Source: Erysipelothrix sp. HDW6C (GTDB taxonomy: Bacteria > Bacillota_I > Bacilli_A > Erysipelotrichales > Erysipelotrichaceae). Taken from it: DNA of 64,000 nucleotides. Made by a program: the position numbers and the translations under genes. Positions 1-64,000 of the stretch are shown here, piece by piece. The stretch is from contig NZ_CP049861.1 of assembly GCF_011299615.1 (NCBI RefSeq), positions 1,612,001 through 1,676,000 of the forward strand, in the 5' to 3' direction. The notes beneath the pieces were generated by a model. That model had not been told where the DNA came from. It did not search any database and was given only the letters and a program-made list of their open reading frames with translations. Each line of letters starts with the position of its first letter. The first letter of the stretch is position 1.

Positions 1-343
1 CCAATCCGCGACCACTCATCTTGGCGACTTTAGCACCTGCGGCAGCAACAAGTGGGCTAAGAATGATGGTTGTTTTATCACCAACACCCCCTGTTGAATG
101 TTTATCTACTTTTTTACCTGCAATGGCTGATAAGTCAATAATATCACCACTGTGTAACATGGCTTCGGTTAGAAATGTCGTCTCCTCAGTTGTCATTCCC
201 TTAAGCACAATTGCCATCAACAAGGCACTCGTTTGATAGTCTGGAATTGAATCGTTGCTTACGCCCTCAATCCAAAATTTGATCTCTGCATCACTAAGCG
301 CAAGACCATCACGTTTTTTTTCAATTATCTCTACCATTCTCAT
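1..343 (-). CDS. pdp: Pyrimidine-nucleoside phosphorylase, N-terminal part (partial)
   Basis: The reading frame starts with ATG at 343 and runs off the left edge, giving the first 114 residues. The N-terminus ([17 protein letters not shown]) and a later [12 protein letters not shown] stretch are hallmarks of thymidine/pyrimidine-nucleoside phosphorylases, where the serine/threonine-rich loop binds phosphate. The enzyme cleaves pyrimidine nucleosides to base and (deoxy)ribose-1-phosphate in the cytosol. It starts 6 nt after folA stops, so it is probably co-transcribed with folA-thyA as a pyrimidine salvage and thymidylate unit. DeoA is a possible alternative name. Confidence 0.92.
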
Positions 344-349
344 AAATTA

Positions 350-802
350 TTACTCCCTCTCATAAATCATTAGTTTGAATGATTCTCTTTCCTCTTCTGC
401 AATCAGTTTAAATTCATTGGAATCAATACGTGGGAAAAAAGTATCGCCAACAGTATCGTCATCAATAACGGATAACACAATACGCTTTGCGTATGGCAAA
501 CTCTGTGCATAAATTTCCCCACCACCAGCGACATAGATGACTTCATCACTCGCTGCATGTGCTTCAAGAAACGCTTTTAAGTCCGTAACCGCATTGGGAA
601 TATCTGCATTGCGAGTCACCACGTAGATATCGCGCTTATCCAGTTTTTTAGGCAATCCCATAACTGTTTTGCGACCCATCAATAATTTGTGATTTAGCGT
701 TGTTGCGCGGAAATGTTTGAGGTCCTCAGGATTATGCCAGGGCATACTCCCTTCAAGACCGATTGTGCCGTGTTTGTTGGCCGCTGCAATCAAGACTAAC
801 AT
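350..802 (-). CDS. folA: Dihydrofolate reductase
   Basis: This 150-residue protein has the DHFR signature: an N-terminal hydrophobic strand, GTIG, then MPWHNPEDLKHF, where the Asp of EDL (D27) is the catalytic acid, and LMGRKTVMG for NADPH binding. It reduces dihydrofolate to tetrahydrofolate, regenerating what ThyA consumes next door. I chose ATG at 802, which overlaps the thyA stop as TGATG and suggests translational coupling. A TTG three bases upstream is possible but unlikely. Its length is slightly short for the family but complete. Confidence 0.96.
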   Translation of the reverse strand: MLVLIAAANKHGTIGLEGSMPWHNPEDLKHFRATTLNHKLLMGRKTVMGLPKKLDKRDIYVVTRNADIPNAVTDLKAFLEAHAASDEVIYVAGGGEIYAQSLPYAKRIVLSVIDDDTVGDTFFPRIDSNEFKLIAEEERESFKLMIYERE

Positions 803-1668
803 CAAACACTGACCTTCGCCTTGATAAGCGGATGAGGATCATACCCCTTTAACTCGAAGTCTTCATATTTGAAGTCTTCAATGGAATCATGTTTCCCATG
901 AATTACAAGTTCCGGTAAAGCACGGGGTTCACGTTCTAATTGCGTTGCCACTGCATCAAAGTGATCTTGGTAGATATGAAGATCGCCAAATGTATGGACA
1001 AATTCCCCAACCTCCAAATCACAGACATGTGCAATCATATGAACCATAAGCGCATACGATGCAATGTTAAATGGGACACCCAAGAAAATATCCGCACTGC
1101 GTTGGTACAACTGTAAGGACAGTTTGTTTCCAGATACATAGAATTGTAAAAAGGCATGACATGGTGGTAACGCCATATCTTCAAGTTCGGCAGGATTCCA
1201 AGCATTGAGAATAATCCGTCGTGAAGTTGGATTATTTTTGATTTGATCTATGACCGTTGCCAATTGATCAACACCATTGAAATCACGCCATTGCTTTCCA
1301 TAAACAGGACCCAAGTCGCCATGCTTTTTCGCAAACGCATCATCAGACTTGATCAATTCCACAAAATCTGCCAATGTTTCACCTTGGTAGTCCTCACTCT
1401 TTGTGAATTTTTGATATGGCCATTCGTTCCAAATCCTAACATTATTATTTACCAACCATTGAATGTTGGTATCGCCGCTAATAAACCACAGCAACTCTTT
1501 TGCAACAGATGCAAAGTGGACTTTCTTCGTAGTAAGCAATGGAAAACCTTGACTTAAGTCATGACGCATCTGATAACCAAAAACACCTTTTGTTCCGGTT
1601 CCAGTACGATCATCACGCAAGTCGCCATTCTCCAATACATAACGCATCATATCTAAATAGTTTTTCAT
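802..1668 (-). CDS. thyA: Thymidylate synthase
   Basis: 288 residues, full length. RDDRTGTGT near the N-terminus binds dUMP phosphate, the catalytic cysteine is C170 in LPPCH, and [18 protein letters not shown] follows. The enzyme methylates dUMP to dTMP using methylene-tetrahydrofolate and releases dihydrofolate for the overlapping folA. It contains the roughly 50-residue insertion (about residues 85-135) seen in the longer ThyA class. Its ATG start at 1668 is preceded by an AGGTGATAAA ribosome site. Confidence 0.97.
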
Positions 1669-1714
1669 TTTATCACCTACTCATTATTATACAAAAAAAC
1701 AGGCTCAAATGATA

Positions 1715-2005
1715 CTACTTAAGGTGTAAGAACTCAATATGTTCTGCAACTACAATGACTTCATCATCAATTCGTTCAAGTCGTCCCTTTACAGAAATTA
1801 AATCATCAACTTTGGCAGTTTTCATTATGGTTGCACTGGCACCACGCCACAATTGCACAGGATAGCGTGTTTCTTGAAAAACACCTGTAGCATCTCTGAA
1901 ATTTGCGATGACCTCTACCTCAAATCGAGAATACGCTTTAGCACTGGCTTCTTTCGTCGTTTGGGGAAGGTTGGCAATATAGCCGACAAGTTGAACAACA
2001 TTCAT
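1715..2005 (-). CDS. Small single-stranded-DNA-binding-like protein
   Basis: A 96-residue single OB-fold protein. MNVVQLVGYIANLP resembles the first SSB strand, and YPVQLWRG with DLISVKGRLE match the central and late SSB strands. It lacks the acidic C-terminal tail that recruits partner proteins in the housekeeping SSB, so it is probably a secondary or accessory SSB-type protein. It sits 46 bp upstream of thyA in the same direction and may head that operon. No function beyond nucleic-acid binding can be inferred. Confidence 0.75.
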   Translation of the reverse strand: MNVVQLVGYIANLPQTTKEASAKAYSRFEVEVIANFRDATGVFQETRYPVQLWRGASATIMKTAKVDDLISVKGRLERIDDEVIVVAEHIEFLHLK

Positions 2006-2061
2006 AAAATCACTCCTCTATAGTGGCATTATATCGGAATTTAAACAAATTTCAACGCACT

Positions 2062-2099
2062 AAAAAAGCAAGTATCAATGCGCTGAAACTTGCTTTTTT
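2062..2099 (-). terminator. Intrinsic terminator after the M16 peptidase pair
   Basis: A 12-bp stem (AAAAAAGCAAGT paired with ACTTGCTTTTTT) encloses a 14-nt loop. The stem's A and T tracts make it potentially active in both directions. It lies just after the stop codon of the downstream M16 gene. Confidence 0.8.
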
Positions 2100-2107
2100 T
2101 AACCGTA

Positions 2108-3361
2108 TTAGTCTTTTTTCTTCATTACCAAAAAACTTGAATTATCGGTATTTATTTTGTTCATAACCATTTTTATATCATCAAACTTCAGATTTTGAAT
2201 CATTTCGAGATACTCAAAGTAGTTCATGCCATCAAAATGAGCACGGGCTATCGTAATGGCCAATTCGTCTGTTTTCGCAAGTGACATAATCATTTCACCG
2301 TAGTAGCGGTTTGCCAACTGTTGGAACTTCATTTCATCAACTTGCAAACTGTTCATGACTTCATCAATCACAAGGTGGAATCGTTCTGTTTGTTCTCCCT
2401 CATTAATAAAGGTAATCAAGACAAATTCATCGCGGACCTCCGTTCCAAAACTGAATCCATTGGACACAAGGTCTGTGTCCAACCAAGATTGGAAGTCTTC
2501 GTTTAGTTCAGAAAAGTTCATCTCAAGCAACATACTGATGAGGAAATCATCTTTTTGTTTGTTATCGCCCCAGTATGGAAGTTTGTAGGATAAGCTCATT
2601 TTCGGTGTTTCAACATTATCACTGATTTCGCGATAACGATCGACAACACTCATTTCTTCAGGATCAAAAACATCTTCAACAACATCCGTACTGTTCGTGT
2701 GTCCTTCAGTTTCAGCAACAATTAAATCATGGATTGATTGTGGGTCTTCGGGTGATACAACAACCAGAACCATGCGATGATCACTGTAGTTTAGTTCATA
2801 AGCACGTTTTAAGTCTTCAAGTGTTGTTGCGTTGACACTCTCCTCCGTACCCGCAATGTCGTAAATGTAGGGATAAGCATGAAATACTGAACGGTATGTT
2901 TCATTGAGTAAGCGCATGTGTGGCATTTGCTCGTACATTTTCACTTCCTCAACAATTATTCCTTTTTCTTTTTCTACACTCTCAGCCGTCACAGCAAAGC
3001 GACTGACAAAATTAATCAAAAGCTTCAAAGGTTCTGCGATTGGACCATTGTGTCCAAAATAATACATGGTTTGATCATACGATGTAAATGCGTTCCCATT
3101 GGCTCCCATATCTGAGAATTGCGACAACACATCGCGCGTTGGATCTTCAAAGAGTTTGTGCTCAAGAAAGTGTGCAACACCTGATTTGTGTTCAATTAAA
3201 TCTCCATTTACATTTTGTTTTAGATTTAAAGCACCAAAGGGTGTTCCATAAACGGCGCTTGAGCGTTTAAAACCCGGACGATGGACAATATAAACTGTTA
3301 AATTACTTTTTGTATTGAACGTATAAACCGCTTCTTTAAATGCATTATCAATTTTCTTCAT
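2108..3361 (-). CDS. M16 family zinc metallopeptidase (YmfH-like)
   Basis: 417 residues. The inverted zinc motif HFLEH (H64, E67, H68) is present, followed about 75 residues later by a glutamate-rich helix (EKEKGIIVEEVKMYEQ) that supplies the third ligand, so this is the catalytically competent half of a two-gene M16B pair. Its substrate is unknown; homologues are cytosolic or processing peptidases. I chose ATG at 3361, with GAGGTG placed 6 nt upstream; it overlaps the end of the preceding gene by 14 nt. A longer frame to 3424 lacks a ribosome site. Confidence 0.9.
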   Translation of the reverse strand: MKKIDNAFKEAVYTFNTKSNLTVYIVHRPGFKRSSAVYGTPFGALNLKQNVNGDLIEHKSGVAHFLEHKLFEDPTRDVLSQFSDMGANGNAFTSYDQTMYYFGHNGPIAEPLKLLINFVSRFAVTAESVEKEKGIIVEEVKMYEQMPHMRLLNETYRSVFHAYPYIYDIAGTEESVNATTLEDLKRAYELNYSDHRMVLVVVSPEDPQSIHDLIVAETEGHTNSTDVVEDVFDPEEMSVVDRYREISDNVETPKMSLSYKLPYWGDNKQKDDFLISMLLEMNFSELNEDFQSWLDTDLVSNGFSFGTEVRDEFVLITFINEGEQTERFHLVIDEVMNSLQVDEMKFQQLANRYYGEMIMSLAKTDELAITIARAHFDGMNYFEYLEMIQNLKFDDIKMVMNKINTDNSSFLVMKKKD

Positions 3362-4574
3362 GATTTTCACCTCGATATGCAAAGACGTAAGGCTTGCTGA
3401 TTGTTTGCAAGACTGCACGAACATCTGCCTCTGTTACATTTTTAATATTTTCTTGCATTTCTGCAACGGTTTCATCCGTTTGCAGCATAATATTGCGGAA
3501 TGCTTGATCGGCAATCCGTTTCATGTGCTCGGTTGCACCTTCTAGACCCATAATCAAATACTGTTTGGCAGCATCGACATCTAAATCAGCAGTTGCCATA
3601 TTTTGCAACTGTTCATCAATTAACGTTAATGTTTTTTCTAAATTTGCATCGTTAATGCCGGTTGCAATGTACATGATGCTGTCGAACATTTGACGGGATG
3701 CATAGATTGAATACGCAAGACTGTGTTTCTCACGGATGTTTTGGAATAATAGAGACGACGGCAGTTGACCCAAGCATGCAACAAACACCAAGTATGCTGC
3801 ATACAATTCGTGAAATGGATCAATCGGTGTATCAAAAACGAGAACCAATTCAGTTTGATTGCCAGGATGAAACACTTCTTCATAACGGGGTGTTACTTTT
3901 GTATCCAACAGTGGTATTTCAGCCTCAGCGCAATGGCCCACATTGAATCGCTCAAAGCTCGGAACCTGTTTAATATCACCCACTAAAAATAACTGTTTGC
4001 CCGCTTCCTGAATGAGACGTTGATGAAATGCTTTGACCTCATCAAGTGTTACATCATTCACTGCATCCACTTCCCCCATTGAGTTCAAGGAGAAAACCTG
4101 GTGCGGCGCACTGCGTTTGAATGCTTCAAACTGTGCATAATGGGCACTGCTTTCTTTAATCCGCGCAAATTGCAGTTTTAAATTTGTTTTGGCTTCCTTA
4201 AGGGTGTCTTCGTTCAATAACGGATTGAAAAACATATCCGCAAGCAACTCCAGTTGTTTGGCTGTTAGATCCTCTTGAGTGTACTTGGAATTGATGGTTT
4301 TAACGGACAAATCAATGACTTGGTACCAACCATTGGTATACGTTTGACTGGATGTCTTGGTTCCATAAAGCATATCCAGGCGTTTCGTCATGGCATTCTT
4401 TGTTGTATGGGACTCAATTCGGTCATCCATCATTCGCATTAACAGATTGGCAACTGTATTTTGATGTGCTTCCAATTTGAAGTAAACTTTGAGATTCATC
4501 AACACTTCGTGAAATTTCGGCTCACGTAAAATATGAACGTCGAGATTGTTTGGTAATTTTATATGTTCATTCAT
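3348..4574 (-). CDS. M16 family peptidase homologue lacking the zinc motif (YmfF-like)
   Basis: 408 residues with the M16 fold; a C-terminal SLLFQNIREKHSLAYSIYASRQ stretch typical of the family's substrate-binding half is present. No HxxEH motif occurs where expected (residues about 40-70), so it should be catalytically inactive. In family terms this is the partner subunit of the active protein encoded just downstream, with overlapping coding regions. The start is ATG at 4574 behind AGGAGGAAGTATC; an upstream in-frame start to 4601 was rejected for lack of a ribosome site. Divergent from pncB. Confidence 0.88.
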   Translation of the reverse strand: MNEHIKLPNNLDVHILREPKFHEVLMNLKVYFKLEAHQNTVANLLMRMMDDRIESHTTKNAMTKRLDMLYGTKTSSQTYTNGWYQVIDLSVKTINSKYTQEDLTAKQLELLADMFFNPLLNEDTLKEAKTNLKLQFARIKESSAHYAQFEAFKRSAPHQVFSLNSMGEVDAVNDVTLDEVKAFHQRLIQEAGKQLFLVGDIKQVPSFERFNVGHCAEAEIPLLDTKVTPRYEEVFHPGNQTELVLVFDTPIDPFHELYAAYLVFVACLGQLPSSLLFQNIREKHSLAYSIYASRQMFDSIMYIATGINDANLEKTLTLIDEQLQNMATADLDVDAAKQYLIMGLEGATEHMKRIADQAFRNIMLQTDETVAEMQENIKNVTEADVRAVLQTISKPYVFAYRGENHEEN

Positions 4575-4654
4575 GATACTTCCTCCTAAAAAATGATACA
4601 ATAGTCCTATAATTGTACATCAATGACAGTTAAATAGAAAGACCGGTGATACCG

Positions 4655-6097
4655 ATGATTCAACATTACGATGCAGTTTTTTTAACCGACTTGTATGAAT
4701 TCTCAATGGCGTATACTTATTTCAAAGAAAATCGCCACGAAGATATTGTATATTTCGATATGTTTACCCGAAAAATCCCTAATAAAGGTGGTTATCTTAT
4801 TTTCAATGGTTTAGCAAAACTCATTGAAGCCATCAACAATTTTAAATTTAACGAAGCACATATTGAGTACCTCCGTACGCAAGGATTTGATGATCAAGAA
4901 TTTCTTGATTACCTTCTCAACATGGATCTCAAACTCGATATTTGGGCGGTCGAAGATGGCACCGTCGTTTTCCAAAACGAACCGCTTGTTACTGTTCGTG
5001 GAAAAGTAATTGAGGCCCAACTCATTGAAACAATCTTGTTACTTTCAATCAACTATTCAACATTGGTCACAACAAAGGCAAGCCGTATCGCCAATGCAGC
5101 CCGTGGGCGTGCTGTGCTTGAATTTGGCGCGCGACGCGCACATGGTTATGACTCCTCACTGGATGGTGCACGTGCAGCAATTATTGCGGGATGTGTTGGA
5201 ACATCACACACACTTGCCGGTCAAAAATATGGCGCCCATGTTTCTGGTACCATGGCACACTCCTTTATACAGTCATACGACACTGAATTGGAAGCATTCA
5301 TGACTTATGCACGTATCAACCCTGATAATGCTATCTTCCTTGTCGATACATACGATACTTTGAAATCAGGAATTCCCAACGCAATTAAAGTTGCCAAAGA
5401 ATACCTAATTCCAAACGGTGCACGCCTGAAGGCCATTCGTCTTGATTCTGGTGACCTTGCCTACCTGTCCAAAGAAGCACGCAAACTCTTGGATGCAGCA
5501 GGATTGCAAGACTGCCAAATCATGGCATCCAATTCACTTGATGAATACATCATCGACGACCTTATTTACCAAGGCGCAATGATTGACCAGTTTGGTGTTG
5601 GTGAAAACCTCATCACTTCAAAATCAGAACCCGTTTTGGGAGGTGTTTATAAGTTTGTTGCCCAAGAACGTGATGGACAATTGATTCCAAAGATTAAGGT
5701 TAGTGAAAACATTGAAAAGATAACCAATCCAAGCTTCAAACGTCTTTACCGTTTTTATGACAATCGCACCAATAAGGCGCTTGCCGATTATATTGCGCTA
5801 GCGGATGAAGATATCCCAACAGATGAAATCACAATTTTCGATCCCTCGGCACCCTGGAAAAAGAAAACACTCACGAATTATCAAGTGAGAGAACTTCAAG
5901 TTCCAATTTTCGTCAAGGGTGAGAGCGTGTATAAGATTCCGACACTCGAAGAAATTACGATATATTCACAAAAAGAAATGGAAACAATGTGGGATGAAGT
6001 CAAGCGCCTCCATTACCCACATCAATATTACGTTGACCTTTCGCAAAAACTTTACGATTTAAAACTTCAATTACTCCACGATGTCAGTGGAAAATAA
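4655..6097 (+). CDS. pncB: Nicotinate phosphoribosyltransferase
   Basis: 480 residues. It converts nicotinate, PRPP and ATP to nicotinate mononucleotide in NAD salvage. Supporting motifs are LTDLYEFSMAYTYF at the N-terminus, GARRAHG(Y)D around residue 165, and a PRPP-site region with RLDSGDL. The catalytic histidine lies in the SGTMAHSFIQ segment. I chose ATG at 4655; a GTG at 4646 is also in frame, and the ribosome site is weak. The gene is monocistronic, ending in a terminator, and divergent from the M16 pair. Confidence 0.95.
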   Translation: MIQHYDAVFLTDLYEFSMAYTYFKENRHEDIVYFDMFTRKIPNKGGYLIFNGLAKLIEAINNFKFNEAHIEYLRTQGFDDQEFLDYLLNMDLKLDIWAVEDGTVVFQNEPLVTVRGKVIEAQLIETILLLSINYSTLVTTKASRIANAARGRAVLEFGARRAHGYDSSLDGARAAIIAGCVGTSHTLAGQKYGAHVSGTMAHSFIQSYDTELEAFMTYARINPDNAIFLVDTYDTLKSGIPNAIKVAKEYLIPNGARLKAIRLDSGDLAYLSKEARKLLDAAGLQDCQIMASNSLDEYIIDDLIYQGAMIDQFGVGENLITSKSEPVLGGVYKFVAQERDGQLIPKIKVSENIEKITNPSFKRLYRFYDNRTNKALADYIALADEDIPTDEITIFDPSAPWKKKTLTNYQVRELQVPIFVKGESVYKIPTLEEITIYSQKEMETMWDEVKRLHYPHQYYVDLSQKLYDLKLQLLHDVSGK

Positions 6098-6099
6098 CC

Positions 6100-6130
6100 A
6101 AAGCCTCGTTTCTCATTGAAACGAGGCTTT
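6100..6130. terminator. Bidirectional terminator between pncB and the YdeI-like gene
   Basis: A perfect 13-bp stem (AAAGCCTCGTTTC / GAAACGAGGCTTT) with a 5-nt loop. It lies 2 bases after pncB and 2 bases from the convergent gene's stop, so it can serve both. Confidence 0.93.
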
Positions 6131-6132
6131 CT

Positions 6133-6690
6133 TTAATAATCGAGTAACCTTCCTTTATCATGCCAATCACCGTAACACTCATTCCTGCGCGTCTTTTCAA
6201 TAAACTTTTCTAACCTTCGCACAAAGAGTGCATCATCGCGCCGATAACTTTGAATATTATCAATACGGATACGCCGGTATAGTTCTGGGAATGCCATGAA
6301 ATTTTGATAAACAACAGCATCCGCTTGGAGCGCCTGTAAAACATCCGCATCAATTTGAAATTCAATAGTGGGAACCACTGCTCGACCCCATTCTGTCATC
6401 TCACCCAATGTCTCAAGGCGCCGCACACGTTCTCGATTCAGTTCGGTCCACCGACTTTTCGATGTCCGTGGTGAGAGTCGCTGTGCCGTTTGTCCTTCGC
6501 CAATTGATTTCTTGGTACTATCAATCCAACCAAAGCATAAAGCAACTTCAACGATATCGACATACGTAAGCGTGTGTTCTGCACCGCGATCCATAACGAC
6601 CCACACTTCGCGATGCAGATGGTGATTTTCCTGAAACCACGCATACAGTTGTGTTCGTGTTGGCGGTGTGATTGATGTTTTGATTTCCAT
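6133..6690 (-). CDS. YdeI/OmpD-associated family protein
   Basis: 185 residues. VWVVMDRG, YVDIVEVALCFGWIDSTKK, RLSPRTSKSRWTELNRERV and a C-terminal basic helix (RRLEKFIEKTRRN) match the YdeI/OmpD-associated family. In that family the conserved FGWID and SRWT segments form the core. Molecular function is not settled; some relatives are linked to stress or antimicrobial-peptide tolerance. It starts at ATG 6690 behind AGGGAGATTACT. It appears monocistronic, ends convergently with pncB, and contains no signal peptide. Confidence 0.82.
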   Translation of the reverse strand: MEIKTSITPPTRTQLYAWFQENHHLHREVWVVMDRGAEHTLTYVDIVEVALCFGWIDSTKKSIGEGQTAQRLSPRTSKSRWTELNRERVRRLETLGEMTEWGRAVVPTIEFQIDADVLQALQADAVVYQNFMAFPELYRRIRIDNIQSYRRDDALFVRRLEKFIEKTRRNECYGDWHDKGRLLDY

Positions 6691-6737
6691 AGTAATCTCC
6701 CTTTATTGCACTCATCATACCAAGAACAGTCCCGCAA

Positions 6738-7652
6738 TCAAATGCTAATCTCATGTTTTGCAATTAGATCCTTCTCAATAAATGCAATGCGATCATGTGT
6801 TCGTGGTTTGAATCGTGACAAAATAACAACCAACACGTTACGGTTTCGATCAACATAAAGAACATTGCCACCATCCCCCATTGCCATTTGCACACCTGAC
6901 TCCTGTAACCACCACAAATAGCCATATTTGAAGTCTTGCCACTGGTTGTGTGGACGGGCCATTAAATCAAGCCAGTAATTACTGATGATAGTCGGATTCC
7001 CATTTAATACAAGTCGTCCAATCTTAAGAAAATCTTGGGTTGATAGCGACAAACCCCAACCACCAGTCAAAACACCTTGGGGATCACAAACCCATCCACG
7101 ATGATTGATTCCATAGATGAATGCCATGTAATCTTCTCGACTCCGAATTGCAATCGGTTTAACGGCATAAATACCGAGCGGTGCAAACAAATGGTCATTT
7201 GCAAATTGAAGTGCACCATTGGGAGTTACTCGATCTAAAATCCCACTTAAAATGTGGGTACCGAGCGTCGCATAGTGAAAGCTTCCGATTTCTTGCTTTC
7301 CTCCCAAAAAATCCAACATAGAGAGCGTCCAATCATCGCTTGATAAGACACGCGTATAGGGTTCACCCTTTCCCTTATAAGGTGCACGCATCGACAGCAA
7401 GTCACGAATCTTAATTTTGGACAATAACTTCTCACCACGCTTTACATGATAATCTGGAAAGAAATCAATAACAGGCTTGTCAATCGATTCCAGATACCCA
7501 CAGTCTAAAGCAATTCCAATCAGCAGTGCGAGCACGCTTTTTGTCATCGATGCGCAGTGAACAGAGGTTTCATCTGTGAAGCCATCGACATAGTGAGTTT
7601 CAACACCCTTCCCACCGACTTCCATCACAACACTTAAAATATTGTCTTCCAT
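6738..7652 (-). CDS. Serine hydrolase of the beta-lactamase / penicillin-binding class C fold
   Basis: 304 residues. The SxxK nucleophile motif is S35-M-T-K38 in HCASMTKSVLALLIG, followed by a helix typical of the fold. A Y-A-T sequence in SFHYATLGTHIL stands in for the YxN motif, and GDGGNVLYVD occupies the third-motif position near the C-terminus. No signal peptide is visible, so it is likely cytosolic. Relatives include esterases and D-amino-acid peptidases; resistance should not be assumed. The start has GAGGTGATTGT upstream. Confidence 0.85.
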   Translation of the reverse strand: MEDNILSVVMEVGGKGVETHYVDGFTDETSVHCASMTKSVLALLIGIALDCGYLESIDKPVIDFFPDYHVKRGEKLLSKIKIRDLLSMRAPYKGKGEPYTRVLSSDDWTLSMLDFLGGKQEIGSFHYATLGTHILSGILDRVTPNGALQFANDHLFAPLGIYAVKPIAIRSREDYMAFIYGINHRGWVCDPQGVLTGGWGLSLSTQDFLKIGRLVLNGNPTIISNYWLDLMARPHNQWQDFKYGYLWWLQESGVQMAMGDGGNVLYVDRNRNVLVVILSRFKPRTHDRIAFIEKDLIAKHEISI

Positions 7653-7740
7653 ACAATCACCTCACCCCTAGAATACGACCCTTTAAAAATGAAAACAAGT
7701 TATAAAATCATCTTAAAAGTCAAGATACGAAAACAAAAAA

Positions 7741-7757
7741 TCGCCCCTTTTGGGACG
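7741..7757 (-). terminator. Terminator of the nucleoside transporter operon
   Basis: On the minus strand TCGTCCC-AAAA-GGGGCGA folds into a 7-bp hairpin (one mismatch) followed by six Ts. It is 17 bp beyond the nupQ stop. Confidence 0.85.
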
Positions 7758-7774
7758 ACTCTTTGTGAATTATT

Positions 7775-8734
7775 TTAGCGTTTTCCTTTATCAAAGGGTT
7801 CGCCTAAGGCTTTCGGTGCTTCTGACTTCTTAGAAGAGAATACCAAAACCAGCAGTGTTGCTACATAAGGAACTATTTGATACACAATTTGTGGAATATT
7901 GAGTTTAAACAAGAATGGAATTCCTGTATAAGCCGCAGATATCGTCTTCAACAAACCAAAGAAGAGTGCAGCTAATACGATGAACTTGGGTTTCCATTGT
8001 CCGAAAATAAGGACTGCAATGGCCAAGAATCCGTATCCTGCAACATCGCCGTTAAAGTTAACCGTTACTGGAAGAATGTAAATAAGTCCTCCCAACCCTG
8101 CCAACGCTCCTGAAATGAGAACACCAGCGTAACGAATTTTACGAACACTGATTCCGGCAGCATCGGTAGCTTGAGGGTTTTCTCCTGCCGAGCGAAGTCG
8201 CAAGCCAAATCGTGTTTTAAACAAGACAAAGTGTGCAACAATAAGTAATGCAAATCCAAGGAATGTTGTCATGTATGTTTTTTGGAAAAACATGGGTCCA
8301 ATAAATGGAATGTCTCCAAGAAACGGTACCGACTCAATTCGGAAGGGATTTTGGAAATTAATTTGCTGAATTCCAACAATCGAACGTGCAGTAAAGATTG
8401 CAAAAGCGGGTGCAAAAAGGTTTAGTGCTGTTCCAGAAATTGTTTGATCTGCTGACATATGAATGGAAGCAAATGCATGGAATGCCGAGAAAATCATACC
8501 CGATACCATGGCAATAAGTAATGCAACGATAAGCAGTGGATAGCCAGTCAACCCATTGTTGGCTTGCATCGTGTGAATGAACAGTGTTCCAGAGAATGCT
8601 CCCACGATCATGATCCCTTCGAGGGCGATATTGACAACACCACCACGCTCTGAGAACATTCCCGCGAGTGCAACAACAAGCAGTGGTACTGAGAAGAGCA
8701 TCATTTGTTGGACTAAAAAGTTAAACTCATTCAT
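7775..8734 (-). CDS. nupQ: BMP-type nucleoside ABC transporter permease (second subunit)
   Basis: 319 residues, polytopic membrane protein of the BPD_transp_2 (LivH/RbsC-like) family. The ERGGVVNIALEGIMIVGAF segment near the N-terminus is characteristic of the YufQ/NupQ permeases. Together with nupP it forms the membrane channel for purine nucleoside uptake. The chosen ATG (8734) lies inside the end of nupP (8-nt overlap). An upstream in-frame GTG at 8743 is an alternative. Last gene of the operon. Confidence 0.9.
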   Translation of the reverse strand: MNEFNFLVQQMMLFSVPLLVVALAGMFSERGGVVNIALEGIMIVGAFSGTLFIHTMQANNGLTGYPLLIVALLIAMVSGMIFSAFHAFASIHMSADQTISGTALNLFAPAFAIFTARSIVGIQQINFQNPFRIESVPFLGDIPFIGPMFFQKTYMTTFLGFALLIVAHFVLFKTRFGLRLRSAGENPQATDAAGISVRKIRYAGVLISGALAGLGGLIYILPVTVNFNGDVAGYGFLAIAVLIFGQWKPKFIVLAALFFGLLKTISAAYTGIPFLFKLNIPQIVYQIVPYVATLLVLVFSSKKSEAPKALGEPFDKGKR

Positions 8735-9821
8735 GGTCTTCACCTACCTTCTTGAGAGATCGTTTCTTAAGTTTGGCAAGAATCGATGCAAAGAGTGCTG
8801 ATAGCGCAGATACATAAAGAATAATACCAATCATCATTCCAATGATTTCTGGCACGAAACCAATTGTTTGCATTGATTGACCGCCCAGCTTCATGTAAGC
8901 AATGAAGAACGATGAACCAATGACACCCAAGGGATTATTCATACCCAGTAAAGCCACAGCAATCCCATCAAAGCCTTCAGTCGCAAGTTTTGTTACAACT
9001 TCAATCCCTTTTCCTGTTCCTGCCAAGTAGGCAAGACCACCACCAAGACCAGCAAGTGCTCCGGCAATAATCATTGAGAGTACAATACTGCGCTTTTGAT
9101 TGATTCCAGCATATTCCGCTGCATCGCGATTCAAGCCAACGGCCTTCAATTCAAAACCAAATGTTGTGCGATCAAGTACAAAGTAAATGATGACAGCACA
9201 GATTAGTGCAATGATTATACCAGCATCTGCAAACGAACCTGGAAATAGTAAATCCATTCCCATCTTAGGTAAGTGAGAAGATACGGGTAGTGTTTCATTT
9301 TTAAGATTATTGTAGATATCTAAGGACTTAATAAAGTACATGACAACATACATTCCAATATAGTTCATCATGATTGATGTAATAACTTCATTGACGTTAC
9401 GCCATGCTTTTAAGAAACCAACAAGCGATGCCCACAACGCACCGGCAATCATCGCTGCAAGTAGCGATACAATCCAGAGAAATTGTGGTGGTATGAATGT
9501 CCATTTCACGCCAATATATATTGCCGCAAAAGCGCCAACCATAAATTGGCCAGAAGCACCAATATTGAAAAGACCGGTACGGAATGCGAAAGCAACAGAG
9601 AGACCTGTCATCATAATTGGTGTTGCATAATAGAGCATGTTCCCTAGCCCACGCTGAGCTCCAAAGTTGAAGGGACCCTTGAGCATCCTCATCAGACCTT
9701 CAAATGCATTTGAAGGGTTGGTGAAAAACAGAATAATCACAGCAATCAACATCCCAATTCCAATTGAAATTAGCGATGGCAATACAGGACGAATCCATTT
9801 CGATAGTTGTTTATTTTTCAT
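8727..9821 (-). CDS. nupP: BMP-type nucleoside ABC transporter permease (first subunit)
   Basis: 364 residues with about eight hydrophobic segments. FRTGLFNIGASGQFMVGAFAAIY is the conserved NupP/YufP motif, and GLNRDAAEYAGINQKR is the cytoplasmic coupling region that docks on the ATPase. It overlaps the ATPase gene by 11 nt and nupQ by 8 nt, indicating coupled translation. The substrate (nucleosides) is inferred from the family. Confidence 0.92.
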   Translation of the reverse strand: MKNKQLSKWIRPVLPSLISIGIGMLIAVIILFFTNPSNAFEGLMRMLKGPFNFGAQRGLGNMLYYATPIMMTGLSVAFAFRTGLFNIGASGQFMVGAFAAIYIGVKWTFIPPQFLWIVSLLAAMIAGALWASLVGFLKAWRNVNEVITSIMMNYIGMYVVMYFIKSLDIYNNLKNETLPVSSHLPKMGMDLLFPGSFADAGIIIALICAVIIYFVLDRTTFGFELKAVGLNRDAAEYAGINQKRSIVLSMIIAGALAGLGGGLAYLAGTGKGIEVVTKLATEGFDGIAVALLGMNNPLGVIGSSFFIAYMKLGGQSMQTIGFVPEIIGMMIGIILYVSALSALFASILAKLKKRSLKKVGEDHE

Positions 9822-11343
9822 AAGTTACCTCGGTGCGTTTTACGCCAGACATGTAAAGTCCTAAATCTTGTTCGGTAACGTTACGAGGATCCAATTCCCC
9901 AACAATTTCACCTTTATAGATAACGATCACGCGATCTGACAATCCCAAGACTTCATTGAGTTCGAGTGATACCATTAAAATGGCCTTCCCTTTGTCACGC
10001 TCTTCAAGAATTTGTCGATGTATGTATTCAATGGCTCCGACATCCAGGCCACGTGTTGGTTGAACAGCAATCAGCGTGTCGTGCAGACGGTTCATTTCGC
10101 GGGCAACAATTGCTTTTTGTTGGTTCCCACCAGACATGCTGCGAACTTTTGTATCCGCGCCTTGTCCACTGCGCACATCAAATTTCTCAATGAGCGTTTC
10201 TGCATATTTACGGCGTGCATCAAACTTAATGAACCCATGCGATTGCAATCCTGCATCACGATAGCCCTTGAGTGCCATATTCTCCGCAAGCGTATAATCA
10301 AGAACCAGGCCATGCTTTTGACGGTCTTCGGGAATGTGTGATAAACCTGATTTATTCCGTTCATAAATACTGGCAGAACTGATATTCTTGCTTTTTAATG
10401 AGATTGTACCTGTGTAATCCATGCGTAACCCTGTTATCGCATGGATCAGTTCCGTTTGACCGTTCCCCTCAATTCCTGCAATTCCGAGAATCTCGCCTTC
10501 ACGAACATCAAAATTAATATTCGACAATGCAGTCCCGTAATTCAGTTTTGGTAAATTTAAGTCACGAACTTTAAGTATAACTTCGCCTTTTTCATTTTCT
10601 GGAATATCAAAATCTAAATCGACTTTGCGTCCAACCATGAGTTCAGACATCGCCTCAACCGATGTATCTTTAACATCAACTGTAGCAATTGACTTCCCTT
10701 TGCGAAGCACCGTGACGCGGTCAGCAACATGTTTAATTTCATTCAACTTATGGGTAATAAATATAATCGACTTTCCCTCATTGACAAGCTGTTTCATAAT
10801 TAACATGAGTTCATCAATTTCTTGTGGGGTTAAAACTGCAGTCGGTTCATCAAAGATTAGAATATCGTTATTACGATAAAGCATTTTAATGATTTCGACA
10901 CGTTGTTGCATCCCAACTGAAATATCGCGAATTCTTGCATCAGGGTTGATGTTAAATTGATAACGTTCGGAAAGTTCAATGACACGTTTACGTGCTTTGT
11001 GTAAACTTAATACTCCCTTTTCTAAGGGTTCAATTCCTAAAACAATGTTTTCCAAGACAGTAAATGTATCAACCAGTTTAAAGTGTTGATGAACCATACC
11101 AATACCAAGATGCATAGCATCGTTAGGATTTGTTATTGTTGATTTTTGACCATTTACCTTGATTTCGCCTTCCTCAGCAGTGTACAAGCCGAAGAGTACG
11201 GACATCAATGTCGATTTGCCCGCCCCATTTTCGCCAAGTAATGCGAGAATCTCACCTTCACGAAGGGAAATCGATACGTCATCATTGGCGACGATTCCGG
11301 GAAAACGCTTCGTAATGTGATTCATTTCTATGACATGTTTCAT
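9811..11343 (-). CDS. nupO: BMP-type nucleoside ABC transporter ATPase (two fused ABC domains)
   Basis: 510 residues with two ABC cassettes. The first has Walker A GENGAGKST (about residue 37), ISVGMQQRVEI in place of a canonical LSGGQ, and Walker B ILIFDEPTAVL. The second has a degenerate Walker A (GIEGNGQTEL), signature SMSGGNQQK and a late QPTRGLD. This matches RbsA/YufO ATPases, where one site is less conserved. It energises uptake through NupP/NupQ. Confidence 0.95.
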   Translation of the reverse strand: MKHVIEMNHITKRFPGIVANDDVSISLREGEILALLGENGAGKSTLMSVLFGLYTAEEGEIKVNGQKSTITNPNDAMHLGIGMVHQHFKLVDTFTVLENIVLGIEPLEKGVLSLHKARKRVIELSERYQFNINPDARIRDISVGMQQRVEIIKMLYRNNDILIFDEPTAVLTPQEIDELMLIMKQLVNEGKSIIFITHKLNEIKHVADRVTVLRKGKSIATVDVKDTSVEAMSELMVGRKVDLDFDIPENEKGEVILKVRDLNLPKLNYGTALSNINFDVREGEILGIAGIEGNGQTELIHAITGLRMDYTGTISLKSKNISSASIYERNKSGLSHIPEDRQKHGLVLDYTLAENMALKGYRDAGLQSHGFIKFDARRKYAETLIEKFDVRSGQGADTKVRSMSGGNQQKAIVAREMNRLHDTLIAVQPTRGLDVGAIEYIHRQILEERDKGKAILMVSLELNEVLGLSDRVIVIYKGEIVGELDPRNVTEQDLGLYMSGVKRTEVTYEK

Positions 11344-11385
11344 AGTGGTCTCCTAAAGTACTCGTTATGAAATAGATTCAAAGAA

Positions 11386-11421
11386 AAGAGCAGTCACAAA
11401 TGTTCTTCAGTGACAGCTCTT
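11386..11421 (-). terminator. Internal attenuating terminator between the binding protein and ATPase genes
   Basis: A hairpin of AAGAGC, one mismatch and GTCAC, with its complement across a 12-nt loop, lies 24 nt after the binding-protein stop and 43 nt before the ATPase start. A T-rich tract (CTCTTTTCTTTG) follows on the minus strand. It probably lets the binding lipoprotein be made in excess over the transporter. Confidence 0.75.
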
Positions 11422-11444
11422 TCTCATCGATCAATATATTTAAA

Positions 11445-12560
11445 TTACTTAATTTCAGTGATCTTTGTATTTGTCACTTCCATTGCAGTTACATCCGCAA
11501 CGGTTTCCAAGTTAGGAATTGATGACGTCATACCATCTGCATCAGCTTTAAGCTTTGTGACGATTGCTTCATAGTCAGCTTGCGTAAAGTTTTTGAAACG
11601 TGAGAAATCATCTGAAAGTTGAACCATGTCTTCGTTAATGGATAATAATTGCATCTTTCCACCTGGGAAGTCGCCATCATCAGCAGCCTTAACTGCTTCA
11701 TAAACAGATCGTTTCAGATTCTTCATTGAAGACGTAATAACAGTTGGTGATTCATCTTTTTGATCAACGTCAACACCAATAACCCATTTACCTTCACTCT
11801 TAGCAGCAGAAGCCATTACAGAGTTACCGGCACCACCAGCAGCAGCGAAGATGACTTCGATACCATCGTTGTACCATGCTCCAGCTTGTGTTTCCCATTG
11901 TGGGTTAGCTGAGAAGTCATTTAAGTATGTATAACGCATTTCAATTTGAACACCAAGTTCTTTTGCTGCAAAGTCGGCTCCCTTTACATAGCCATAACCG
12001 AAGTTAACAACAGCAGGAACTTGCATTCCTCCCATGAAACCAAGTTTTGTGAATCCTTCTTTTACAGCTGCATAACCAGCTAAGAATCCAGCTTGCTCTT
12101 CATGGTATTTAATACCAACAGTATTATCCTTGAAATCAGCAGGTTGGTTATCACCTTCTGCGCGCGGTTCACCGTCAACTAAGACAAATTTAACATCAGG
12201 GTGTAAAGCCTGTGCTTGGTGAACAGCATTTTCAAACAAGAATCCTGGAGTAACAACAACCTTAGCACCAGCATTAATTGCAGTTTCAATTTCTGTAAAA
12301 TATGCTTGTGTTGATTTTTCGGCTGGTTGTAAATAAACAGGTTTGACGCCAATTTCATCAGCGTATTGTTTCATACCTTCCCATGAACCTTGGTTGAATG
12401 AACGGTCATCAATCGTTCCAACATCAGTAATTAGGTAAAGGCTGTTTTCTCCAAACTTGCCATCACCACCAGCGGGTTTCTCTTCAGCAGGCTTGTTTGA
12501 ACAAGCTACTAAAGTCATTGCTAAAAAGAGTAAAACTAAACTTTTTCCAAGTTTCTTCAT
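11445..12560 (-). CDS. nupN: BMP family nucleoside-binding lipoprotein
   Basis: 371 residues. An N-terminal MKK, hydrophobic stretch and lipobox LVAC (lipid-anchored Cys20) mark a surface lipoprotein. The mature part has the Bmp/Med family fold: DVGTIDDRSFNQGSWEGM, then GFLAGYAA and FGYGYVKGADF, with IEVIFAAAGGAGN in the hinge region. It should capture purine nucleosides for NupOPQ. It starts at ATG 12560 behind GGAGGAGAAAT; the upstream extension to 12575 was rejected. First gene of a four-gene operon. Confidence 0.95.
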   Translation of the reverse strand: MKKLGKSLVLLFLAMTLVACSNKPAEEKPAGGDGKFGENSLYLITDVGTIDDRSFNQGSWEGMKQYADEIGVKPVYLQPAEKSTQAYFTEIETAINAGAKVVVTPGFLFENAVHQAQALHPDVKFVLVDGEPRAEGDNQPADFKDNTVGIKYHEEQAGFLAGYAAVKEGFTKLGFMGGMQVPAVVNFGYGYVKGADFAAKELGVQIEMRYTYLNDFSANPQWETQAGAWYNDGIEVIFAAAGGAGNSVMASAAKSEGKWVIGVDVDQKDESPTVITSSMKNLKRSVYEAVKAADDGDFPGGKMQLLSINEDMVQLSDDFSRFKNFTQADYEAIVTKLKADADGMTSSIPNLETVADVTAMEVTNTKITEIK

Positions 12561-12592
12561 ATTTCTCCTCCACATCTTCTCTTTCTAAACAC

Positions 12593-12621
12593 AGTTTAAC
12601 GAAATTGAATGTGAAAATCAA
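12593..12621 (-). promoter_or_regulatory. Candidate sigma-A promoter for the nucleoside transporter operon
   Basis: On the minus strand: TTGATT (12616-12621), a 17-nt spacer, and TAAACT (12593-12598), about 30 nt upstream of the nupN start codon. Confidence 0.6.
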
Positions 12622-12736
12622 TTGATATTCATCAAAAAATAACCTTTTCGTTACATTGCGTTCATAAAACAGACAATGTGAATTTACTCTCATGATTTCA
12701 TGGTTATTGTGTTAGTATTTGTATCACTTTCATTAA

Positions 12737-12767
12737 AAAGAGATGATCAATTTTTGATCATCTCTTT
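12737..12767 (-). terminator. Terminator of thrS
   Basis: A perfect 14-bp stem (AAAGAGATGATCAA / TTGATCATCTCTTT) with a 3-nt loop lies 28 nt after the thrS stop and is followed by a T tract on the minus strand. Confidence 0.92.
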
Positions 12768-12795
12768 CGCAACTAAATTCAGTTCTCGAGAGGTT

Positions 12796-14553
12796 TTACG
12801 CCTCTTTTTGAATTTCGTGAATTGTCTTATCCGCAATTTCTTTCTTAATTAATGCAATAAACGCATCCAGTTCGAATGGATTTTGTGCACGCTCTCCAAA
12901 ACGGCGCACATTCACGGAACGGTTTTCAATTTCTTTATCACCAATGATAACTTGCATTGGCACTTTATTCATTTGCGCTTCACGTAAGCGATAGCCCAGT
13001 TTTTCATTACGGCCATCGACAGTAACACGAATGCCTTCACGTTCAAGTAATTCTTTGACCTCGTTTGCATACTCCATATGGAATTCGGTATTGACCGGAA
13101 TAATTTCAACTTGCTTTGGTGCCATCCATACTGGGAAAGCGCCAGCAAAGTGTTCGATCAATATTCCAATAAAGCGTTCAACCGAACCATACATTGCACG
13201 GTGTAACATGATTGGACGTTTCTTTTGTCCTTCTGCGTCAACATAATGAATATCAAATCGTTCGGGTAAGTTCATATCAAGTTGTACGGTACCACATTGC
13301 CAGATTCTGTTTAAGGAGTCGCGAATCTTGAAGTCCAGCTTTGGTCCATAAAATGCACCATCACCTTCATTAATTTTATAGTCACGACCGGCGGCTGCCA
13401 TGGCGTTTTTTAGTGCCAGTTCGGAACGATCCCAAACTTCAATGTCGCCAATGTATTTGTCTTCAGGACGTGTCGATAACTCGATTGTATATGTCAGACC
13501 AAAGACTGAATAGATTTCTTCCATGAAATCAATGATTTCAATAATTTCATCTTGAAGCTGTTCTTCAGTGAGGAAGATGTGTGCATCATCTTGGGTGAAG
13601 GCACGAACACGGAATAAACCATTCAATGCACCACTCGCTTCGTGGCGGTGAACATGACCCATTTCAGCAAGACGAATTGGTAAATCACGGTATGAATGCA
13701 AATCATTCTTGTAGACAAGTATGCCACCTGGACAGTTCATTGGTTTGATTGCGAAATCGCGATCATCAACTTTTGAAGTATACATGTTGTCGTTGTAGTT
13801 ACCCCAGTGGCCTGAAATCTCCCACAATTCTTTGTTTAACATGGTTGGTGTTTCTGTAAATACATACCCACGACGCTCGTGGACATCAAAGTAGTAGCTA
13901 TCCATTGCATGGCGTAACTTCATACCATTTGGTAACCAGAATGGGAATCCTGGACCGTATTCACTCATCATGAACAAGCCCAATTCGCGTCCCAACTTTT
14001 TATGATCTCTTTGTTTTGCCTCTTCCAACCAAACAAGATAATTGTCCAAGTCTTCTTGTGTTTCAAATGTGATTCCGTAAACACGTTGCAACATTTTATT
14101 GTTAGCATCGCCTTTCCAGTAAGCACCAGATACCTTCGTAAGTTTAAAGTATTTCATTTTCTTTGTCGTTTCAACATGGGGTCCACGGCAAAGATCAATG
14201 AATTCAGCTTGACGGTATGCTGAGATAACAGCATCTTCTTCAAGGTTGTTGATGATATCAATTTTGTAAGGATCGTCTTTAAACTCTTCCAATGCCTCTG
14301 CTTTTGAGAGTTCAACGCGGGTAATCCGTTTGTCCTCTTTCGCAATCTTGCGCATCATTGATTCAATTTTAGGAAGATCTTCTTCCGTTAGTTTTACATC
14401 ACCCAAATCCATATCGTAATAGAAACCATCTTCAATTACGGGTCCAACCCAAAACTTTGCTTCTGGGTAAAGACGCTTTACTGCATGCGCAAGTAAATGC
14501 GCTGATGAGTGATTTAACACATTAAGTTGTGCATCCTCTTTAATATTTACCAT
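12796..14553 (-). CDS. thrS: Threonine-tRNA ligase without a TGS domain
   Basis: 585 residues. It starts directly at the editing-domain region (LNHSSAHLLAHAV, with the HxxxH-type editing site) and continues through the class II catalytic core. MNCPGG and MGHVHRHEASG carry zinc and motif 2 residues, FTQDDAHIF follows, and the anticodon-binding domain includes GRNEKLGYRLREAQMNKVPMQVIIG. The roughly 60-residue N-terminal TGS domain of B. subtilis and E. coli ThrS is absent. ATG at 14553 has an AGGAGGAACAGAAG site; the in-frame extension to 14640 lies inside the T-box and cannot be coding. Confidence 0.94.
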   Translation of the reverse strand: MVNIKEDAQLNVLNHSSAHLLAHAVKRLYPEAKFWVGPVIEDGFYYDMDLGDVKLTEEDLPKIESMMRKIAKEDKRITRVELSKAEALEEFKDDPYKIDIINNLEEDAVISAYRQAEFIDLCRGPHVETTKKMKYFKLTKVSGAYWKGDANNKMLQRVYGITFETQEDLDNYLVWLEEAKQRDHKKLGRELGLFMMSEYGPGFPFWLPNGMKLRHAMDSYYFDVHERRGYVFTETPTMLNKELWEISGHWGNYNDNMYTSKVDDRDFAIKPMNCPGGILVYKNDLHSYRDLPIRLAEMGHVHRHEASGALNGLFRVRAFTQDDAHIFLTEEQLQDEIIEIIDFMEEIYSVFGLTYTIELSTRPEDKYIGDIEVWDRSELALKNAMAAAGRDYKINEGDGAFYGPKLDFKIRDSLNRIWQCGTVQLDMNLPERFDIHYVDAEGQKKRPIMLHRAMYGSVERFIGILIEHFAGAFPVWMAPKQVEIIPVNTEFHMEYANEVKELLEREGIRVTVDGRNEKLGYRLREAQMNKVPMQVIIGDKEIENRSVNVRRFGERAQNPFELDAFIALIKKEIADKTIHEIQKEA

Positions 14554-14586
14554 ATCTTCTGTTCCTCCTGTATAAAATAAAAAATC

Positions 14587-14800
14587 CACGTCTAACAATC
14601 CATCAAAGGACGTGTTATACGCGGTACCACCTTCGTTCACTAAAATATTTAGTGCACTTCATTATCTGTTAACGCCAGCATACGGAATCTTTTCGAAGAT
14701 TCAACTCCAAGGTGGTAAAATATGGTTCCTACATAAGGCTTGCAGCGACCGCCTTACTCTCTTGTTCGGATTCCATAAATCATGTCCTCATCAGTGTATA
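14587..14800 (-). promoter_or_regulatory. T-box riboswitch leader (predicted tRNA-Thr) of thrS
   Basis: The diagnostic T-box core GGTGGTACCGCG is at 14631-14620 on the minus strand. A terminator stem CACGTC/GACGTG (14587-14614) follows with a T6 run, and its 5' arm is the segment that would pair in the antiterminator. Upstream are an AAGAGAGTAAGGCGG region like the AG-box area and candidate ACC (threonine) specifier triplets. Uncharged tRNA-Thr should allow read-through into thrS. The precise specifier position was not resolved. Confidence 0.9.
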
Positions 14801-14807
14801 TGTACAT

Positions 14808-14835
14808 ATTATAACCATTCTCATTAAAAATACAA
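14808..14835 (-). promoter_or_regulatory. Candidate promoter of the thrS leader
   Basis: Minus strand TTGTAT (14830-14835), 16-nt spacer, TATAAT (14808-14813), placing transcription start near 14800 at the 5' end of the T-box leader. Confidence 0.7.
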
Positions 14836-14909
14836 GCACTTTGGATACGAACAGACAATTGCTTTGAGATACGGTCATGGTACACTAAAGATACCAGGAG
14901 GTTCATGAT

Positions 14910-15134
14910 ATGAAAAAAGGAATCGCTTTTATTTCAATGTGTTTATCAGTGCTAGCATTAGCAATGTGTGTTGTGCTCTTCTTTCGTTCAGGATTTGCAC
15001 TCGATGAGCGTATTAGCTATGAGTTGTACTTCAACGAAAATATTTTAGTAATATGGGGACTGCTTTTTACACTTGCTGCAACGGCACTCACAACCATCAT
15101 TAATCTCTATTTAACGTTCCGCTCTAAGTATTGA
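14910..15134 (+). CDS. Small two-helix membrane protein
   Basis: 74 residues with two hydrophobic segments (about 5-27 and 44-68) separated by a short acidic loop containing DERISYELYF. ATG at 14910 follows AGGAGGTTCATGAT, a good ribosome site, and a terminator follows the stop, so it is a real single-gene unit. I do not recognise the family. It stands opposite to all neighbours and has its own terminator. Confidence 0.7.
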   Translation: MKKGIAFISMCLSVLALAMCVVLFFRSGFALDERISYELYFNENILVIWGLLFTLAATALTTIINLYLTFRSKY

Positions 15135-15148
15135 GCACGTGATAACAG

Positions 15149-15163
15149 CCTCATATTATGAGG
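15149..15163 (+). terminator. Terminator of the small membrane protein gene
   Basis: CCTCAT-ATT-ATGAGG hairpin followed by TTTTCTTTTT, 15 nt past the stop codon. Confidence 0.8.
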
Positions 15164-15186
15164 TTTTCTTTTTGATTTCTAATAAC

Positions 15187-15699
15187 TTAGATAACGAAAA
15201 ATACGAATGTACCCATCAAGAGTACAAGGGTGAGTATTGTCGAAAGCATTAGAATTCGTCCTGTAAGTGATGGTGCATAGCGTTCCACATAGGCAATACG
15301 TGGACTATCTGCCGCATAATAAACATCAAGTGTACTCCCAAGTGGGAATGTTTCTCGCATAATTGTATTGATTGATGCGATCGAATTGCTTCTTAAGCGC
15401 AGTTTTGTATCAAGTATATCATCGACAACGTTTGTTTCGATATTGTTAAAGGGGTTCGATGTTGTCAACACATAAGTGTATTTTAGTGATGTACGATAGG
15501 TCTGATTGCCTACTCTGTATTCCACAACTGGTGCTCGCGAATTATTGCTTGAATACTTTATGACCACACCTTCGGTTTTCAATTTGTCATCCCGCTTTAA
15601 ACGTCCATCTTTCTTTAAAAAATAGATTGCCAAGCCACCAAAAACGACGATAACGACACTCATGATTGCAAACATTATATAATATGCACCATCATTCAT
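15187..15699 (-). CDS. DUF3592-like two-pass membrane protein
   Basis: 170 residues: a transmembrane segment at about 8-27, an extracytoplasmic beta-rich region (GVVIKYSSNNSRAPVVEYRVGNQTYRT ends one strand pair, FPLGSTLDVYYAADSPRIAYVE another), and a second transmembrane segment at about 147-168. The order VxYxxxGxxY then GxxVxVYYxxxxPxxAy is the DUF3592 pattern. Function is unknown. ATG at 15699 is the only reasonable start. No operon partners. Confidence 0.65.
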   Translation of the reverse strand: MNDGAYYIMFAIMSVVIVVFGGLAIYFLKKDGRLKRDDKLKTEGVVIKYSSNNSRAPVVEYRVGNQTYRTSLKYTYVLTTSNPFNNIETNVVDDILDTKLRLRSNSIASINTIMRETFPLGSTLDVYYAADSPRIAYVERYAPSLTGRILMLSTILTLVLLMGTFVFFVI

Positions 15700-15826
15700 T
15701 CTAAATACCTTCTTCCCTTACTTCATAGATGATTGAATCGACAAATGATTCGTATCTTTCTATACGCACATGACGCTTCCAAAAGCAATTATACCATTTT
15801 TTTATACTAGTTTTGTCATTAAAAAA

Positions 15827-15863
15827 GCACCGCCGTTACGTGTTGTCCAAATAACGGCGGTGC
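15827..15863 (-). terminator. Terminator of the aminopeptidase operon
   Basis: A 12-bp GC-rich stem (GCACCGCCGTTA / TAACGGCGGTGC) with a 13-nt loop, followed on the minus strand by six Ts; it is 24 bp past the pepS stop. Confidence 0.95.
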
Positions 15864-15886
15864 ACTACATCATTGCGATTTTCTAC

Positions 15887-17113
15887 TTATAATACGATGT
15901 TTCCATCTTTAATGACAACAATTTCTTCACCTGATTTTGTAGTACCAACACATTGCATGTCTGCACTTCCAAACATAAAGTCAACATGAATGAGTGATTG
16001 GTTGATATCACGTGCAAGAAGTTCATCCTTCGACATCTTACCGCCATCTTCAATCAATGGATACCCTTGACCCAATGCAATATGACATGAAGCATTTTCA
16101 TCAAAGAGCGTGTTATAGAATAAGGTATTCAAATTTGAAATTGGGGAATCATCAGAAATCAAAGCAATCTCTCCGATACGGCGACTATTTTCATCAGTTT
16201 CCAATAAACCAGCCAATGCCTCTTTACCAACGCTTGCATCAAAATCAACGACTTGTCCGTTTTCAAATTTTAACCAGAAGTCATCAATCAAGCGCCCATT
16301 GTTATTAAGTGGCAAGGTATTGTAGACAATCCCTTCTACAAAATTGCGATCGGGTGTTGTGAATGATTCTTCGGTAGGAATATTTGCATTAAAAGGCACA
16401 CCTTTTTGTGAAGGTTTCTTGCCTCCTGACCAAATATGTCCTTCTACCAAACCTACAACGATATCGGTTCCTTTGGAATTGGTGAATCGGAGCGACTTGA
16501 AGTCATAGTTGTTGAGCGCAAGGTTTTGTTTTGCTAATTGTGCATTGTGTTGTTCCCACGCTGCTTCTGGATCATTATCAGCGCTGACACGGCATGCATA
16601 AAGAATATACTCATAGAGTTTGTCATAAGCATCCTTGGATTCCATGTCTGGAAAGACCGCTTTTGCCCAATTTTGGGATGGATATGCAGCAACAAGCCAT
16701 TGACCTTGGCTGCTCATTGAGTAATTTGAAAAGCGTGTTAAGGCCTTTCCTCGTGCTTGTGCAGTAGCAGTGACCTTCTTACTATCGACATCATTCAGAA
16801 GTCCGGGGTTGGGGCTACGTAGGGCTAATTTGCATAAATCAGTCTTTAAGTAGTCATCGTGTTCATCAATTACCCATTGAGGCACACGTGTTAGCGTCTG
16901 TACATCTTGATAAAGATAATTAAGACGTGCAAGATGTTCACTGTTGAACTTAACAATAACTTCCTTGGCACCATTCTTATACGCTTCTTCGGCAAGAAGT
17001 GTTACAAACTCGTGGTGTTCAGGGTCTGCATTAATCATCAAGGTTTGACCACTTTGGACATTAACGCCCGTATTGATTAATAATTGTGCATATTTACGAT
17101 CGATTGCTTTCAT
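15887..17113 (-). CDS. pepS: M29 family aminopeptidase (PepS type), copy 1
   Basis: 408 residues. The M29 pattern is visible: IPTEESFTTPDR holds metal-ligand Glu residues, YNTLFDENASCHIALGQGYP provides a further acidic and histidine ligand, and IHVDFMFGSADM is the C-terminal ligand motif. It is a metal-dependent cytosolic aminopeptidase that releases N-terminal residues from peptides. It is 42 nt downstream of a same-length paralogue, so the pair arose by tandem duplication. ATG 17113 with GGAAGG is preferred over the longer frame to 17134. Confidence 0.93.
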   Translation of the reverse strand: MKAIDRKYAQLLINTGVNVQSGQTLMINADPEHHEFVTLLAEEAYKNGAKEVIVKFNSEHLARLNYLYQDVQTLTRVPQWVIDEHDDYLKTDLCKLALRSPNPGLLNDVDSKKVTATAQARGKALTRFSNYSMSSQGQWLVAAYPSQNWAKAVFPDMESKDAYDKLYEYILYACRVSADNDPEAAWEQHNAQLAKQNLALNNYDFKSLRFTNSKGTDIVVGLVEGHIWSGGKKPSQKGVPFNANIPTEESFTTPDRNFVEGIVYNTLPLNNNGRLIDDFWLKFENGQVVDFDASVGKEALAGLLETDENSRRIGEIALISDDSPISNLNTLFYNTLFDENASCHIALGQGYPLIEDGGKMSKDELLARDINQSLIHVDFMFGSADMQCVGTTKSGEEIVVIKDGNIVL

Positions 17114-17155
17114 AGTTTCTACCTTCCTTTTCAAAAAAAAGCGTGAAATTCACGC

Positions 17156-18382
17156 TTAGATTACAAAATTACCTTGATCAAACACAGCGATTTCTTTGCC
17201 ATCGTGTGTCAATCCAACAATCTTCATATCTTCACTTCCGAACATAAAGTCTTCATGGTTGATTGAATCATTTGAGTTGTGCGCTAAGAGTTCTTCCGCG
17301 CTCATTTCTGTTCCACCTTTAATGTTCATTGGATAAGCACGGCCTAATGCCATATGGCATGATGCATTCTCATCAAACAATGTGTTGTAAAACAGGATAT
17401 TCAAATCTGAAATTGGTGACTTATGTGAAATAAGAGCAATTTCTCCAATATGACGACTTCCTTCATCTGTATTTAGAAGTTGTTCTAGGGTTTCTTTTTC
17501 TTGTTTGGCATCAAAGTCGACAACTTTACCGTCTTTGAAGTCCAACCAGAATTCATCAATAAGCTTGCCATTGTAGTTTAATGGTTTGGTGCTATAAACA
17601 CGGCCATTAACATTAAGGCGATCTGGCATTGTAAATGATTCTTCAGTTGGCATGTTTGGGTTGAACTTATGTCCACCCTCAGATGTTTCTTCACCACCAG
17701 CCCAAATATGATCATTAACAAGTCCTACCACGATATCAGTACCTTTGGCATTGGTAAAGTGAAGTGACTTAAAGTTGAAATCATTCAGAACTTGATTTTG
17801 ATGTGCCAGCACAGCATTGTGCTCATTCCAAGCAACAACCGGATCCCCATCTTCGCTAACACGGCTTGCATAAAGAATTGCTGACAGCAATTTCTCGTAA
17901 GCTTGAGCAACAGGAAGTTCTGGGAATACAACTGTAGCCCATTCAGGTGTCGGCAATGAAATGAGTGACCATTGGCCACGATTAGCCATTGTATACTCGC
18001 GCATTGCTTTTAAAGCCTCGCCTTGTGCTTTGGCTTGTGCCGCAAGTTTGGTCCCATCTACATCAGCCATAAGACCTGGTGATGGCGCATAAACTGAAAG
18101 ACGGCATAGATCTTGTGATAAATAGTCATCATACTCAGCAACAACCCACTTTGGGACATGTGTAAATGTCTCAAAGTCTTGGTGTACAGCATGTTCTTTA
18201 CCGATAATGTCGTCGCCATATTTAACGACAACTTTCTTTGCACCCGCAGCATACGCTTCTTTTACTAGCATACGTGCGAATTCATAATGTTCAGCCTTAA
18301 CGTTGATAAGGAGTGTTTGTCCTTTTTGAACATTCACACCGACGCGGACTGCTAATTTTGCATATTTTTCTAATAATGACAT
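17156..18382 (-). CDS. pepS: M29 family aminopeptidase (PepS type), copy 2
   Basis: Also 408 residues and clearly homologous to the next gene along its length (shared MPTEESFTMPDR, FYNTLFDENASCHMALGRAYP, NHEDFMFGSEDM). All three metal-site motifs are intact in both copies, so both should be active, perhaps with different residue preferences. ATG at 18382 is preceded by AGGAGGCTTAAAT and lies 2 nt after the glucokinase stop. Co-transcription with glycolytic genes links peptide use and sugar use in this operon. Confidence 0.93.
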   Translation of the reverse strand: MSLLEKYAKLAVRVGVNVQKGQTLLINVKAEHYEFARMLVKEAYAAGAKKVVVKYGDDIIGKEHAVHQDFETFTHVPKWVVAEYDDYLSQDLCRLSVYAPSPGLMADVDGTKLAAQAKAQGEALKAMREYTMANRGQWSLISLPTPEWATVVFPELPVAQAYEKLLSAILYASRVSEDGDPVVAWNEHNAVLAHQNQVLNDFNFKSLHFTNAKGTDIVVGLVNDHIWAGGEETSEGGHKFNPNMPTEESFTMPDRLNVNGRVYSTKPLNYNGKLIDEFWLDFKDGKVVDFDAKQEKETLEQLLNTDEGSRHIGEIALISHKSPISDLNILFYNTLFDENASCHMALGRAYPMNIKGGTEMSAEELLAHNSNDSINHEDFMFGSEDMKIVGLTHDGKEIAVFDQGNFVI

Positions 18383-18384
18383 AT

Positions 18385-19293
18385 TTAAGCCTCCTGAGAA
18401 TAACAAAGCATTGCTGCTCCAATGACTCCTGGCTCGTCTAAACTTGCAAGTACGAATTCGGTATCACGCATATGAGGGTGAACGAGGTCTTGATATGCTG
18501 CTTTCATTTTATCCCAGTACAAGTCACGCGATGATGTAACACCACCACCAATAACAAATACATGCGGATCAACAACATGTGCAATCGTCGCCATCAATTG
18601 TCCGATATCATAACTCATTTCATCAACGAGTTTGACTGCCTTGGGATCGTTTTTTTCATAAAGTTTAAAGATTTCAAAAGCAGATGTAATTTGGCGATCA
18701 ATGGTTTCTTGAGCCTTACGAACCATTGCTGACCCACTGGCTTCATTTTCAACCGCCCCTGCGTTGAGTGTGTTCACATCCGAACGACGGACACGATCGC
18801 GATCAATAACAATATTACCAATCTCTCCTGCATATCCTTTTCTTCCTGAAACTACTTTCCCATCAACAACCAGCGCACCACCGATTCCTGTTGAATGCGT
18901 GACATAATAAACAACCTTTCGGCCCTTACCCGCACCAACAAGCGCTTCAGCGAGACCAGCAACATTGGCGTCGTTATCCATGTAGATTGGCATCTTAAAG
19001 TATTCTTTAAGATAGTCAACAACTGGGTAACCGGTAAATCCATTTAAATTGGTTGAAAGCGTAACGGAACCCTTCTCTGTATCAACAGGTCCAGGTATTC
19101 CAATTCCAATACCTTCGACTTCACTTAGTGAAGATAAGGTATAGATCATTTCTACAATATTGTTCAAAACAACTTCAGGACCTTCACTTGCTTGTGAAGG
19201 TCGCTTAATTTCTTCTGTAATTTCCCCAAGTTCGGTAACGACTGCTACGCGAACATTGGTTCCACCTAAGTCAATACCAATGAACTTACGCAT
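18385..19293 (-). CDS. glcK: ROK family glucokinase lacking the zinc motif
   Basis: 302 residues. The ATP/sugar site residues are present: DLGGTNVRVAVV at the N-terminus, MDNDAN with catalytic D108, and THSTGIGGALVVDGK. It phosphorylates glucose to glucose-6-phosphate. The ROK zinc site is missing: the usual EIGH is EIGN (N160), and the CxCGxxGCxE cysteine cluster is replaced by NTLNAGAVENEASGS (about 174-188). It lies directly upstream of the pepS pair and downstream of pyk. Confidence 0.88.
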   Translation of the reverse strand: MRKFIGIDLGGTNVRVAVVTELGEITEEIKRPSQASEGPEVVLNNIVEMIYTLSSLSEVEGIGIGIPGPVDTEKGSVTLSTNLNGFTGYPVVDYLKEYFKMPIYMDNDANVAGLAEALVGAGKGRKVVYYVTHSTGIGGALVVDGKVVSGRKGYAGEIGNIVIDRDRVRRSDVNTLNAGAVENEASGSAMVRKAQETIDRQITSAFEIFKLYEKNDPKAVKLVDEMSYDIGQLMATIAHVVDPHVFVIGGGVTSSRDLYWDKMKAAYQDLVHPHMRDTEFVLASLDEPGVIGAAMLCYSQEA

Positions 19294-19305
19294 AATTATC
19301 TCCTA

Positions 19306-20739
19306 TTATTTAACTTCGATAATCTTCATTAAGTTAGTATTACCAGTTCCTGTAGGGTAACCTGCAGCAATAATGACTTTTTGTCCAACTTCAATTCCGA
19401 AGCTCTTTGCAAATGTTGAAGCAATTTCGTCATCATTTGTCATGTCGTTACGGACATCAGAGTAAACTGGGAATACACCCCATGATGATTGCAAGCTTCT
19501 TTGAACTTCTGGGTTAAATGTAACAGCAATGACTGGAACATTTGGACGGTATTTAGAAATACGACGTGCAGTTGTACCGGATTGTGTAAAGGCAACAATT
19601 GCAGCAACATCGTCAAGGTTTAATGCTGTTTCAGCAACGGACATACCGATGGAGTCTTGCATTGTACGTTTTGAAGTTTTAATAGCGTGGTCTAAACGTT
19701 CACGGTAAGGAAGGATTGTTTCATCTTCCATCGCGATAGAAATTTCACGCATAACACGAACAGCTTCAATTGGGTATGCTCCAACTGCTGATTCACCTGA
19801 AAGCATAATTGCATCAGTTCCATCAATAACAGCGTTCGCAACATCACTTGCTTCAGCACGTGTAGGACGTGGGTTTTGTTGCATGGATTCTAACATATGT
19901 GTTGCAGTGATAACTGGTTTACCCATACGGTTTGCGATTTTGATCATTTGTTTTTGGTAGATAGGTACTAAGTGTGTACTTACTTCAACACCCAAGTCAC
20001 CACGTGCAACCATGACACCATCCGCTAACTCAAGAATGCTTTCAAGGTTATCGAATCCTTCTTGGTTTTCGATCTTAACAATGATTTGAACGTTTGGACG
20101 TCCAGCAGCTGTTAGGACTTCACGAATGTCTTTAACATCTTGTGCACGGCGTACAAATGACGCAGCAACAAAGTCAATACCGTTGTTTGCACCAAATGTG
20201 ATGTCGTTACGGTCTTTTTCTGACATAAATGGCATACTTAGGACAACGTTAGGGATATTTACACCTTTACGTGTTTTGATAAATCCTGGGTTTTCAATAC
20301 GGCAAATCAAGTCTTTGTCGTCTTTATCGATAACAGTTAAACGGATTTTTCCATCATCAATTAAGAGATAGTCATCAACTTTAACGTCAGCGTGTACTTC
20401 TGGTACTAAAAGTGTGAAACGTTCTTTGTTTCCTTGGTAGTCTGCATCAAATCCAACACGAACAATGTCGCCTTTTGCAAATTCAACTGCACCACCTTCG
20501 ATATCGCCACAACGAATTTCAGGTCCTTTAGTATCTAAAAGAATTGCCAAGTTAATACCAATACGGTCGCTTACTTCACGAACGATATTCATACGTTTCA
20601 AGTGGTTTTCTTGAACGTCATGTGAGAAGTTGAAACGAACAATATTCATTCCCTCTTTTGCTAATGCTTCAACCATTTCAGGTGATTCTGATGCCGGTCC
20701 AATCGTACATACAATTTTAGTTTTTTTCATTTTTTCCAT
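19306..20739 (-). CDS. pyk: Pyruvate kinase
   Basis: 477 residues. KTKIVCTIGPASES, LLDTKGPEIR (with substrate-binding positions), IVKIENQEGFDNLESIL carrying the catalytic Lys and metal Glu, MVARGDLGVEV, and ATHMLESM are all present. It transfers phosphate from phosphoenolpyruvate to ADP in the last glycolytic step. It lacks the extra C-terminal PEP-utilising-like domain found in Bacillus pyruvate kinase. Directly downstream of pfkA, the usual Gram-positive pairing. Confidence 0.97.
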   Translation of the reverse strand: MEKMKKTKIVCTIGPASESPEMVEALAKEGMNIVRFNFSHDVQENHLKRMNIVREVSDRIGINLAILLDTKGPEIRCGDIEGGAVEFAKGDIVRVGFDADYQGNKERFTLLVPEVHADVKVDDYLLIDDGKIRLTVIDKDDKDLICRIENPGFIKTRKGVNIPNVVLSMPFMSEKDRNDITFGANNGIDFVAASFVRRAQDVKDIREVLTAAGRPNVQIIVKIENQEGFDNLESILELADGVMVARGDLGVEVSTHLVPIYQKQMIKIANRMGKPVITATHMLESMQQNPRPTRAEASDVANAVIDGTDAIMLSGESAVGAYPIEAVRVMREISIAMEDETILPYRERLDHAIKTSKRTMQDSIGMSVAETALNLDDVAAIVAFTQSGTTARRISKYRPNVPVIAVTFNPEVQRSLQSSWGVFPVYSDVRNDMTNDDEIASTFAKSFGIEVGQKVIIAAGYPTGTGNTNLMKIIEVK

Positions 20740-20760
20740 AATATTTATCTCTCTTCCTTC

Positions 20761-21720
20761 TTATACCAAACGATCGTGAAGATCGAACAATGGCTTTCTT
20801 GTTTTCTTTGGTAATTGTAACGCTTCATTAATATCAATCGTAATGAGTTGTTCCTCAACAACACCTACGCAACGGCCGCCCTCTCCAGCAACCAATGCCT
20901 GCACTGCCTTGTCACCAAATTGTGTAGCAAGGATACGATCACGTGCAGTTGGCGAACCACCACGTTGGATATGACCCAACACAGTTGCTCGACCTGAGAA
21001 TCCCGAATGTTGGGAGATCTTTTGCGCAAGCAAATGAACATCGGTGATTTTCTCACTGATGATAACAATCGCATGGCGTTTGCGCTTCACTTCTTCGAAA
21101 TGACGCAAGCGCGCTAAAACTTCGGATTCATCATAACCTGTTTCTTTCGTTATTATAATTTCAGCCCCTGTTGTAAGACCCGCATAGATTGCTAAATCAC
21201 CACAACGGTTTCCCATTACTTCAACGACAGAACAACGATGATGGGAACTTGATGTATCGCGCAATTTATCAACGTTTTCGATGACTGTGTTCAACGCTGT
21301 ATCAAACCCAATCGAATAATCTGTTGAATCGATATCATTATCAATTGTTCCAGGAATCCCAATACAATTGATACCCATTTCTGTAAGTGCTTGTGCTCCG
21401 CGGTAACTTCCATCACCACCAACAACAACAAGTCCTTCAATACCATGCTCCATGAGATTGTCAACTGCCTTTTGACGAACCTCAACAAGTTTGAAATCTT
21501 CAAGTCGAGCACTACCCAAAATAGTTCCCCCTTGAATGATGATATCACTCACATCGCCACGCTCTAACTTGCGAATGTTGTTATTCACAAGCCCTTCGTA
21601 ACCATTGAAGACACCGTAGACTTCAAGCCCAGCACTAATTCCTGAACGTACTACCGCACGGATAGCAGCGTTCATACCCGGTGCATCACCACCAGAAGTC
21701 AATATGCCAATTTTTTTCAT
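20761..21720 (-). CDS. pfkA: ATP-dependent 6-phosphofructokinase
   Basis: 319 residues. ILTSGGDAPGMNAAIRAVVR, GGDGSYRGA, and GIPGTIDNDIDSTDYSIGFDTA with the catalytic TIDND motif identify the bacterial ATP-dependent enzyme. RGGSPTARDR is the fructose-6-phosphate site. It commits sugar to glycolysis. The glycine after GGD favours ATP over pyrophosphate. The start has a GAGGTG site; an extended -10 (TGGTATGAT on the minus strand) lies about 20 nt upstream. Confidence 0.98.
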   Translation of the reverse strand: MKKIGILTSGGDAPGMNAAIRAVVRSGISAGLEVYGVFNGYEGLVNNNIRKLERGDVSDIIIQGGTILGSARLEDFKLVEVRQKAVDNLMEHGIEGLVVVGGDGSYRGAQALTEMGINCIGIPGTIDNDIDSTDYSIGFDTALNTVIENVDKLRDTSSSHHRCSVVEVMGNRCGDLAIYAGLTTGAEIIITKETGYDESEVLARLRHFEEVKRKRHAIVIISEKITDVHLLAQKISQHSGFSGRATVLGHIQRGGSPTARDRILATQFGDKAVQALVAGEGGRCVGVVEEQLITIDINEALQLPKKTRKPLFDLHDRLV

Positions 21721-21782
21721 AATTCACCTCTTGAATTATCATACCATTTTTTGCCCCTTATTACTCACTAAAATCAATGATT

Positions 21783-22703
21783 TTAACGAATTCTTCGGTT
21801 TTCTCCTACCATTTCATAAGGTTTTGTAAGAGCATGAATCCGATCAACCAAACGTCGGGCACGAATTTCATCCGAAGTACCACGAGAATCGAGTTTGTAG
21901 AGGTCTACAAGCATCTCGGGTTGATAGTTGCTGGTAATGATTGTTTTTCGTTTATTTTCCAATCGATCATTAAGGATCGATAACAGAATTTCATCACGGC
22001 TCCACATTGTGACTGGCTCTGCACCCAAATCATCAAGGACTAAAAGGGAAACGTTGCGCAACTTGCGCAAGGTATATTCCAAAGAACCCGGACTGTTGAA
22101 CATTTGCTTGAGATGACTCATTAATGTTGGTACATGAATATACGCAACTTGTTGTTGTCGTTTCGCAAATGCATTGGTTGCGCACGCTGCCAAGAAACTC
22201 TTTCCTACACCCAAGTCACCATAAATAAAATATCCCAGTTCCTTGTCAGTTGCGAGTTTCATTAGTTTTGACATGATGCCACGAAAATTCTCATTCTCTT
22301 TTTTGTAGTCCAATAACTCAAAGTGTGCTTTATGGGCACTTAATGGTAAATCAAAAATCTGATAGCGATGCAGGTACGCTTCTTCTTCAGCAATTTCGTG
22401 GACGATGGATAATTCGGAAATTACTTCAGTAATGATTCCTGTATGCTTATCGTAGGTTAAATCGACAAAACGTCCCAAATTCTGATTTGCTTGAATATCA
22501 TGCTTGCTATGCTTTTGAGCGTCACGCTTCGCCATAACCCAACGTTTGAACTTCGCAGCATTATCGATAATTACAGTTTCAGGACAATCAAACATTTCCA
22601 TAAAAAGTTGAATTTCAGGTTGTTCTAAAAGTGTCGCCCCCAATTGGTTGCGTGCCTCAATTTGTTCTGGAGTCAGTTCAAAAACCATCTTTTTAAATGA
22701 CAT
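21783..22703 (-). CDS. dnaI: Primosomal helicase loader DnaI
   Basis: 306 residues. An N-terminal helicase-binding region (about 1-125) precedes an AAA+ ATPase with Walker A GDLGVGKS and Walker B LLVLDDLGAE; sensor-like TSNY and RARRLVDRI arginine-finger residues follow. It loads the replicative helicase onto DNA at initiation and restart. ATG at 22703 overlaps the dnaB stop as TGATG and has GGGAGGGATTTG upstream. No cysteine-rich zinc motif is obvious in its N-terminal region, unlike B. subtilis DnaI. Confidence 0.93.
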   Translation of the reverse strand: MSFKKMVFELTPEQIEARNQLGATLLEQPEIQLFMEMFDCPETVIIDNAAKFKRWVMAKRDAQKHSKHDIQANQNLGRFVDLTYDKHTGIITEVISELSIVHEIAEEEAYLHRYQIFDLPLSAHKAHFELLDYKKENENFRGIMSKLMKLATDKELGYFIYGDLGVGKSFLAACATNAFAKRQQQVAYIHVPTLMSHLKQMFNSPGSLEYTLRKLRNVSLLVLDDLGAEPVTMWSRDEILLSILNDRLENKRKTIITSNYQPEMLVDLYKLDSRGTSDEIRARRLVDRIHALTKPYEMVGENRRIR

Positions 22704-23860
22704 CAAATCCCTCCCTTAAGCATTGCTGCGATTTCGTCATCAATTTCGCTAACATCACCTTTTATTTTATCATCTTTTGAGTATTCTGGCATCTTCACTT
22801 CAACCTTCACATTACTCTGCTTTGATTTATTAGTAGAGAGTGGTGTCGCAATTTCTTTCGCTGCTTTTTCTACGGTGTCCACACCCTTGCGTTGCCAGGT
22901 TGCTGCAATTTTTTCAACATAGTTCTTATTCAAGTTCATGTTATTGGTTGTCAGTACATATTCAATCAATGCGTTAATAACTTGATGGTTAAATTTAAAG
23001 TTCTTTTCAAGCGACTTAAGTAGGTTCCGATCAGCATCCACAATGTAGTCATGATCCTGCTTGTAAGCGAGAAAACTTACAGGATCAAGCTCGTATGCAT
23101 TGGATACTGTCTCGATGTTTTGTCGTCCATGATCACGATCAATTAAAATATGGAATTTACGATTATCAAATGTTTTTGTATCAAAGTTGGTCGCAGCGAT
23201 TAGTTTTGCTTTCATGTCGACATAATTCATATGATAAAACGTCCCGGCTTGTTGAACAGTCTTTAAAAGCGTTGCTGTGCGAAGGACTTCTGGATAAACC
23301 ATCGGGCTTAATGTTCTAAAGAATCCTTGGACATCAAAGCGATACGCATCAACATCTTTTTCAGCAAGGTTTGAATTAAAACTATCTTCTGAAGTTTGAT
23401 CCCAGGTCGACAGACGGGCAATGTCAAAGGCAGCACTGATTTCTGTATCAAGTGATGGAATTGTGCTTTGCACACGATAACGTGTACATTGATTTACAAA
23501 TTGTTCGTTGCCCATAACAATCGCATAAAGGCGTCCAAACGTCGTATGCGACACAAATGCTTCAGGTCTTAAAGGTTCCATTACAATCAAGTGCAACACA
23601 CCTTCAATTTCAAACGTTCTAAGCAGTGCAAACTTTTCCAATTCTTGGCGATGTTTGGTCAGTTGATGAGTATCCAATTGCAAGGCTTGCTGTAATTGGC
23701 GAACATCAATCTCACCCTGTGCATGGGCATGTTCATACAAGGTTAAGTACAACCCCATGGCTGGATGCACAAACAGCGGTTGGTAAAGCAACACCAGTGA
23801 TTCAAGTTGATCGGCAGCTAATTTAAACTGCGCATCAATTTTATAGACGATTTTAATCAT
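22703..23860 (-). CDS. dnaB: Replication initiation and membrane attachment protein DnaB
   Basis: 385 residues of the Gram-positive DnaB/DnaD family (not the helicase). An N-terminal winged-helix region (about 1-120) is followed by a C-terminal DDBH2 domain with NALIEYVLTTNNMNLNKNYVEKIAATWQRKGV, the conserved YxxxIAxxW motif. It acts with DnaI to load helicase. ATG 23860 has GGAAAGGAGATTGC upstream and overlaps coaE by 8 nt. Confidence 0.93.
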   Translation of the reverse strand: MIKIVYKIDAQFKLAADQLESLVLLYQPLFVHPAMGLYLTLYEHAHAQGEIDVRQLQQALQLDTHQLTKHRQELEKFALLRTFEIEGVLHLIVMEPLRPEAFVSHTTFGRLYAIVMGNEQFVNQCTRYRVQSTIPSLDTEISAAFDIARLSTWDQTSEDSFNSNLAEKDVDAYRFDVQGFFRTLSPMVYPEVLRTATLLKTVQQAGTFYHMNYVDMKAKLIAATNFDTKTFDNRKFHILIDRDHGRQNIETVSNAYELDPVSFLAYKQDHDYIVDADRNLLKSLEKNFKFNHQVINALIEYVLTTNNMNLNKNYVEKIAATWQRKGVDTVEKAAKEIATPLSTNKSKQSNVKVEVKMPEYSKDDKIKGDVSEIDDEIAAMLKGGI

Positions 23861-24452
23861 GCAATCTCCTTTCCAATGTTTCAAGAACACGGTCTAATTG
23901 TTCGTATAACTGCGATTCAGTATCGTTATTCCACACAATTATGTCCGATTTATTCATTTTTTGTGTTTCATCCATATGGCGTTCCATACGTTTCAGTACA
24001 TCGTCTTCACGAAGACCACGTTTCATTAAACGCGGGATGCGAATGTCGTAGTCTGCATTAATCATAATAATACAGTCATACTCATTTTCCATATGCGCTT
24101 CAAAAAGCATTGGAACTTCAAAAAACACGAGCATATTTTCATGATTTTCAATGCTACGGTACAACGCTGCAACATGTTCACTGACAACTGGGAATACATG
24201 AGCCTCCAGCGCATCCAATGCTGAAGAATCAGAAAATACCCGAGCCCCCAACTTTCGACGGTCAATCGTTTCATCATCGGCGAGAATTGATGGCCCAAAC
24301 AGAACACGAACTGTATCGTATAAACAACCATTGGGCTCGTAATACTGATGAACAAGCTTATCCGTATCAAATACCGGGTATCCTTTGCTTACTAAATAAG
24401 AACTGGCTTTTGACTTTCCTGCACCAATCGTGCCTGTGACTGCAATTTTCAT
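23853..24452 (-). CDS. coaE: Dephospho-CoA kinase
   Basis: 199 residues. Walker A GTIGAGKS at about 7-14, DTDKLVHQYY, LVFFEVPMLFEA (metal and substrate loop) and RLMKRGLREDDVLKRM (lid) are diagnostic. It phosphorylates dephospho-CoA, the final step of CoA synthesis. The start overlaps the mutM stop as ATGA. A longer upstream frame to 24539 lies inside mutM and was rejected. Confidence 0.95.
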   Translation of the reverse strand: MKIAVTGTIGAGKSKASSYLVSKGYPVFDTDKLVHQYYEPNGCLYDTVRVLFGPSILADDETIDRRKLGARVFSDSSALDALEAHVFPVVSEHVAALYRSIENHENMLVFFEVPMLFEAHMENEYDCIIMINADYDIRIPRLMKRGLREDDVLKRMERHMDETQKMNKSDIIVWNNDTESQLYEQLDRVLETLERRLHD

Positions 24453-25270
24453 ACCTTCACCTTCTGACATTTTGGGCAGTATACGCTCGATCGTCCCCCT
24501 ACAACAACCCGCTCCATGCGCGTTCCACAGCGATAACAAGATTCGCCCTCTCGACCATATGCATTTAAATTAATTTGGAATCGACCGGTAACATTCAGAC
24601 CTGAAGTGTACGAACGAACCGTTGTTCCTCCCGCAGCAATGGCATTATCAAGAACATTTCGAGTGACGACCACAATATCATCACATTGTTTGCGTGTTAA
24701 GCGATTGGCTGGTGTTTCAGGGTGAATCTTCATAACATAAAGAATCTCATCCGCATAAATGTTCCCAATTCCAGCAATGATTGACTGATCCAATAACACT
24801 GTCTTTATCATGCGACGTGTTTTATGGTAAAGACCATACAAGTACGCACCTGTTAATTGGGAATCCCAAGGTTCAAAACCAAGCGATTTTGTAGCAAGAT
24901 AGGCAATAGGGTCATCCATAACTGCCATACGCGAAAATTTACGTGTATCAAGGTAATGAATGTGATGATGTGAGGTTTCAATAACTAAATGTGTGTGACC
25001 ATGGGGACGCACAGGATGATCATACAGATTGAACTTTCCTTCCATTCGCAAATGAAGAATCCAATGCAAGCCATTCGACATCTCAAACCATAAGTACTTA
25101 CCCCGACGGTGAAACGCAACAAAAGAAGCGCCCAAAAGCGATTCTAATGGATATTGCGAGTCGGCTTCAAGCAGACTCGGATAACGGAAATCAAGTGTTT
25201 CAATGCGTTCATTGATGAGTGATTTCTCTAATGTTCTAACAATTGTCTCTACCTCTGGAAGCTCTGGCAT
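24449..25270 (-). CDS. mutM: Formamidopyrimidine-DNA glycosylase
   Basis: 273 residues. The mature N-terminus MPELPEVETI supplies catalytic Pro2 and Glu3; RRGKYLWF carries the beta-hairpin lysine; IAGIGNIYADEIL is the helix-two-turn-helix; the C-terminal zinc finger is CYRCG...CPKC. It removes oxidised purines (8-oxoG) and nicks the strand. It starts 2 nt after polA with GGAGGATTAACA, forming a repair pair. Confidence 0.97.
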   Translation of the reverse strand: MPELPEVETIVRTLEKSLINERIETLDFRYPSLLEADSQYPLESLLGASFVAFHRRGKYLWFEMSNGLHWILHLRMEGKFNLYDHPVRPHGHTHLVIETSHHHIHYLDTRKFSRMAVMDDPIAYLATKSLGFEPWDSQLTGAYLYGLYHKTRRMIKTVLLDQSIIAGIGNIYADEILYVMKIHPETPANRLTRKQCDDIVVVTRNVLDNAIAAGGTTVRSYTSGLNVTGRFQINLNAYGREGESCYRCGTRMERVVVGGRSSVYCPKCQKVKV

Positions 25271-25272
25271 TG

Positions 25273-27780
25273 TTAATCCTCCAACCAACTGGTCCCAACA
25301 CTTACGGAGACCTTCATTGGAATTGGCCAATCAACAACTTTTTCCATCACATCTGTCATCAGCTCTGTGACACGGTCCAATTCATCTTCAACAACATCAA
25401 ATACAAGCTCATCATGAACTTGCAATATCATGGATGATTTTAGATTGTTTGCTTTCAAAGCTTTATTTGCTTCGATCATCGCCATTTTTATAATGTCCGC
25501 TGCAGTTCCTTGAATGGGTGCGTTCATTGCCGCGCGTTTTCCAAACTCACTCACAGCACGGTTTTTGTCGTGAATTTCTGGAATATAACGTCGTCGCCCA
25601 AAGAACGTTGTTACGTATCCATCAATTTCACAGTTGGAAATCACAGTATCCATATATTTTTGAATGTTTGGATAGACTTCGTTATAGCGTTCAATAAATG
25701 ATGCTGCATCTTTAACAGAAATATCCAATTGTTTCGACAACCCAAACGAGGAAATCCCGTAAACAATTCCAAAGTTTACAGACTTCGCCTGACGACGCAT
25801 ATTGCTATTCACTTGATCAACACCAAATATCTCTTGGGCAGTTGATGTATGAATATCAAGATTTTCATTAAACGAGGCCATCATTTTCGCTTCATCTGCA
25901 AGATAGGATAAAACGCGCAACTCAATTTGTGAATAGTCAATGGATACAAGTTTGCGGCCAGGACTGGCAACGAATGCACCACGCACGGCACGGCCTTCTT
26001 CATCACGAACCGAAATATTTTGCAAATTGGGATCACTGGATGATAATCGACCAGTTTGTGTCGCGTGTTGATTGAAGGTTGTATGAATTCGACCATCTTC
26101 ATGTATATGTTTGGTAAGTCCTACAGCATACGTACTGTAAAGTTTTTGATATTTTCGATATTCAAGTATGGGTGCAATGATTGGATGAGCACCAACAAGA
26201 CCTTCAAGGACATCCACTGCCGTTGAACGTTTCTTCTTGGTTGGCAACTTCAGGTTATCAAACAACATCTCGCCCAATTGTTTGGGTGAGTTGATATTAA
26301 ACTCTTGACCCGCTTCAGCAAAAATAATCTCACTTAGACGTGTAATTTTCTCCGATGTTTCCGCAGCTATGCGGTCTAAAACGGAGCGATCAACACAAAT
26401 CCCCAAATGCTCACACTCTGCAAGTATTGGGACTAATGGACGTTCAATATCATTATAGATACTCAAAACATTTTCTTTGATCGCAATGTCTTTCAGATTA
26501 TCAAAAAGTTGCGGTAATGCCCCAACGACAGCACAGCCATTTTCGATGCCTTCATATTGCTCAAACCAAATATTGTACTCATCTTTTAAACGATCCAATG
26601 TTGTGGTCGATGAATTATTAATGAACGCTAATAAAAGCACGTCATCAAACTTTTGATTTACAGGAATATTATGCGCCATTGCAAAACGATACATAACCTT
26701 TGTGGACGCCATCAAAATTTGTTTTGTGCGGCTGAGTAAGGCATGGAAATGCGGATCCAATATCATCTCTGGAAGTGTTAAATAAGCATACTCACCGGAT
26801 TTGTGAAGCGTAACACCTTGTAGACTTCCCTTTTTATCGAGGTCAGCAAGCAATGTAACATCACCATCAATCCATGACGCATCAAAATCAATCAACTTAA
26901 TATCCTCTTTTACAACTTCAACAATTTCATAATCATCAACAATCAATGAATTCATGTCGTATTTACGGTAAAATGCATTTAATGAAGGATCGGGGATTTC
27001 ATATTTGATTGTATCGATTTGGAGGTCATTGGGGACATCGGTATGAATCTTAGCAAGCTTGTAGGATAGGATTGCCTGTTCTTCATAAGCTCGCAAGTTA
27101 TCACCCATCTTCCCTTTTATCTCATCCTTATGAGCATAAAGATTTTCGAAAGTACCGTATTCAGTAATGAGTTTTAATGCAGTTTTCTCTCCAATTGAAG
27201 GGACACCGGGAATATTATCACTTGTATCTCCCTGAAGTGCTTTTACATCAACAATTTGTGATGGCGTCAAGCCCATCTCTTCCCGAAGGGTTGCTACGTC
27301 CATAAGTTTAAGATCCGTGATCCCTTTTTTCATAAGCAACACATCAACATTGGTATCAATGAGTTGCAACATGTCACGATCACTGGTTAGGATTTCAACT
27401 TTTGTATCCGCAAATTGATGTGACAATGTACCAATAACATCGTCAGCCTCATAGCCACTGATTTCATAGCGTCTTAATGGGTAGGCATCCAAGAATTCAC
27501 GAACCAGTGCAAACTGAGAAACGAGTTCTTGATCGACTTCTTTACGTGTTCCTTTATACTCATCAAACATATCGTGGCGGAAAGTCTTGTCTTTTGTATC
27601 AAAGGCAACCAAAATGTGCGTTGGTTGGATTAATTCTATTGCTTTGGTTAGCATGGTTGAAAAACCATACACCGCATTGGTAACAACTCCAGTTGATGAG
27701 GTCATATAGCCGCGTGATAACGTGCCATAGTAAGCTCGAAATAGCATCGAGTTTCCGTCAATTAGTAGTAATTTATTCAT
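25273..27780 (-). CDS. polA: DNA polymerase I
   Basis: 835 residues. The 5'-3' exonuclease domain (about 1-290; LIDGNSMLFRAYYG, DKTFRHDMFDEYKGTR, DVKALQGDTSDNIPGVPSIGEKTA) and the polymerase domain (DYSQIELRVLS, RRQAKSVNFGIVYGISSFGL, LQVHDELVFDV) are complete. The middle 3'-5' exonuclease region lacks a recognisable DEDD set, as is common in Gram-positive PolA, so proofreading is unlikely. It functions in Okazaki fragment processing and repair. Operon order polA-mutM-coaE-dnaB-dnaI is a standard Bacillota arrangement. Confidence 0.97.
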   Translation of the reverse strand: MNKLLLIDGNSMLFRAYYGTLSRGYMTSSTGVVTNAVYGFSTMLTKAIELIQPTHILVAFDTKDKTFRHDMFDEYKGTRKEVDQELVSQFALVREFLDAYPLRRYEISGYEADDVIGTLSHQFADTKVEILTSDRDMLQLIDTNVDVLLMKKGITDLKLMDVATLREEMGLTPSQIVDVKALQGDTSDNIPGVPSIGEKTALKLITEYGTFENLYAHKDEIKGKMGDNLRAYEEQAILSYKLAKIHTDVPNDLQIDTIKYEIPDPSLNAFYRKYDMNSLIVDDYEIVEVVKEDIKLIDFDASWIDGDVTLLADLDKKGSLQGVTLHKSGEYAYLTLPEMILDPHFHALLSRTKQILMASTKVMYRFAMAHNIPVNQKFDDVLLLAFINNSSTTTLDRLKDEYNIWFEQYEGIENGCAVVGALPQLFDNLKDIAIKENVLSIYNDIERPLVPILAECEHLGICVDRSVLDRIAAETSEKITRLSEIIFAEAGQEFNINSPKQLGEMLFDNLKLPTKKKRSTAVDVLEGLVGAHPIIAPILEYRKYQKLYSTYAVGLTKHIHEDGRIHTTFNQHATQTGRLSSSDPNLQNISVRDEEGRAVRGAFVASPGRKLVSIDYSQIELRVLSYLADEAKMMASFNENLDIHTSTAQEIFGVDQVNSNMRRQAKSVNFGIVYGISSFGLSKQLDISVKDAASFIERYNEVYPNIQKYMDTVISNCEIDGYVTTFFGRRRYIPEIHDKNRAVSEFGKRAAMNAPIQGTAADIIKMAMIEANKALKANNLKSSMILQVHDELVFDVVEDELDRVTELMTDVMEKVVDWPIPMKVSVSVGTSWLED

Positions 27781-27812
27781 AATTTTTCCCGCCTTCTCTT
27801 TATGAAAGAAAA

Positions 27813-27844
27813 CCCTTGAGGTTATCGATGCATCGATTCAAGGG
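27813..27844 (-). terminator. Terminator overlapping the end of the binding-lipoprotein gene
   Basis: The minus strand CCCTTGA/TCAAGGG stem encloses an inner hairpin TCGATGCATCGA and is followed by TTTTCTTTC. The 5' arm is in the last codons of the gene. Confidence 0.75.
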
Positions 27845-28790
27845 CTTCTAAGTTCTGATACATTTTTATGATGTAATCAAATTGTTCCTCTACATCTTTA
27901 TCACTAAGCGTATAAAGATTGCTGAGTTTGATTTCTTGTAATTTTAATTCAGTTTTAAGTTGATTGTATAATTTGATTTGATCTTCACTCATGCCTTCTT
28001 CATAGGCAATGAATTTTACACCATCTTGTTGGATTCGTGTACGTATATCATTTAACATTGCCTCATTTGGCAATACACCATATTTAGAAAGCGAAACAGG
28101 ATATACAGCAATCCCAAAACTGCGTTGCCAGTTTCCGAATGATGGGGTCATGGTAACAATTTTGTACTCTTTCCCATTTGAACGAATCTTTTGGTAATCG
28201 GCTTGTAAATTTGTCAGTTCGACTTCCAACGCAGCAAAACGATCTTCAAATTGTTGCGCATCATCGGGATACTTTTCAATGAGCCAGTCTTTAATGCTGC
28301 GCCCCATTGATGTCATTGCTCCGGGATCCATCCATAAGAATGGATCTTTTTCATAGGTATCTACTGATTTGAAATTTGCAGTATCATAGTATGGTGACTC
28401 TAAGGTATGTTTTGAACCATCAACCTCAACCGTTGTATAACGATTGAATGTGTACAAGGATGAACGTTCTGCAAGATCAAACAGTTCAATTGAACGTTTA
28501 CTGTCAGATAACTCATCACGATACAACTCCCAATAGGGTTGCAGTTCATTGATATAGAATACGACATCCGCATTCGCAAGAACATCGGCATAATCATCAC
28601 GGACAGTACTTGTCTGTGGATTGGCGCCAACATCAAGACGCTCAATATTGACGCGGTCTCCAGCTAAGGCTCTTACAAGGTATTCAACAGGATAACTTGT
28701 GACCACAACATTCTTATTTTTGGGCACACAGCCTGTTAATGTTAAGAGCAGTACCGTAACTGCCATGATACTCGTAACAAATCGTTTCAT
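27822..28790 (-). CDS. Orphan cluster A-I (ZnuA/PsaA-like) solute-binding lipoprotein without metal ligands
   Basis: 322 residues. A signal peptide with lipobox LTGC (Cys21) precedes a cluster A-I fold: VVVTSYPVEYLVRALAGDRVNIERL, then GANPQTSTV, DPFLWMDP and MTPSFGNWQRSFG. In zinc/manganese receptors these three sites carry histidines (PH.., DPHxW, SHxAF). Here they are Q59, F151 and about T215. No ATPase or permease gene is adjacent. It may bind another ligand or act as a regulatory or structural surface protein. Downstream of an AI-2E permease gene in the same direction. Confidence 0.82.
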   Translation of the reverse strand: MKRFVTSIMAVTVLLLTLTGCVPKNKNVVVTSYPVEYLVRALAGDRVNIERLDVGANPQTSTVRDDYADVLANADVVFYINELQPYWELYRDELSDSKRSIELFDLAERSSLYTFNRYTTVEVDGSKHTLESPYYDTANFKSVDTYEKDPFLWMDPGAMTSMGRSIKDWLIEKYPDDAQQFEDRFAALEVELTNLQADYQKIRSNGKEYKIVTMTPSFGNWQRSFGIAVYPVSLSKYGVLPNEAMLNDIRTRIQQDGVKFIAYEEGMSEDQIKLYNQLKTELKLQEIKLSNLYTLSDKDVEEQFDYIIKMYQNLEALESMHR

Positions 28791-28807
28791 ACATACCTCT
28801 TTCCAAC

Positions 28808-29908
28808 TTAGTTAGTCTCTTCAGATTCTAGTTTCCAACCATCTTTACGTAAGTAATAAACAGCACGGATTGAGAAATAAATCGGCATCGAGAGAAGAAT
28901 CCCTACAAAGCCAAATAATGCACTGGATGCAAAGAATGCAAACAGCGACGATAACGGATCAATCTTATCGCGCTTGGAATAGACCATCGGTGTGATAACA
29001 TAGTTATCGACATTCGACAGGATTACCAATCCAACCGTAAGTGCAATCACTCGGGACGGTGGCAAGGTTAAGGAAGTCAAGACTCCCAGTATTTGAATGG
29101 ACATGGGTCCAATATAAGGAATCAAAAGGGCGAATGAAGCCATGACACCTAAAACCAATGCATAATTATGACCAATGACAGAATACAGCAAACTATACTC
29201 GACAAACGTAATAACCATGATAACAATCAATGACTGTAGATATTGTAACACAGCACGGTTAATTACTACGATAGAATTTCCCAATTTTGGCGAAATTGCA
29301 TTGGCTCCGCGAAGTATTTTCGCAGTAATATCTTCATAATCAAAAATACAATACAATCCAATAACCAATGAGAATAAACTTGTTGTTAGTATGCCAATGA
29401 GTTGACCAATAAACTGTGATGCAATTGTAGGAATTGTTGGAATGCTTCCAATGAGTCCCTTCATCATTTTTACAGCTTCATTAAAGAGATCGTTAACCCA
29501 TGGTTCAGGCGTACCATTCGTAAACTCAGTATACATTTCATAGAGTTTTTGAATGCCATCAACACTGGAATTAATGATGGTTGTAATGTCGGTTGCTAAT
29601 TTTGGAACAATCGAAGAGAACAACAAGATAACTAAGAAAACAAAGACAAGCAATGTTACGGGAACAACAATTTGCCGTTTGATCTTATAACGCTCGAAAT
29701 ACTTTGTTATCGGGTGCAGAATATAGGCAATACCAAACCCAATTACAAAGGGCAACATAATTCCCTTTACTGTAGTGTATATCGACGACCATATACTCGA
29801 GGTAAGCGTTAGTAAATAAATAATAACCAACGTCATGATAATCATTAATAAGCGTCGTATTGATACATTCCGATGCAAGAAATTACTGATTTTTTTTGGA
29901 ACACTCAT
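28808..29908 (-). CDS. AI-2E family (PerM/YtvI-type) permease
   Basis: 366 residues with about seven hydrophobic segments. FVIGFGIAYILHPITKYFER near the N-terminus and ALLIPYIGPMSIQILGVL near the C-terminus are typical of the AI-2E transporter superfamily. The transported substrate is not predictable from sequence; members include autoinducer-2 exporters and cation/proton antiporters. The start has GTGGAGGGGTACT. It lies between mreD and the orphan binding protein with 12- and 17-nt gaps, so they may form one transcript. Confidence 0.88.
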   Translation of the reverse strand: MSVPKKISNFLHRNVSIRRLLMIIMTLVIIYLLTLTSSIWSSIYTTVKGIMLPFVIGFGIAYILHPITKYFERYKIKRQIVVPVTLLVFVFLVILLFSSIVPKLATDITTIINSSVDGIQKLYEMYTEFTNGTPEPWVNDLFNEAVKMMKGLIGSIPTIPTIASQFIGQLIGILTTSLFSLVIGLYCIFDYEDITAKILRGANAISPKLGNSIVVINRAVLQYLQSLIVIMVITFVEYSLLYSVIGHNYALVLGVMASFALLIPYIGPMSIQILGVLTSLTLPPSRVIALTVGLVILSNVDNYVITPMVYSKRDKIDPLSSLFAFFASSALFGFVGILLSMPIYFSIRAVYYLRKDGWKLESEETN

Positions 29909-29920
29909 AGTACCCCTCCA

Positions 29921-30451
29921 CTAACGCATGTAAACATTTTGTGCGCGTTTTAATATTTGTTTATGCATTACATTATAGCCATATCTTACCACAGGTATGA
30001 GGGCTATGTTTCCCAGTACGACCCAGAAAATGCGCGTTGACATAAACTGAGCCAAGGATTGATTGAATCCCTTTAAGAAATAGATTAAGACAAACGTTAT
30101 AATTTCTTTCACGAAAATCGCAATAATTACCATAACCACAAACTCAAGGGCGGTTGTACCAATATGGCGATCCCATAGACGAACCATAACCACTGTAACT
30201 GTGTATGCAATGAAGAATATTGGAAATGAAGCAATGTGGTTCAAGTCCATCCATATCCCAAGCAGTCCCGCTTTGATGATCGTCTCTTCACGAGAGTCGT
30301 TTTGTGTCAGGAGTAAAATGGCCATAAATGCTAAGTTACTGATAAATGTTATATGTGACCAGGCAAACTGACGAAACACTGCATTAATGATTGAATCAAG
30401 CAACAACATTACGACGACATAGGCGAAGTGTGCAAAACGAATGGTTCTCAT
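29921..30451 (-). CDS. mreD: Rod-shape protein MreD
   Basis: 176 residues, about five transmembrane helices, with the MreD family's small hydrophobic architecture and LLGIWMDLNHIASFPIFFIAYTVT in the middle. It belongs to the elongasome that positions peripheral cell-wall synthesis. It overlaps mreC by an ATGA junction, which supports the call strongly because the sequence family itself is poorly conserved. Confidence 0.88.
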   Translation of the reverse strand: MRTIRFAHFAYVVVMLLLDSIINAVFRQFAWSHITFISNLAFMAILLLTQNDSREETIIKAGLLGIWMDLNHIASFPIFFIAYTVTVVMVRLWDRHIGTTALEFVVMVIIAIFVKEIITFVLIYFLKGFNQSLAQFMSTRIFWVVLGNIALIPVVRYGYNVMHKQILKRAQNVYMR

Positions 30452-31287
30452 GGTCGTTTCACCACCGCAATATAACCGATATTATCAAAGTTTACACTTG
30501 ATTTAACATACACTTCAACACCCGTTCCTTCGGATATATTTTTGACCGATTCGACTTTTCCAACAAGCAAGCCTCGTGGATACACTCCCGATCCTCCTGA
30601 AGTTGACACAAGCATATCTGCTGTGATTGAGCTTGTTGTTTCAAGCAATCTAACCGTAAACACGCCTTTTTCATGGTTATAGGATTCCAAAATACCAGGA
30701 ACATACTCGCCCGGTGCAACTTCAATGCTTACAGATACGCGCGAATTGTCATCATTGGCAACAAGGAGCGCAACTACAGCACTGTCATCATTGACGTCAA
30801 TAACGCGTCCAATAACGCCATGGGATGTCATCACACCATCATTAACTGCGACGCCTTGATTGCGTCCAATATCGATGTTCACAACACTGTCCCATTTTTC
30901 ACTGGAACGGTTGCTAACCATCCCTTTGATAAGTTCATTTTCTGTATAAAGACTGTTAAGTCCATTAAGTTCTTTAAGTTCATCACGCTCCGCTTCAAGA
31001 GCGCGAATGTATGTGTTCATGTGTGCCGCAGCATCCAGTTCTTCACGCAGGCGGTCGTTTTCATAACGCACATCCCACATCGTTGCGACATCGTTTGTAA
31101 AATTGCTGACTGTCTCGATTGGATAATCAATTAAGCCATAACGCAACATTGATATGAAACCAAAGAAGTTTCGGTCGACACTTTGATAAAAGGCTGAATT
31201 CTTCACGAAATTCATCCCTAAAAGTGCAACGATAATTGTTATTAAGAGTCCAAGAAGGACACGTTTAAATCTGCTTTTCTGTTTCAT
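30448..31287 (-). CDS. mreC: Rod-shape protein MreC
   Basis: 279 residues: N-terminal membrane anchor (about 8-27), coiled coil (about 70-110; ENDRLREELDAAAHMN), then the double beta-barrel domain with VVNIDIGRNQGVAVNDGVMTSHG and STSGGSGVYPRGLLVGKV motifs. It scaffolds the elongasome on the outer face of the membrane. The radC-mreC-mreD order is conserved in Bacillota, although mreB is not in this window. Confidence 0.95.
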   Translation of the reverse strand: MKQKSRFKRVLLGLLITIIVALLGMNFVKNSAFYQSVDRNFFGFISMLRYGLIDYPIETVSNFTNDVATMWDVRYENDRLREELDAAAHMNTYIRALEAERDELKELNGLNSLYTENELIKGMVSNRSSEKWDSVVNIDIGRNQGVAVNDGVMTSHGVIGRVIDVNDDSAVVALLVANDDNSRVSVSIEVAPGEYVPGILESYNHEKGVFTVRLLETTSSITADMLVSTSGGSGVYPRGLLVGKVESVKNISEGTGVEVYVKSSVNFDNIGYIAVVKRP

Positions 31288-31335
31288 TTCATCACCTATT
31301 TTATTATACTTAAGAATCTGCTACTTTACAAACAA

Positions 31336-31362
31336 AAGAACAAGACTTCACGTCTTATTCTT
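31336..31362 (-). terminator. Terminator overlapping the radC stop
   Basis: AAGAA-C-AAGAC pairs with GTCTT-A-TTCTT across a 5-nt loop, with a T-rich tail (TTCTTTTGTTTG) on the minus strand; the 5' arm covers the radC stop codon. Confidence 0.65.
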
Positions 31363-32041
31363 CAAACAAATAGGGATGTTGAGATTTAAGTGAAATATAC
31401 GCGCCCTGACCTACAATAATATGGTCAAGAATTTCAATTCCAACAAGATTTCCTGCGCGCACCATGATTTCTGTCACTTCTTTATCAGCGTAGCTTGCCA
31501 CCATCGTGCCACCGGGGTGGTTGTGTGCGAGAATAATGCGCGATGCATTGCGAGCAACAGCTTCTCTAATAATATCACGAGGATGGACAACACTGTGATC
31601 GACCGTACCTTTAAAAAGTATCTCGTGACCAAGCAGATTGTTTTGATTGTTTAGAAATATGACTAAAAAATTCTCTTGTTCTGCATAGCCCACTTCCCGA
31701 TTGACCCACGCAACCAATGCCTGAGGTTCATGGATTGACACCGAACTTCCAATACGTGGTTTCACAATACGTTTGCTCAATTCCATCACCGCCAACAATT
31801 CAATACCCTTCGCGGTTTTAATGCCGTCAATACTACAAAAATCATTCAGGGTCATCTCGCTAAATCGCTGTAATTCATCACAACGTGAAAGCACATCATC
31901 CGCCAATTCAAGAGCAGACTTCTTTTGCGTTCCAGTTCGTATAAACAAGGCTAATAGCTCACGATCGGATAAACTACCAATACCATACTCCAGCGCCTTC
32001 TCACGCGGACGTGACGAAGGGTGCATTGATTGGATTTTCAA
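31355..32041 (-). CDS. radC: RadC family JAB/MPN-domain protein
   Basis: 228 residues. The N-terminal HhH-like part (RPREKALEYGIGSLSDRELLALFIRTGT) and C-terminal JAMM motif (AHNHPGG followed ten residues later by D) are intact. Once linked to repair, its true role is uncertain. The start is TTG at 32041, supported by GGAGGTG 5 nt upstream and by the family's conserved MKIQ start. Located upstream of mreC as in other Bacillota. Confidence 0.93.
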   Translation of the reverse strand: MKIQSMHPSSRPREKALEYGIGSLSDRELLALFIRTGTQKKSALELADDVLSRCDELQRFSEMTLNDFCSIDGIKTAKGIELLAVMELSKRIVKPRIGSSVSIHEPQALVAWVNREVGYAEQENFLVIFLNNQNNLLGHEILFKGTVDHSVVHPRDIIREAVARNASRIILAHNHPGGTMVASYADKEVTEIMVRAGNLVGIEILDHIIVGQGAYISLKSQHPYLFEE

Positions 32042-32084
32042 ACAAACACCTCCACAATCAAATACACCCTTATTTTATAAATCC

Positions 32085-32882
32085 CTAATCAAGAACTGAT
32101 GTTACAGCAGGAGCAAATTTCTCTGCGACATACTTACGGACTGATTCATCTTCGAAAGCTTTTAAAATGGCTTTTGTCTTATCAGACTCTTCATTCCCAC
32201 CTTTTACAGCAACCACATTCACGATTTCCGCAATTTTCTCGGGAGAAATTGTTTCCGCTTGTAAAGCGCGATCGGTTACACCTGATGATAATGCATAGTT
32301 ACCATTTAAGATTACATACTCAGAATCATTGATCAATGCCGCGATTCCATCACTTTGAATTTCTTTAATTGTAATGTTTTTATTGAACTTTACAATATCT
32401 TTTTGTGTTGAAGTATCACGATTTTCATTGAGCTCAATCCAACCAAGTTCTTCAAGCAACTTTAACGCACGGGGTAAGTTTGTTGCATCATCTGGCACAA
32501 GTACTGTATCACCATCCGCAACATCTGTTAATGCCGTCTTTTTACCACTATAGATTGCAATGGGCTCATAGTGAACTTTCAATACTGGAACCACATTCGT
32601 ACCATTTGCTTCATTGAAGTCTTCAAGATACGGTATGTGTTGGAAGTAGTTTGCATCCAAGCTGCCTGCATTCACTTCTGTATTGGGAATCTTGTAGTCA
32701 TCAAATACTACAACTTCAAGTGTATACCCTTGTGCTTCTAAGGGACCTTTCAGTTGATTTAATATCTCTGCATGCGGTAAGGGTGTTGCCCCTATCTTGA
32801 TAACTTTATCATCACTCGATTGCTTTGCGCCACACCCCACCAATACCAGTAATGCAGCCAATACACTTAACACTTTTTTCAT
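32085..32882 (-). CDS. metQ: MetQ-type methionine-binding lipoprotein
   Basis: 265 residues. Lipobox LVGC (Cys18), then KIGATPLPHAEIL, FDDYKIPN, LDANYFQHIPYL and LKVHYEPIAIYSGK match the NlpA/MetQ family that delivers methionine to MetNI. No metN or metI is adjacent, so the ATPase and permease must be elsewhere or shared. ATG 32882 follows AAAGAGGAGGAAAAGAAT. A methionine-type T-box precedes it. Confidence 0.93.
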   Translation of the reverse strand: MKKVLSVLAALLVLVGCGAKQSSDDKVIKIGATPLPHAEILNQLKGPLEAQGYTLEVVVFDDYKIPNTEVNAGSLDANYFQHIPYLEDFNEANGTNVVPVLKVHYEPIAIYSGKKTALTDVADGDTVLVPDDATNLPRALKLLEELGWIELNENRDTSTQKDIVKFNKNITIKEIQSDGIAALINDSEYVILNGNYALSSGVTDRALQAETISPEKIAEIVNVVAVKGGNEESDKTKAILKAFEDESVRKYVAEKFAPAVTSVLD

Positions 32883-32920
32883 ATTCTTTTCCTCCTCTTT
32901 CGTCTCAAAAATATAAAAAA

Positions 32921-33165
32921 CGCCCATCCCTAAGGATGAGCGTGCTCATGTTACCACCTTAATTTATCAGCATTTTGCAATACTGACCTTACCGAGTACT
33001 ATCATACTCTGTCGCGTTAACGGGCGATCCCGGTAAAACCTAAACATATGTCTCAGCTTTACAGCTCCAAGGCCATTTTCAAATGATGTTCCCTATCCTT
33101 TTACACCAACCAAGGACTCTCTACAAGTTCGAACCATTCTACTTTCCTTTTCATTGCTTTTCGTA
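32921..33165 (-). promoter_or_regulatory. T-box riboswitch leader (predicted tRNA-Met) of metQ
   Basis: The T-box core AGGTGGTAACATGAGC is at about 32944-32959 on the minus strand. A terminator CGCTCATCC-TTA-GGGATGGGCG (32921-32942) with a T6 run follows. Upstream there is an AGAGAGTCC stretch and a candidate ATG specifier in TTTGAAAATGGCC. Shortage of charged tRNA-Met should raise metQ expression. The overall layout matches the thrS leader. Confidence 0.9.
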
Positions 33166-33170
33166 ATTTG

Positions 33171-33198
33171 ATAATACCACATCTGGTTATGATGTCAA
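33171..33198 (-). promoter_or_regulatory. Promoter of the metQ T-box leader
   Basis: Minus strand TTGACA (33193-33198), 16-nt spacer ending in TGG, and TATTAT (33171-33176): a perfect -35 plus extended -10. Confidence 0.82.
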
Positions 33199-33242
33199 GC
33201 CATTTACTGAAAATTATGAAAACACCTGAAATAACCTTGAAA

Positions 33243-33869
33243 CTATTTGAAGGTTGTTAATGTATCCATAGGCAAACGGACCGATTCATACCCCTTATCA
33301 ACCGCTTTCCCAATCGAAACAATTACAACAGGAACATAGCGCTCGGCATCAAGTCCGAGTGCTTCTGCAATCACATCTTCTTCAAATCCACCAATAGGAC
33401 ATGTATCATAGCCATGGGCGCGTGCTACATGCATCAGTTGCATCGCAAACATACTCCCATCAATCTTCACAACATCATTCATTTTTTGACGCGAGAAACC
33501 CTTGTAATACGGTACGATTGCTTTTAATTGCGCATCACGAACCTCTTGGCTCATTTTTCCTTCAGCTACTGCTTGATCGTAAATTGTCTCCGCATTCAGA
33601 TAACATTCCATATCACCAAAAATAACAATCATGGCTGATGATGTATCATTTTGCAATCCATTGAAACGAATTAGTGGCTTCAAGGTTTCCTTTCCTGCTT
33701 CACTTTCAACAACGACAGTGCGCCATGGTTGCATGTTTACTGAAGATGGTGCACGCGCCGCATCATTCAAAATTGCCATCATATCTGTTTGACTGATTTT
33801 TACATTTTTATCGTATCCACGGATCGAGCGTCTTGCCAATACAACATCATCAAAATTATTATTCATCAT
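33243..33869 (-). CDS. Nitroreductase family flavoprotein
   Basis: 208 residues. LARRSIRGYDKNVKI (FMN phosphate contact), AARAPSSVNMQPWRTVVVES, and YDTCPIGGFEEDVIAEALGL match the nitroreductase fold. It uses NAD(P)H and FMN to reduce quinones, nitro compounds or similar electrophiles. It overlaps the upstream marR gene by 11 nt, so the regulator probably senses the reductase's substrate. Start chosen at ATG 33869 (GGAGG 6 nt upstream). Confidence 0.92.
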   Translation of the reverse strand: MMNNNFDDVVLARRSIRGYDKNVKISQTDMMAILNDAARAPSSVNMQPWRTVVVESEAGKETLKPLIRFNGLQNDTSSAMIVIFGDMECYLNAETIYDQAVAEGKMSQEVRDAQLKAIVPYYKGFSRQKMNDVVKIDGSMFAMQLMHVARAHGYDTCPIGGFEEDVIAEALGLDAERYVPVVIVSIGKAVDKGYESVRLPMDTLTTFK

Positions 33870-34302
33870 TGTTTCCCTCCATAATGTGATTTACATTCTC
33901 TCGTAGTGTCTCTAGCACTCCAATTGCAACTTCCATCGATGCCTCACTAATGCCTTCCATCAAGCGTTCATTAAAAACATCGTGTGTATCACAACAGGAC
34001 TGCATCACACGCCGTCCTTCTTCGCTAATTGTGACAACAACCTCTCGCTTGTTCTCAGGGTTGCGATTGCGCACAACATAACCCTTGTCCTCTAAAATCC
34101 CTAAATGACGCGACATTGCAGCCCGGTCCAAGTTCAGCATTTCTTGCAAGTCAACTTGAATTAAGGAATCATCCAGCAAAAGGCGACTGAGTATCTCATA
34201 ACGAACAAGACTGATATTCATTTTTGCTTCAAAGACGAGCGGAGCCCATGTATCAATATCACGAACACGGGATAGCATGTCATGAATCATCGTATGTTTC
34301 AT
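33859..34302 (-). CDS. MarR family transcriptional regulator
   Basis: 147 residues with a winged helix-turn-helix: VDLQEMLNLDRAAMSRHLGILEDKGYVVRNRNPENKREVVVTISEEG, which includes the recognition helix and the wing. It starts at ATG 34302 behind GATAGGAGGTATT; a frame reaching 34347 runs through the operator and was rejected. It heads a two-gene operon with a nitroreductase and has a 16-bp palindrome just upstream, indicating autoregulation. Confidence 0.93.
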   Translation of the reverse strand: MKHTMIHDMLSRVRDIDTWAPLVFEAKMNISLVRYEILSRLLLDDSLIQVDLQEMLNLDRAAMSRHLGILEDKGYVVRNRNPENKREVVVTISEEGRRVMQSCCDTHDVFNERLMEGISEASMEVAIGVLETLRENVNHIMEGNNDE

Positions 34303-34314
34303 AATACCTCCTAT

Positions 34315-34330
34315 CGTTGATATATCAACG
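34315..34330 (-). promoter_or_regulatory. Palindromic operator upstream of marR
   Basis: CGTTGATATATCAACG is a perfect 16-bp palindrome ending 13 nt before the marR start codon. It lies just downstream of a candidate promoter (TTGGCT, 18 nt, TATGAT on the minus strand), the typical place for a MarR-type repressor site. Confidence 0.78.
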
Positions 34331-34392
34331 ATTGACACATCAATCATAAAACAATATCAAATAAAAAGCCAATAACATGCTCTGTTATCAGC

Positions 34393-34923
34393 TTATTGAA
34401 TCGCAGCCATCATTTCGATGCGTACTTCTTTCGCGGCGATATCTTCGTTTGAATAGTGGGTCAAATCCAAACCCTTAATTTTAAATCCATGTTTTAAATA
34501 TGCTTTAATGGCAGGATCATTACAGGATTGTGTTTCTAAGACCACTTCGCGGTACCCTTCTTGCAATGCATGTTGTTTCGCATATTCTAAGAGCGCACCA
34601 GCATAACCGCGTCCACGATACTTTTCATCCACAAGCAATGCACTAATGCGCAATCGATTGTGCCACGACTCCGATCCAATTTCTAAATATGCGACAATTA
34701 GATCTTTATCACGTATCACAAAAACTTGAGGATTTTCAATGTAATCGGGAAATAACTCAGCATTGAAAGATTTCGCTTGAGAAACTTCAAAGGGTTTACG
34801 GACGATTCTCATGTCAAAAAGAGCATCTTCTGCACTTTCAATGTCGTAGTAATGAGATGTCGTGTAGCGAAACTCCAAGGGTTTGCCATCATATTCATTT
34901 CGTAATAAAGGTACAATTTTCAT
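34393..34923 (-). CDS. GNAT family N-acetyltransferase
   Basis: 176 residues. The acetyl-CoA binding motif A is LRISALLVDEKYRGRGYAGALLEYAKQHA (RGRGYAG), followed by VVLETQSCNDPAIKAYLKHGFKIKGL. The substrate is not inferable. Its preceding AAAGGAGACTTCC supports ATG at 34923. It is divergent from the flavin oxidoreductase gene, with promoters overlapping in the 81-bp gap. Confidence 0.88.
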   Translation of the reverse strand: MKIVPLLRNEYDGKPLEFRYTTSHYYDIESAEDALFDMRIVRKPFEVSQAKSFNAELFPDYIENPQVFVIRDKDLIVAYLEIGSESWHNRLRISALLVDEKYRGRGYAGALLEYAKQHALQEGYREVVLETQSCNDPAIKAYLKHGFKIKGLDLTHYSNEDIAAKEVRIEMMAAIQ

Positions 34924-35004
34924 GGAAGTCTCCTTTTTTTTGTATCGTATCATATTTAGCAGATATTGACAGTAATGATATACTAATTGCATGGAGGTTT
35001 TTTT

Positions 35005-36024
35005 ATGAAACTACTTGAACCCACTTTAATTAACAACATCGCATTAAAAAACCGTGTTGTCATGGAGCCGATGTGTATGTACTCGGCACACGATAACAAC
35101 GGAATTCCTACTTATTTCCACCAAGCCCATTATGGTTCGCGTGCAATTGGCCAGGTTGGGACAATTATTGTTGAAGCAACCGGTGTTGTACCCGAAGGCC
35201 GCATCACGGACGATTGTCTAGGTCTTTGGAATCGTGAACAAATGGAAGCATTCAAGCCCATTGTCGACACAGTTCATACCGAAGGCAGCACCATCTTTAT
35301 CCAATTGAATCATGCTGGCCGTAAATCCACGTGTGTGGTGGGTGTGGACACCATTTACGGGCCCAGCCCACTTGCTTTTAATGATGAATACCGAGTGCCC
35401 GTAGCACTTAGCGAAAACGGGATTTCTGATGTTGTCGCTGCTTTTAAAAATTCAGCACTTCTTGCCATGGAAGCTGGTTTTGATGGGATTGAGCTTCATG
35501 GTGCTCATGGTTATCTCATTTCTGAGTTCATGAGTCCGATTTCCAACATTCGAGATGATGCATACCACGATGGTTCACAATTGATCCGCGAAATCGCAAC
35601 CGCTGTTCGTGAGGTTATGCCAAGCGATAAAATTTTAGGCATTCGCGTAAGCGCAACCGATTACGAAGACAATGGATTAAATACAGAGAAAACAATTCAA
35701 ATTCTTAAAGACAGCACGATTTCATTTGATTACATCAACGTCTCAACCGGTGGTATCACACCAACCCCACCGCATGCTATATATCCAGGATACCAAGTAC
35801 CTCATGCAATGGAAATCAAGGGCGCATTCCCACAAACGCCAGTTATGGCGTGCGGATTGCTGGGAGATATTGGCCTTGCTTCGTATCTCTTAGAAACAGA
35901 CTGCGTGGATTTTATCGGCCTTGCCCGGCCCCTTCTTGATGATCCGCATTGGGTCTTGCATGCTGCTCAAGCGCGTCGCAAACATCAATTAATAACCAAA
36001 CAATATACACGTGCATTTAAATAA
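35005..36024 (+). CDS. namA: NADH:flavin oxidoreductase, YqjM/NamA type
   Basis: 339 residues of Old Yellow Enzyme fold. RVVMEPMCMYSA includes the YqjM-class cysteine that tunes FMN; FIQLNHAGRKS, GFDGIELHGAHGYLISEFMSPISNIRDD and FIGLARPLLDDP form the flavin and substrate sites. It reduces alpha,beta-unsaturated carbonyls or related electrophiles with NAD(P)H. Start ATG 35005 follows TGGAGG; the upstream in-frame start is rejected. Confidence 0.93.
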   Translation: MKLLEPTLINNIALKNRVVMEPMCMYSAHDNNGIPTYFHQAHYGSRAIGQVGTIIVEATGVVPEGRITDDCLGLWNREQMEAFKPIVDTVHTEGSTIFIQLNHAGRKSTCVVGVDTIYGPSPLAFNDEYRVPVALSENGISDVVAAFKNSALLAMEAGFDGIELHGAHGYLISEFMSPISNIRDDAYHDGSQLIREIATAVREVMPSDKILGIRVSATDYEDNGLNTEKTIQILKDSTISFDYINVSTGGITPTPPHAIYPGYQVPHAMEIKGAFPQTPVMACGLLGDIGLASYLLETDCVDFIGLARPLLDDPHWVLHAAQARRKHQLITKQYTRAFK

Positions 36025-36047
36025 CAGGAGCCTAAGCCCCTGTTATT
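36020..36047. terminator. Bidirectional terminator after namA
   Basis: AATAACAGG pairs with CCTGTTATT across a 10-nt loop, followed by a run of Ts on the plus strand. It overlaps both the namA stop and the convergent gene's stop. Confidence 0.88.
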
Positions 36048-36307
36048 TTTTTTGTGATTTCATACAACACTGGTTGATTCCCAACACCGGTGCGCAGTGA
36101 TGCGCCATCAACGATGGGGCCTGTGTATCCTTGCGTATCCTGTGGTGATAGTGTTACCACCAAATCCACATCAATCGGTATATCCCCAACACTACCGGAT
36201 ATAAGTGTTGCAGTGATACCTTTTGCTCCTAAGTGATTACGAATTGCATCTTCAATGCGAGGGTTTCCTGAACTGCCTTCAGGAAAAACGAGGTAAATTG
36301 TTTTCAT
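36032..36307 (-). CDS. Small protein with a PTS EIIB-like Rossmann pattern, no active-site cysteine
   Basis: 91 residues. The pattern of a beta strand (KTIYLVFPEG), loop SSGNPRIEDAIRNHLGAKGI, then a second strand and IDVDLVVTLSP resembles galactitol-type EIIB proteins. The phosphocysteine normally found right after the first strand is absent, replaced by FPEGSS. No EIIA or EIIC gene is nearby. It sits 44 nt downstream of ftsZ, with AGGAGCGCATACT before ATG 36307. Assignment by fold is tentative; the function is unknown. Confidence 0.5.
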   Translation of the reverse strand: MKTIYLVFPEGSSGNPRIEDAIRNHLGAKGITATLISGSVGDIPIDVDLVVTLSPQDTQGYTGPIVDGASLRTGVGNQPVLYEITKKITGA

Positions 36308-36351
36308 AGTATGCGCTCCTAAAATAGAAAACACGCCGAAGCGTGCTTTGG

Positions 36352-37407
36352 TTAACGTGATTTAAAGAATTCTGGGATATCGTTGTTTGTGTCCTTACGT
36401 TCAGTTGTTGTTTGTGCACCTGAGCGTGATTCCGTATGAACGACTTCTTTTGTTTCTTTATGTAAATCATCAAATCCTGTCGCAATAACGGTAACAATAA
36501 TAGCATCACCAATATTTTCATTGATTGCAACACCAAAGATGATGTCAATATCATTGCCAGCTGCATCACGAATGTAATCAACAGCTTCACTTGCATCTTG
36601 AATTGAGATGGAATCGCCACCAGTAACGTTAACGATTGCATTACGAGCACCGTCAATTTGTGCTTCAAGTAATGGTGAAGTAATTGCTTTTTGTGCAGCT
36701 TCAATGGATTTGTTTTCGCCTTGAGCCATACCGATTCCAATTAATGCTGATCCTTGACCTTGCATAACGGAACGTACATCGGCGAAGTCCAAGTTAATCA
36801 TTGCCGGAACTGCAATGAGGTCTGTAATGGTTTGAACCCCTTGACGAAGCACATTATCTGCTTCTTTGAATGCTTCTTGGAACGGAATGCGTCCGATAAC
36901 TTCAAGAAGTTGATTGTTGCTGACAATAATTAGAGAATCAACATATGTTTTTAATTCTTCCAATCCTGCTTCAGCTTGTTGGGAACGACGACGCCCTTCA
37001 AAGGTGAATGGTTTTGTTACGATACCAACAACAAGTGCACCTTCTTCTTGTGCAATTTTTGCTACAAGTGGTGATGCCCCTGTTCCTGTTCCACCGCCAA
37101 GTCCGGCAGTGACAAAGACCATATCTGCGCCTTTTACAGCATCGCGAATCTCAGCTTCACTTTCGACAGCCGCTTTGCGACCTGTTTCGGGATTTGCGCC
37201 CGCACCAAGTCCCTTGGTTACTTCACGACCAAGTTCGATACGATTGACAACTGGTGACACGTTGAGTACTTGCAAATCTGTATTTGCGACATAGAACTCG
37301 ACACCCTTCATTCCTTCATCAACCATGCGGTTGACGGCGTTATTTCCTGCGCCACCGACGCCAATAACTTTGATTCTTGCTACTGCATGTTGTAATTGTG
37401 TACTCAT
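36352..37407 (-). CDS. ftsZ: Cell division GTPase FtsZ
   Basis: 351 residues. The N-terminal [17 protein letters not shown], tubulin signature GGGTGTG, and the T7 synergy loop ([11 protein letters not shown]) are intact; the C-terminus [10 protein letters not shown] is the peptide that binds FtsA and other partners. It polymerises into the Z ring at midcell. A short linker (about residues 318-340) separates globular domain and tail. Adjacent to ftsA as usual. Confidence 0.98.
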
Positions 37408-37413
37408 ATTTTA

Positions 37414-38661
37414 CTAATCCTCCAGTTTACGTTCGAAAAACATGTTTTTCAGTTTTTGTGTTATTGAATCATCTTTGTCATCTTGATTGTATTGTATCAC
37501 AATCCGTTTAAATTCATCTTCGTCAACGCTTGAGAATGAACGCTCACGATAGATTTGATGATCCTTGTATAAGTAGAAGGCCCCCACCAATGATGTCAGA
37601 CCAGGGTCTTTAACACCAAATGTTGTTGAACGGTAGTTTACCGCCTCAGCAACAGATTGCTTTTTAATAAAATTGGTTACGCCATCAATCTCACTTGCTT
37701 CACCCGATATGACAAATCGTGGTTCACCCAATTCAAAGATTGGTTCACAGCGATCCAGTATATCTGCAATGAATGCACGAATATCATCAGCAACAAGTTC
37801 CATAAGATCCTGTTGTGACAACGTGTGCGTTGTTGATTTGGTTGACCACATAAAGATTGGGTCTTGACCTGGTGATGCTTCATCCAAGTCAACATTAAAA
37901 TACAACAAGCGATGTACAACATCGGATGGTACTTTCAAGGTTGTTTCAATCTTCTTCATAAATGTGTCAAAGCCGGCATCAATATAATCATTGGAAACCA
38001 AGACACCTTGGTAGAATAAAGACATGCGTGTCATTTTCTCATTGAGTGTCAAACCAATGACAGGTTTGTCAATGGATGCTTCAAAAAGCGATGCTTCTTT
38101 CGCAAACCCAATGTCATCCGTTATGATGTCAATAATTTGCAATCCTGATTTCTCAACCGCAGTTACATAAGGAAAGATAATTGATTGCTTTCCATAATAG
38201 CATTCTGCTTCGATTGTTAAGGAATCACTCTTTTCATTCAAAGGTAACTTGCGTGTTGAACTACCATTGACAAAGAACTTACTGAATAAGATGTTTGTTA
38301 ATATGTATCCTTCGGGATACGATGCTTCTTTTAATTCTTTATAAGCATGGCGGATGTCGGTTTCCGCAATCCTACCTGCAATAGGTACACGAATTTGTCG
38401 ATTAACGCGTTTTGTATGAATCCCAGGAACCAAGAGTAAGACGCGTTTTACAACGACGCCAAGGTTACGTGATGCATTCTCAACTGCTTTTTTTATGGAG
38501 TCAACGACATGTGTTTCACTCATAATGGCATAGCCTGCTACACCCAAGTGCGCCACACGTTCTACTTTTAAGATATTTAACCTACCATTGAAAAATTGAC
38601 CAACAAGTAAGCGTACTTCATGATCCGCAATTTCCAGAGCAGCGATAATTTGTTTTTCCAT
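37414..38661 (-). CDS. ftsA: Cell division protein FtsA
   Basis: 415 residues, actin-like. IIAALEIADHEVRLLVG is a variant phosphate-1 loop, and a later FVISGEASEIDGV region matches the adenosine motif of FtsA/actin proteins. It anchors FtsZ filaments to the membrane; the usual C-terminal amphipathic helix is plausible in TQKLKNMFFERKLED. The ATPase motifs are less canonical than in B. subtilis, suggesting divergence. ATG 38661 follows GAGGAGGTTCGCAG. Confidence 0.9.
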   Translation of the reverse strand: MEKQIIAALEIADHEVRLLVGQFFNGRLNILKVERVAHLGVAGYAIMSETHVVDSIKKAVENASRNLGVVVKRVLLLVPGIHTKRVNRQIRVPIAGRIAETDIRHAYKELKEASYPEGYILTNILFSKFFVNGSSTRKLPLNEKSDSLTIEAECYYGKQSIIFPYVTAVEKSGLQIIDIITDDIGFAKEASLFEASIDKPVIGLTLNEKMTRMSLFYQGVLVSNDYIDAGFDTFMKKIETTLKVPSDVVHRLLYFNVDLDEASPGQDPIFMWSTKSTTHTLSQQDLMELVADDIRAFIADILDRCEPIFELGEPRFVISGEASEIDGVTNFIKKQSVAEAVNYRSTTFGVKDPGLTSLVGAFYLYKDHQIYRERSFSSVDEDEFKRIVIQYNQDDKDDSITQKLKNMFFERKLED

Positions 38662-38784
38662 CTGCGAACCTCCTCGTACTATTAACATAATATCACAATA
38701 GGAAGTATTATTAAAGGCATTAAATGGACACTTAAACAGAATTTTCACATTTGAAATTTATGTGTATTTATTTAAAGAACCTAC

Positions 38785-38813
38785 TTGATTAAAATTTAGC
38801 CCTATGATATAGT
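38785..38813 (+). promoter_or_regulatory. Promoter of rpmB
   Basis: TTGATT (38785-38790), 17-nt spacer, TATAGT (38808-38813); about 40 nt upstream of the start codon. Confidence 0.75.
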
Positions 38814-38853
38814 AACTAAGCGTTATAACTTAGATAAGAAAGGGGGTTACGGT

Positions 38854-39045
38854 ATGCCTAGAGTATGTTCAGTAACTGGCAAGAAAACACTATCCGGAAA
38901 CAAGCGTTCGCATTCACTTCGTGCAACACGTCGTAAGTGGAGTGTTAACTTACAAAAAGCGACTATTATGGTTGACGGAAAGCCAACTAAAGTCCGTATT
39001 TCCGCCCGTGCATTAAAGACATTGAAAGCACAACAAGCTAGATAG
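38854..39045 (+). CDS. rpmB: 50S ribosomal protein L28
   Basis: 63 residues, strongly basic. [27 protein letters not shown] and the C-terminal [13 protein letters not shown] match L28, with a single N-terminal cysteine (C5) rather than the four-Cys zinc ribbon. Start ATG has AAGAAAGGGGG upstream. Monocistronic, divergent from ftsA and convergent with thiN. Confidence 0.97.
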
Positions 39046-39056
39046 TAAATAAAAAC

Positions 39057-39073
39057 AACGGTGAATCACCGTT
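39057..39073. terminator. Bidirectional terminator between rpmB and thiN
   Basis: AACGGTG-AAT-CACCGTT hairpin followed by T tract on the plus strand; its 3' part overlaps the thiN stop, serving the convergent gene too. Confidence 0.9.
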
Positions 39074-39668
39074 TTTTTATTTCATTCGATTGTATAATTA
39101 AGGCGCTACCGCCCTCTAAAGTCATGATTCCTGTCTCCCCTATAATTTCATTGGAAGTAAGATAGGTATCTCCAAATTGAACGCTTCGCTCATAAAGAGG
39201 GTATTTAAACCCTTCCAATGTAATGGTTAAAGGTTCAATAACCATTACTGAGAAATACTGATAATGATTTTTATTAACACTATGACGTCCTGCGTCATAT
39301 TTTTTTATGCGATTTTGCGCATCCACAATCGTGATACGGCTGTCCATAATGGCTGTGATAATATTGGTATACTCGTGATCACGGCGTCTTCCCAAGCCAC
39401 CCACAACTAAGATTTCATCATAGGTGTCACATTGCTTGTAGGCAAAATAGAAGTCCGTGTCATCTTTTTCTGGTTTTAAACGGATAGTTTCATCCGCATA
39501 GTCTTTGATTTGTTCATATTCTGCTTCTGTAACAGAATCAAAATCTCCACAAGCGAGTTTGATAGAAAGACCCTTGTTTATACAAACAAGGGCTCCATAA
39601 TCAACACCAATAACATCACCCTCGACGGCTCCTTCGAAGTCTCCAAGAACTAATGTTACTTTACTCAT
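39066..39668 (-). CDS. thiN: Thiamine pyrophosphokinase
   Basis: 200 residues. GDFDSVTEAE and KDDTDFYFAY supply metal and ATP ligands, and GGLGRRRDHEYTNI is the family motif (usually GGxGGRxDHxLxN). It converts thiamine plus ATP to thiamine pyrophosphate. The start overlaps rpe by ATGA. Located at the end of the priA-thiN run as in other Bacillota. Confidence 0.95.
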   Translation of the reverse strand: MSKVTLVLGDFEGAVEGDVIGVDYGALVCINKGLSIKLACGDFDSVTEAEYEQIKDYADETIRLKPEKDDTDFYFAYKQCDTYDEILVVGGLGRRRDHEYTNIITAIMDSRITIVDAQNRIKKYDAGRHSVNKNHYQYFSVMVIEPLTITLEGFKYPLYERSVQFGDTYLTSNEIIGETGIMTLEGGSALIIQSNEIKKR

Positions 39669-40315
39669 AAGAGTGACGCGACTGCCTTCTCAATATCATC
39701 GCCAAAAACATAGCTTCCGGCAACCAGAACATCCGCACCGGCCTGACGGCATTTCAATCCTGTTTGATCGTTTATGCCACCATCAACTGAGATTAAGTAC
39801 TCATAGCCATTGACACTGCGATACTCGGCAATTGCCTTGATGCGGTCGACAATTTCGTGCATAAACGATTGACCCCCAAATCCAGGCTCAACACTCATTA
39901 CAAGTACCAAATCAACATGCTTCAAGTATGGAACAATGGTATCCAAATCAGTTCCAGGACGCAATGTGATTCCAGCTTTTACGCCACGTTTCTTTAATTC
40001 TTTCACTGCAGCAATACCTTCAGTTGCATCTGCAAAACATTCTACATGGAATGTAATGGCATCTGCCCCTTTGTCGATAAAAGCATCGAAGTACTTTTGT
40101 GGATCGACAATCATTAAGTGAACATCCATAAATAAATCGGATACATGATCAACTTGTTTCATAATGTCAGGACCAAAGCTAATGTTGGGAACAAAAACCC
40201 CGTCCATAACATCGTAGTGTAACCATTTGGCTCCAGCAACTTCAACGCGTTTTAATTGCGTTTTCATATCGCTAAAATCGAGTGCTAAAACTGATGGTGC
40301 AACGATTCGTGTCAT
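39665..40315 (-). CDS. rpe: Ribulose-phosphate 3-epimerase
   Basis: 216 residues, TIM barrel. APSVLALDFSDM, HYDVMDGVFVPNISFGPDIM, HLMIVDPQKY, VEPGFGGQSF and VDGGINDQT contain the metal-binding His and Asp residues. It interconverts ribulose-5-phosphate and xylulose-5-phosphate. ATG 40315 follows AAGGAGGAATCACG and overlaps the rsgA stop (ATGA). Confidence 0.97.
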   Translation of the reverse strand: MTRIVAPSVLALDFSDMKTQLKRVEVAGAKWLHYDVMDGVFVPNISFGPDIMKQVDHVSDLFMDVHLMIVDPQKYFDAFIDKGADAITFHVECFADATEGIAAVKELKKRGVKAGITLRPGTDLDTIVPYLKHVDLVLVMSVEPGFGGQSFMHEIVDRIKAIAEYRSVNGYEYLISVDGGINDQTGLKCRQAGADVLVAGSYVFGDDIEKAVASLL

Positions 40316-41166
40316 CGTGATTCCTCCTTGATGAGCGCAACGCAATCAACATAGTGCTGATAACGGCGACTAGAAATTTCATTCGATTCAACTTTCTCTT
40401 TTATTTTACATCCTGGTTCCTTAAGATGCAAACAATCACGATAACGACATTCACCATGGTATGGTTTAAAGTCGGGAATTGTTTGTGCCATTTCCTGAGC
40501 GCTTACGCTACTAAAATCAAGTGATGAGAAACCCGGTGTATCTGCCAACCAACCACCAGCAATCGGATACAGCTGATTGTGTCGTGTTGTATGGCGTCCA
40601 CGCCCTAAGGCTTTGGATATTTCTTGTGTATTCAATTCTAAGTCTTCATTAATACGATTGAGAATGCTCGATTTTCCAACACCACTTTGGCCTGCCAAAA
40701 CTGAAAGTCGTCCATTAAGGATTGCTTCAAGAGGCTGTGTTGGTAAGTTTTTTCCTGTTAAAATTAGTTGATAGCCATGGTCTTTGTATTCTGCTGTGAT
40801 TTCAGAAATCAATTCAGATGATGCCAAATCCGCCTTGGATACAACAATAATAGGTTCGATGAATTCCAATGAGATTAAGAAAATAAGGCGGTCTACCAGT
40901 GTGTACGAGAAGTCTGGTTCTTTTGACGACATTACAATTAATGCCTGATCAATGTTCGACACAAGGGGGCGAATCAATTGATTCTTCCGTTCAAGTACCG
41001 CTTGGATGACCCACTTTTCTTCTGTGAATTCTACTTGGACACGATCACCAACTGTTGGTTTGTTACCCAAACGTAATTTCCCCATTGCAATGGCAATATG
41101 AAATTCACCATCAAAGAATACAGTATAGCGATTGGATACAATGCGTGTAATAATTGCTTCTTTCAT
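40312..41166 (-). CDS. rsgA: Ribosome small-subunit-dependent GTPase RsgA
   Basis: 284 residues. An N-terminal OB domain precedes a circularly permuted GTPase (G4 VVSKADL precedes G1 GQSGVGKSSI and G3 DTPGFSSL). A C-terminal zinc knuckle with CRYRDCLHLKEPGC follows. It checks late maturation of the 30S subunit. It lies 3 nt downstream of prkC, whose product is known to sit in this operon in many Bacillota. Confidence 0.96.
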   Translation of the reverse strand: MKEAIITRIVSNRYTVFFDGEFHIAIAMGKLRLGNKPTVGDRVQVEFTEEKWVIQAVLERKNQLIRPLVSNIDQALIVMSSKEPDFSYTLVDRLIFLISLEFIEPIIVVSKADLASSELISEITAEYKDHGYQLILTGKNLPTQPLEAILNGRLSVLAGQSGVGKSSILNRINEDLELNTQEISKALGRGRHTTRHNQLYPIAGGWLADTPGFSSLDFSSVSAQEMAQTIPDFKPYHGECRYRDCLHLKEPGCKIKEKVESNEISSRRYQHYVDCVALIKEESR

Positions 41167-41169
41167 AAT

Positions 41170-42921
41170 TTAATCCTTTGGTTTTTCGGAATTCGCTGGT
41201 TTCTCAGGTTCAGTTGGTTTCTCAGGTGTCACGGGTTTATCAGGAGTAGCAGGTTTTTCCTTTTCAATGTAATAGAAGAGCGTGACATAATTATCGTCAC
41301 GTTGAACAAAGAAACTTCCAGGTAAAGGATCGGTTCGAATTACAACCCCATACTGCAAGGCAGCAATTGTCGTCTCACTCATACCATCTTGGGATATTTC
41401 TTCCGTACGAACCGTCAATCCCATGCCTTCAAGTTTGCCTTTTGCTTCATCAATTCCCATACCGACAATATCGCTTGGAATTTGAAGTTGCACTTTACCA
41501 CTTACATAAATAATGAGTTCTCGTTTTTGGTTGGGAATAATTTTTTCACCCGCAGTAAGTCCCTCTTGACGTATGATAATACCGGGTTCCATAGCGTTGG
41601 TTGCTTCTTCGCGCTGCTTTAATTCAATCTTTGTATTCACTAGAAGCGCACGCGCCTCTTCAACCGTCTTCCCTGTCAAATCAGGGACTTCAAACATCTT
41701 CCCTTGGGACACCGTTAATTTAACCATGTCGCCTGGACGGGCAATGCCATCTACACCTGGACGTGAACTGATAACTATACCGAGTTCGTGATCATCGGAA
41801 TACTGATAGGTATAATTCGGATTCACATTCAACCCCAGACCTTCCAGGGTTTCCGTTGCCTTTTCAGCAGTCATCCCTTCTACTTTAGGGATTTTGATTT
41901 CTGACAAGGGTTTTGGTCGGGTAAACATCCAGATAAGCCCAATGAGTAAAACAACACTCAAACCGATTCCAGAATAAATCATGATTTTCTTGCGACGTGC
42001 TTTTACTGGATCAATTTTCGGTTGAACAATGGTATCCAATTTATCAATAAGTTTGGTCCCTTCATCATCCGCCGCATCTGCTTCCCAAATTGGTTCTTCA
42101 GCACGACTTGGATCAAGGCAGTCTTGCAAATCATCGATCATTTCCTCGATATTACCATAGCGGTAATTGCGATTTTTATGAGTTGCTTTAGCAATAATGT
42201 TTGCAATGGAGTTTGGTAAGGTTGTATTGAACTTCTTTATGGATGGGAATGGATCGCGCATGTGTTTCATGGCAATCTCGACAGGTGTTTCTCCGCGATA
42301 CGGAACATCGCCTGCTAACAATTCATAAAACACAACCCCTAAAGCATAGATATCAGATTGCACACTTGCTCCCTCACCGCGTGAGAGTTCTGGAGCCATA
42401 TAATGAACCGATCCCAATACAGAATCAGAACGGGTTAACTGTAAAGCATCTCCAGCTAAGGCAATGCCAAAGTCAGTAATCTTCACGGTACCATCATCTT
42501 TAACCAAAATATTTTGCGGTTTGATGTCACGGTGAATGACTTTCTTCTCGTGTGCAACCTGCAGGGCATAACACAACTGACGCATAATTGCCGTTGCTTC
42601 AACCTTATCCAAAGCCCCTCGGCGATGAATGAGTTCTTTTAATGTGGTGCCACGAATGACTTCCATGACAATATAATGTTGACCGTTGTCTTCACCGACA
42701 TCATAAACATCAACAATTCCTGAGTGATCCAAACCACTCGCTGCATTCGCTTCTCTTTGGAAACGTAACAAAGCAACGGGGTCATGGGATAAATCACCAC
42801 GCAAACGCTTTAAAGCAACTTCACGGTTCAGCACCGTGTCCATTGCCAGAAATACATCAGCCATACCACCATTACCAATTTTCTTAACCAATAAGTAACG
42901 GTTTCCTATCATTTCGCTCAT
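41170..42921 (-). CDS. prkC: PASTA-domain Ser/Thr protein kinase
   Basis: 583 residues. Cytosolic kinase (about 8-270): GNGGMADVF loop, K38 in VALKRL, HRD at 130-132, DFG at 150-152, APE. One transmembrane helix (about 313-334) is followed by three extracellular PASTA repeats (from about 342), then a proline/glutamate/lysine-rich tail with PEKP repeats. It senses peptidoglycan fragments and phosphorylates wall and division targets. Its start abuts the stp stop. Confidence 0.97.
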   Translation of the reverse strand: MSEMIGNRYLLVKKIGNGGMADVFLAMDTVLNREVALKRLRGDLSHDPVALLRFQREANAASGLDHSGIVDVYDVGEDNGQHYIVMEVIRGTTLKELIHRRGALDKVEATAIMRQLCYALQVAHEKKVIHRDIKPQNILVKDDGTVKITDFGIALAGDALQLTRSDSVLGSVHYMAPELSRGEGASVQSDIYALGVVFYELLAGDVPYRGETPVEIAMKHMRDPFPSIKKFNTTLPNSIANIIAKATHKNRNYRYGNIEEMIDDLQDCLDPSRAEEPIWEADAADDEGTKLIDKLDTIVQPKIDPVKARRKKIMIYSGIGLSVVLLIGLIWMFTRPKPLSEIKIPKVEGMTAEKATETLEGLGLNVNPNYTYQYSDDHELGIVISSRPGVDGIARPGDMVKLTVSQGKMFEVPDLTGKTVEEARALLVNTKIELKQREEATNAMEPGIIIRQEGLTAGEKIIPNQKRELIIYVSGKVQLQIPSDIVGMGIDEAKGKLEGMGLTVRTEEISQDGMSETTIAALQYGVVIRTDPLPGSFFVQRDDNYVTLFYYIEKEKPATPDKPVTPEKPTEPEKPANSEKPKD

Positions 42922-43644
42922 CTAATCACCCTCCACCAAAATTATTGAAATATTATCATAACCACCGGCTTGGTAAGAGAGTTCCATAAGACGATTGCGT
43001 ATTTCAAGTATTTTATCTTTCTTCATTGTTTCTTCAATTGTGAGATGGGGCACATACCCATGCAAACCATCGGATGACATCAGCAGGTAATCCCACCCTT
43101 TTTCTATATGAATAGTTTCATAGGAAATGCGCTCATCAATCCCTACCGCATTCATTAAGACATTACGTTTGGGATGTTCATCGACTTCTTCAAGACTAAT
43201 TTCATTGCGCAGATACATTTCATAGGCATAGGTTTGATCGTGACTTAAGACCTGTAAGGTTTCCCCTTCATAGCGATAAATTCGACTGTCACCAATGTTA
43301 AATGCAATAGCCTCACCGGCAAGAATGACACAGGCAACAAGTGTTGTTCCCATACCGTTGTACTCTGGTACAACTAAAGACTCATGATATGCAGCCTTGT
43401 TGACTTCTGTAATCGTCCTGTTAAACCAAGTCATCACTTCATCGGTATCGATAAAAGACTGCACCTCTAAAAAGGCGTCACGAATCATACGGACGACCAT
43501 TTGACTGGCAACTGCGCCAGCATTGGCACCCCCAATACCATCACAAACGATGGCAAGTAAGGCATTGTTATTTTCGACTACTGCAACAAAGTCTTGATTG
43601 TCTTTGCGAAGGAGCCCTATTTCACTGATGCTTGTATATTTCAC
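42922..43644 (-). CDS. stp: PP2C-type protein phosphatase
   Basis: 240 residues. RKDNQD, CDGIGGANAGAVAS, GMGTTLV, NIGDSRIYR, SSDGLHGYV and YDNISIILV are the PP2C motifs; the aspartates bind two metals. It opposes PrkC, encoded next. The start is GTG at 43644, with GAGGTTC placed 7 nt upstream. Also called PrpC. Confidence 0.96.
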   Translation of the reverse strand: MKYTSISEIGLLRKDNQDFVAVVENNNALLAIVCDGIGGANAGAVASQMVVRMIRDAFLEVQSFIDTDEVMTWFNRTITEVNKAAYHESLVVPEYNGMGTTLVACVILAGEAIAFNIGDSRIYRYEGETLQVLSHDQTYAYEMYLRNEISLEEVDEHPKRNVLMNAVGIDERISYETIHIEKGWDYLLMSSDGLHGYVPHLTIEETMKKDKILEIRNRLMELSYQAGGYDNISIILVEGD

Positions 43645-43675
43645 GAACGAACCTCACAATTTCTACTCATTAATC

Positions 43676-44890
43676 TTAACATGTTCGCTTTAATTTAGCG
43701 ATATAAAATCCATCCCCTTGGGTCTGCAAGGGATCCATTGTTTCTGCTTCAAGACAGATATAGTTTTCATGATTGGCAAGAAAGTCTGCAACTTGGCGCT
43801 CATTCTCTTTTTTGTTTAAAGTACATGTGGAGTAAACCAGAATACCATCAACAGCAACCATCGGTGCGACATGGGCAAGCATTGCCTTTTGCAGCACAAC
43901 CAAATCATCCAAATCACTGGGTTTGATATGATATCGCAAGTCATGTTTATGAGATATTACCCCCAAACCAGAACACGGTGCGTCAACAAGAATACGATCA
44001 TACAGTGTCTCACTCGTGAAATCTAAAACATCGCTTGTATGAATGGACGCATTGTGCACATTCGCACGTTCCATAAGTTCTTCTGTTGCCTGTGCACGGG
44101 ATGCATACAACTCAACACCGTCAATATGTCCCGTGTTATTCATCATGGCTGCGATTTGTGATGTTTTCGTACCAGGACCACAACAGCAGTCCAAGACACG
44201 CATGTTTTCCATCAAGTCCATACGTTTAACGACTTCCTGTGAGTTAATATCTTGGATGAGCACATAACCCTCACGCAGCACGGGACTCTTAAAGAGTGGC
44301 GCCTTCGCAATTGGATGTCCATTTAATGTCCCAAAAAGTTCATCGTCAATCTCTGCAATTGGCTTTAACGTATTGAAGCGCACATACGATGGACGTATCG
44401 TTTGACAGTATTGCGCATAGCCAATCGCAAACGCTTGGTCATACTGTTTGCTCAATAACTTTAGAATCCACAACGGCATGCTGTATTCAATGGATGCTTG
44501 TTCAAGGGGATTCCCTTCCAATGGACGCTCACCCCGTTCAATTACGCGTTTTAGGACGGCATTCACGACACCGCTGTAACGGTGTTGTTTGACCCGTTTG
44601 GCCAAATCAACCGACTCATTTACAACAGCGTAATCTGGGATTTTATCCATTTTGAAAATTTGTGCACACCCCATTTTTATAATCAGTTTCACTGCTTCTG
44701 GCAACTTTGCATCCACAAAATCCTCAAATTGGTAGTCCAAGTAAAGACTGTGTTGGAGCGTCGTGTAAACCAAGGCACTTACAAAAGCTTGATCCTCTGA
44801 TGATAAATCAAGTTCCTTGAGCACCAAATGGGCATGGCGGTCTTTAAAGTAGACCTCACTCAATACTTTGTAGCTTTCAATTCGTCTCAT
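43676..44890 (-). CDS. rsmB: 16S rRNA (cytosine-967-C5) methyltransferase
   Basis: 404 residues. An N-terminal NusB-like helical domain (about 1-140) is followed by a SAM-dependent methyltransferase: LDCCCGPGTKTSQIA is the SAM site, VDAPCSGLGV and YSTCTLNKKENE carry the two catalytic cysteines. It starts 1 nt after priA stops. In many Bacillota def and fmt lie between priA and rsmB; here they are absent. Confidence 0.94.
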   Translation of the reverse strand: MRRIESYKVLSEVYFKDRHAHLVLKELDLSSEDQAFVSALVYTTLQHSLYLDYQFEDFVDAKLPEAVKLIIKMGCAQIFKMDKIPDYAVVNESVDLAKRVKQHRYSGVVNAVLKRVIERGERPLEGNPLEQASIEYSMPLWILKLLSKQYDQAFAIGYAQYCQTIRPSYVRFNTLKPIAEIDDELFGTLNGHPIAKAPLFKSPVLREGYVLIQDINSQEVVKRMDLMENMRVLDCCCGPGTKTSQIAAMMNNTGHIDGVELYASRAQATEELMERANVHNASIHTSDVLDFTSETLYDRILVDAPCSGLGVISHKHDLRYHIKPSDLDDLVVLQKAMLAHVAPMVAVDGILVYSTCTLNKKENERQVADFLANHENYICLEAETMDPLQTQGDGFYIAKLKRTC

Positions 44891-44891
44891 A

Positions 44892-47024
44892 TTATTCCAG
44901 CGTCAACGGATTTACGTCAACGACAACTCCTGTTCTATTTAAGGTTCGGAAAACATCCAAACTTTGGTGACAAAGTGCAATCATCGCCTCTAAGTCACGA
45001 CCTTTTATTATTATACGGCATCTGTGCTTTCTTTGCATTTTCCGCAGCATTATGGGGCCAATTATTTGCAACCCACTGTCCTTGATTAAATCAAGATACA
45101 TCTGTCCAGCTTGAAACGACTTTGTCTCATCCTCATCACTCAAAATAATTGAAATAAGATAATTATAAGGAGGATACGATGCTGTTTTGCGATAAACCAT
45201 TTCCTGACTGAAAAAGTGTTTGTACTTTTGGTGGATGGCACATTGAATGGCATAATGGTCGGGATTGGCGGTTTGAATCATAACCTCGCCCTCAAAACGT
45301 CCCCGTCCAGAACGACCTGCTGCCTGCAAAAGCATGGAAAATGTTGTCTCCACAGCGTGGTAATCGGTATATGCCAAAGATGTATCTGCATTTACAATCC
45401 CAACCAATGTGACATTTTCAATATCCAACCCTTTCGCAATCATCTGTGTTCCAATTAAGATATCAAATTTATGATCAATAAAATCACCAATTATCTGTTG
45501 ATGGGCGTTTTTCTTACGTGTCGTGTCTGCATCCATGCGACCCACGCGTGCATTGGGAAACAATGCAATGATTTGTTCTTCAAGGCGTTGGGTACCAACA
45601 CCACTTCCGACCAGTTTAACACGTTTTCCATTGATGGTCGGTGCTCCAAAAATTTGATACCCACACATGTGACAACGGATTGAATTATCATCTTTGTGAT
45701 AGTTCAATGCAACATCGCAGTTTGGACATTGCAAGACTTCATCATCTTCGGTTTTAAGCATTGTCATGTAACCCCGACGATTGAGTAAGAGTACAACTTG
45801 TTGATTGACATCCAAGCGCGCCTGGATTCCAGCCAAAAGCGGTTCAGTTAGGTACGCAGATTGACGACTCTTGAGCGCTTTTTGCGTATCGATTACGGTT
45901 ACCTTTGGAAAATTATGATTGATGCGTGATTCCAGTTCCAACAGCGTATACACACCTCGCAATGCCCGCGCATATGTTTCCAATGCTGGCGACGCACTGC
46001 CAAGAATAACAGGACACTGATGTGTCTCACTGCGATGAATCGCAATGTCACGCGTATGATAATACGGAACATTTTCTTGTTTATAGCTGGAGTCATGTTC
46101 CTCATCAACAACAATCAGTCCAAGATTATCAAAGGGCATGAATACAGATGAGCGCGTCCCAACGACAATATGAACTTGATGATTTTTAACGCGTAAATAT
46201 TGTTCATATTTCTCTTGATCATTCAATGCAGAATGATAGATGGCTACATCCTCACCGAAACGCTTGGATACACGATCAATCATTTGCGGTGTCAATGAAA
46301 TTTCTGGAACCAGAATAAGTACTTGTTGGTCTTGTTGGCGCACTTTGGCGGCAATTTGTAGATAGACTTCCGTTTTGCCACTCCCTGTTACCCCATGTAA
46401 TAAATAGGTTTCAGCGCGATTCAGTGCAACGCCATCCACAACGTGTTGCTGATCGGCTGTCAGCGGCAATGGGTGGTATGACTTTTCGACAACACCCTCT
46501 TCATAGCGCACTTCACGATCATCCAATTCAAAATACCCTTTGGACACGAGCGTTCGAAATCCTGAATAGATACTTTGTGCCTCTTTAACACCCATTTCTT
46601 GGTCTATGACAAACAAATCTACAAATGCTTGTTGGCGTGTTGTAAGCGCAACGGTATCAACATCCGTGCGACGCACAATCCGTTCCATCTTTGCCGCTTT
46701 CGCACTGGATTGCGGCTTCAACTTATTGGGTAAAATCGTTTGCAAACAACGAATAATTGGCGATACTGTGCGGTATCGCATCCATTCAGCTAAGGCAAAC
46801 AACTCTTCATTAAGAATTGGCGCTTCATCAATCACCCCTTGAATCGGCAACACTTTAAACCCTTTGTCCTCACGTGGATAGACTCGATGGACAAAGCCGA
46901 TGATATCGCGATTGCGGATGGTAATGCGAACACGCGTTCCAGGTTGCACGAAAAAATCATGCGCATCATAAGTGAGTGCCTGATTGCCTAGAAAACTATC
47001 TTCGATATAAACATCCAAGTACAT
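44892..47024 (-). CDS. priA: Primosomal replication-restart helicase PriA with one zinc site lost
   Basis: 710 residues. N-terminal DNA-binding domain; helicase core with Walker A GVTGSGKTE (about 211-219) and DEEH (about 307-310); C-terminal helicase lobe with QAAGRSGR. Normally eight cysteines bind two zincs. Here CPNC (433, 436) and CHMC (451, 454) remain, but the first pair (TEDD) and the last pair (TING) are replaced. ATG 47024 has AGGAGGAAGTCTC; the extension to 47054 is rejected. Confidence 0.95.
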   Translation of the reverse strand: MYLDVYIEDSFLGNQALTYDAHDFFVQPGTRVRITIRNRDIIGFVHRVYPREDKGFKVLPIQGVIDEAPILNEELFALAEWMRYRTVSPIIRCLQTILPNKLKPQSSAKAAKMERIVRRTDVDTVALTTRQQAFVDLFVIDQEMGVKEAQSIYSGFRTLVSKGYFELDDREVRYEEGVVEKSYHPLPLTADQQHVVDGVALNRAETYLLHGVTGSGKTEVYLQIAAKVRQQDQQVLILVPEISLTPQMIDRVSKRFGEDVAIYHSALNDQEKYEQYLRVKNHQVHIVVGTRSSVFMPFDNLGLIVVDEEHDSSYKQENVPYYHTRDIAIHRSETHQCPVILGSASPALETYARALRGVYTLLELESRINHNFPKVTVIDTQKALKSRQSAYLTEPLLAGIQARLDVNQQVVLLLNRRGYMTMLKTEDDEVLQCPNCDVALNYHKDDNSIRCHMCGYQIFGAPTINGKRVKLVGSGVGTQRLEEQIIALFPNARVGRMDADTTRKKNAHQQIIGDFIDHKFDILIGTQMIAKGLDIENVTLVGIVNADTSLAYTDYHAVETTFSMLLQAAGRSGRGRFEGEVMIQTANPDHYAIQCAIHQKYKHFFSQEMVYRKTASYPPYNYLISIILSDEDETKSFQAGQMYLDLIKDSGLQIIGPIMLRKMQRKHRCRIIIKGRDLEAMIALCHQSLDVFRTLNRTGVVVDVNPLTLE

Positions 47025-47057
47025 GAGACTTCCTCCTGTAAAGACTGAAAACAACTC

Positions 47058-47630
47058 TTAAAGAGTTGTTTCAATGTTACGCTTAATAATCAATGCTACG
47101 GAATCCGCAGCCAGTTGAGGATTTTCATTACAGATTACAAAACGGTAATGATTCATCAACTCCATCTCTTTTGCAGCTTTTTCCAAACGCTCATTGATAA
47201 TATCCTGTGATTCTGTTTGACGTCCTTCAATACGGCGTTTTAACTCTTCCATACTTGGTGGAACTAAAAAGATACTGAGTGAATCCGGTACTTTTTCAAT
47301 AACTTGCAATGCCCCTTGAACCTCAATTTCCAAAAGAACATTCTTCCCCATGTCGCGCAGACGATCCACTTCTGCTAAGAGTGTGCCATAGTAATTTCCC
47401 ACAAACTCGGCATACTCCAACATTTCATCATTCGCAATTGCTTCTTTAAAGCGTTCTTGACTGACAAAATAATAATCCTTGCCATCAATTTCACCGTTAC
47501 GCGGTCCACGCGTTGTCATTGAAATTGAGAAAGCAAGATTCAATTCTTCACGTTCAAAGAATATTTTACGTACCGTTCCCTTGCCCACACCACTGGGTCC
47601 CGATAAGATAATCAATAATCCTCGCTTCAT
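47058..47630 (-). CDS. gmk: Guanylate kinase
   Basis: 190 residues. LSGPSGVGKGTV Walker A, SMTTRGPRNGEIDGKDYYFVS (GMP site) and LEIEVQGALQV are diagnostic. It phosphorylates GMP to GDP. ATG at 47630 is preferred over 47639. It is 33 nt upstream of priA in the same direction; the usual rpoZ and coaBC genes between gmk and priA are missing here. Confidence 0.96.
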   Translation of the reverse strand: MKRGLLIILSGPSGVGKGTVRKIFFEREELNLAFSISMTTRGPRNGEIDGKDYYFVSQERFKEAIANDEMLEYAEFVGNYYGTLLAEVDRLRDMGKNVLLEIEVQGALQVIEKVPDSLSIFLVPPSMEELKRRIEGRQTESQDIINERLEKAAKEMELMNHYRFVICNENPQLAADSVALIIKRNIETTL

Positions 47631-47838
47631 ACACACCATCCTCTATAAATATTTTATTTATTATATCACACATCGCTTTTATTTTCGTAGTAAATTCCCT
47701 TTTTAATGTGAGTTTATACGCACTGGCAGAGATTCAACACCCATCATCCATGGAACTTGCACCATGACAATGCACACAGTCCACAAAAAACAGTCATAAA
47801 ATTGAAGGTTTCATCCTAAGGGAGCAGTGTATCTGTGG

Positions 47839-47844
47839 TATAAT
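47839..47844 (+). promoter_or_regulatory. Extended -10 promoter of rqcH
   Basis: TGG-TATAAT at 47836-47844, 26 nt before the start codon; no good -35 at the expected spacing, consistent with an extended -10 promoter. Confidence 0.65.
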
Positions 47845-47869
47845 AGTACTCATTCGAAAGGTTGATAGT

Positions 47870-49495
47870 ATGGCAATAGATGGCGTCTTATTAAATCGCA
47901 TTATTACAAAAATGAATGCGGCGGTTCCGGTGAAGATTAACCGCATCACCCAACCCTCCAATCATGAATTTATATTACATTGTTTCGCAGGGAAGAAGAT
48001 GAACTTGTTCATCTCGACACACCCTGTTTTTAGCCGTGTCCAATGGACCCAAGAGAAACCTACCGCAAACATGGAACAAACACATCTACAAACACTGATG
48101 CGTAAGCATTTGGATGGCGGTATCATTACAAAAATTGAGCAATATGGATTTGACCGTGTCATTGAATTTCACGTCGAACACCGTGATGATATGGGGGTTA
48201 TTCGTCCATACCGTCTGATTGTTGAATTGTTAGGGAAATATGCCAATGTGATTATCGTTAACGACGAGAACTTAATCATTGATGCACAAAAGCGTATCTC
48301 ACCTTTTGAAAACAGTCAACGTGCCATCGTAAGTGGTGGCGAGTATGACTATCCGCCGCAGTTCGATAAGAAATCTTTCCTCCAACTCGCTTCATACAAT
48401 CCCGACGAAGCATTACGCAATCAATTCAATGGGATTTCTCCTCTCTTAGAGAAAGAAATTACGCATCGTTTGCAAACTGAGAGCCCTGAGCATATTGTGG
48501 AAGCACTTCAAACTTCAGATGATTTATTCATCTACGACAATGAATTCCACATTATTGAACTCACACACCTTAATAAAACTGCCGTTGTTAAACCCATTAT
48601 GGAAGGTCTGGATGCATTTTACCATGACATCCAAGAACGAGACCGCGTAAAATCACACACTGGTGATCTTCTTAAACTCATCCGACGCGAACTCAAACGG
48701 AGTCGTCAAAAACTTCCCAAGCTTTATGACGACTTGGAAAAAGCACAAGACAGTGATCACCTTCGTGAATACGGCGACCTTCTCTATGCGTTCGCAAGTC
48801 ATACGGGTAATGGCCAAAGCAGCATTACGTTAAAGGACTTCAGTGGCAATGATGTTACGATTGAACTAGACCCACGTTATGGCGGCAAAGACAATGCCCG
48901 CATGTACTTCAAGCGATACCAAAAAGCAAAAACTTCGCTCAAATATCTTGAAGAACAAATTGACCGCACTGAAGAGCGTATTCGTTACTTTGACGCCTTG
49001 CAAACACAAGCAGAGCAAGCATCCGTTGAAGATGCCCAAGAAATCAACGACGAGTTGCTTGACCAAGGCATTGTGCATCAACGAAAGTTAAAGCGCAAAA
49101 GCAATCAGAAGAAAAAGAAAAAACCAAGTTACATTACCATTCAATATGACGATGAAACCACTATTTATATTGGAAAGAATAACATTCAAAATGATTACAT
49201 TTCATTCAAGTTAGCACGTAAAGAGGATACGTGGTTCCATGCAGCCTACGATTTTGGGGCCCACGTTCTTATTAAGACACCCGAACTGGACGAAGCGAAG
49301 ATCCGTCTTTGCGCTCATTTCGCTGCATACTATTCCAAGAGTCGCTTGGGTAGTTCCATTGAGGTACATTATACACAAGCGCGCAATATTAAAAAGATTC
49401 CCGGCGGGAATCTTGGCTTGGTCAGTGTCGCAACCCATAAAAGTATTTTCATCGATCCCGACGAGGACCTTGTGCTCTCTTATGTGAACAAATAG
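47870..49495 (+). CDS. rqcH: Ribosome quality-control protein RqcH (NFACT / FbpA family)
   Basis: 541 residues. NFACT-N domain at the start (MAIDGVLLNRIITKM), helix-hairpin-helix and coiled-coil middle (GDLLKLIRRELKRSRQKLPKLYDDL region), and C-terminal NFACT-R domain with KLARKEDTWFHAAYDFGAHVLI and VHYTQARNIKKIPGGN. It binds stalled 50S subunits and recruits tRNA-Ala for alanine tailing. Older names are fibronectin-binding protein A/YloA. Monocistronic with its own promoter and terminator. Confidence 0.95.
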   Translation: MAIDGVLLNRIITKMNAAVPVKINRITQPSNHEFILHCFAGKKMNLFISTHPVFSRVQWTQEKPTANMEQTHLQTLMRKHLDGGIITKIEQYGFDRVIEFHVEHRDDMGVIRPYRLIVELLGKYANVIIVNDENLIIDAQKRISPFENSQRAIVSGGEYDYPPQFDKKSFLQLASYNPDEALRNQFNGISPLLEKEITHRLQTESPEHIVEALQTSDDLFIYDNEFHIIELTHLNKTAVVKPIMEGLDAFYHDIQERDRVKSHTGDLLKLIRRELKRSRQKLPKLYDDLEKAQDSDHLREYGDLLYAFASHTGNGQSSITLKDFSGNDVTIELDPRYGGKDNARMYFKRYQKAKTSLKYLEEQIDRTEERIRYFDALQTQAEQASVEDAQEINDELLDQGIVHQRKLKRKSNQKKKKKPSYITIQYDDETTIYIGKNNIQNDYISFKLARKEDTWFHAAYDFGAHVLIKTPELDEAKIRLCAHFAAYYSKSRLGSSIEVHYTQARNIKKIPGGNLGLVSVATHKSIFIDPDEDLVLSYVNK

Positions 49496-49509
49496 AAGCT
49501 TCGGCTTCT
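49494..49509 (+). terminator. Terminator of rqcH
   Basis: AGAAGC-TTCG-GCTTCT hairpin with a UUCG tetraloop followed by TTTTT; the 5' arm overlaps the stop codon. Confidence 0.9.
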
Positions 49510-49512
49510 TTT

Positions 49513-50151
49513 TTAATCGATTCGAAGTTTATTATCGCGAATCACTGCTTTATAATGGGGCATGATATTTTCAATCAAAGCATAAAACCGTGCTGAATGA
49601 TTGAATTCAATAAGATGGGCACACTCATGAAGCGCGACATACTTGATAAACTCCAACGGTTCTTGATACAAATATGTGTTAAACGCTAAATCCCCTTTAC
49701 TGCTGCAACGACCATGCAATCGTTTGTATCTACGGATTTTAAACTTTGGCTCATCCAATCGCAATGCTTCAGCATAAAGTGGGACCCATAAATCAAGTAT
49801 TCTCAGTAATTCCTGTTTGTATGTATCATCAATTTTCTTTTGGATTGTTTCAAGCGGCATCGACTGTGGATATCCCAATTCAAAAACACCATTAATACAA
49901 CGGCATATAAAACGCTTACTTTCGATGATTTGGACGGGATATTCATGCCCAAAAATACGCATCGGATACCCTGGTTCATAACCGAAAGGACGGTATCGTT
50001 CAATATGTTTTTGAATCCAATCTTCTTTAGAAGCAATAAACGACGTGACAATTTCTTTGGGCATGCCGATTGGAACACGCGCAAAAACTTCACCATCTCG
50101 CACATGTAAGGCCATTGTTTTTCGATTCGACTCAATAATTGTTATCTTCAT
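49513..50151 (-). CDS. YgjP-like zinc metallohydrolase (DUF45)
   Basis: 212 residues. The metal motif HECAH (175-179) with H185 in a WLM/YgjP-type arrangement (HExxHxxxxxH) is intact, preceded by RYKRLHGRCSSKGDLAFNTYL, a conserved family segment. The biological substrate is unknown; some relatives occur beside restriction systems, but not here. It is divergent from the HAD hydrolase gene with only about 37 bp between starts. Confidence 0.9.
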   Translation of the reverse strand: MKITIIESNRKTMALHVRDGEVFARVPIGMPKEIVTSFIASKEDWIQKHIERYRPFGYEPGYPMRIFGHEYPVQIIESKRFICRCINGVFELGYPQSMPLETIQKKIDDTYKQELLRILDLWVPLYAEALRLDEPKFKIRRYKRLHGRCSSKGDLAFNTYLYQEPLEFIKYVALHECAHLIEFNHSARFYALIENIMPHYKAVIRDNKLRID

Positions 50152-50188
50152 ATCAGTATCATACCATAAACATGCTATAATATTTGCG

Positions 50189-50968
50189 GTGATAAAATTG
50201 AAAAATTCAGAAATATTCTACTTTGATGTTGATGGTACCCTTCTTGACAACAAGACACACACCTTCCCTCAAAGTACATTAGATGCTTTAAACAGTTTGA
50301 AACAACGTGGTTACAAAATCGCTTTATGCACGGGTCGCAGTTTACTGGGAGCCCATGAGGTTGGTGTTGTTGATATGTTGGACTGGGATGGTTATGTCCT
50401 TGCAAATGGTTCTTTGGTTCTCGACCGAGATCTAAATGTGATCAATGAAGTCATAATGGACCCACAATGGGTTCGCGAACTGATTGCACTCAACGATGGA
50501 CCCTTGATGCTAGAAGGCGACGAAATATTTATTTCTTCCCAACCCAATCAAAAAATGATTGATTCCTTCGCACACTTTAATGTCCCTGAGATGTATCCCG
50601 TCAAAACATACAATGATGAGAAAATATTCAACATCCTCTCATACGATTTTGACACCATTCCTGAATCACTACGAGAAACACTTTTTGCAGAGTCAATTAT
50701 CGTGGGAGACCAATTGGGAAACCGCGAAATCATGAGTATCCACTCTGGCAAACACAATGGTGTTAAGGTTTTAAACAACCATCTTGGTGTCCAACGTTTT
50801 GCTGGATTTGGTGATGGCGAAAATGATGTAACATTCCTGCAATCAGCTGATTTCTCAGTTGCAATGGGTAATGGGTGTGATGGGGTTAAAGAAGTCGCAA
50901 CATTCACAACAAAGACAGTGCTTGAAGATGGTATTGCCCACGCTTTAAAACACTTTGGCGTATTATAA
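50189..50968 (+). CDS. Cof-type HAD-superfamily hydrolase
   Basis: About 259 residues. Motif I FDVDGTLLDN, motif II LCTGRS, and GFGDGENDVTFLQSADFSVAMGN near the C-terminus match Cof/IIB sugar-phosphatases. The start is uncertain: GTG 50189 or TTG 50198, with a TATAAT at 50176-50181 so close that the leader is only about 0-10 nt. Upstream in-frame starts lie within the divergent gene and were rejected. Substrate unknown. Confidence 0.9.
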   Translation: MIKLKNSEIFYFDVDGTLLDNKTHTFPQSTLDALNSLKQRGYKIALCTGRSLLGAHEVGVVDMLDWDGYVLANGSLVLDRDLNVINEVIMDPQWVRELIALNDGPLMLEGDEIFISSQPNQKMIDSFAHFNVPEMYPVKTYNDEKIFNILSYDFDTIPESLRETLFAESIIVGDQLGNREIMSIHSGKHNGVKVLNNHLGVQRFAGFGDGENDVTFLQSADFSVAMGNGCDGVKEVATFTTKTVLEDGIAHALKHFGVL

Positions 50969-50979
50969 TAGGAGGCTCT

Positions 50980-51540
50980 ATGGCTAAGAATACTAAAGTT
51001 GACGATATTACAAAATATGGTTTAATCAAAGACAAACGTCGCCGCATTATTTGGGTGATCAAAGGAACAAACGAAGGATATCACATTCCTGAGAAAGACA
51101 TGAAGAGCATCCCAATTCTCGACGGTAAATACATGTGGGCACTTCTGATCTTTGTACTCTCAACCGGATTACTCAAATGGCCCCTACTGGTATCCGTAGG
51201 ACTCGCCGCACTTGTTTACGGTGCATTTGAACTTTATACGCGTTTCGTTTTCCTTAAGAAGAAACAGATTCTTAAAATCTCAGCAGACGATATGGAAAAG
51301 ACACGCAACGAAGATGCACTCAACGCACAACGCGCAGATTACTTTTTAGCATTAATGCTTCCCATGTTGATGATGTTGATTCTTATATCACGTCAAATCG
51401 AACCGAACGGTGGATTCGTCGGTTATGAATTCTACCTGTTCATTGCATTAATGATCGTAGCAGGGGCCATTGTAATCTATAATGGTTATCACTGGTATCG
51501 CTTAGGTAAAGACATTAAGAAATTAGAGAACAAGAAATAA
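50980..51540 (+). CDS. Hypothetical membrane protein, four predicted helices
   Basis: 186 residues. An N-terminal cytosolic segment with DDITKYGLIKDKRRR precedes two close helices (about 52-90), a charged linker with DDMEKTRNEDALNAQRAD, and two more helices (about 120-172). ATG 50980 follows AGGAGGCTCT. It begins 11 nt after the HAD gene and likely shares its transcript. I do not recognise the family. It is the last gene before the accessory region. Confidence 0.75.
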   Translation: MAKNTKVDDITKYGLIKDKRRRIIWVIKGTNEGYHIPEKDMKSIPILDGKYMWALLIFVLSTGLLKWPLLVSVGLAALVYGAFELYTRFVFLKKKQILKISADDMEKTRNEDALNAQRADYFLALMLPMLMMLILISRQIEPNGGFVGYEFYLFIALMIVAGAIVIYNGYHWYRLGKDIKKLENKK

Positions 51541-51543
51541 AAC

Positions 51544-51598
51544 AAAACCCTATGGACCACCTTGCATGTGCTCGCACACTGATGATCTATAGGGTTTT
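51544..51598 (+). terminator. Long branched terminator at the core/accessory boundary
   Basis: AAAACCCTAT pairs with ATAGGGTTTT across 35 nt that contain a nested TGTGC-TC-GCACA hairpin. It ends the last core transcript and marks the start of the AT-rich region. Confidence 0.8.
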
Positions 51599-51599
51599 C

Positions 51600-51942
51600 T
51601 TATGTCTAATTCAAAGAATATCACATCAATATATGTTAGCACTTTCTTGAACTCTGTGATTTTGCGTGGGTAGGAACTTTTATGTTTTCAATACACATGT
51701 TTGTGTAAGATAGATTACTTTAGCCGCTAAATTCTAAAGTGAAGATTTGAATTCATAATGATGCCCTTAAATTAGTATCTCGTACATTCTCGATTAATAA
51801 TTTCCCTTCTTTCCCAATACGGTTTTTCTTGAGACATACTCTTTCTCCATAATTTCACTATGGTATGCGTAAACAAAATATGAGTTTAGAGTGTGAAAGC
51901 CACAGAATTATAACTTACTTTCCTCAAACTACGAACAATCAA
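51600..51942. other. Gene-free AT-rich stretch, possible coding remnant
   Basis: No intact gene. On the minus strand at about 51,770-51,850 a short frame reads LKKNRIGKEGKLLIENVRD and could be a relic of a toxin or immunity gene. The rest shows frequent stops on both strands and no promoter I trust. Confidence 0.4.
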
Positions 51943-52377
51943 CTAAAAGATTTGGTAGTAAAGCTCTGCATCCCCCATCATCGACAGAGGCTTCCTCTCA
52001 TCACTAAATGAAAACGATGACATTGAGTCAAGGTATGACTTCAAATATTCGCAGGCCAAACTATACTCTTTCATATCAATTTCAATTCCTGGTACGAGGT
52101 TTTCAGTAATATCTTTAGGCAATCCATTTTTGATATTGTACGCCTTAATCCGCTTACTTCCTGCTAAAATTTCAATATCAAATTCGTAGTAATGTAACTC
52201 ATAAGTCATGTTCCCACCCTTCTCGATCAAGTAGGGTGTAATTAGAAGATTCATCGCTTTCTTTTGATATTTCATTTCATCGATTATCAAGTACATATTA
52301 TTAGGTGAAATGAATATATTTCCGTTCTCATAACGGTTATTAGAACTTTTTTGTAATTTTTCTAGAAACATTTGCAT
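51943..52377 (-). CDS. Immunity-like protein of unknown family
   Basis: 144 residues, intact, with AGGAGAGTATTGG before the start. It is alpha/beta in pattern with MTYELHYYEFDIEILAGSKRIKAYNI in the middle and an acidic C-terminus. No signal peptide. Adjacent genes are all small, same-strand and lie downstream of an Rhs toxin gene, so I interpret it as an archived immunity gene, but sequence alone does not prove this. Confidence 0.55.
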   Translation of the reverse strand: MQMFLEKLQKSSNNRYENGNIFISPNNMYLIIDEMKYQKKAMNLLITPYLIEKGGNMTYELHYYEFDIEILAGSKRIKAYNIKNGLPKDITENLVPGIEIDMKEYSLACEYLKSYLDSMSSFSFSDERKPLSMMGDAELYYQIF

Positions 52378-52407
52378 AATTCCAATACTCTCCTATTGTG
52401 ACTAACC

Positions 52408-52629
52408 TTATTTATCATCTAACCTCAACCTGTAAAGCTTCTTCTTGGCCTTGTCTAACATTTCCAAGACTTCATCAAGCGGATACGATTTATTGTCATT
52501 CTCATAAAAACACACTTCAAAAAAACCATTCTCTTGGGATACTTCAACTATCGTCTTACTTTGATAAAATATTGTCGCTACTAAATCTTCCCTATCAGGA
52601 AAACTTCCAACACTCATATACCATTCCAT
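52408..52629 (-). CDS. Small immunity-like protein
   Basis: 73 residues from ATG 52629 (CAGAAAGGGAAAATA upstream). MEWYMSVGSFPDREDLVATIF and VSQENGFFEVCFYENDN suggest a compact beta-rich cytosolic protein ending in a helix (DEVLEMLDKAKKKLYRL). Similar short proteins accompany polymorphic toxins in Bacillota; the specific toxin is not identifiable. In frame upstream is a further open stretch interrupted by one TAA, perhaps a decayed neighbour. Confidence 0.55.
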   Translation of the reverse strand: MEWYMSVGSFPDREDLVATIFYQSKTIVEVSQENGFFEVCFYENDNKSYPLDEVLEMLDKAKKKLYRLRLDDK

Positions 52630-52843
52630 TATTTTCCCTTTCTGAATATCTTGCAAAATTGAGCATATATTTAAGTGAAGCAACTGCTCAAATTAGTTAC
52701 CGATACGATTTAATGATTGAGATATAAAGTAATCAATCTCTTTAATAAACATTATAATTTGATTTCAGTACATGATCTTTCAGATTTTATGAAGAACAGA
52801 TATTTAGGAAGTAGAATTCAATTTTAAATTTAACATACTAAAT

Positions 52844-53011
52844 TTAACTTAAACTCACAGTCTCATCCTTTGTGAATTTGTACTTAATATCCTTAATGTA
52901 CTCATTATTCAACTTCAACGAACCCATCATTTCTTTACCAGCGACAACTAAGTAAGTAGCAACTGGATAATCCTTCCCGTTTACTAACAATAGCAATTCA
53001 TAAAACTCTAT
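52844..53011 (-). pseudogene. C-terminal remnant of an immunity-like gene
   Basis: An open frame of 55 codons without a usable start, reading EFYELLLLVNGKDYP then ATYLVVAGKEMMGSLKLNN. It has the low-complexity alpha/beta character of neighbouring immunity genes. Upstream is a TAA. The remaining parts of 52,690-53,211 show no intact gene. Confidence 0.4.
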
Positions 53012-53211
53012 TTACCTTGAGTCAAAAAAATCTTATTGTAATTTGCCTATCTTTGCTACAAATGTTTAATTCTTTCTCAAAGATTGCCCCTCCATTTTAA
53101 TCGTGTGATTCTATTAATATTGATTAGATAAAATTAATTCGCTGACACTGAATTATACCTTTAAAGGATTGTTGTGCTAAAGGATATATTGTCAGTCCAA
53201 TGCGTCATGAA

Positions 53212-53574
53212 TTATAGATAGAAAGATTTGAGTCCAATCCACATTTCATTTGTAAGACGTCCGAAAAACGATTTAGAACAAGCATCTATCTTCGCTACCC
53301 CTTCTTCGAAGAACAAACCCTCAAGGATCGCGATTGCAACTAAGTCATTGATTTTTTCATCACCATCTTGCAACAATTCTTCAATGAAATTAAACACAGT
53401 ACCAATTACTTCTGCATTTTCTTCCGATATGATCCTGACAATATATTGTCTAAAAACGGATTCATAGAATATATATGGTAACCCAAAATAGTATAATTGA
53501 TCTTTTTGGTATTCACTTCTCATTTCGGGGAAACTTTCGATTAACATGCTAATCGAATCTTCATATTTAATCAT
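53212..53574 (-). CDS. Alpha-helical immunity-like protein
   Basis: 120 residues, mostly helical, with LYYFGLPYIFYESVFRQYIV and VFNFIEELLQDGDEKINDLVAIAILEGLFFE. This pattern (an FxFIExL...NLVxVxxLExL core) is shared by small helical proteins near toxin genes, often annotated DUF7674. I infer an immunity role from context. Start ATG 53574 has GGAGAGATAGAAA upstream. Intact. Confidence 0.55.
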   Translation of the reverse strand: MIKYEDSISMLIESFPEMRSEYQKDQLYYFGLPYIFYESVFRQYIVRIISEENAEVIGTVFNFIEELLQDGDEKINDLVAIAILEGLFFEEGVAKIDACSKSFFGRLTNEMWIGLKSFYL

Positions 53575-53816
53575 TTTCTATCTCTCCATATTCAGTTGTT
53601 TTCAACTAACCTTCAAGAACATTGCACTTAAGTTCAAAATGAACTCCATTAACTATTAAATCACTACTTCTTAAGAGGCTTAGTCTATAAGAAATAAGTT
53701 ATATCCTTCCTTACGTTCGAAAGAAAGATAACTACTATTTTATTCAGTCAATGTCTATACTATTGTAGGTTTCTTATAAAGCATTAAGAATGGCAGTTTA
53801 TTTATGCCTACTGAGT

Positions 53817-54407
53817 TTAGACAATAAAACTTTTCTCATTAATAGTAAGTGCTTTTTTTATTCTTTCTAATGTATCTGGGTAATCTGTAGAGTTGCTCAT
53901 CCAATAGTAGTAATTTAGATTCATAAGCTTCCATTCAACAAAAACTGTACCACTGAAATCCATGTTATTATATTTAAGTATTTCTGATAGATTATTAATT
54001 TGCTTGAATAAATTTTTTTCTCTAAATCCTGTGACGGCTAATGGGGGTATCCCCACAAATTCATTTCCAAAATATGCTTCTTTAATTCGTATCGTTCCAA
54101 TAATATTCTTATTGAAATTATGTAATTCCTCCGAGGGTATCCAATACTCAACGTGAGTTCTTGATCCAACTTGATGAACAGTAAATTGCTTAATATACTC
54201 ATCGTCCACCTCAAACACGGTTATATATCCTGCGAACCCAGATATTTCATTATTAATATTCCATTGTTGCGCAATTTCGCAGGCATATTCGTAATTAATC
54301 ACTGGATAGAAAAATGGCTGAGTCTCAATTCTATATGGAAACTCTTTACCTTCCGTATTCAATATTTTTTCCATTTCAAACAATCCTACTGGTCTGTATA
54401 AAATCAT
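53817..54407 (-). CDS. Conserved hypothetical (ADP-ribosylation/crystallin-J1-annotated type)
   Basis: 196 residues. MILYRPVGLFEMEKIL, QPFFYPVINYEYACEIAQQWN, GFAGYITVFEV and YWIPSEELHNFNKNIIG recall small proteins that databases often label ADP-ribosylation/crystallin J1, although they have no proven enzyme activity. It is intact and longer than most neighbours. Upstream in the same direction, about 54,420-54,520, are short toxin-like frames. Immunity function is possible but not shown. Confidence 0.5.
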   Translation of the reverse strand: MILYRPVGLFEMEKILNTEGKEFPYRIETQPFFYPVINYEYACEIAQQWNINNEISGFAGYITVFEVDDEYIKQFTVHQVGSRTHVEYWIPSEELHNFNKNIIGTIRIKEAYFGNEFVGIPPLAVTGFREKNLFKQINNLSEILKYNNMDFSGTVFVEWKLMNLNYYYWMSNSTDYPDTLERIKKALTINEKSFIV

Positions 54408-54596
54408 AGAGATTCTTTCATCCTTCTTTCTATTCTTACATAAGTAACTAATACCGGTGTCTACTATGACATTGTCTTCATGCCACCTTTGAAGATAATC
54501 TTACCATGTGTCTACCCAAAGATAAACGAGTCGGCGTAATTTGATAGCTTTTTCCTCCACCTTAAAGTTGGTTTGGATATTTTTATATTAACAGAG

Positions 54597-55060
54597 TCAA
54601 AACGGTTTATCATAAGTAATATCATTCCAGTAATATTGGAGTGTTTTGAAATATACTTTTATAAAGTACCACTTTCTTTTATCGGTTTCACCTGCCATAA
54701 TTGTATAAAACGCTGAGCCATTGGCATAGAATTCTTCAACAATTTCAAACTTCCATTGATGAGAGTTTACATTTTCAATTAATATACGAGAATTTATATC
54801 TTTCATAGTTCGATACAAATTATCATTGTTCTTAAATGGTTCTATTTCTTTAATCCAAACATCTTCAAAGTCACAGTTCCTTAGTATAACCATTCCACCG
54901 TTTGTTCTAAAAAATTATTTAACTTTTTATCAATTTTAAAGAAACCAAGCGTTGAAAAATCGATGATAATATCGTCTCCTAATACATTTATCTTGCTTAC
55001 AAAGCAATCATGTAAAATTATATCTGGATATGCATTCTCACTACTATTTTTCCAGTCCAT
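54597..55060 (-). pseudogene. Immunity-like gene split by a frameshift in an A6/T6 run
   Basis: Two overlapping frames (55060 to 54881 and about 54893 to 54597) together look like one protein of about 150 residues. Adding one T in the minus-strand TTTTTT run (54909-54914) joins LNN, FFRTNGG and MVILRNCDFEDVW into a continuous sequence. The 5' part starts at ATG 55060 with AGGAGTAATT. Either a frameshift mutation, a slippery expression switch, or a sequencing error in the homopolymer. Confidence 0.6.
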
Positions 55061-55087
55061 AATTACTCCTCTCATTGTTTCCACCAA

Positions 55088-55238
55088 TTCTTAAGAATCT
55101 ACTTTGCCATCATGTTTGTAGTTTATAGAAGTGGATGCTACGTGTTATCCCTTATTCTGTAATTGTCCAATATTGTCATATTAGGAGAAAACATCAATAT
55201 TTAGATTTTTTATATTATTTATCCAATTATGCTAATTA
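55088..55238 (-). repeat. Degenerate module boundary with decayed repeat
   Basis: TTATGCTAATTA at 55227-55238 resembles the TTATGTTAATTT part of the 18-bp repeats at 60,418 and 61,187, and the bases to its right resemble those next to the 60,418 copy. Between it and the next gene is one frame with three stops reading YDNIGQLQNKG and INYKHDGKVDS, possibly a dead toxin tip. No intact gene is present up to 55,377. Confidence 0.4.
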
Positions 55239-55377
55239 GTACATAGCAAAGCATAACTTGTTCGTGTGTGAATTTGATTGTCTCTTAATGAAAACACTCA
55301 TTTTCAAGAGCAATCTGATTAAAACGTTAAAATTAGACTCAAAGGAAAAGTGATATTGCATTGCTTAATCATAACCA

Positions 55378-55635
55378 TTAATTATTTTCTGGCAATTCAA
55401 TAGCATGAGGGTCTCTTACATTTGGAAGCAGCCTTTCTGATGATGAACCAAATTTTTTGTAATTTATTCTTGCCTCAACCAGTGATACTTTATTTGGACC
55501 AATAGCAATATCAACTTTATTTTGTCCAATAATATCATATTGCCAGAAACAAACTGAACAAATATCAACAATAACTTCACAACCAAAATCCTCTATTGTA
55601 AAGTTTAAGCAACACGGGCACTGAATTCTTTTCAT
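55378..55635 (-). CDS. CPCC-type cysteine-rich protein, copy A
   Basis: 85 residues. IQCPCCLNFTIEDFGCEVIVDICSVCFWQYD carries two CxxC pairs that probably bind zinc, then a conserved VDIAIGPNKVSLVEARINYKKFG tail ending in ELPENN. It is a paralogue of the gene at 60,571. The family (Cys_rich_CPCC) is frequent downstream of polymorphic toxins. ATG 55635 follows GAAGGGAAAAAGCC; the longer frame to 55695 overlaps the dead toxin tip. Confidence 0.72.
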   Translation of the reverse strand: MKRIQCPCCLNFTIEDFGCEVIVDICSVCFWQYDIIGQNKVDIAIGPNKVSLVEARINYKKFGSSSERLLPNVRDPHAIELPENN

Positions 55636-55683
55636 TGGCTTTTTCCCTTCTACCAGCTCATTTATGGCTGTTAACAGAAAAAC

Positions 55684-55925
55684 TATCCTAACCACTAGTC
55701 TATACCGGTCTTTTTTGAGATACGTGGATTACCACCATATTGACCGATAATTGTAAGAATATGGGTGAATGAATTGTATTGAAATTACGACCAACCTTCT
55801 GAAGTGAACTTTCCGCCGTATTTCCTATGTTCTCTAAGAAATCTCTATAAATATTTTGCTAATAACGACTAATCTTAGATCCAAAACCCAAACTGTGGTC
55901 TCAGATATATTTTTCAAGAATGTTA
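55684..55925 (-). pseudogene. Decayed copy of the 60,863-61,195 toxin tip
   Basis: One minus-strand frame (about 55,684-55,867) aligns residue for residue with the intact tip over its last 45 positions: FTS.EGWS*FQY against FTTDGGTYFQY, IIGQYGG against IINQYGG, and KKTGID*WLG against KPDAGINYWLE. It has four stops. A frame-shifted upstream piece (DHSLGFGS) matches DHGSDFGS. The same order, tip then CPCC gene, is kept, so this is an old module copy. Confidence 0.75.
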
Positions 55926-56127
55926 TTGTTGTTGTTTGAATTATGCTCTGGTACTTCGATTTCCTCTATAATTTGGATTTCCATAAGTTTTCTTTTGATA
56001 ACCACAATTGTTAACCCCGATTTAAATGCTAAACACTAATGTTGCAACGACACCAACCATTATATTCCCTACGTTGTTCTAGTCAATGCTAATTGCTACA
56101 GTGAGGTAGCGTAAGTTTAATAAAGAT
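55926..56127. other. Non-coding AT-rich spacer
   Basis: I see no intact frame, promoter or repeat here. It may hold the 5' part of the decayed toxin tip. Confidence 0.3.
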
Positions 56128-56688
56128 TTAAACTTGTCTTTGCAACATGTCAATATGATCCAATATTTCCGAAATATCGGACTCCTTATCATACATATAA
56201 ACATTTTCATTATCGTTAAAAACTGCTCCGAAATTCTTTGGATTGAAATCGTGTGGCCAAATTGTATTGAGATCATATTTAGCTCCCTGAAACTTTGCGT
56301 CTTCAAGCTTTGCTCCAGTAAAATTAGCGCCGTGTAATTTTGAATTATCAAATACAGTACCAGCGCAATTGGCATTTGAGAAATTTGCGTTTATAAAATC
56401 TCCTGAATTTGCCTTGCAATTAATTAAACTTGCCCTCTCAAAATTCACTTCCTTGAATGAGGCTAGCACTAGAATTGATCCACTCAAATTTGCATCACTT
56501 AAGTCCGAATAATCGAAAGAAGCGTTTCTCAAATCTGACTTATAGAGCCTAAATCCGACTAATGACATATCAACTAAATACGCCCTGTGTAAACTGACTG
56601 AATTTAGTTCAAGTCCAATACTCAAATCGTATTCAACTTCCATTTTGCTGTTCGCGTCACTATAAATTTCTATTCTCTTGTTACTCAT
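56128..56688 (-). CDS. Pentapeptide-repeat protein
   Basis: 186 residues. From about 50 to 140 the sequence follows the A(D/N)LXX pattern: LRNASFDYSDLSDANLSGS, then NFERASLINCKANSGDFIN and FSNANCAGTVFDNSKLHGANFTGAKLEDAKF, which form a right-handed quadrilateral beta-helix. A non-repeat N-terminus (about 1-45) and a helical C-terminus flank it. Such proteins can mimic DNA or block toxins. It is intact, with GGATGAGCTGAA upstream. Role here is inferred from its position among immunity genes. Confidence 0.8.
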   Translation of the reverse strand: MSNKRIEIYSDANSKMEVEYDLSIGLELNSVSLHRAYLVDMSLVGFRLYKSDLRNASFDYSDLSDANLSGSILVLASFKEVNFERASLINCKANSGDFINANFSNANCAGTVFDNSKLHGANFTGAKLEDAKFQGAKYDLNTIWPHDFNPKNFGAVFNDNENVYMYDKESDISEILDHIDMLQRQV

Positions 56689-56894
56689 TTCAGCTCATCC
56701 TTTCTCAAGTAGAAGTGTATCATTCAGTTATTATTGCAACACTAAAATTTTGCTATCCTGTCTTAATTGTAACTATCCATTACAAATAACAGCATGAATC
56801 TAGCTGCTAAAGATTAGCAAAAAAGTACAATATCAGCACATTTCACCTGTATATATATATATCCTCTCTTTTTATGATATCCCCTTCTCAACTT
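56689..56894. other. AT-rich intergenic stretch
   Basis: Contains a short TA dinucleotide tract near 56,850-56,862; no gene, terminator or promoter I can support. Confidence 0.3.
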
Positions 56895-57077
56895 TTACGA
56901 TAACAATGGGTCAAGAATATTGCACTGGGTAACCTTTCGAGAATTCAATGCATCGCTAATTTCTTCTTCTCTTGTAATACTATCAATAATTTCATATGCA
57001 CCATCATTAATGTAGTAAACTATCGAAACTTTGCCTTTTGAAAATTTGATAGAAGCTCTAGCAGTATAAAGAACGGA
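56895..57077 (-). pseudogene. C-terminal remnant of an immunity-like gene
   Basis: A 60-codon frame without a start, reading ASIKFSKGKVSIVYYINDG then YEIIDSITREEEISDALNS. It is preceded by an in-frame TAA and is probably the 3' half of a lost gene. 57,078-57,255 has nothing else. Confidence 0.45.
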
Positions 57078-57255
57078 TTATCTGTAGTTTTTTTACTGAC
57101 TGCTCGGACCACCCTCTTTGATTTATTCAACTATTCAGTATCAATTTTAAATTATCAATAGCGTACTTTAATTGCTTACGTCTTTATTGTTTTCAATCCA
57201 AGTGTTCTTACAAAGTTGAATAGAACAACACGGTATTTTCATACCGACTATCTCT

Positions 57256-57504
57256 TCAATCATTGATGTCTTTTTCAAAGAGATAAACCTCAATTTTCCC
57301 TTTCTTAAAGAAAAGAATTCTATTACAACTTTTACATTCCCAATATAATTCTGTCCTAGGCATTCTATCAACAAGTTCTTGCACCGTACTTGGATTGCTC
57401 TCTAGTAAATCAAAATAATCAGCATCTTTATAACCACTATACTCCTCGTGATTCTTTAAATCTTCTTCAACCATTAAATTACCGCAAATACATCTTACTT
57501 TCAT
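57256..57504 (-). CDS. Small CxC/CxxC zinc-ribbon-like immunity candidate
   Basis: 82 residues from ATG 57504 (TAGAGAGGAATGTACT upstream). MKVRCICGNLMVEED at the start and YWECKSCNRILFF near the end provide two cysteine pairs spaced like a zinc ribbon. The family is common beside toxin genes in Bacillota. A longer frame to 57558 lacks a ribosome site. Intact. Confidence 0.62.
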   Translation of the reverse strand: MKVRCICGNLMVEEDLKNHEEYSGYKDADYFDLLESNPSTVQELVDRMPRTELYWECKSCNRILFFKKGKIEVYLFEKDIND

Positions 57505-57559
57505 AGTACATTCCTCTCTAAGGTATTGTCTAGTCAATATTCTTTGTTCATTCACCATA

Positions 57560-57927
57560 TTTTCTATTCAATCTCGCACAAATTTAGTTTATTTAAGTCC
57601 CATAAAATAATGCCTTTGATATATTACAAATAGTATTTTCTACATCGGGAATTTGCTTTAATGTGTCACCTAATTAATTATAAGTGTATTAATATCACTA
57701 CCATTCAATGTCTTTACTTCTGTAGGAAGTCGATCTATCTTTCAATCGTAACTTTTTGAGATATTTGGTGTTTCTGGAATAAATTGTACGTTCTTACCTA
57801 TTTTTCAACCGAGATTAAGCTACTGTAGGGTTGCAATAACTCTTCAAGAGGTCTAGACTCCTTCTGAGCTATCTTTTTTTTATGAGTTACTGTACACGAA
57901 AAATACAAACTTTCAAAAATCAAAAAC
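57560..57927 (-). pseudogene. Decayed coding remnants
   Basis: No intact gene. On the minus strand short frames such as DRLPTEVKTLNGSDINTLIIN and LGDTLKQIPDVENTICNIS follow each other with frame changes and stops, as if a small gene has eroded. No terminator was found. Confidence 0.35.
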
Positions 57928-58413
57928 TTATTTCTCATAGAGCGTAATAGTTAGCCCTAATTCACCCATTAATTCTTCACCATACTCAACAACTATATTT
58001 TTAGTTGGAAAAAGGTCTTTGACTCGTCTAGTCCAATTAAAAACTAATATATCGCCAAACTGTTTCAGAATTTTATCATTCTCCATAGATTCACTGTCTT
58101 TACCAATGAAAAAATCTCCAAAACTCCACGAATTTACCCACATCTCTATTTTTCTCTTATCAAAATCAAATTGTTTCTTTAGACTTGATAGTTTAACTAA
58201 AGCTGCATCCCCTTTTTCAATAAAGAAATCCTCAATAAAAACGTATCCATCTATTTCAATTATGTTTGGACATAAAACATATGCAACTGAAATAAAGTCG
58301 TCAATGCTATTGCTATTTGCTGAATGATTAAACAGCGTTATTCCCTTTTGATGTACAAAATCGTTAATTATTGAATCATCAACAATGCTTTTGTATAAAT
58401 TAATTTTCTTCAT
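57928..58413 (-). CDS. Immunity-like protein of unknown family
   Basis: 161 residues from ATG 58413 (TTGGAAGGTGATAAA). An alpha/beta cytosolic protein with VDDSIINDFVHQKGITLFNH, YVFIEDFFIEKGDAALVKLSSL and WVNSWSFGDFFIGKDSE. It lies 62 nt downstream of a decayed toxin tip, the usual position of a cognate immunity gene. Intact; no family recognised. Confidence 0.55.
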   Translation of the reverse strand: MKKINLYKSIVDDSIINDFVHQKGITLFNHSANSNSIDDFISVAYVLCPNIIEIDGYVFIEDFFIEKGDAALVKLSSLKKQFDFDKRKIEMWVNSWSFGDFFIGKDSESMENDKILKQFGDILVFNWTRRVKDLFPTKNIVVEYGEELMGELGLTITLYEK

Positions 58414-58475
58414 TTTATCACCTTCCAAATAAATTTATAATAAATTCAGGAACTTCTCTTTCTAGCTTATATAGG

Positions 58476-58768
58476 TTATAGAATTATTTCCCGGTTGGTT
58501 TGCAATGATAATAATTCCTTCATCCTGTTTGCGCTTAAATCATAAATCAGCTTGCCTTGAGTAGCGTATACATACACATGCTCTCCATTTGATGAAAAAT
58601 AAAATCACTTGTTAATTGGCGATCATATCCTTATGAATTAATCGAGACTGTTCCATTATCTATAAGATTCTTGCATAGATTTTCATTTAATTATGAAGTT
58701 TTGAAGCACTTTATCCAAAGGAAGATTCCCCGCCCATTGTGTATAACGAACCGAGCTTAATCGATAAA
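58476..58768 (-). pseudogene. Decayed toxin tip with stops and frameshifts
   Basis: Frames read NENLCKNLIDNGTVSINS, stop, GYDRQLTSDFIF, shift, then SSNGEHVYVYATQGKLIYD and LSANRMKELLSL, ending at 58,476. The pieces are contiguous, so one ancestral domain is likely. Upstream, about 58,690-58,765, another short frame reads SSVRYTQWAGNLPLDK. I cannot name the toxin family. It precedes the 57,928 gene. Confidence 0.5.
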
Positions 58769-59110
58769 TTAGATTTTAAAATCTCGTTCATAATTTTCAT
58801 CATCTTCCCAGAGTATTTCTCTAGTCTTTGAATCTATAATTTTGTCGGGTCTATTGAACTCATTTGAAAGTTCAATAAATTGTCCTTCTTTATATTTGTT
58901 AGATGGATTTATTAATATCTTAGTTAGTTTTATACCTACAGCATAATATTCAACGTAGTTCGAATCATCTAATTCCAATCCGTTATCAGATTCGAAAGCA
59001 CCTGTATTATCATTGCTTTCAAATTTTAGTCCATCAGACATATTAACTTCAATCGTTTCTATATTTCTAATACTCATTGAAAGCACTCTCATTAATTGTG
59101 TGTATTTCAT
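58769..59110 (-). CDS. Putative immunity protein paired with the type-50 toxin remnant
   Basis: 113 residues, acidic. ATG at 59110 has AGAGGAGAAAAAGA and begins 12 nt after the toxin-remnant stop, a spacing typical of toxin-immunity pairs. Segments such as FESDNGLELDDSNYVEYYAVGIKLTKI suggest a beta-rich fold. No signal peptide. No family recognised; the pairing is inferred from position. Confidence 0.6.
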   Translation of the reverse strand: MKYTQLMRVLSMSIRNIETIEVNMSDGLKFESNDNTGAFESDNGLELDDSNYVEYYAVGIKLTKILINPSNKYKEGQFIELSNEFNRPDKIIDSKTREILWEDDENYERDFKI

Positions 59111-59122
59111 TCTTTTTCTCCT

Positions 59123-59553
59123 CTATGGAACATTATATGGATCTGATGGAACAATATGGGCTCCACCATTACTGTCATAATGGATAATTCCATTCATTGT
59201 TGGAATACACTCACCCGGGTTAATATCGTAGAAATATCCTATTACTCTACCAAAATTTACTCTTTCTTTGGATGGAGTAACCATATTTCCTTTGCCACAA
59301 AATTCATCGAGTAGTTTTTGAGCATCTTCTTTGAGGTTACTTGGATTTTGTCAATTACTTAGTTGCTGTTTATAATTTAAAGTGCCCTCAATATGTTTGT
59401 TTTGTTTTCCATTATGTATATAGAATGGTTTAACCAAACTTGTATTGACACCAAACTCTTTTATGAAGAAGTCATTCCAGCTGTAACTTGTTCATTCCAT
59501 TTATTGTATCTTGTTGCATCTTCAGGGGACATTCCCTCTACGAAACGTCCACA
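59123..59553 (-). pseudogene. Type-50 polymorphic toxin tip, broken
   Basis: The 3' part reads NGKQNKHIEGTLNYKQQLSN, TGA at 59,351-59,353, then LKEDAQKLLDEF, ERVNFGRVIGYFYD, TMNGIIHYDSNGGAHIVPS and DPY. The KQxKHI, ERVxFGxVIG, GIIHY and HIVPSxPY elements are those of bacterial toxin 50. Upstream, EGMSPEDATRYNKWNEQ continues in a shifted frame. One frameshift near 59,475 and the TGA inactivate it. Confidence 0.75.
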
Positions 59554-59778
59554 TAAATATAATGATGATTTAGCGCACAATCAGGTCTATTCCAACTCAA
59601 CCTTGCTGTAGCAACTTACATGACTATAACAAACCTTGAATTTAGTTATTAGCCTAAAGTAATCATCCTACATCATCTAGAGTGTATCAACTTTGGTGTA
59701 CCAGAACAATATGTGTATAATCCCATTCGTTGAATTTCTTCTTGATGCAAGAACCTGAGGACCTTCGATCTTTTACAT
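59554..59778. other. AT-rich spacer with no supported gene
   Basis: Frequent stops on both strands. A short minus-strand frame (NRPDCALNHH) near 59,560-59,600 may extend the broken toxin upstream. Confidence 0.3.
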
Positions 59779-60225
59779 TTACTCTTCCAACACATTCCAT
59801 ATTTCGTTGTTATTTTTATTATCTCCATTTATAAGAGAAATAAATAACTTGCTACCCTTTTCTTTATTTATTTATATTCCGAACATTATTAGAAGTTTAT
59901 TTTCACTCTTTGCTCTTTTAACCAGTTCTAATAATTCCATTATATTACTATTATTGATTTTTTCCGAATCTAAAGTGGACACAATCACTTCATTGAAATA
60001 AGCAAGTGATTTTGGAGGAATTAATGTTACTCCATATCTAGCGAGTCCTCTCTTAGGATTTGTTAATTTGTGCCAAAAAGTTTCGATATTTGATAATCTG
60101 TCTAACCACAAATTAACATAATCATCAGATATTTTTATTACATCAAATTCACTGATTTTAACTTTACTGTAATCCTGCGAGGTATCTATTTCTTCAATCA
60201 TCGTAAATTCATTATATGGTCCCAT
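59779..60225 (-). pseudogene. Immunity-like gene truncated by an in-frame stop
   Basis: From ATG 60225 (GAAAGGGGGTCAT upstream) the frame codes for 117 residues to TAA at 59,872-59,874. The same frame then continues for 30 sense codons (INKEKGSKLFISLINGDN and onward, ending NVLEE) to a TAA at 59,779. The natural protein was probably about 148 residues. It begins 12 nt after the toxin tip 60,238-60,426. The truncated product may retain function. Confidence 0.6.
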
Positions 60226-60237
60226 ATGACCCCCTTT

Positions 60238-60426
60238 CTATCTTCCTCCAAATGATAAAATAGAACCATCTGGTGCAATGAATATATATCTTCCGTTTTT
60301 CACATATCTCATAACCCCTTCAACATATCCATCAACTTTATACTTAGTTACATTTTTAAGATTCTTCGAAAATTCAACAGCTTTGTTCAAATGTTAGTCA
60401 GCGTTATAATCCCTCGCCCCCTTATG
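60238..60426 (-). pseudogene. Displaced toxin tip 2, one internal stop
   Basis: A 62-codon frame: HKGARDYNAD, TAA at 60,394-60,396, HLNKAVEFSKNLKNVTKYKV, then DGYVEGVMRYVKNGRYIFIA and PDGSILSFGGR. It has no start codon and no upstream core, so it is a displaced C-terminal tip, now also interrupted. It starts inside the 18-bp repeat at 60,418. The short strand-rich end is typical of small nuclease tips, but I cannot name the family. Confidence 0.6.
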
Positions 60427-60435
60427 TTAATTTCA
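60418..60435. repeat. 18-bp direct repeat, copy A
   Basis: CCCCTTATGTTAATTTCA, identical to 61,187-61,204. On the minus strand it marks the beginning of toxin tip 2; similarity continues a few bases into the tip (GGGGGCGAGGGAT against GGGGACGGGGAAT). Confidence 0.88.
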
Positions 60436-60539
60436 CGATAATCATAGCATACTTCGTTTGTGTGCGACTTTATTTATTTTTCAATACAAATACTCGTTTT
60501 AAAATAAATACCTGTAAATCGCCTTTATCAACCCAAAAG

Positions 60540-60567
60540 AAAAGTAACCATATTTCAGGTTGCTTTT
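60540..60567 (-). terminator. Terminator of the CPCC copy B gene
   Basis: AAAAGTAACC pairs with GGTTGCTTTT across 8 nt, 3 bases past the stop; the minus strand continues CTTTTGGG. Confidence 0.7.
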
Positions 60568-60570
60568 ACT

Positions 60571-60852
60571 CTAATTATTCTCTGGTAGTTCGTCTTCATG
60601 TGGTTTTCTAACAAGTGGAATTAGTCTTTCCGTTGATGCGCCAAACTTCTCATAGTTTTTTCTTGCTTCTATTAGCGACACTTTGTTTGGTCCAATTGCG
60701 ATATCAACTTGTTCCTGACCGACAATATCATACTGCCAAAAGCAAATAGGGCAAATTTCTCCAATATATCGCTCATCTCCTGTATCAACTTCATAATAGT
60801 TATCACAACAAGGACAATTTAGCATTATTTTACCAATCTTATGTTGACTCAT
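60571..60852 (-). CDS. CPCC-type cysteine-rich protein, copy B
   Basis: 93 residues. MLNCPCCDNYYEV and ICPICFWQYDIVGQEQVDIAIGPNKVSLIEARKNYEKFG, ending ELPENN, make it a clear paralogue of the protein at 55,378 (most of the last 45 residues match). Two CxxC pairs probably form a zinc site. It starts 10 nt after the toxin tip 60,863-61,195 and is the natural candidate for its immunity protein. Confidence 0.75.
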   Translation of the reverse strand: MSQHKIGKIMLNCPCCDNYYEVDTGDERYIGEICPICFWQYDIVGQEQVDIAIGPNKVSLIEARKNYEKFGASTERLIPLVRKPHEDELPENN

Positions 60853-60862
60853 TTTTTCTCCT

Positions 60863-61195
60863 CTATTGTTTATATTTCATAATTTGTTCTAACCAATAAT
60901 TAATACCTGCATCTGGTTTAAAGTATGTTGATATTCCACCATATTGATTGATTATCCCAAATGTATTAGATGAAGGATCATATTGAAAATATGTTCCTCC
61001 GTCAGTGGTAAAAGTTTGAAAACCACTAGGTGAATTGTCTAGAAACTCTCTTGTACTTTTCAAATAATCTTGACTAGAACTTGACCCAAAATCAGAACCA
61101 TGGTCTCCAAAATGTTTATCTAATGATTCTCCGTTCTTAAAATCAGCATTAGAATTTCTATTCCCATTATATCCTTCATTCCCCGTCCCCTTATG
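60863..61195 (-). CDS. Displaced intact toxin tip 1 (no start codon, nuclease-like)
   Basis: A 110-codon open frame without in-frame ATG at its front. It runs HKGTGNEGYNG, then DKHFGDHGSDFG, SQDYLKSTREFLDN, GGTYFQYDPSSNTFGIINQY and ISTYFKPDAGINYWLEQ. HxxxHGxxFG followed by FGxxNxxGxxxTYFKP and YW is the pattern of BECR-fold (barnase/EndoU/colicin-like) nuclease tips. It could only be made if recombined onto an Rhs core, or from an internal TTG (61,063). It begins in repeat copy B. Confidence 0.7.
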   Translation of the reverse strand, partial: HKGTGNEGYNGNRNSNADFKNGESLDKHFGDHGSDFGSSSSQDYLKSTREFLDNSPSGFQTFTTDGGTYFQYDPSSNTFGIINQYGGISTYFKPDAGINYWLEQIMKYKQ

Positions 61196-61204
61196 TTAAT
61201 TTCA
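61187..61204. repeat. 18-bp direct repeat, copy B
   Basis: Identical to 60,418-60,435 and 769 bp away. The two copies bracket exactly one toxin tip plus CPCC gene plus terminator. Confidence 0.88.
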
Positions 61205-61240
61205 TCATTTAGTAATGGAATTATAACAATAAATGAAAAA

Positions 61241-61261
61241 GTGACACTTGGAATATGTCAC
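61241..61261 (-). terminator. Terminator after the decayed immunity gene
   Basis: GTGACA pairs with TGTCAC across 9 nt, followed on the minus strand by TTTTTC; 11 nt past the remnant's stop. Confidence 0.7.
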
Positions 61262-61271
61262 TGCTTCATCA

Positions 61272-61640
61272 CTAATCAATCCATTTCTTAATTTTTGATT
61301 GAGGGTGTTTTAAATGTTTCATTAGGCTATATGCTCCAATTTTCATTTTAATAATATGGTCATTCAACTTTTCTGGATGAATTGATTCAAAGTCTTCTAA
61401 AAGCAACCCCTCTTCAACTAGTTCAATCAGTTCACTTGATAATGATAAATCATTTAGTTTAGAAACACTATATCTGCATCTTTGTAATCTTGTTTGTGGT
61501 TATGATGTTCCTTATATGTATTATTCTCGGATCATTAAGCACACAAGGTACATACCAAACTTAGCATCGACTCTATGTTGAGTTTCTAAAGGACTCCCGT
61601 ATTCTTATGTTATCCAACTGTATAAACAACTTATAGGTCT
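61272..61640 (-). pseudogene. Frameshifted immunity-like gene
   Basis: The 3' 75 codons are open: YSVSKLNDLSLSSELIELVE, EGLLLEDFESIHPEKLND, then MKHLKHPQSKIKKWID to TAG at 61,272. Upstream pieces in other frames (NDPRIIHIRNIITTNK and EYGSPLETQHRVDAKFGMYL) appear to be the earlier part of the same protein. At least two frameshifts and several stops. It retains its terminator. Confidence 0.55.
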
Positions 61641-61725
61641 TGTTTGTATCTTGGATTCGTCAATTGTTCTTCTAGAGGTTTGTGTCACCCAAAGTTCGAT
61701 GATAGTATCAGAAGAAAATACTATA

Positions 61726-61995
61726 TCAATCTAGACGCTTCTCTTCGACTAATTTCCAACAAAACTTTTCTTTAAAATCATTGTAACAATTTGAACAAAT
61801 CCATGTCATTTTATCTAAAGTACAATAGCCCTTTGTAGAACAATCATCCACATTTGTGCAATCACACATAAATTTATGCCAACAAAAAACACAATGTTCA
61901 TGGTCACTGTTTCTACCATTTATAGTAAACTTCGTGTAGATCAGCTCCACACCAGTCAGATATTCTTCCTGACCATTCAATCTCCAATCTTCCAT
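61726..61995 (-). CDS. Cysteine-rich protein, candidate immunity for the Rhs type-37 toxin
   Basis: 89 residues. DWRLNGQEEYLTGVELIYTKF then HEHCVFCWHKF, STKGYCTLDKMTWICSNCYNDFKEKFCW: nine cysteines, several in CxxC-type pairs, likely zinc-binding. Close relatives are widespread next to polymorphic toxins in Bacillota. It starts 27 bp after the Rhs stop, the position expected for the cognate immunity gene, although no biochemical link is known to me. Intact. Confidence 0.72.
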   Translation of the reverse strand: MEDWRLNGQEEYLTGVELIYTKFTINGRNSDHEHCVFCWHKFMCDCTNVDDCSTKGYCTLDKMTWICSNCYNDFKEKFCWKLVEEKRLD

Positions 61996-62022
61996 TTAAT
62001 TATCCTTTCTAATTTTTTGAAA

Positions 62023-64000
62023 CTAGTTTTTCGGGACTAATTTTCCATCGGGATATAACCTGTATTGAGGCCCGTTTTTATAAGGGATATAATCCCAATG
62101 CGGGCCTTCTGGCATGGGGTGATTCAAATTAGGATGTAGTGTCTCTCCGGTACTTGGATTGAACCACGATCCTTTATCTTCCGGTCCACGCCACTCCCAA
62201 CCTGCTCCTGGGGATTGTTTGGGATTATCTCCTGGATACTTGATTCCATACTCATTATTCACCGCACTTTGACTTGCAAGCCCGGCTGATACAGTAAGTG
62301 CATATAGTAATGGTGAGCCAGATAAAATGACTGACGAAACCATTGAAATTATACCATCCATACTACTCAAATCATATCCTAGTAATTGTTTTACTAATAA
62401 CGTTAGTTGAGCAATAGTTGCTGAAGTCATGGCCCCCACTAATAGTTCATAGGCTAATGACTGACTAATATTTATTACACCACCTGCTACTAATCCCAGC
62501 GAGACAAAATGACCTACAAAAAATGCCGTTCCAAGTGCTACCGCAGCAAATGCAATACCAGTTAATATTTCCGAGATACTAAAATGGGTATATCCTTCAT
62601 ATTGAAATTCATTGATAATAATTGCCTTTTCAGCATCGTTTAAATTGTTCTTCGAACAATACTCATCAATCGCTTTGAGGATCAACGTGTGTTTATCCTC
62701 TGGAGATCCTCTTCCTATATTAATTTGTGTAGCGATTTCTTGAGTTTTTTGGCGGAAATAAATGCGCGCTTCTGCAAGTTTATTCTCATTAACAATTTTC
62801 TCTTGCATCTGACTATTTTGTGAATAATCAGCAGTTTTAAGCCCAAATGCGTCACAATATTTCTTAATCAACTCAAGTTTACGAATTCTTATTTCTTCTT
62901 CACTGTATCCCGCACTTCTAAGATTACTTTCAAGCACTGAAAGTTGCTCTTTTAGCTGAGAAACGCCCCCTCCTAGAATCCCTTTCAGAGCACTTACTGA
63001 CGTTTGTTTTGAATATGAGATTGACTTGAATAAATCACTCACCATCTTAGTAGCTTCTGAGAAACTGACATTGTTCTTACTTGCGGTTTCTACGATTTTC
63101 CCTGCTACTCCCATTGCGCCCGTAATACCATTGGTAGTAGTTGCCTTATTCTTTTTATCCTTGATATTTAATACAGGTAACTTAAAGAAATTACCACTAG
63201 GGTCCGTACTATTCACTGAGTTATTCTCTGTATAAATATAGCGATTTTGACTCAATCCTTCGAATTGTGATCCACGATAGGTATCTTGACTCAAGAATGT
63301 TCCAACCTCAGTATCGTAGTAACGTGCTCGTAGGTACTGTAAGGAGCCATCATGATTCTCTGAACTATATCCGAATCGTGGTGTTGTCTTCGATAACGTA
63401 GCACCTCCTAAGGCATAGGTGTTCCACTTTACATCATTCGCACTTACACTACCAATTATGTCAAATTTTCCATTTATGATGTTATACGATGTATCAGTGT
63501 TAGTGTCCGTCTTTAAGCGTGTAATGCCGTAGGTATAGTCTTCTACTGATGATTCGCCCCGATAGGTGTTAAGGACCTGTGTATGTTCTTTTGTTCGATC
63601 ATTGACATAGGTTTCATCTACGATACGTTTTGTAGTATCGCGCTCGGTAATGGTACAGTAATAACTGTTTTCAGTAGCTTCCAGTGTTGCGGCTATCGCT
63701 GTGTCGAGTATTGAATCAATATCGTTGGCTTCAATTTCTTCTGACATTTCACTTTCCGGTCTCAAAAGAAGATAGTCGTACGGTATAGACTCTTTACGGC
63801 CAATTCGTTCACCACTTGCATCGTAGGAATAGGTTACTTCACGACCATAATTATCAGTGAGTGATTTTAATTGATTGCTGCTTGTAAAGTCGTACGATTC
63901 AACAAGGCCGTTTGAGTAACGCTTTTCAATCACATTCCCATAGTCATCATAACGAAGGTTGATGGTTCCAGATTCATCTACCACTGAAACGAGTTGTTGT
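62023..64000 (-). CDS. Rhs/YD-repeat polymorphic toxin, C-terminal part with type-37-like tip
   Basis: Open from the right edge (5' part outside the window). YD repeats (YDDYGNVIEKRYSNG, YGREVTYSYDASG) lead to the core end: LQYLRARYYDTEVGTFLSQD, then NRYIYTENNSVNSTDPSG at about 63,196. A roughly 320-residue linker follows with helices and three hydrophobic stretches. The last 70 residues (GAGWEWRGPEDKGSW, GETLHPNLNHPMPEGPHWDY, YRLYPDGKLVP) match polymorphic toxin type 37. The core encapsulates and delivers the tip; the tip is presumably toxic to competitors. Confidence 0.85.
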   Translation of the reverse strand, partial: QQLVSVVDESGTINLRYDDYGNVIEKRYSNGLVESYDFTSSNQLKSLTDNYGREVTYSYDASGERIGRKESIPYDYLLLRPESEMSEEIEANDIDSILDTAIAATLEATENSYYCTITERDTTKRIVDETYVNDRTKEHTQVLNTYRGESSVEDYTYGITRLKTDTNTDTSYNIINGKFDIIGSVSANDVKWNTYALGGATLSKTTPRFGYSSENHDGSLQYLRARYYDTEVGTFLSQDTYRGSQFEGLSQNRYIYTENNSVNSTDPSGNFFKLPVLNIKDKKNKATTTNGITGAMGVAGKIVETASKNNVSFSEATKMVSDLFKSISYSKQTSVSALKGILGGGVSQLKEQLSVLESNLRSAGYSEEEIRIRKLELIKKYCDAFGLKTADYSQNSQMQEKIVNENKLAEARIYFRQKTQEIATQINIGRGSPEDKHTLILKAIDEYCSKNNLNDAEKAIIINEFQYEGYTHFSISEILTGIAFAAVALGTAFFVGHFVSLGLVAGGVINISQSLAYELLVGAMTSATIAQLTLLVKQLLGYDLSSMDGIISMVSSVILSGSPLLYALTVSAGLASQSAVNNEYGIKYPGDNPKQSPGAGWEWRGPEDKGSWFNPSTGETLHPNLNHPMPEGPHWDYIPYKNGPQYRLYPDGKLVPKN

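Follow-up and report, generated by a model that had tools for sequence, protein, structure and literature searches.

The usual annotation of a protein with the ZnuA/TroA fold is that of a zinc or manganese receptor. The gene considered here encodes a lipoprotein of this family whose metal-binding histidines are missing, and it raises the question of which function such a protein serves. It lies in a 64-kb stretch of DNA (the window, i.e., the whole stretch analysed) within one contig of a genome of 2.36 Mb.

Gene product and genomic neighbourhood

The gene and the neighbours that matter for the argument are the following:

27822..28790, (-) strand: gene of the metal-site-less ZnuA/TroA-family lipoprotein, 322 aa (open reading frame, lipobox, Pfam, alignment)
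28728..28790, (-) strand: signal peptide and lipobox, residues 1-21 (LTGC, Cys21); the Cys is found in 59/59 aligned rows
25273..27780, (-) strand: polA, downstream neighbour, named by reading; 41-nt gap; within 400 nt in 48/59 distinct loci
28808..29908, (-) strand: AI-2E-family membrane protein (PF01594), upstream neighbour; 17-nt gap; direct upstream gene in 13/59
29921..31287, (-) strand: mreD and mreC, which belong to the same run and are cell-shape genes; MreC is assigned by Pfam, mreD, without a Pfam match, from its size and position

The 322-aa protein begins with a signal peptide closed by the lipobox LTGC, with Cys21, and is predicted to be a Gram-positive lipoprotein. With 116.8 bits against a cut-off of 29 it is a member of the Pfam family ZnuA (PF01297), and its best PDB sequence-profile match is AdcA (4.3e-28). 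The NCBIfam models of zinc-receptor equivalogs score it well under their cut-offs (AdcA, 66 vs. 700 bits; AztC, 51.6 vs. 350; ZnuA, 33.3 vs. 268). Two AlphaFold models, based on 5 and 6 alignment rows, reach a pLDDT of 63-67, and residues ~291-322 lie below 50. VIA-align with the model of pLDDT 66.5 gave Z up to 14.9 and rmsd of 7.8-8.7 among the 50 matches listed; the titles of the 50 matches listed are those of metal-binding receptors of the cluster A-I kind, 8svc being titled only SBP. The 50 matches listed by Foldseek have E-values from 1.9e-14 to 1.7e-10, TM of 0.37-0.40 (by query) and rmsd of 15-19 Å. Given this combination of low TM and high rmsd despite strong E-values, we take the two lobes to be badly placed in the model. 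Overall, Foldseek, VIA-align and the sequence profile make the fold family clear, but models of this quality do not allow a pocket to be measured.

A preliminary description of this DNA, made from the sequence, had called the cluster A-I scaffold clear and the gene an orphan with no transporter gene beside it. The Pfam score and the fold matches agree with the former; as for the latter, the neighbours are the AI-2E-family protein and polA, and no ABC ATPase or permease gene adjoins the metal-site-less gene in the window. Pfam supports the assignment of AI-2E, MreC, RadC and NlpA genes in this neighbourhood. The last of these is a MetQ/NlpA-type lipoprotein gene at 32085-32927 (-) of the window (PF03180, 212 bits), which by reading has no adjacent ABC ATPase or permease gene; the window's genome contains three strong PF03180 genes.

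Orthologous loci were collected as 60 rows, one of which proved to be a duplicate (L037 = L043 contig) and was removed, leaving 59. In 48 of the 59 distinct loci (49/60 with the duplicate) polA follows downstream in the same orientation at no more than 400 nt, with a median gap of 36 nt; in the remaining loci it is found further on (2), the contig ends (1) or no polA was detected (8, among them L085, which matched polA separately). The upstream neighbour differs between genera. It is of the AI-2E type in 13 loci, of the mreD type in 8 and radC in 5, whereas 4 loci carry singletons and 3 have no upstream gene in the contig; a group present in 6 loci is presumably trmB. A further cluster of upstream genes covers 20 loci; its member in L047, the only one tested, is an M50 peptidase. 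The L047 run reads MinC_C-like (31.3 bits, just below the cut-off of 33.2), MinD/ParA-like, AI-2E, an M23-domain protein which we take to be SpoIVFA-like, M50, the metal-site-less gene and polA. Genes of radC, mreC, mreD and AI-2E type recur upstream in variable order, together with minC/minD/M50-like genes in the loci read closely; cell-shape genes, where visible, stand ahead of the metal-site-less gene. The association with polA may be a matter of positional inertia.

Metal ligands, cleft loops and insert

The zinc ligands of AdcA are His63, His140, His204 and Glu279, according to a published study (PMC7858048). We read the corresponding columns in an alignment of 59 distinct orthologues with 16 canonical receptors. 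The 59 rows represent 54 of the 106 genomes bearing the gene (see below), plus the window and named records, and cover 32 of the 65 bearing genomes without a strong ABC-3 permease; the other bearing genomes were assigned to the group by similarity. The positions concerned are:

28614..28616, (-) strand: Q59, column of AdcA His63; Q in 52/59 and His in 0/59 distinct rows
28338..28340, (-) strand: F151, column of AdcA His140; mostly hydrophobic, His in 1/59 (L086)
28146..28148, (-) strand: T215, column of AdcA His204; T in 49 and S in 8 of 59, His in 0
27912..27914, (-) strand: Y293, column of AdcA Glu279; S in 40 and Y in 9 of 59, acidic residues in 0, His in 2 (L045, L050)
28353..28460, (-) strand: insert, residues 111-146, with a predicted beta-hairpin at ~118-131; R117 (58/59), Y135, F140, D144; low model confidence
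28122..28154, (-) strand: remodelled cleft loop 213-223, family consensus SMTPSFGNWQK; conservation above the rest of the protein
28065..28100, (-) strand: remodelled cleft loop 231-242, P..LSKYG.LP; S235, G238 and P241 invariant in A1, K/R236 in 57/59

All four canonical ligands are replaced in the window protein, which consequently lacks the set of three His plus Glu/Asp. The histidine positions had already been placed at Q59, F151 and about T215, and the alignment with the 16 canonical relatives yields the same residues; Y293 in the Glu279 column extends the described loss of the metal histidines to four ligands of four. In the canonical receptors the three His columns hold His in 16/16, 16/16 and 13/16 rows, while the fourth holds E in 6 and D in 2 of 16, indicating that the alignment is poorer there. 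The replacing residues are themselves conserved, with Q59 in 52/59 and T/S215 in 57/59 rows. From residue 27 on, no column of the orthologue alignment has a majority of His or Cys, and the mean number of His per protein is 2.1 in the group vs. 10.1 in canonical receptors. The window protein has two in total, H128 and H321, and neither is conserved.

A relocation of the site to other His, Cys or acidic ligands was considered and rejected, as there is no conserved His or Cys and no new acid in the ligand columns. Other His/Glu ligands in the site, the observation named beforehand as contradicting a loss, are likewise not seen at the level of sequence. A metal could instead be bound via oxygen ligands (Asp/Glu/Tyr/Thr) in a rebuilt site, and indeed D144, D149, D155, D/E191, E264, D/E270, E281 and D305 are acids conserved in at least 90% of rows. 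However, D149, D155 and E264 are common in canonical receptors too (13, 9 and 13 of 16), where they lie outside the four ligands, and none of the four ligand columns contains a conserved replacing acid, so that we regard oxygen-mediated metal binding as quite improbable.

The insert occupies the place of the His-rich loop in canonical receptors (AdcA), and its hairpin is present in both models, at low confidence. New conserved motifs, TPSFGNWQ and SKYGxLP, characterize the two cleft loops, whose conservation exceeds that of the rest of the protein (p 0.0015 for loop 213-223 and p 0.0009 for loop 231-242; sequence-weighted, eight stretches, uncorrected). The other six stretches are not significantly conserved above the rest, including the Q59 loop (p 0.80) and the insert (p 0.92), which makes a single tight rebuilt pocket less likely. 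The clustering of the new conserved residues at the cleft is suggested by the loops that carry them, as placed in models of mediocre quality (pLDDT 63-67). Only R117 (58/59) and K/R236 (57/59) are basic in at least 90% of rows; among the canonical receptors, 12/16 rows are gapped at 117, and position 236 is Ser in 10/16 and Arg in 1.

Distribution, selection and transporter partners

A search of 145 genomes of the family with the window protein gave matches at E 1e-5 in 108. The gene was counted as present where the match fell below 1e-30; G063 and G064, with 1e-7 matches only, were taken as canonical relatives and counted as lacking it, which leaves 106/145 bearing genomes. At E 1e-5, a threshold that admits a few canonical hits too, 44 of the 59 genera of the family sample matched. 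In an order-wide sample 174/244 genomes matched at 1e-15, and the bearing genomes among the matches listed all belong to the same family. This distribution, with 106/145 genomes in the family and the order-wide sample, rules out a one-genome oddity. Three Erysipelothrix records (L035, L036, L038) share the gene order, at 59-66% identity to the window protein, which points to the genus Erysipelothrix for the window and, with it, to Erysipelotrichaceae as the family coded f1; a second, divergent copy (L084) occurs in G008, for which 7% contamination is listed. Among viral contigs there were 139 pattern matches, none of them a relative. In a maximum-likelihood tree of 72 rows, the 30 sampled rows of the group come together as a single clade (100/100), whose stem measures 1.17 changes per column. 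L143 and L146 (family code f13), which keep His at the three His columns, group weakly beside this clade (73/78) and are possibly its nearest canonical kin.

In 39 of the 145 genomes no copy of the gene was detected. Of 18 such genomes tested, polA was also unmatched in four (G016, G055, G067, G036), whose absence calls are therefore uninformative; G016 and G055 are listed as 98-99% complete, yet polA is unmatched in them. In 14 polA loci of non-bearing genomes (3.8-5.6 kb each) the group profile matched no ORF at E 1, and on inspection an mreD-sized gene stands directly before polA in 9/14, L209 having no upstream sequence. On a quick polA tree, presence of the gene switches about five times (three or more going by the starred branches), and one clade unites 10 of the 14 genomes that lack it. 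On the basis of this tree the pattern fits an ancestral gene lost several times, and the 39/145 absences and about five changes mean that the gene is dispensable in some lineages.

Where the gene is kept, it is constrained. dN/dS was computable in 8 of 10 same-genus pairs and ranges from 0.015 to 0.147 (0.015-0.026 among the closest three same-genus genomes, 0.049-0.147 in five other pairs), by a simple counting estimate and with high dS. By this comparison of sequences the gene is under purifying selection. A decaying former zinc receptor would account for the loss of every ligand and for the absence of a transporter beside the gene, but the frames are intact among the matches listed, some residues are invariant and dN/dS is low. 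Since, moreover, the losses are common to 59 distinct orthologues, chance or recent decay is unlikely; a recent pseudogene is ruled out by the selection result (dN/dS 0.015-0.147), and the probability left to decay is practically negligible. A role in adhesion or host interaction, as in the laminin-binding lipoproteins Lmb/Lbp, would be compatible with the predicted lipid-anchored surface location, and fold relatives are named laminin-binding in the PDB. On the other hand, the retention of the gene is broad (the 44/59 genera at E 1e-5, a few canonical matches included), its neighbours are housekeeping genes and Lmb-type proteins are themselves zinc receptors; we consider such a role improbable.

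Cluster A-I receptors dock on ABC-3 permeases, and we surveyed these with PF00950, a match at E of at most 1e-20 being called strong. The window's genome contains four PF01297 genes and three PF00950 permeases. The three permeases are divided between two loci, and both loci include a receptor: the AdcA-like receptor (L001) and the manganese-type receptor (L003; L097) are each accompanied by their own transporter genes. An ATPase/permease pair lacking its own receptor, which the preliminary description had proposed to look for, did not turn up among the ABC-3 systems of this genome, and the idea of a displaced receptor of an orphan ABC-3 permease was rejected, as there is no receptor-less PF00950 locus. 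A further PF01297 gene of the genome (L002, G000:C1:971115-971966) has the canonical His and a His-rich loop and is unlinked in the 3.9 kb read; an unlinked receptor of this type resembles streptococcal AdcAII.

Across the family, strong PF00950 matches occur in 48/145 genomes, 41 with the gene and 7 without it, and in the other 65 of the 106 bearing genomes the survey detected no strong ABC-3 permease. Nine of these 65 have weak PF00950 matches only (above 1e-10), which were taken for other ABC permeases. All 65 have a PF01297 count of one, and this lone gene should be the metal-site-less one, which passes the same cut-off. Restricting the count to genomes of at least 95% completeness leaves 43 bearing genomes without a strong ABC-3 permease, 37 of them without any PF00950 match. 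The pairing of ABC-3 permease and ATPase expected of a cluster A-I receptor is thus seen neither in linkage nor, as far as permeases are concerned, in 65/106 genomes. Nevertheless, the gene and strong ABC-3 permeases co-occur with an odds ratio of 2.9 (p 0.028, uncorrected for kinship), the permease being commoner among bearing genomes, and this positive association argues mildly against complete uncoupling.

A non-exhaustive motif scan detected an ABC-ATPase-like ORF in 1 of 60 loci; in 48 of the 60 the flanks reach 3 kb or more to either side. In the exception, L062 (G017), one ABC-ATPase-like gene follows downstream at a distance of 674 nt, and a second one, found by reading and missed by the scan, lies upstream; the polA match of this locus is 5.3 kb from the gene and the locus looks rearranged. 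Apart from this sole exception in the 60-locus scan, the gene resembles those of the LpqZ/FecB type in not being encoded with a transporter, as is the case in the window. The protein could still be an import receptor for another small molecule, which it would hand to an ABC permease of a different class encoded elsewhere. The two-lobe receptor fold family and the lipobox are retained, two cleft loops of the C-lobe show strong conservation together with a new chemistry, a receptor can work far from its permease gene, and L062 does have ABC-ATPase-like genes nearby. Against this stand the single positive locus of the scan and the absence of strong ABC-3 from the survey in 65/106 bearing genomes, and we hold an import function of this kind to be unlikely.

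Proposed function and relation to known systems

The lost ligands, the purifying selection, the polA locus and the genomes without strong ABC-3 permeases lead us to infer that the lipoprotein does not capture Zn, Mn or Fe for such a permease; very likely, supplying an ABC-3 importer with metal is not its task. At the outset the protein had been suggested to recognise another ligand or to work at the surface outside transport. The loss of the ligands in 59 rows, the lack of any majority His or Cys and the 65/106 genomes without strong ABC-3 support this suggestion, which is compatible with the tests made, those on transport concerning ABC-3 permeases. Probably, we are dealing with an ancient substrate-binding lipoprotein re-purposed for a conserved surface function that involves neither metal nor ABC-3 transport.

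As for the nature of this function, the lipid anchor would place the protein on the outer side of the membrane. Q59, T215, N220, W221, Q222, S235, K236, Y237 and perhaps R117 of the insert would make up a rebuilt cleft, to which either an organic ligand of polar or anionic character or a stretch of a partner membrane protein would bind. In place of delivering a substrate, the protein would serve an envelope enzyme as its adaptor or sensor. This envelope-adaptor step is tentative and draws on analogy. Also tentatively, the family may have inherited from its ancestor a cluster A-I receptor already turned into a metal-free "pseudo-receptor", an envelope-morphogenesis factor tied to the mre/min/spoIVF-polA locus. 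To our knowledge, such a conversion would be the first in the metal-receptor lineage.

The analogy comes from the mycobacterial LpqZ and FecB, described in PMC12802301 as orphan receptor-like lipoproteins serving envelope enzymes. The window protein is likewise orphan and receptor-like, its envelope role being proposed here and shown there; LpqZ (ProX-like according to that paper) and FecB belong to other receptor families, and their partners AftA and AftB act in mycobacterial wall synthesis.

The same fold is found in the N-terminal domain of AdcA and in ZnuA zinc receptors (cluster A-I, PF01297; PDB 7jj8, 2o1e, 1pq4), which give the best PDB sequence-profile match of the window protein and are among its best structure matches; the lipobox, too, is shared. 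The differences from AdcA are the replacement of His63, His140, His204 and Glu279, the predicted-hairpin insert in place of the His-rich loop, and the absence of a linked ABC-3 partner, with none strong in 65/106 bearing genomes. The manganese receptors PsaA, MntC and TroA also have the fold in common (PsaA, Z 14.9, rmsd 8.7 over 219 residues), but their sequence similarity to the window protein is lower and their ligands are likewise lost in it.

Another altered metal site is found in ZnuA-family lipoproteins from other families of the class (codes f14, f22), encoded in the six loci examined at a common housekeeping site, between ftsH-like and lysS-like genes (L129, L131, L139, L147, L156, L157), in the run tilS-hpt-ftsH-X-lysS (Pfam-checked in L131, partly in L156). 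Unlike the group studied here, they form a separate clade (14 rows, 100/99) and keep the DPH histidine; the third His is lost and other His recur, e.g., in S-x-H-S. The gene is the sole PF01297 gene of 8 genomes checked, all of which have a strong ABC-3 match elsewhere, and its product is possibly a rewired metal receptor.

A search of the open-licence literature found no paper on the metal-site-less group, and the available parts of two Erysipelothrix proteome/antigen papers (PMC4968806, PMC5266700) name no such protein. What is new here is the clade-wide loss of the metal site together with the new locus, the fold family being already known.

The family includes gut commensals and an animal pathogen. 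In most of its sampled members, a group of proteins misfits the label of zinc or manganese receptor, and PF01297 gene counts overstate the metal-uptake capacity of the bearing genomes. The group offers a clean natural example of a transport receptor turned to another job, and a concrete surface-protein candidate in Erysipelotrichaceae.
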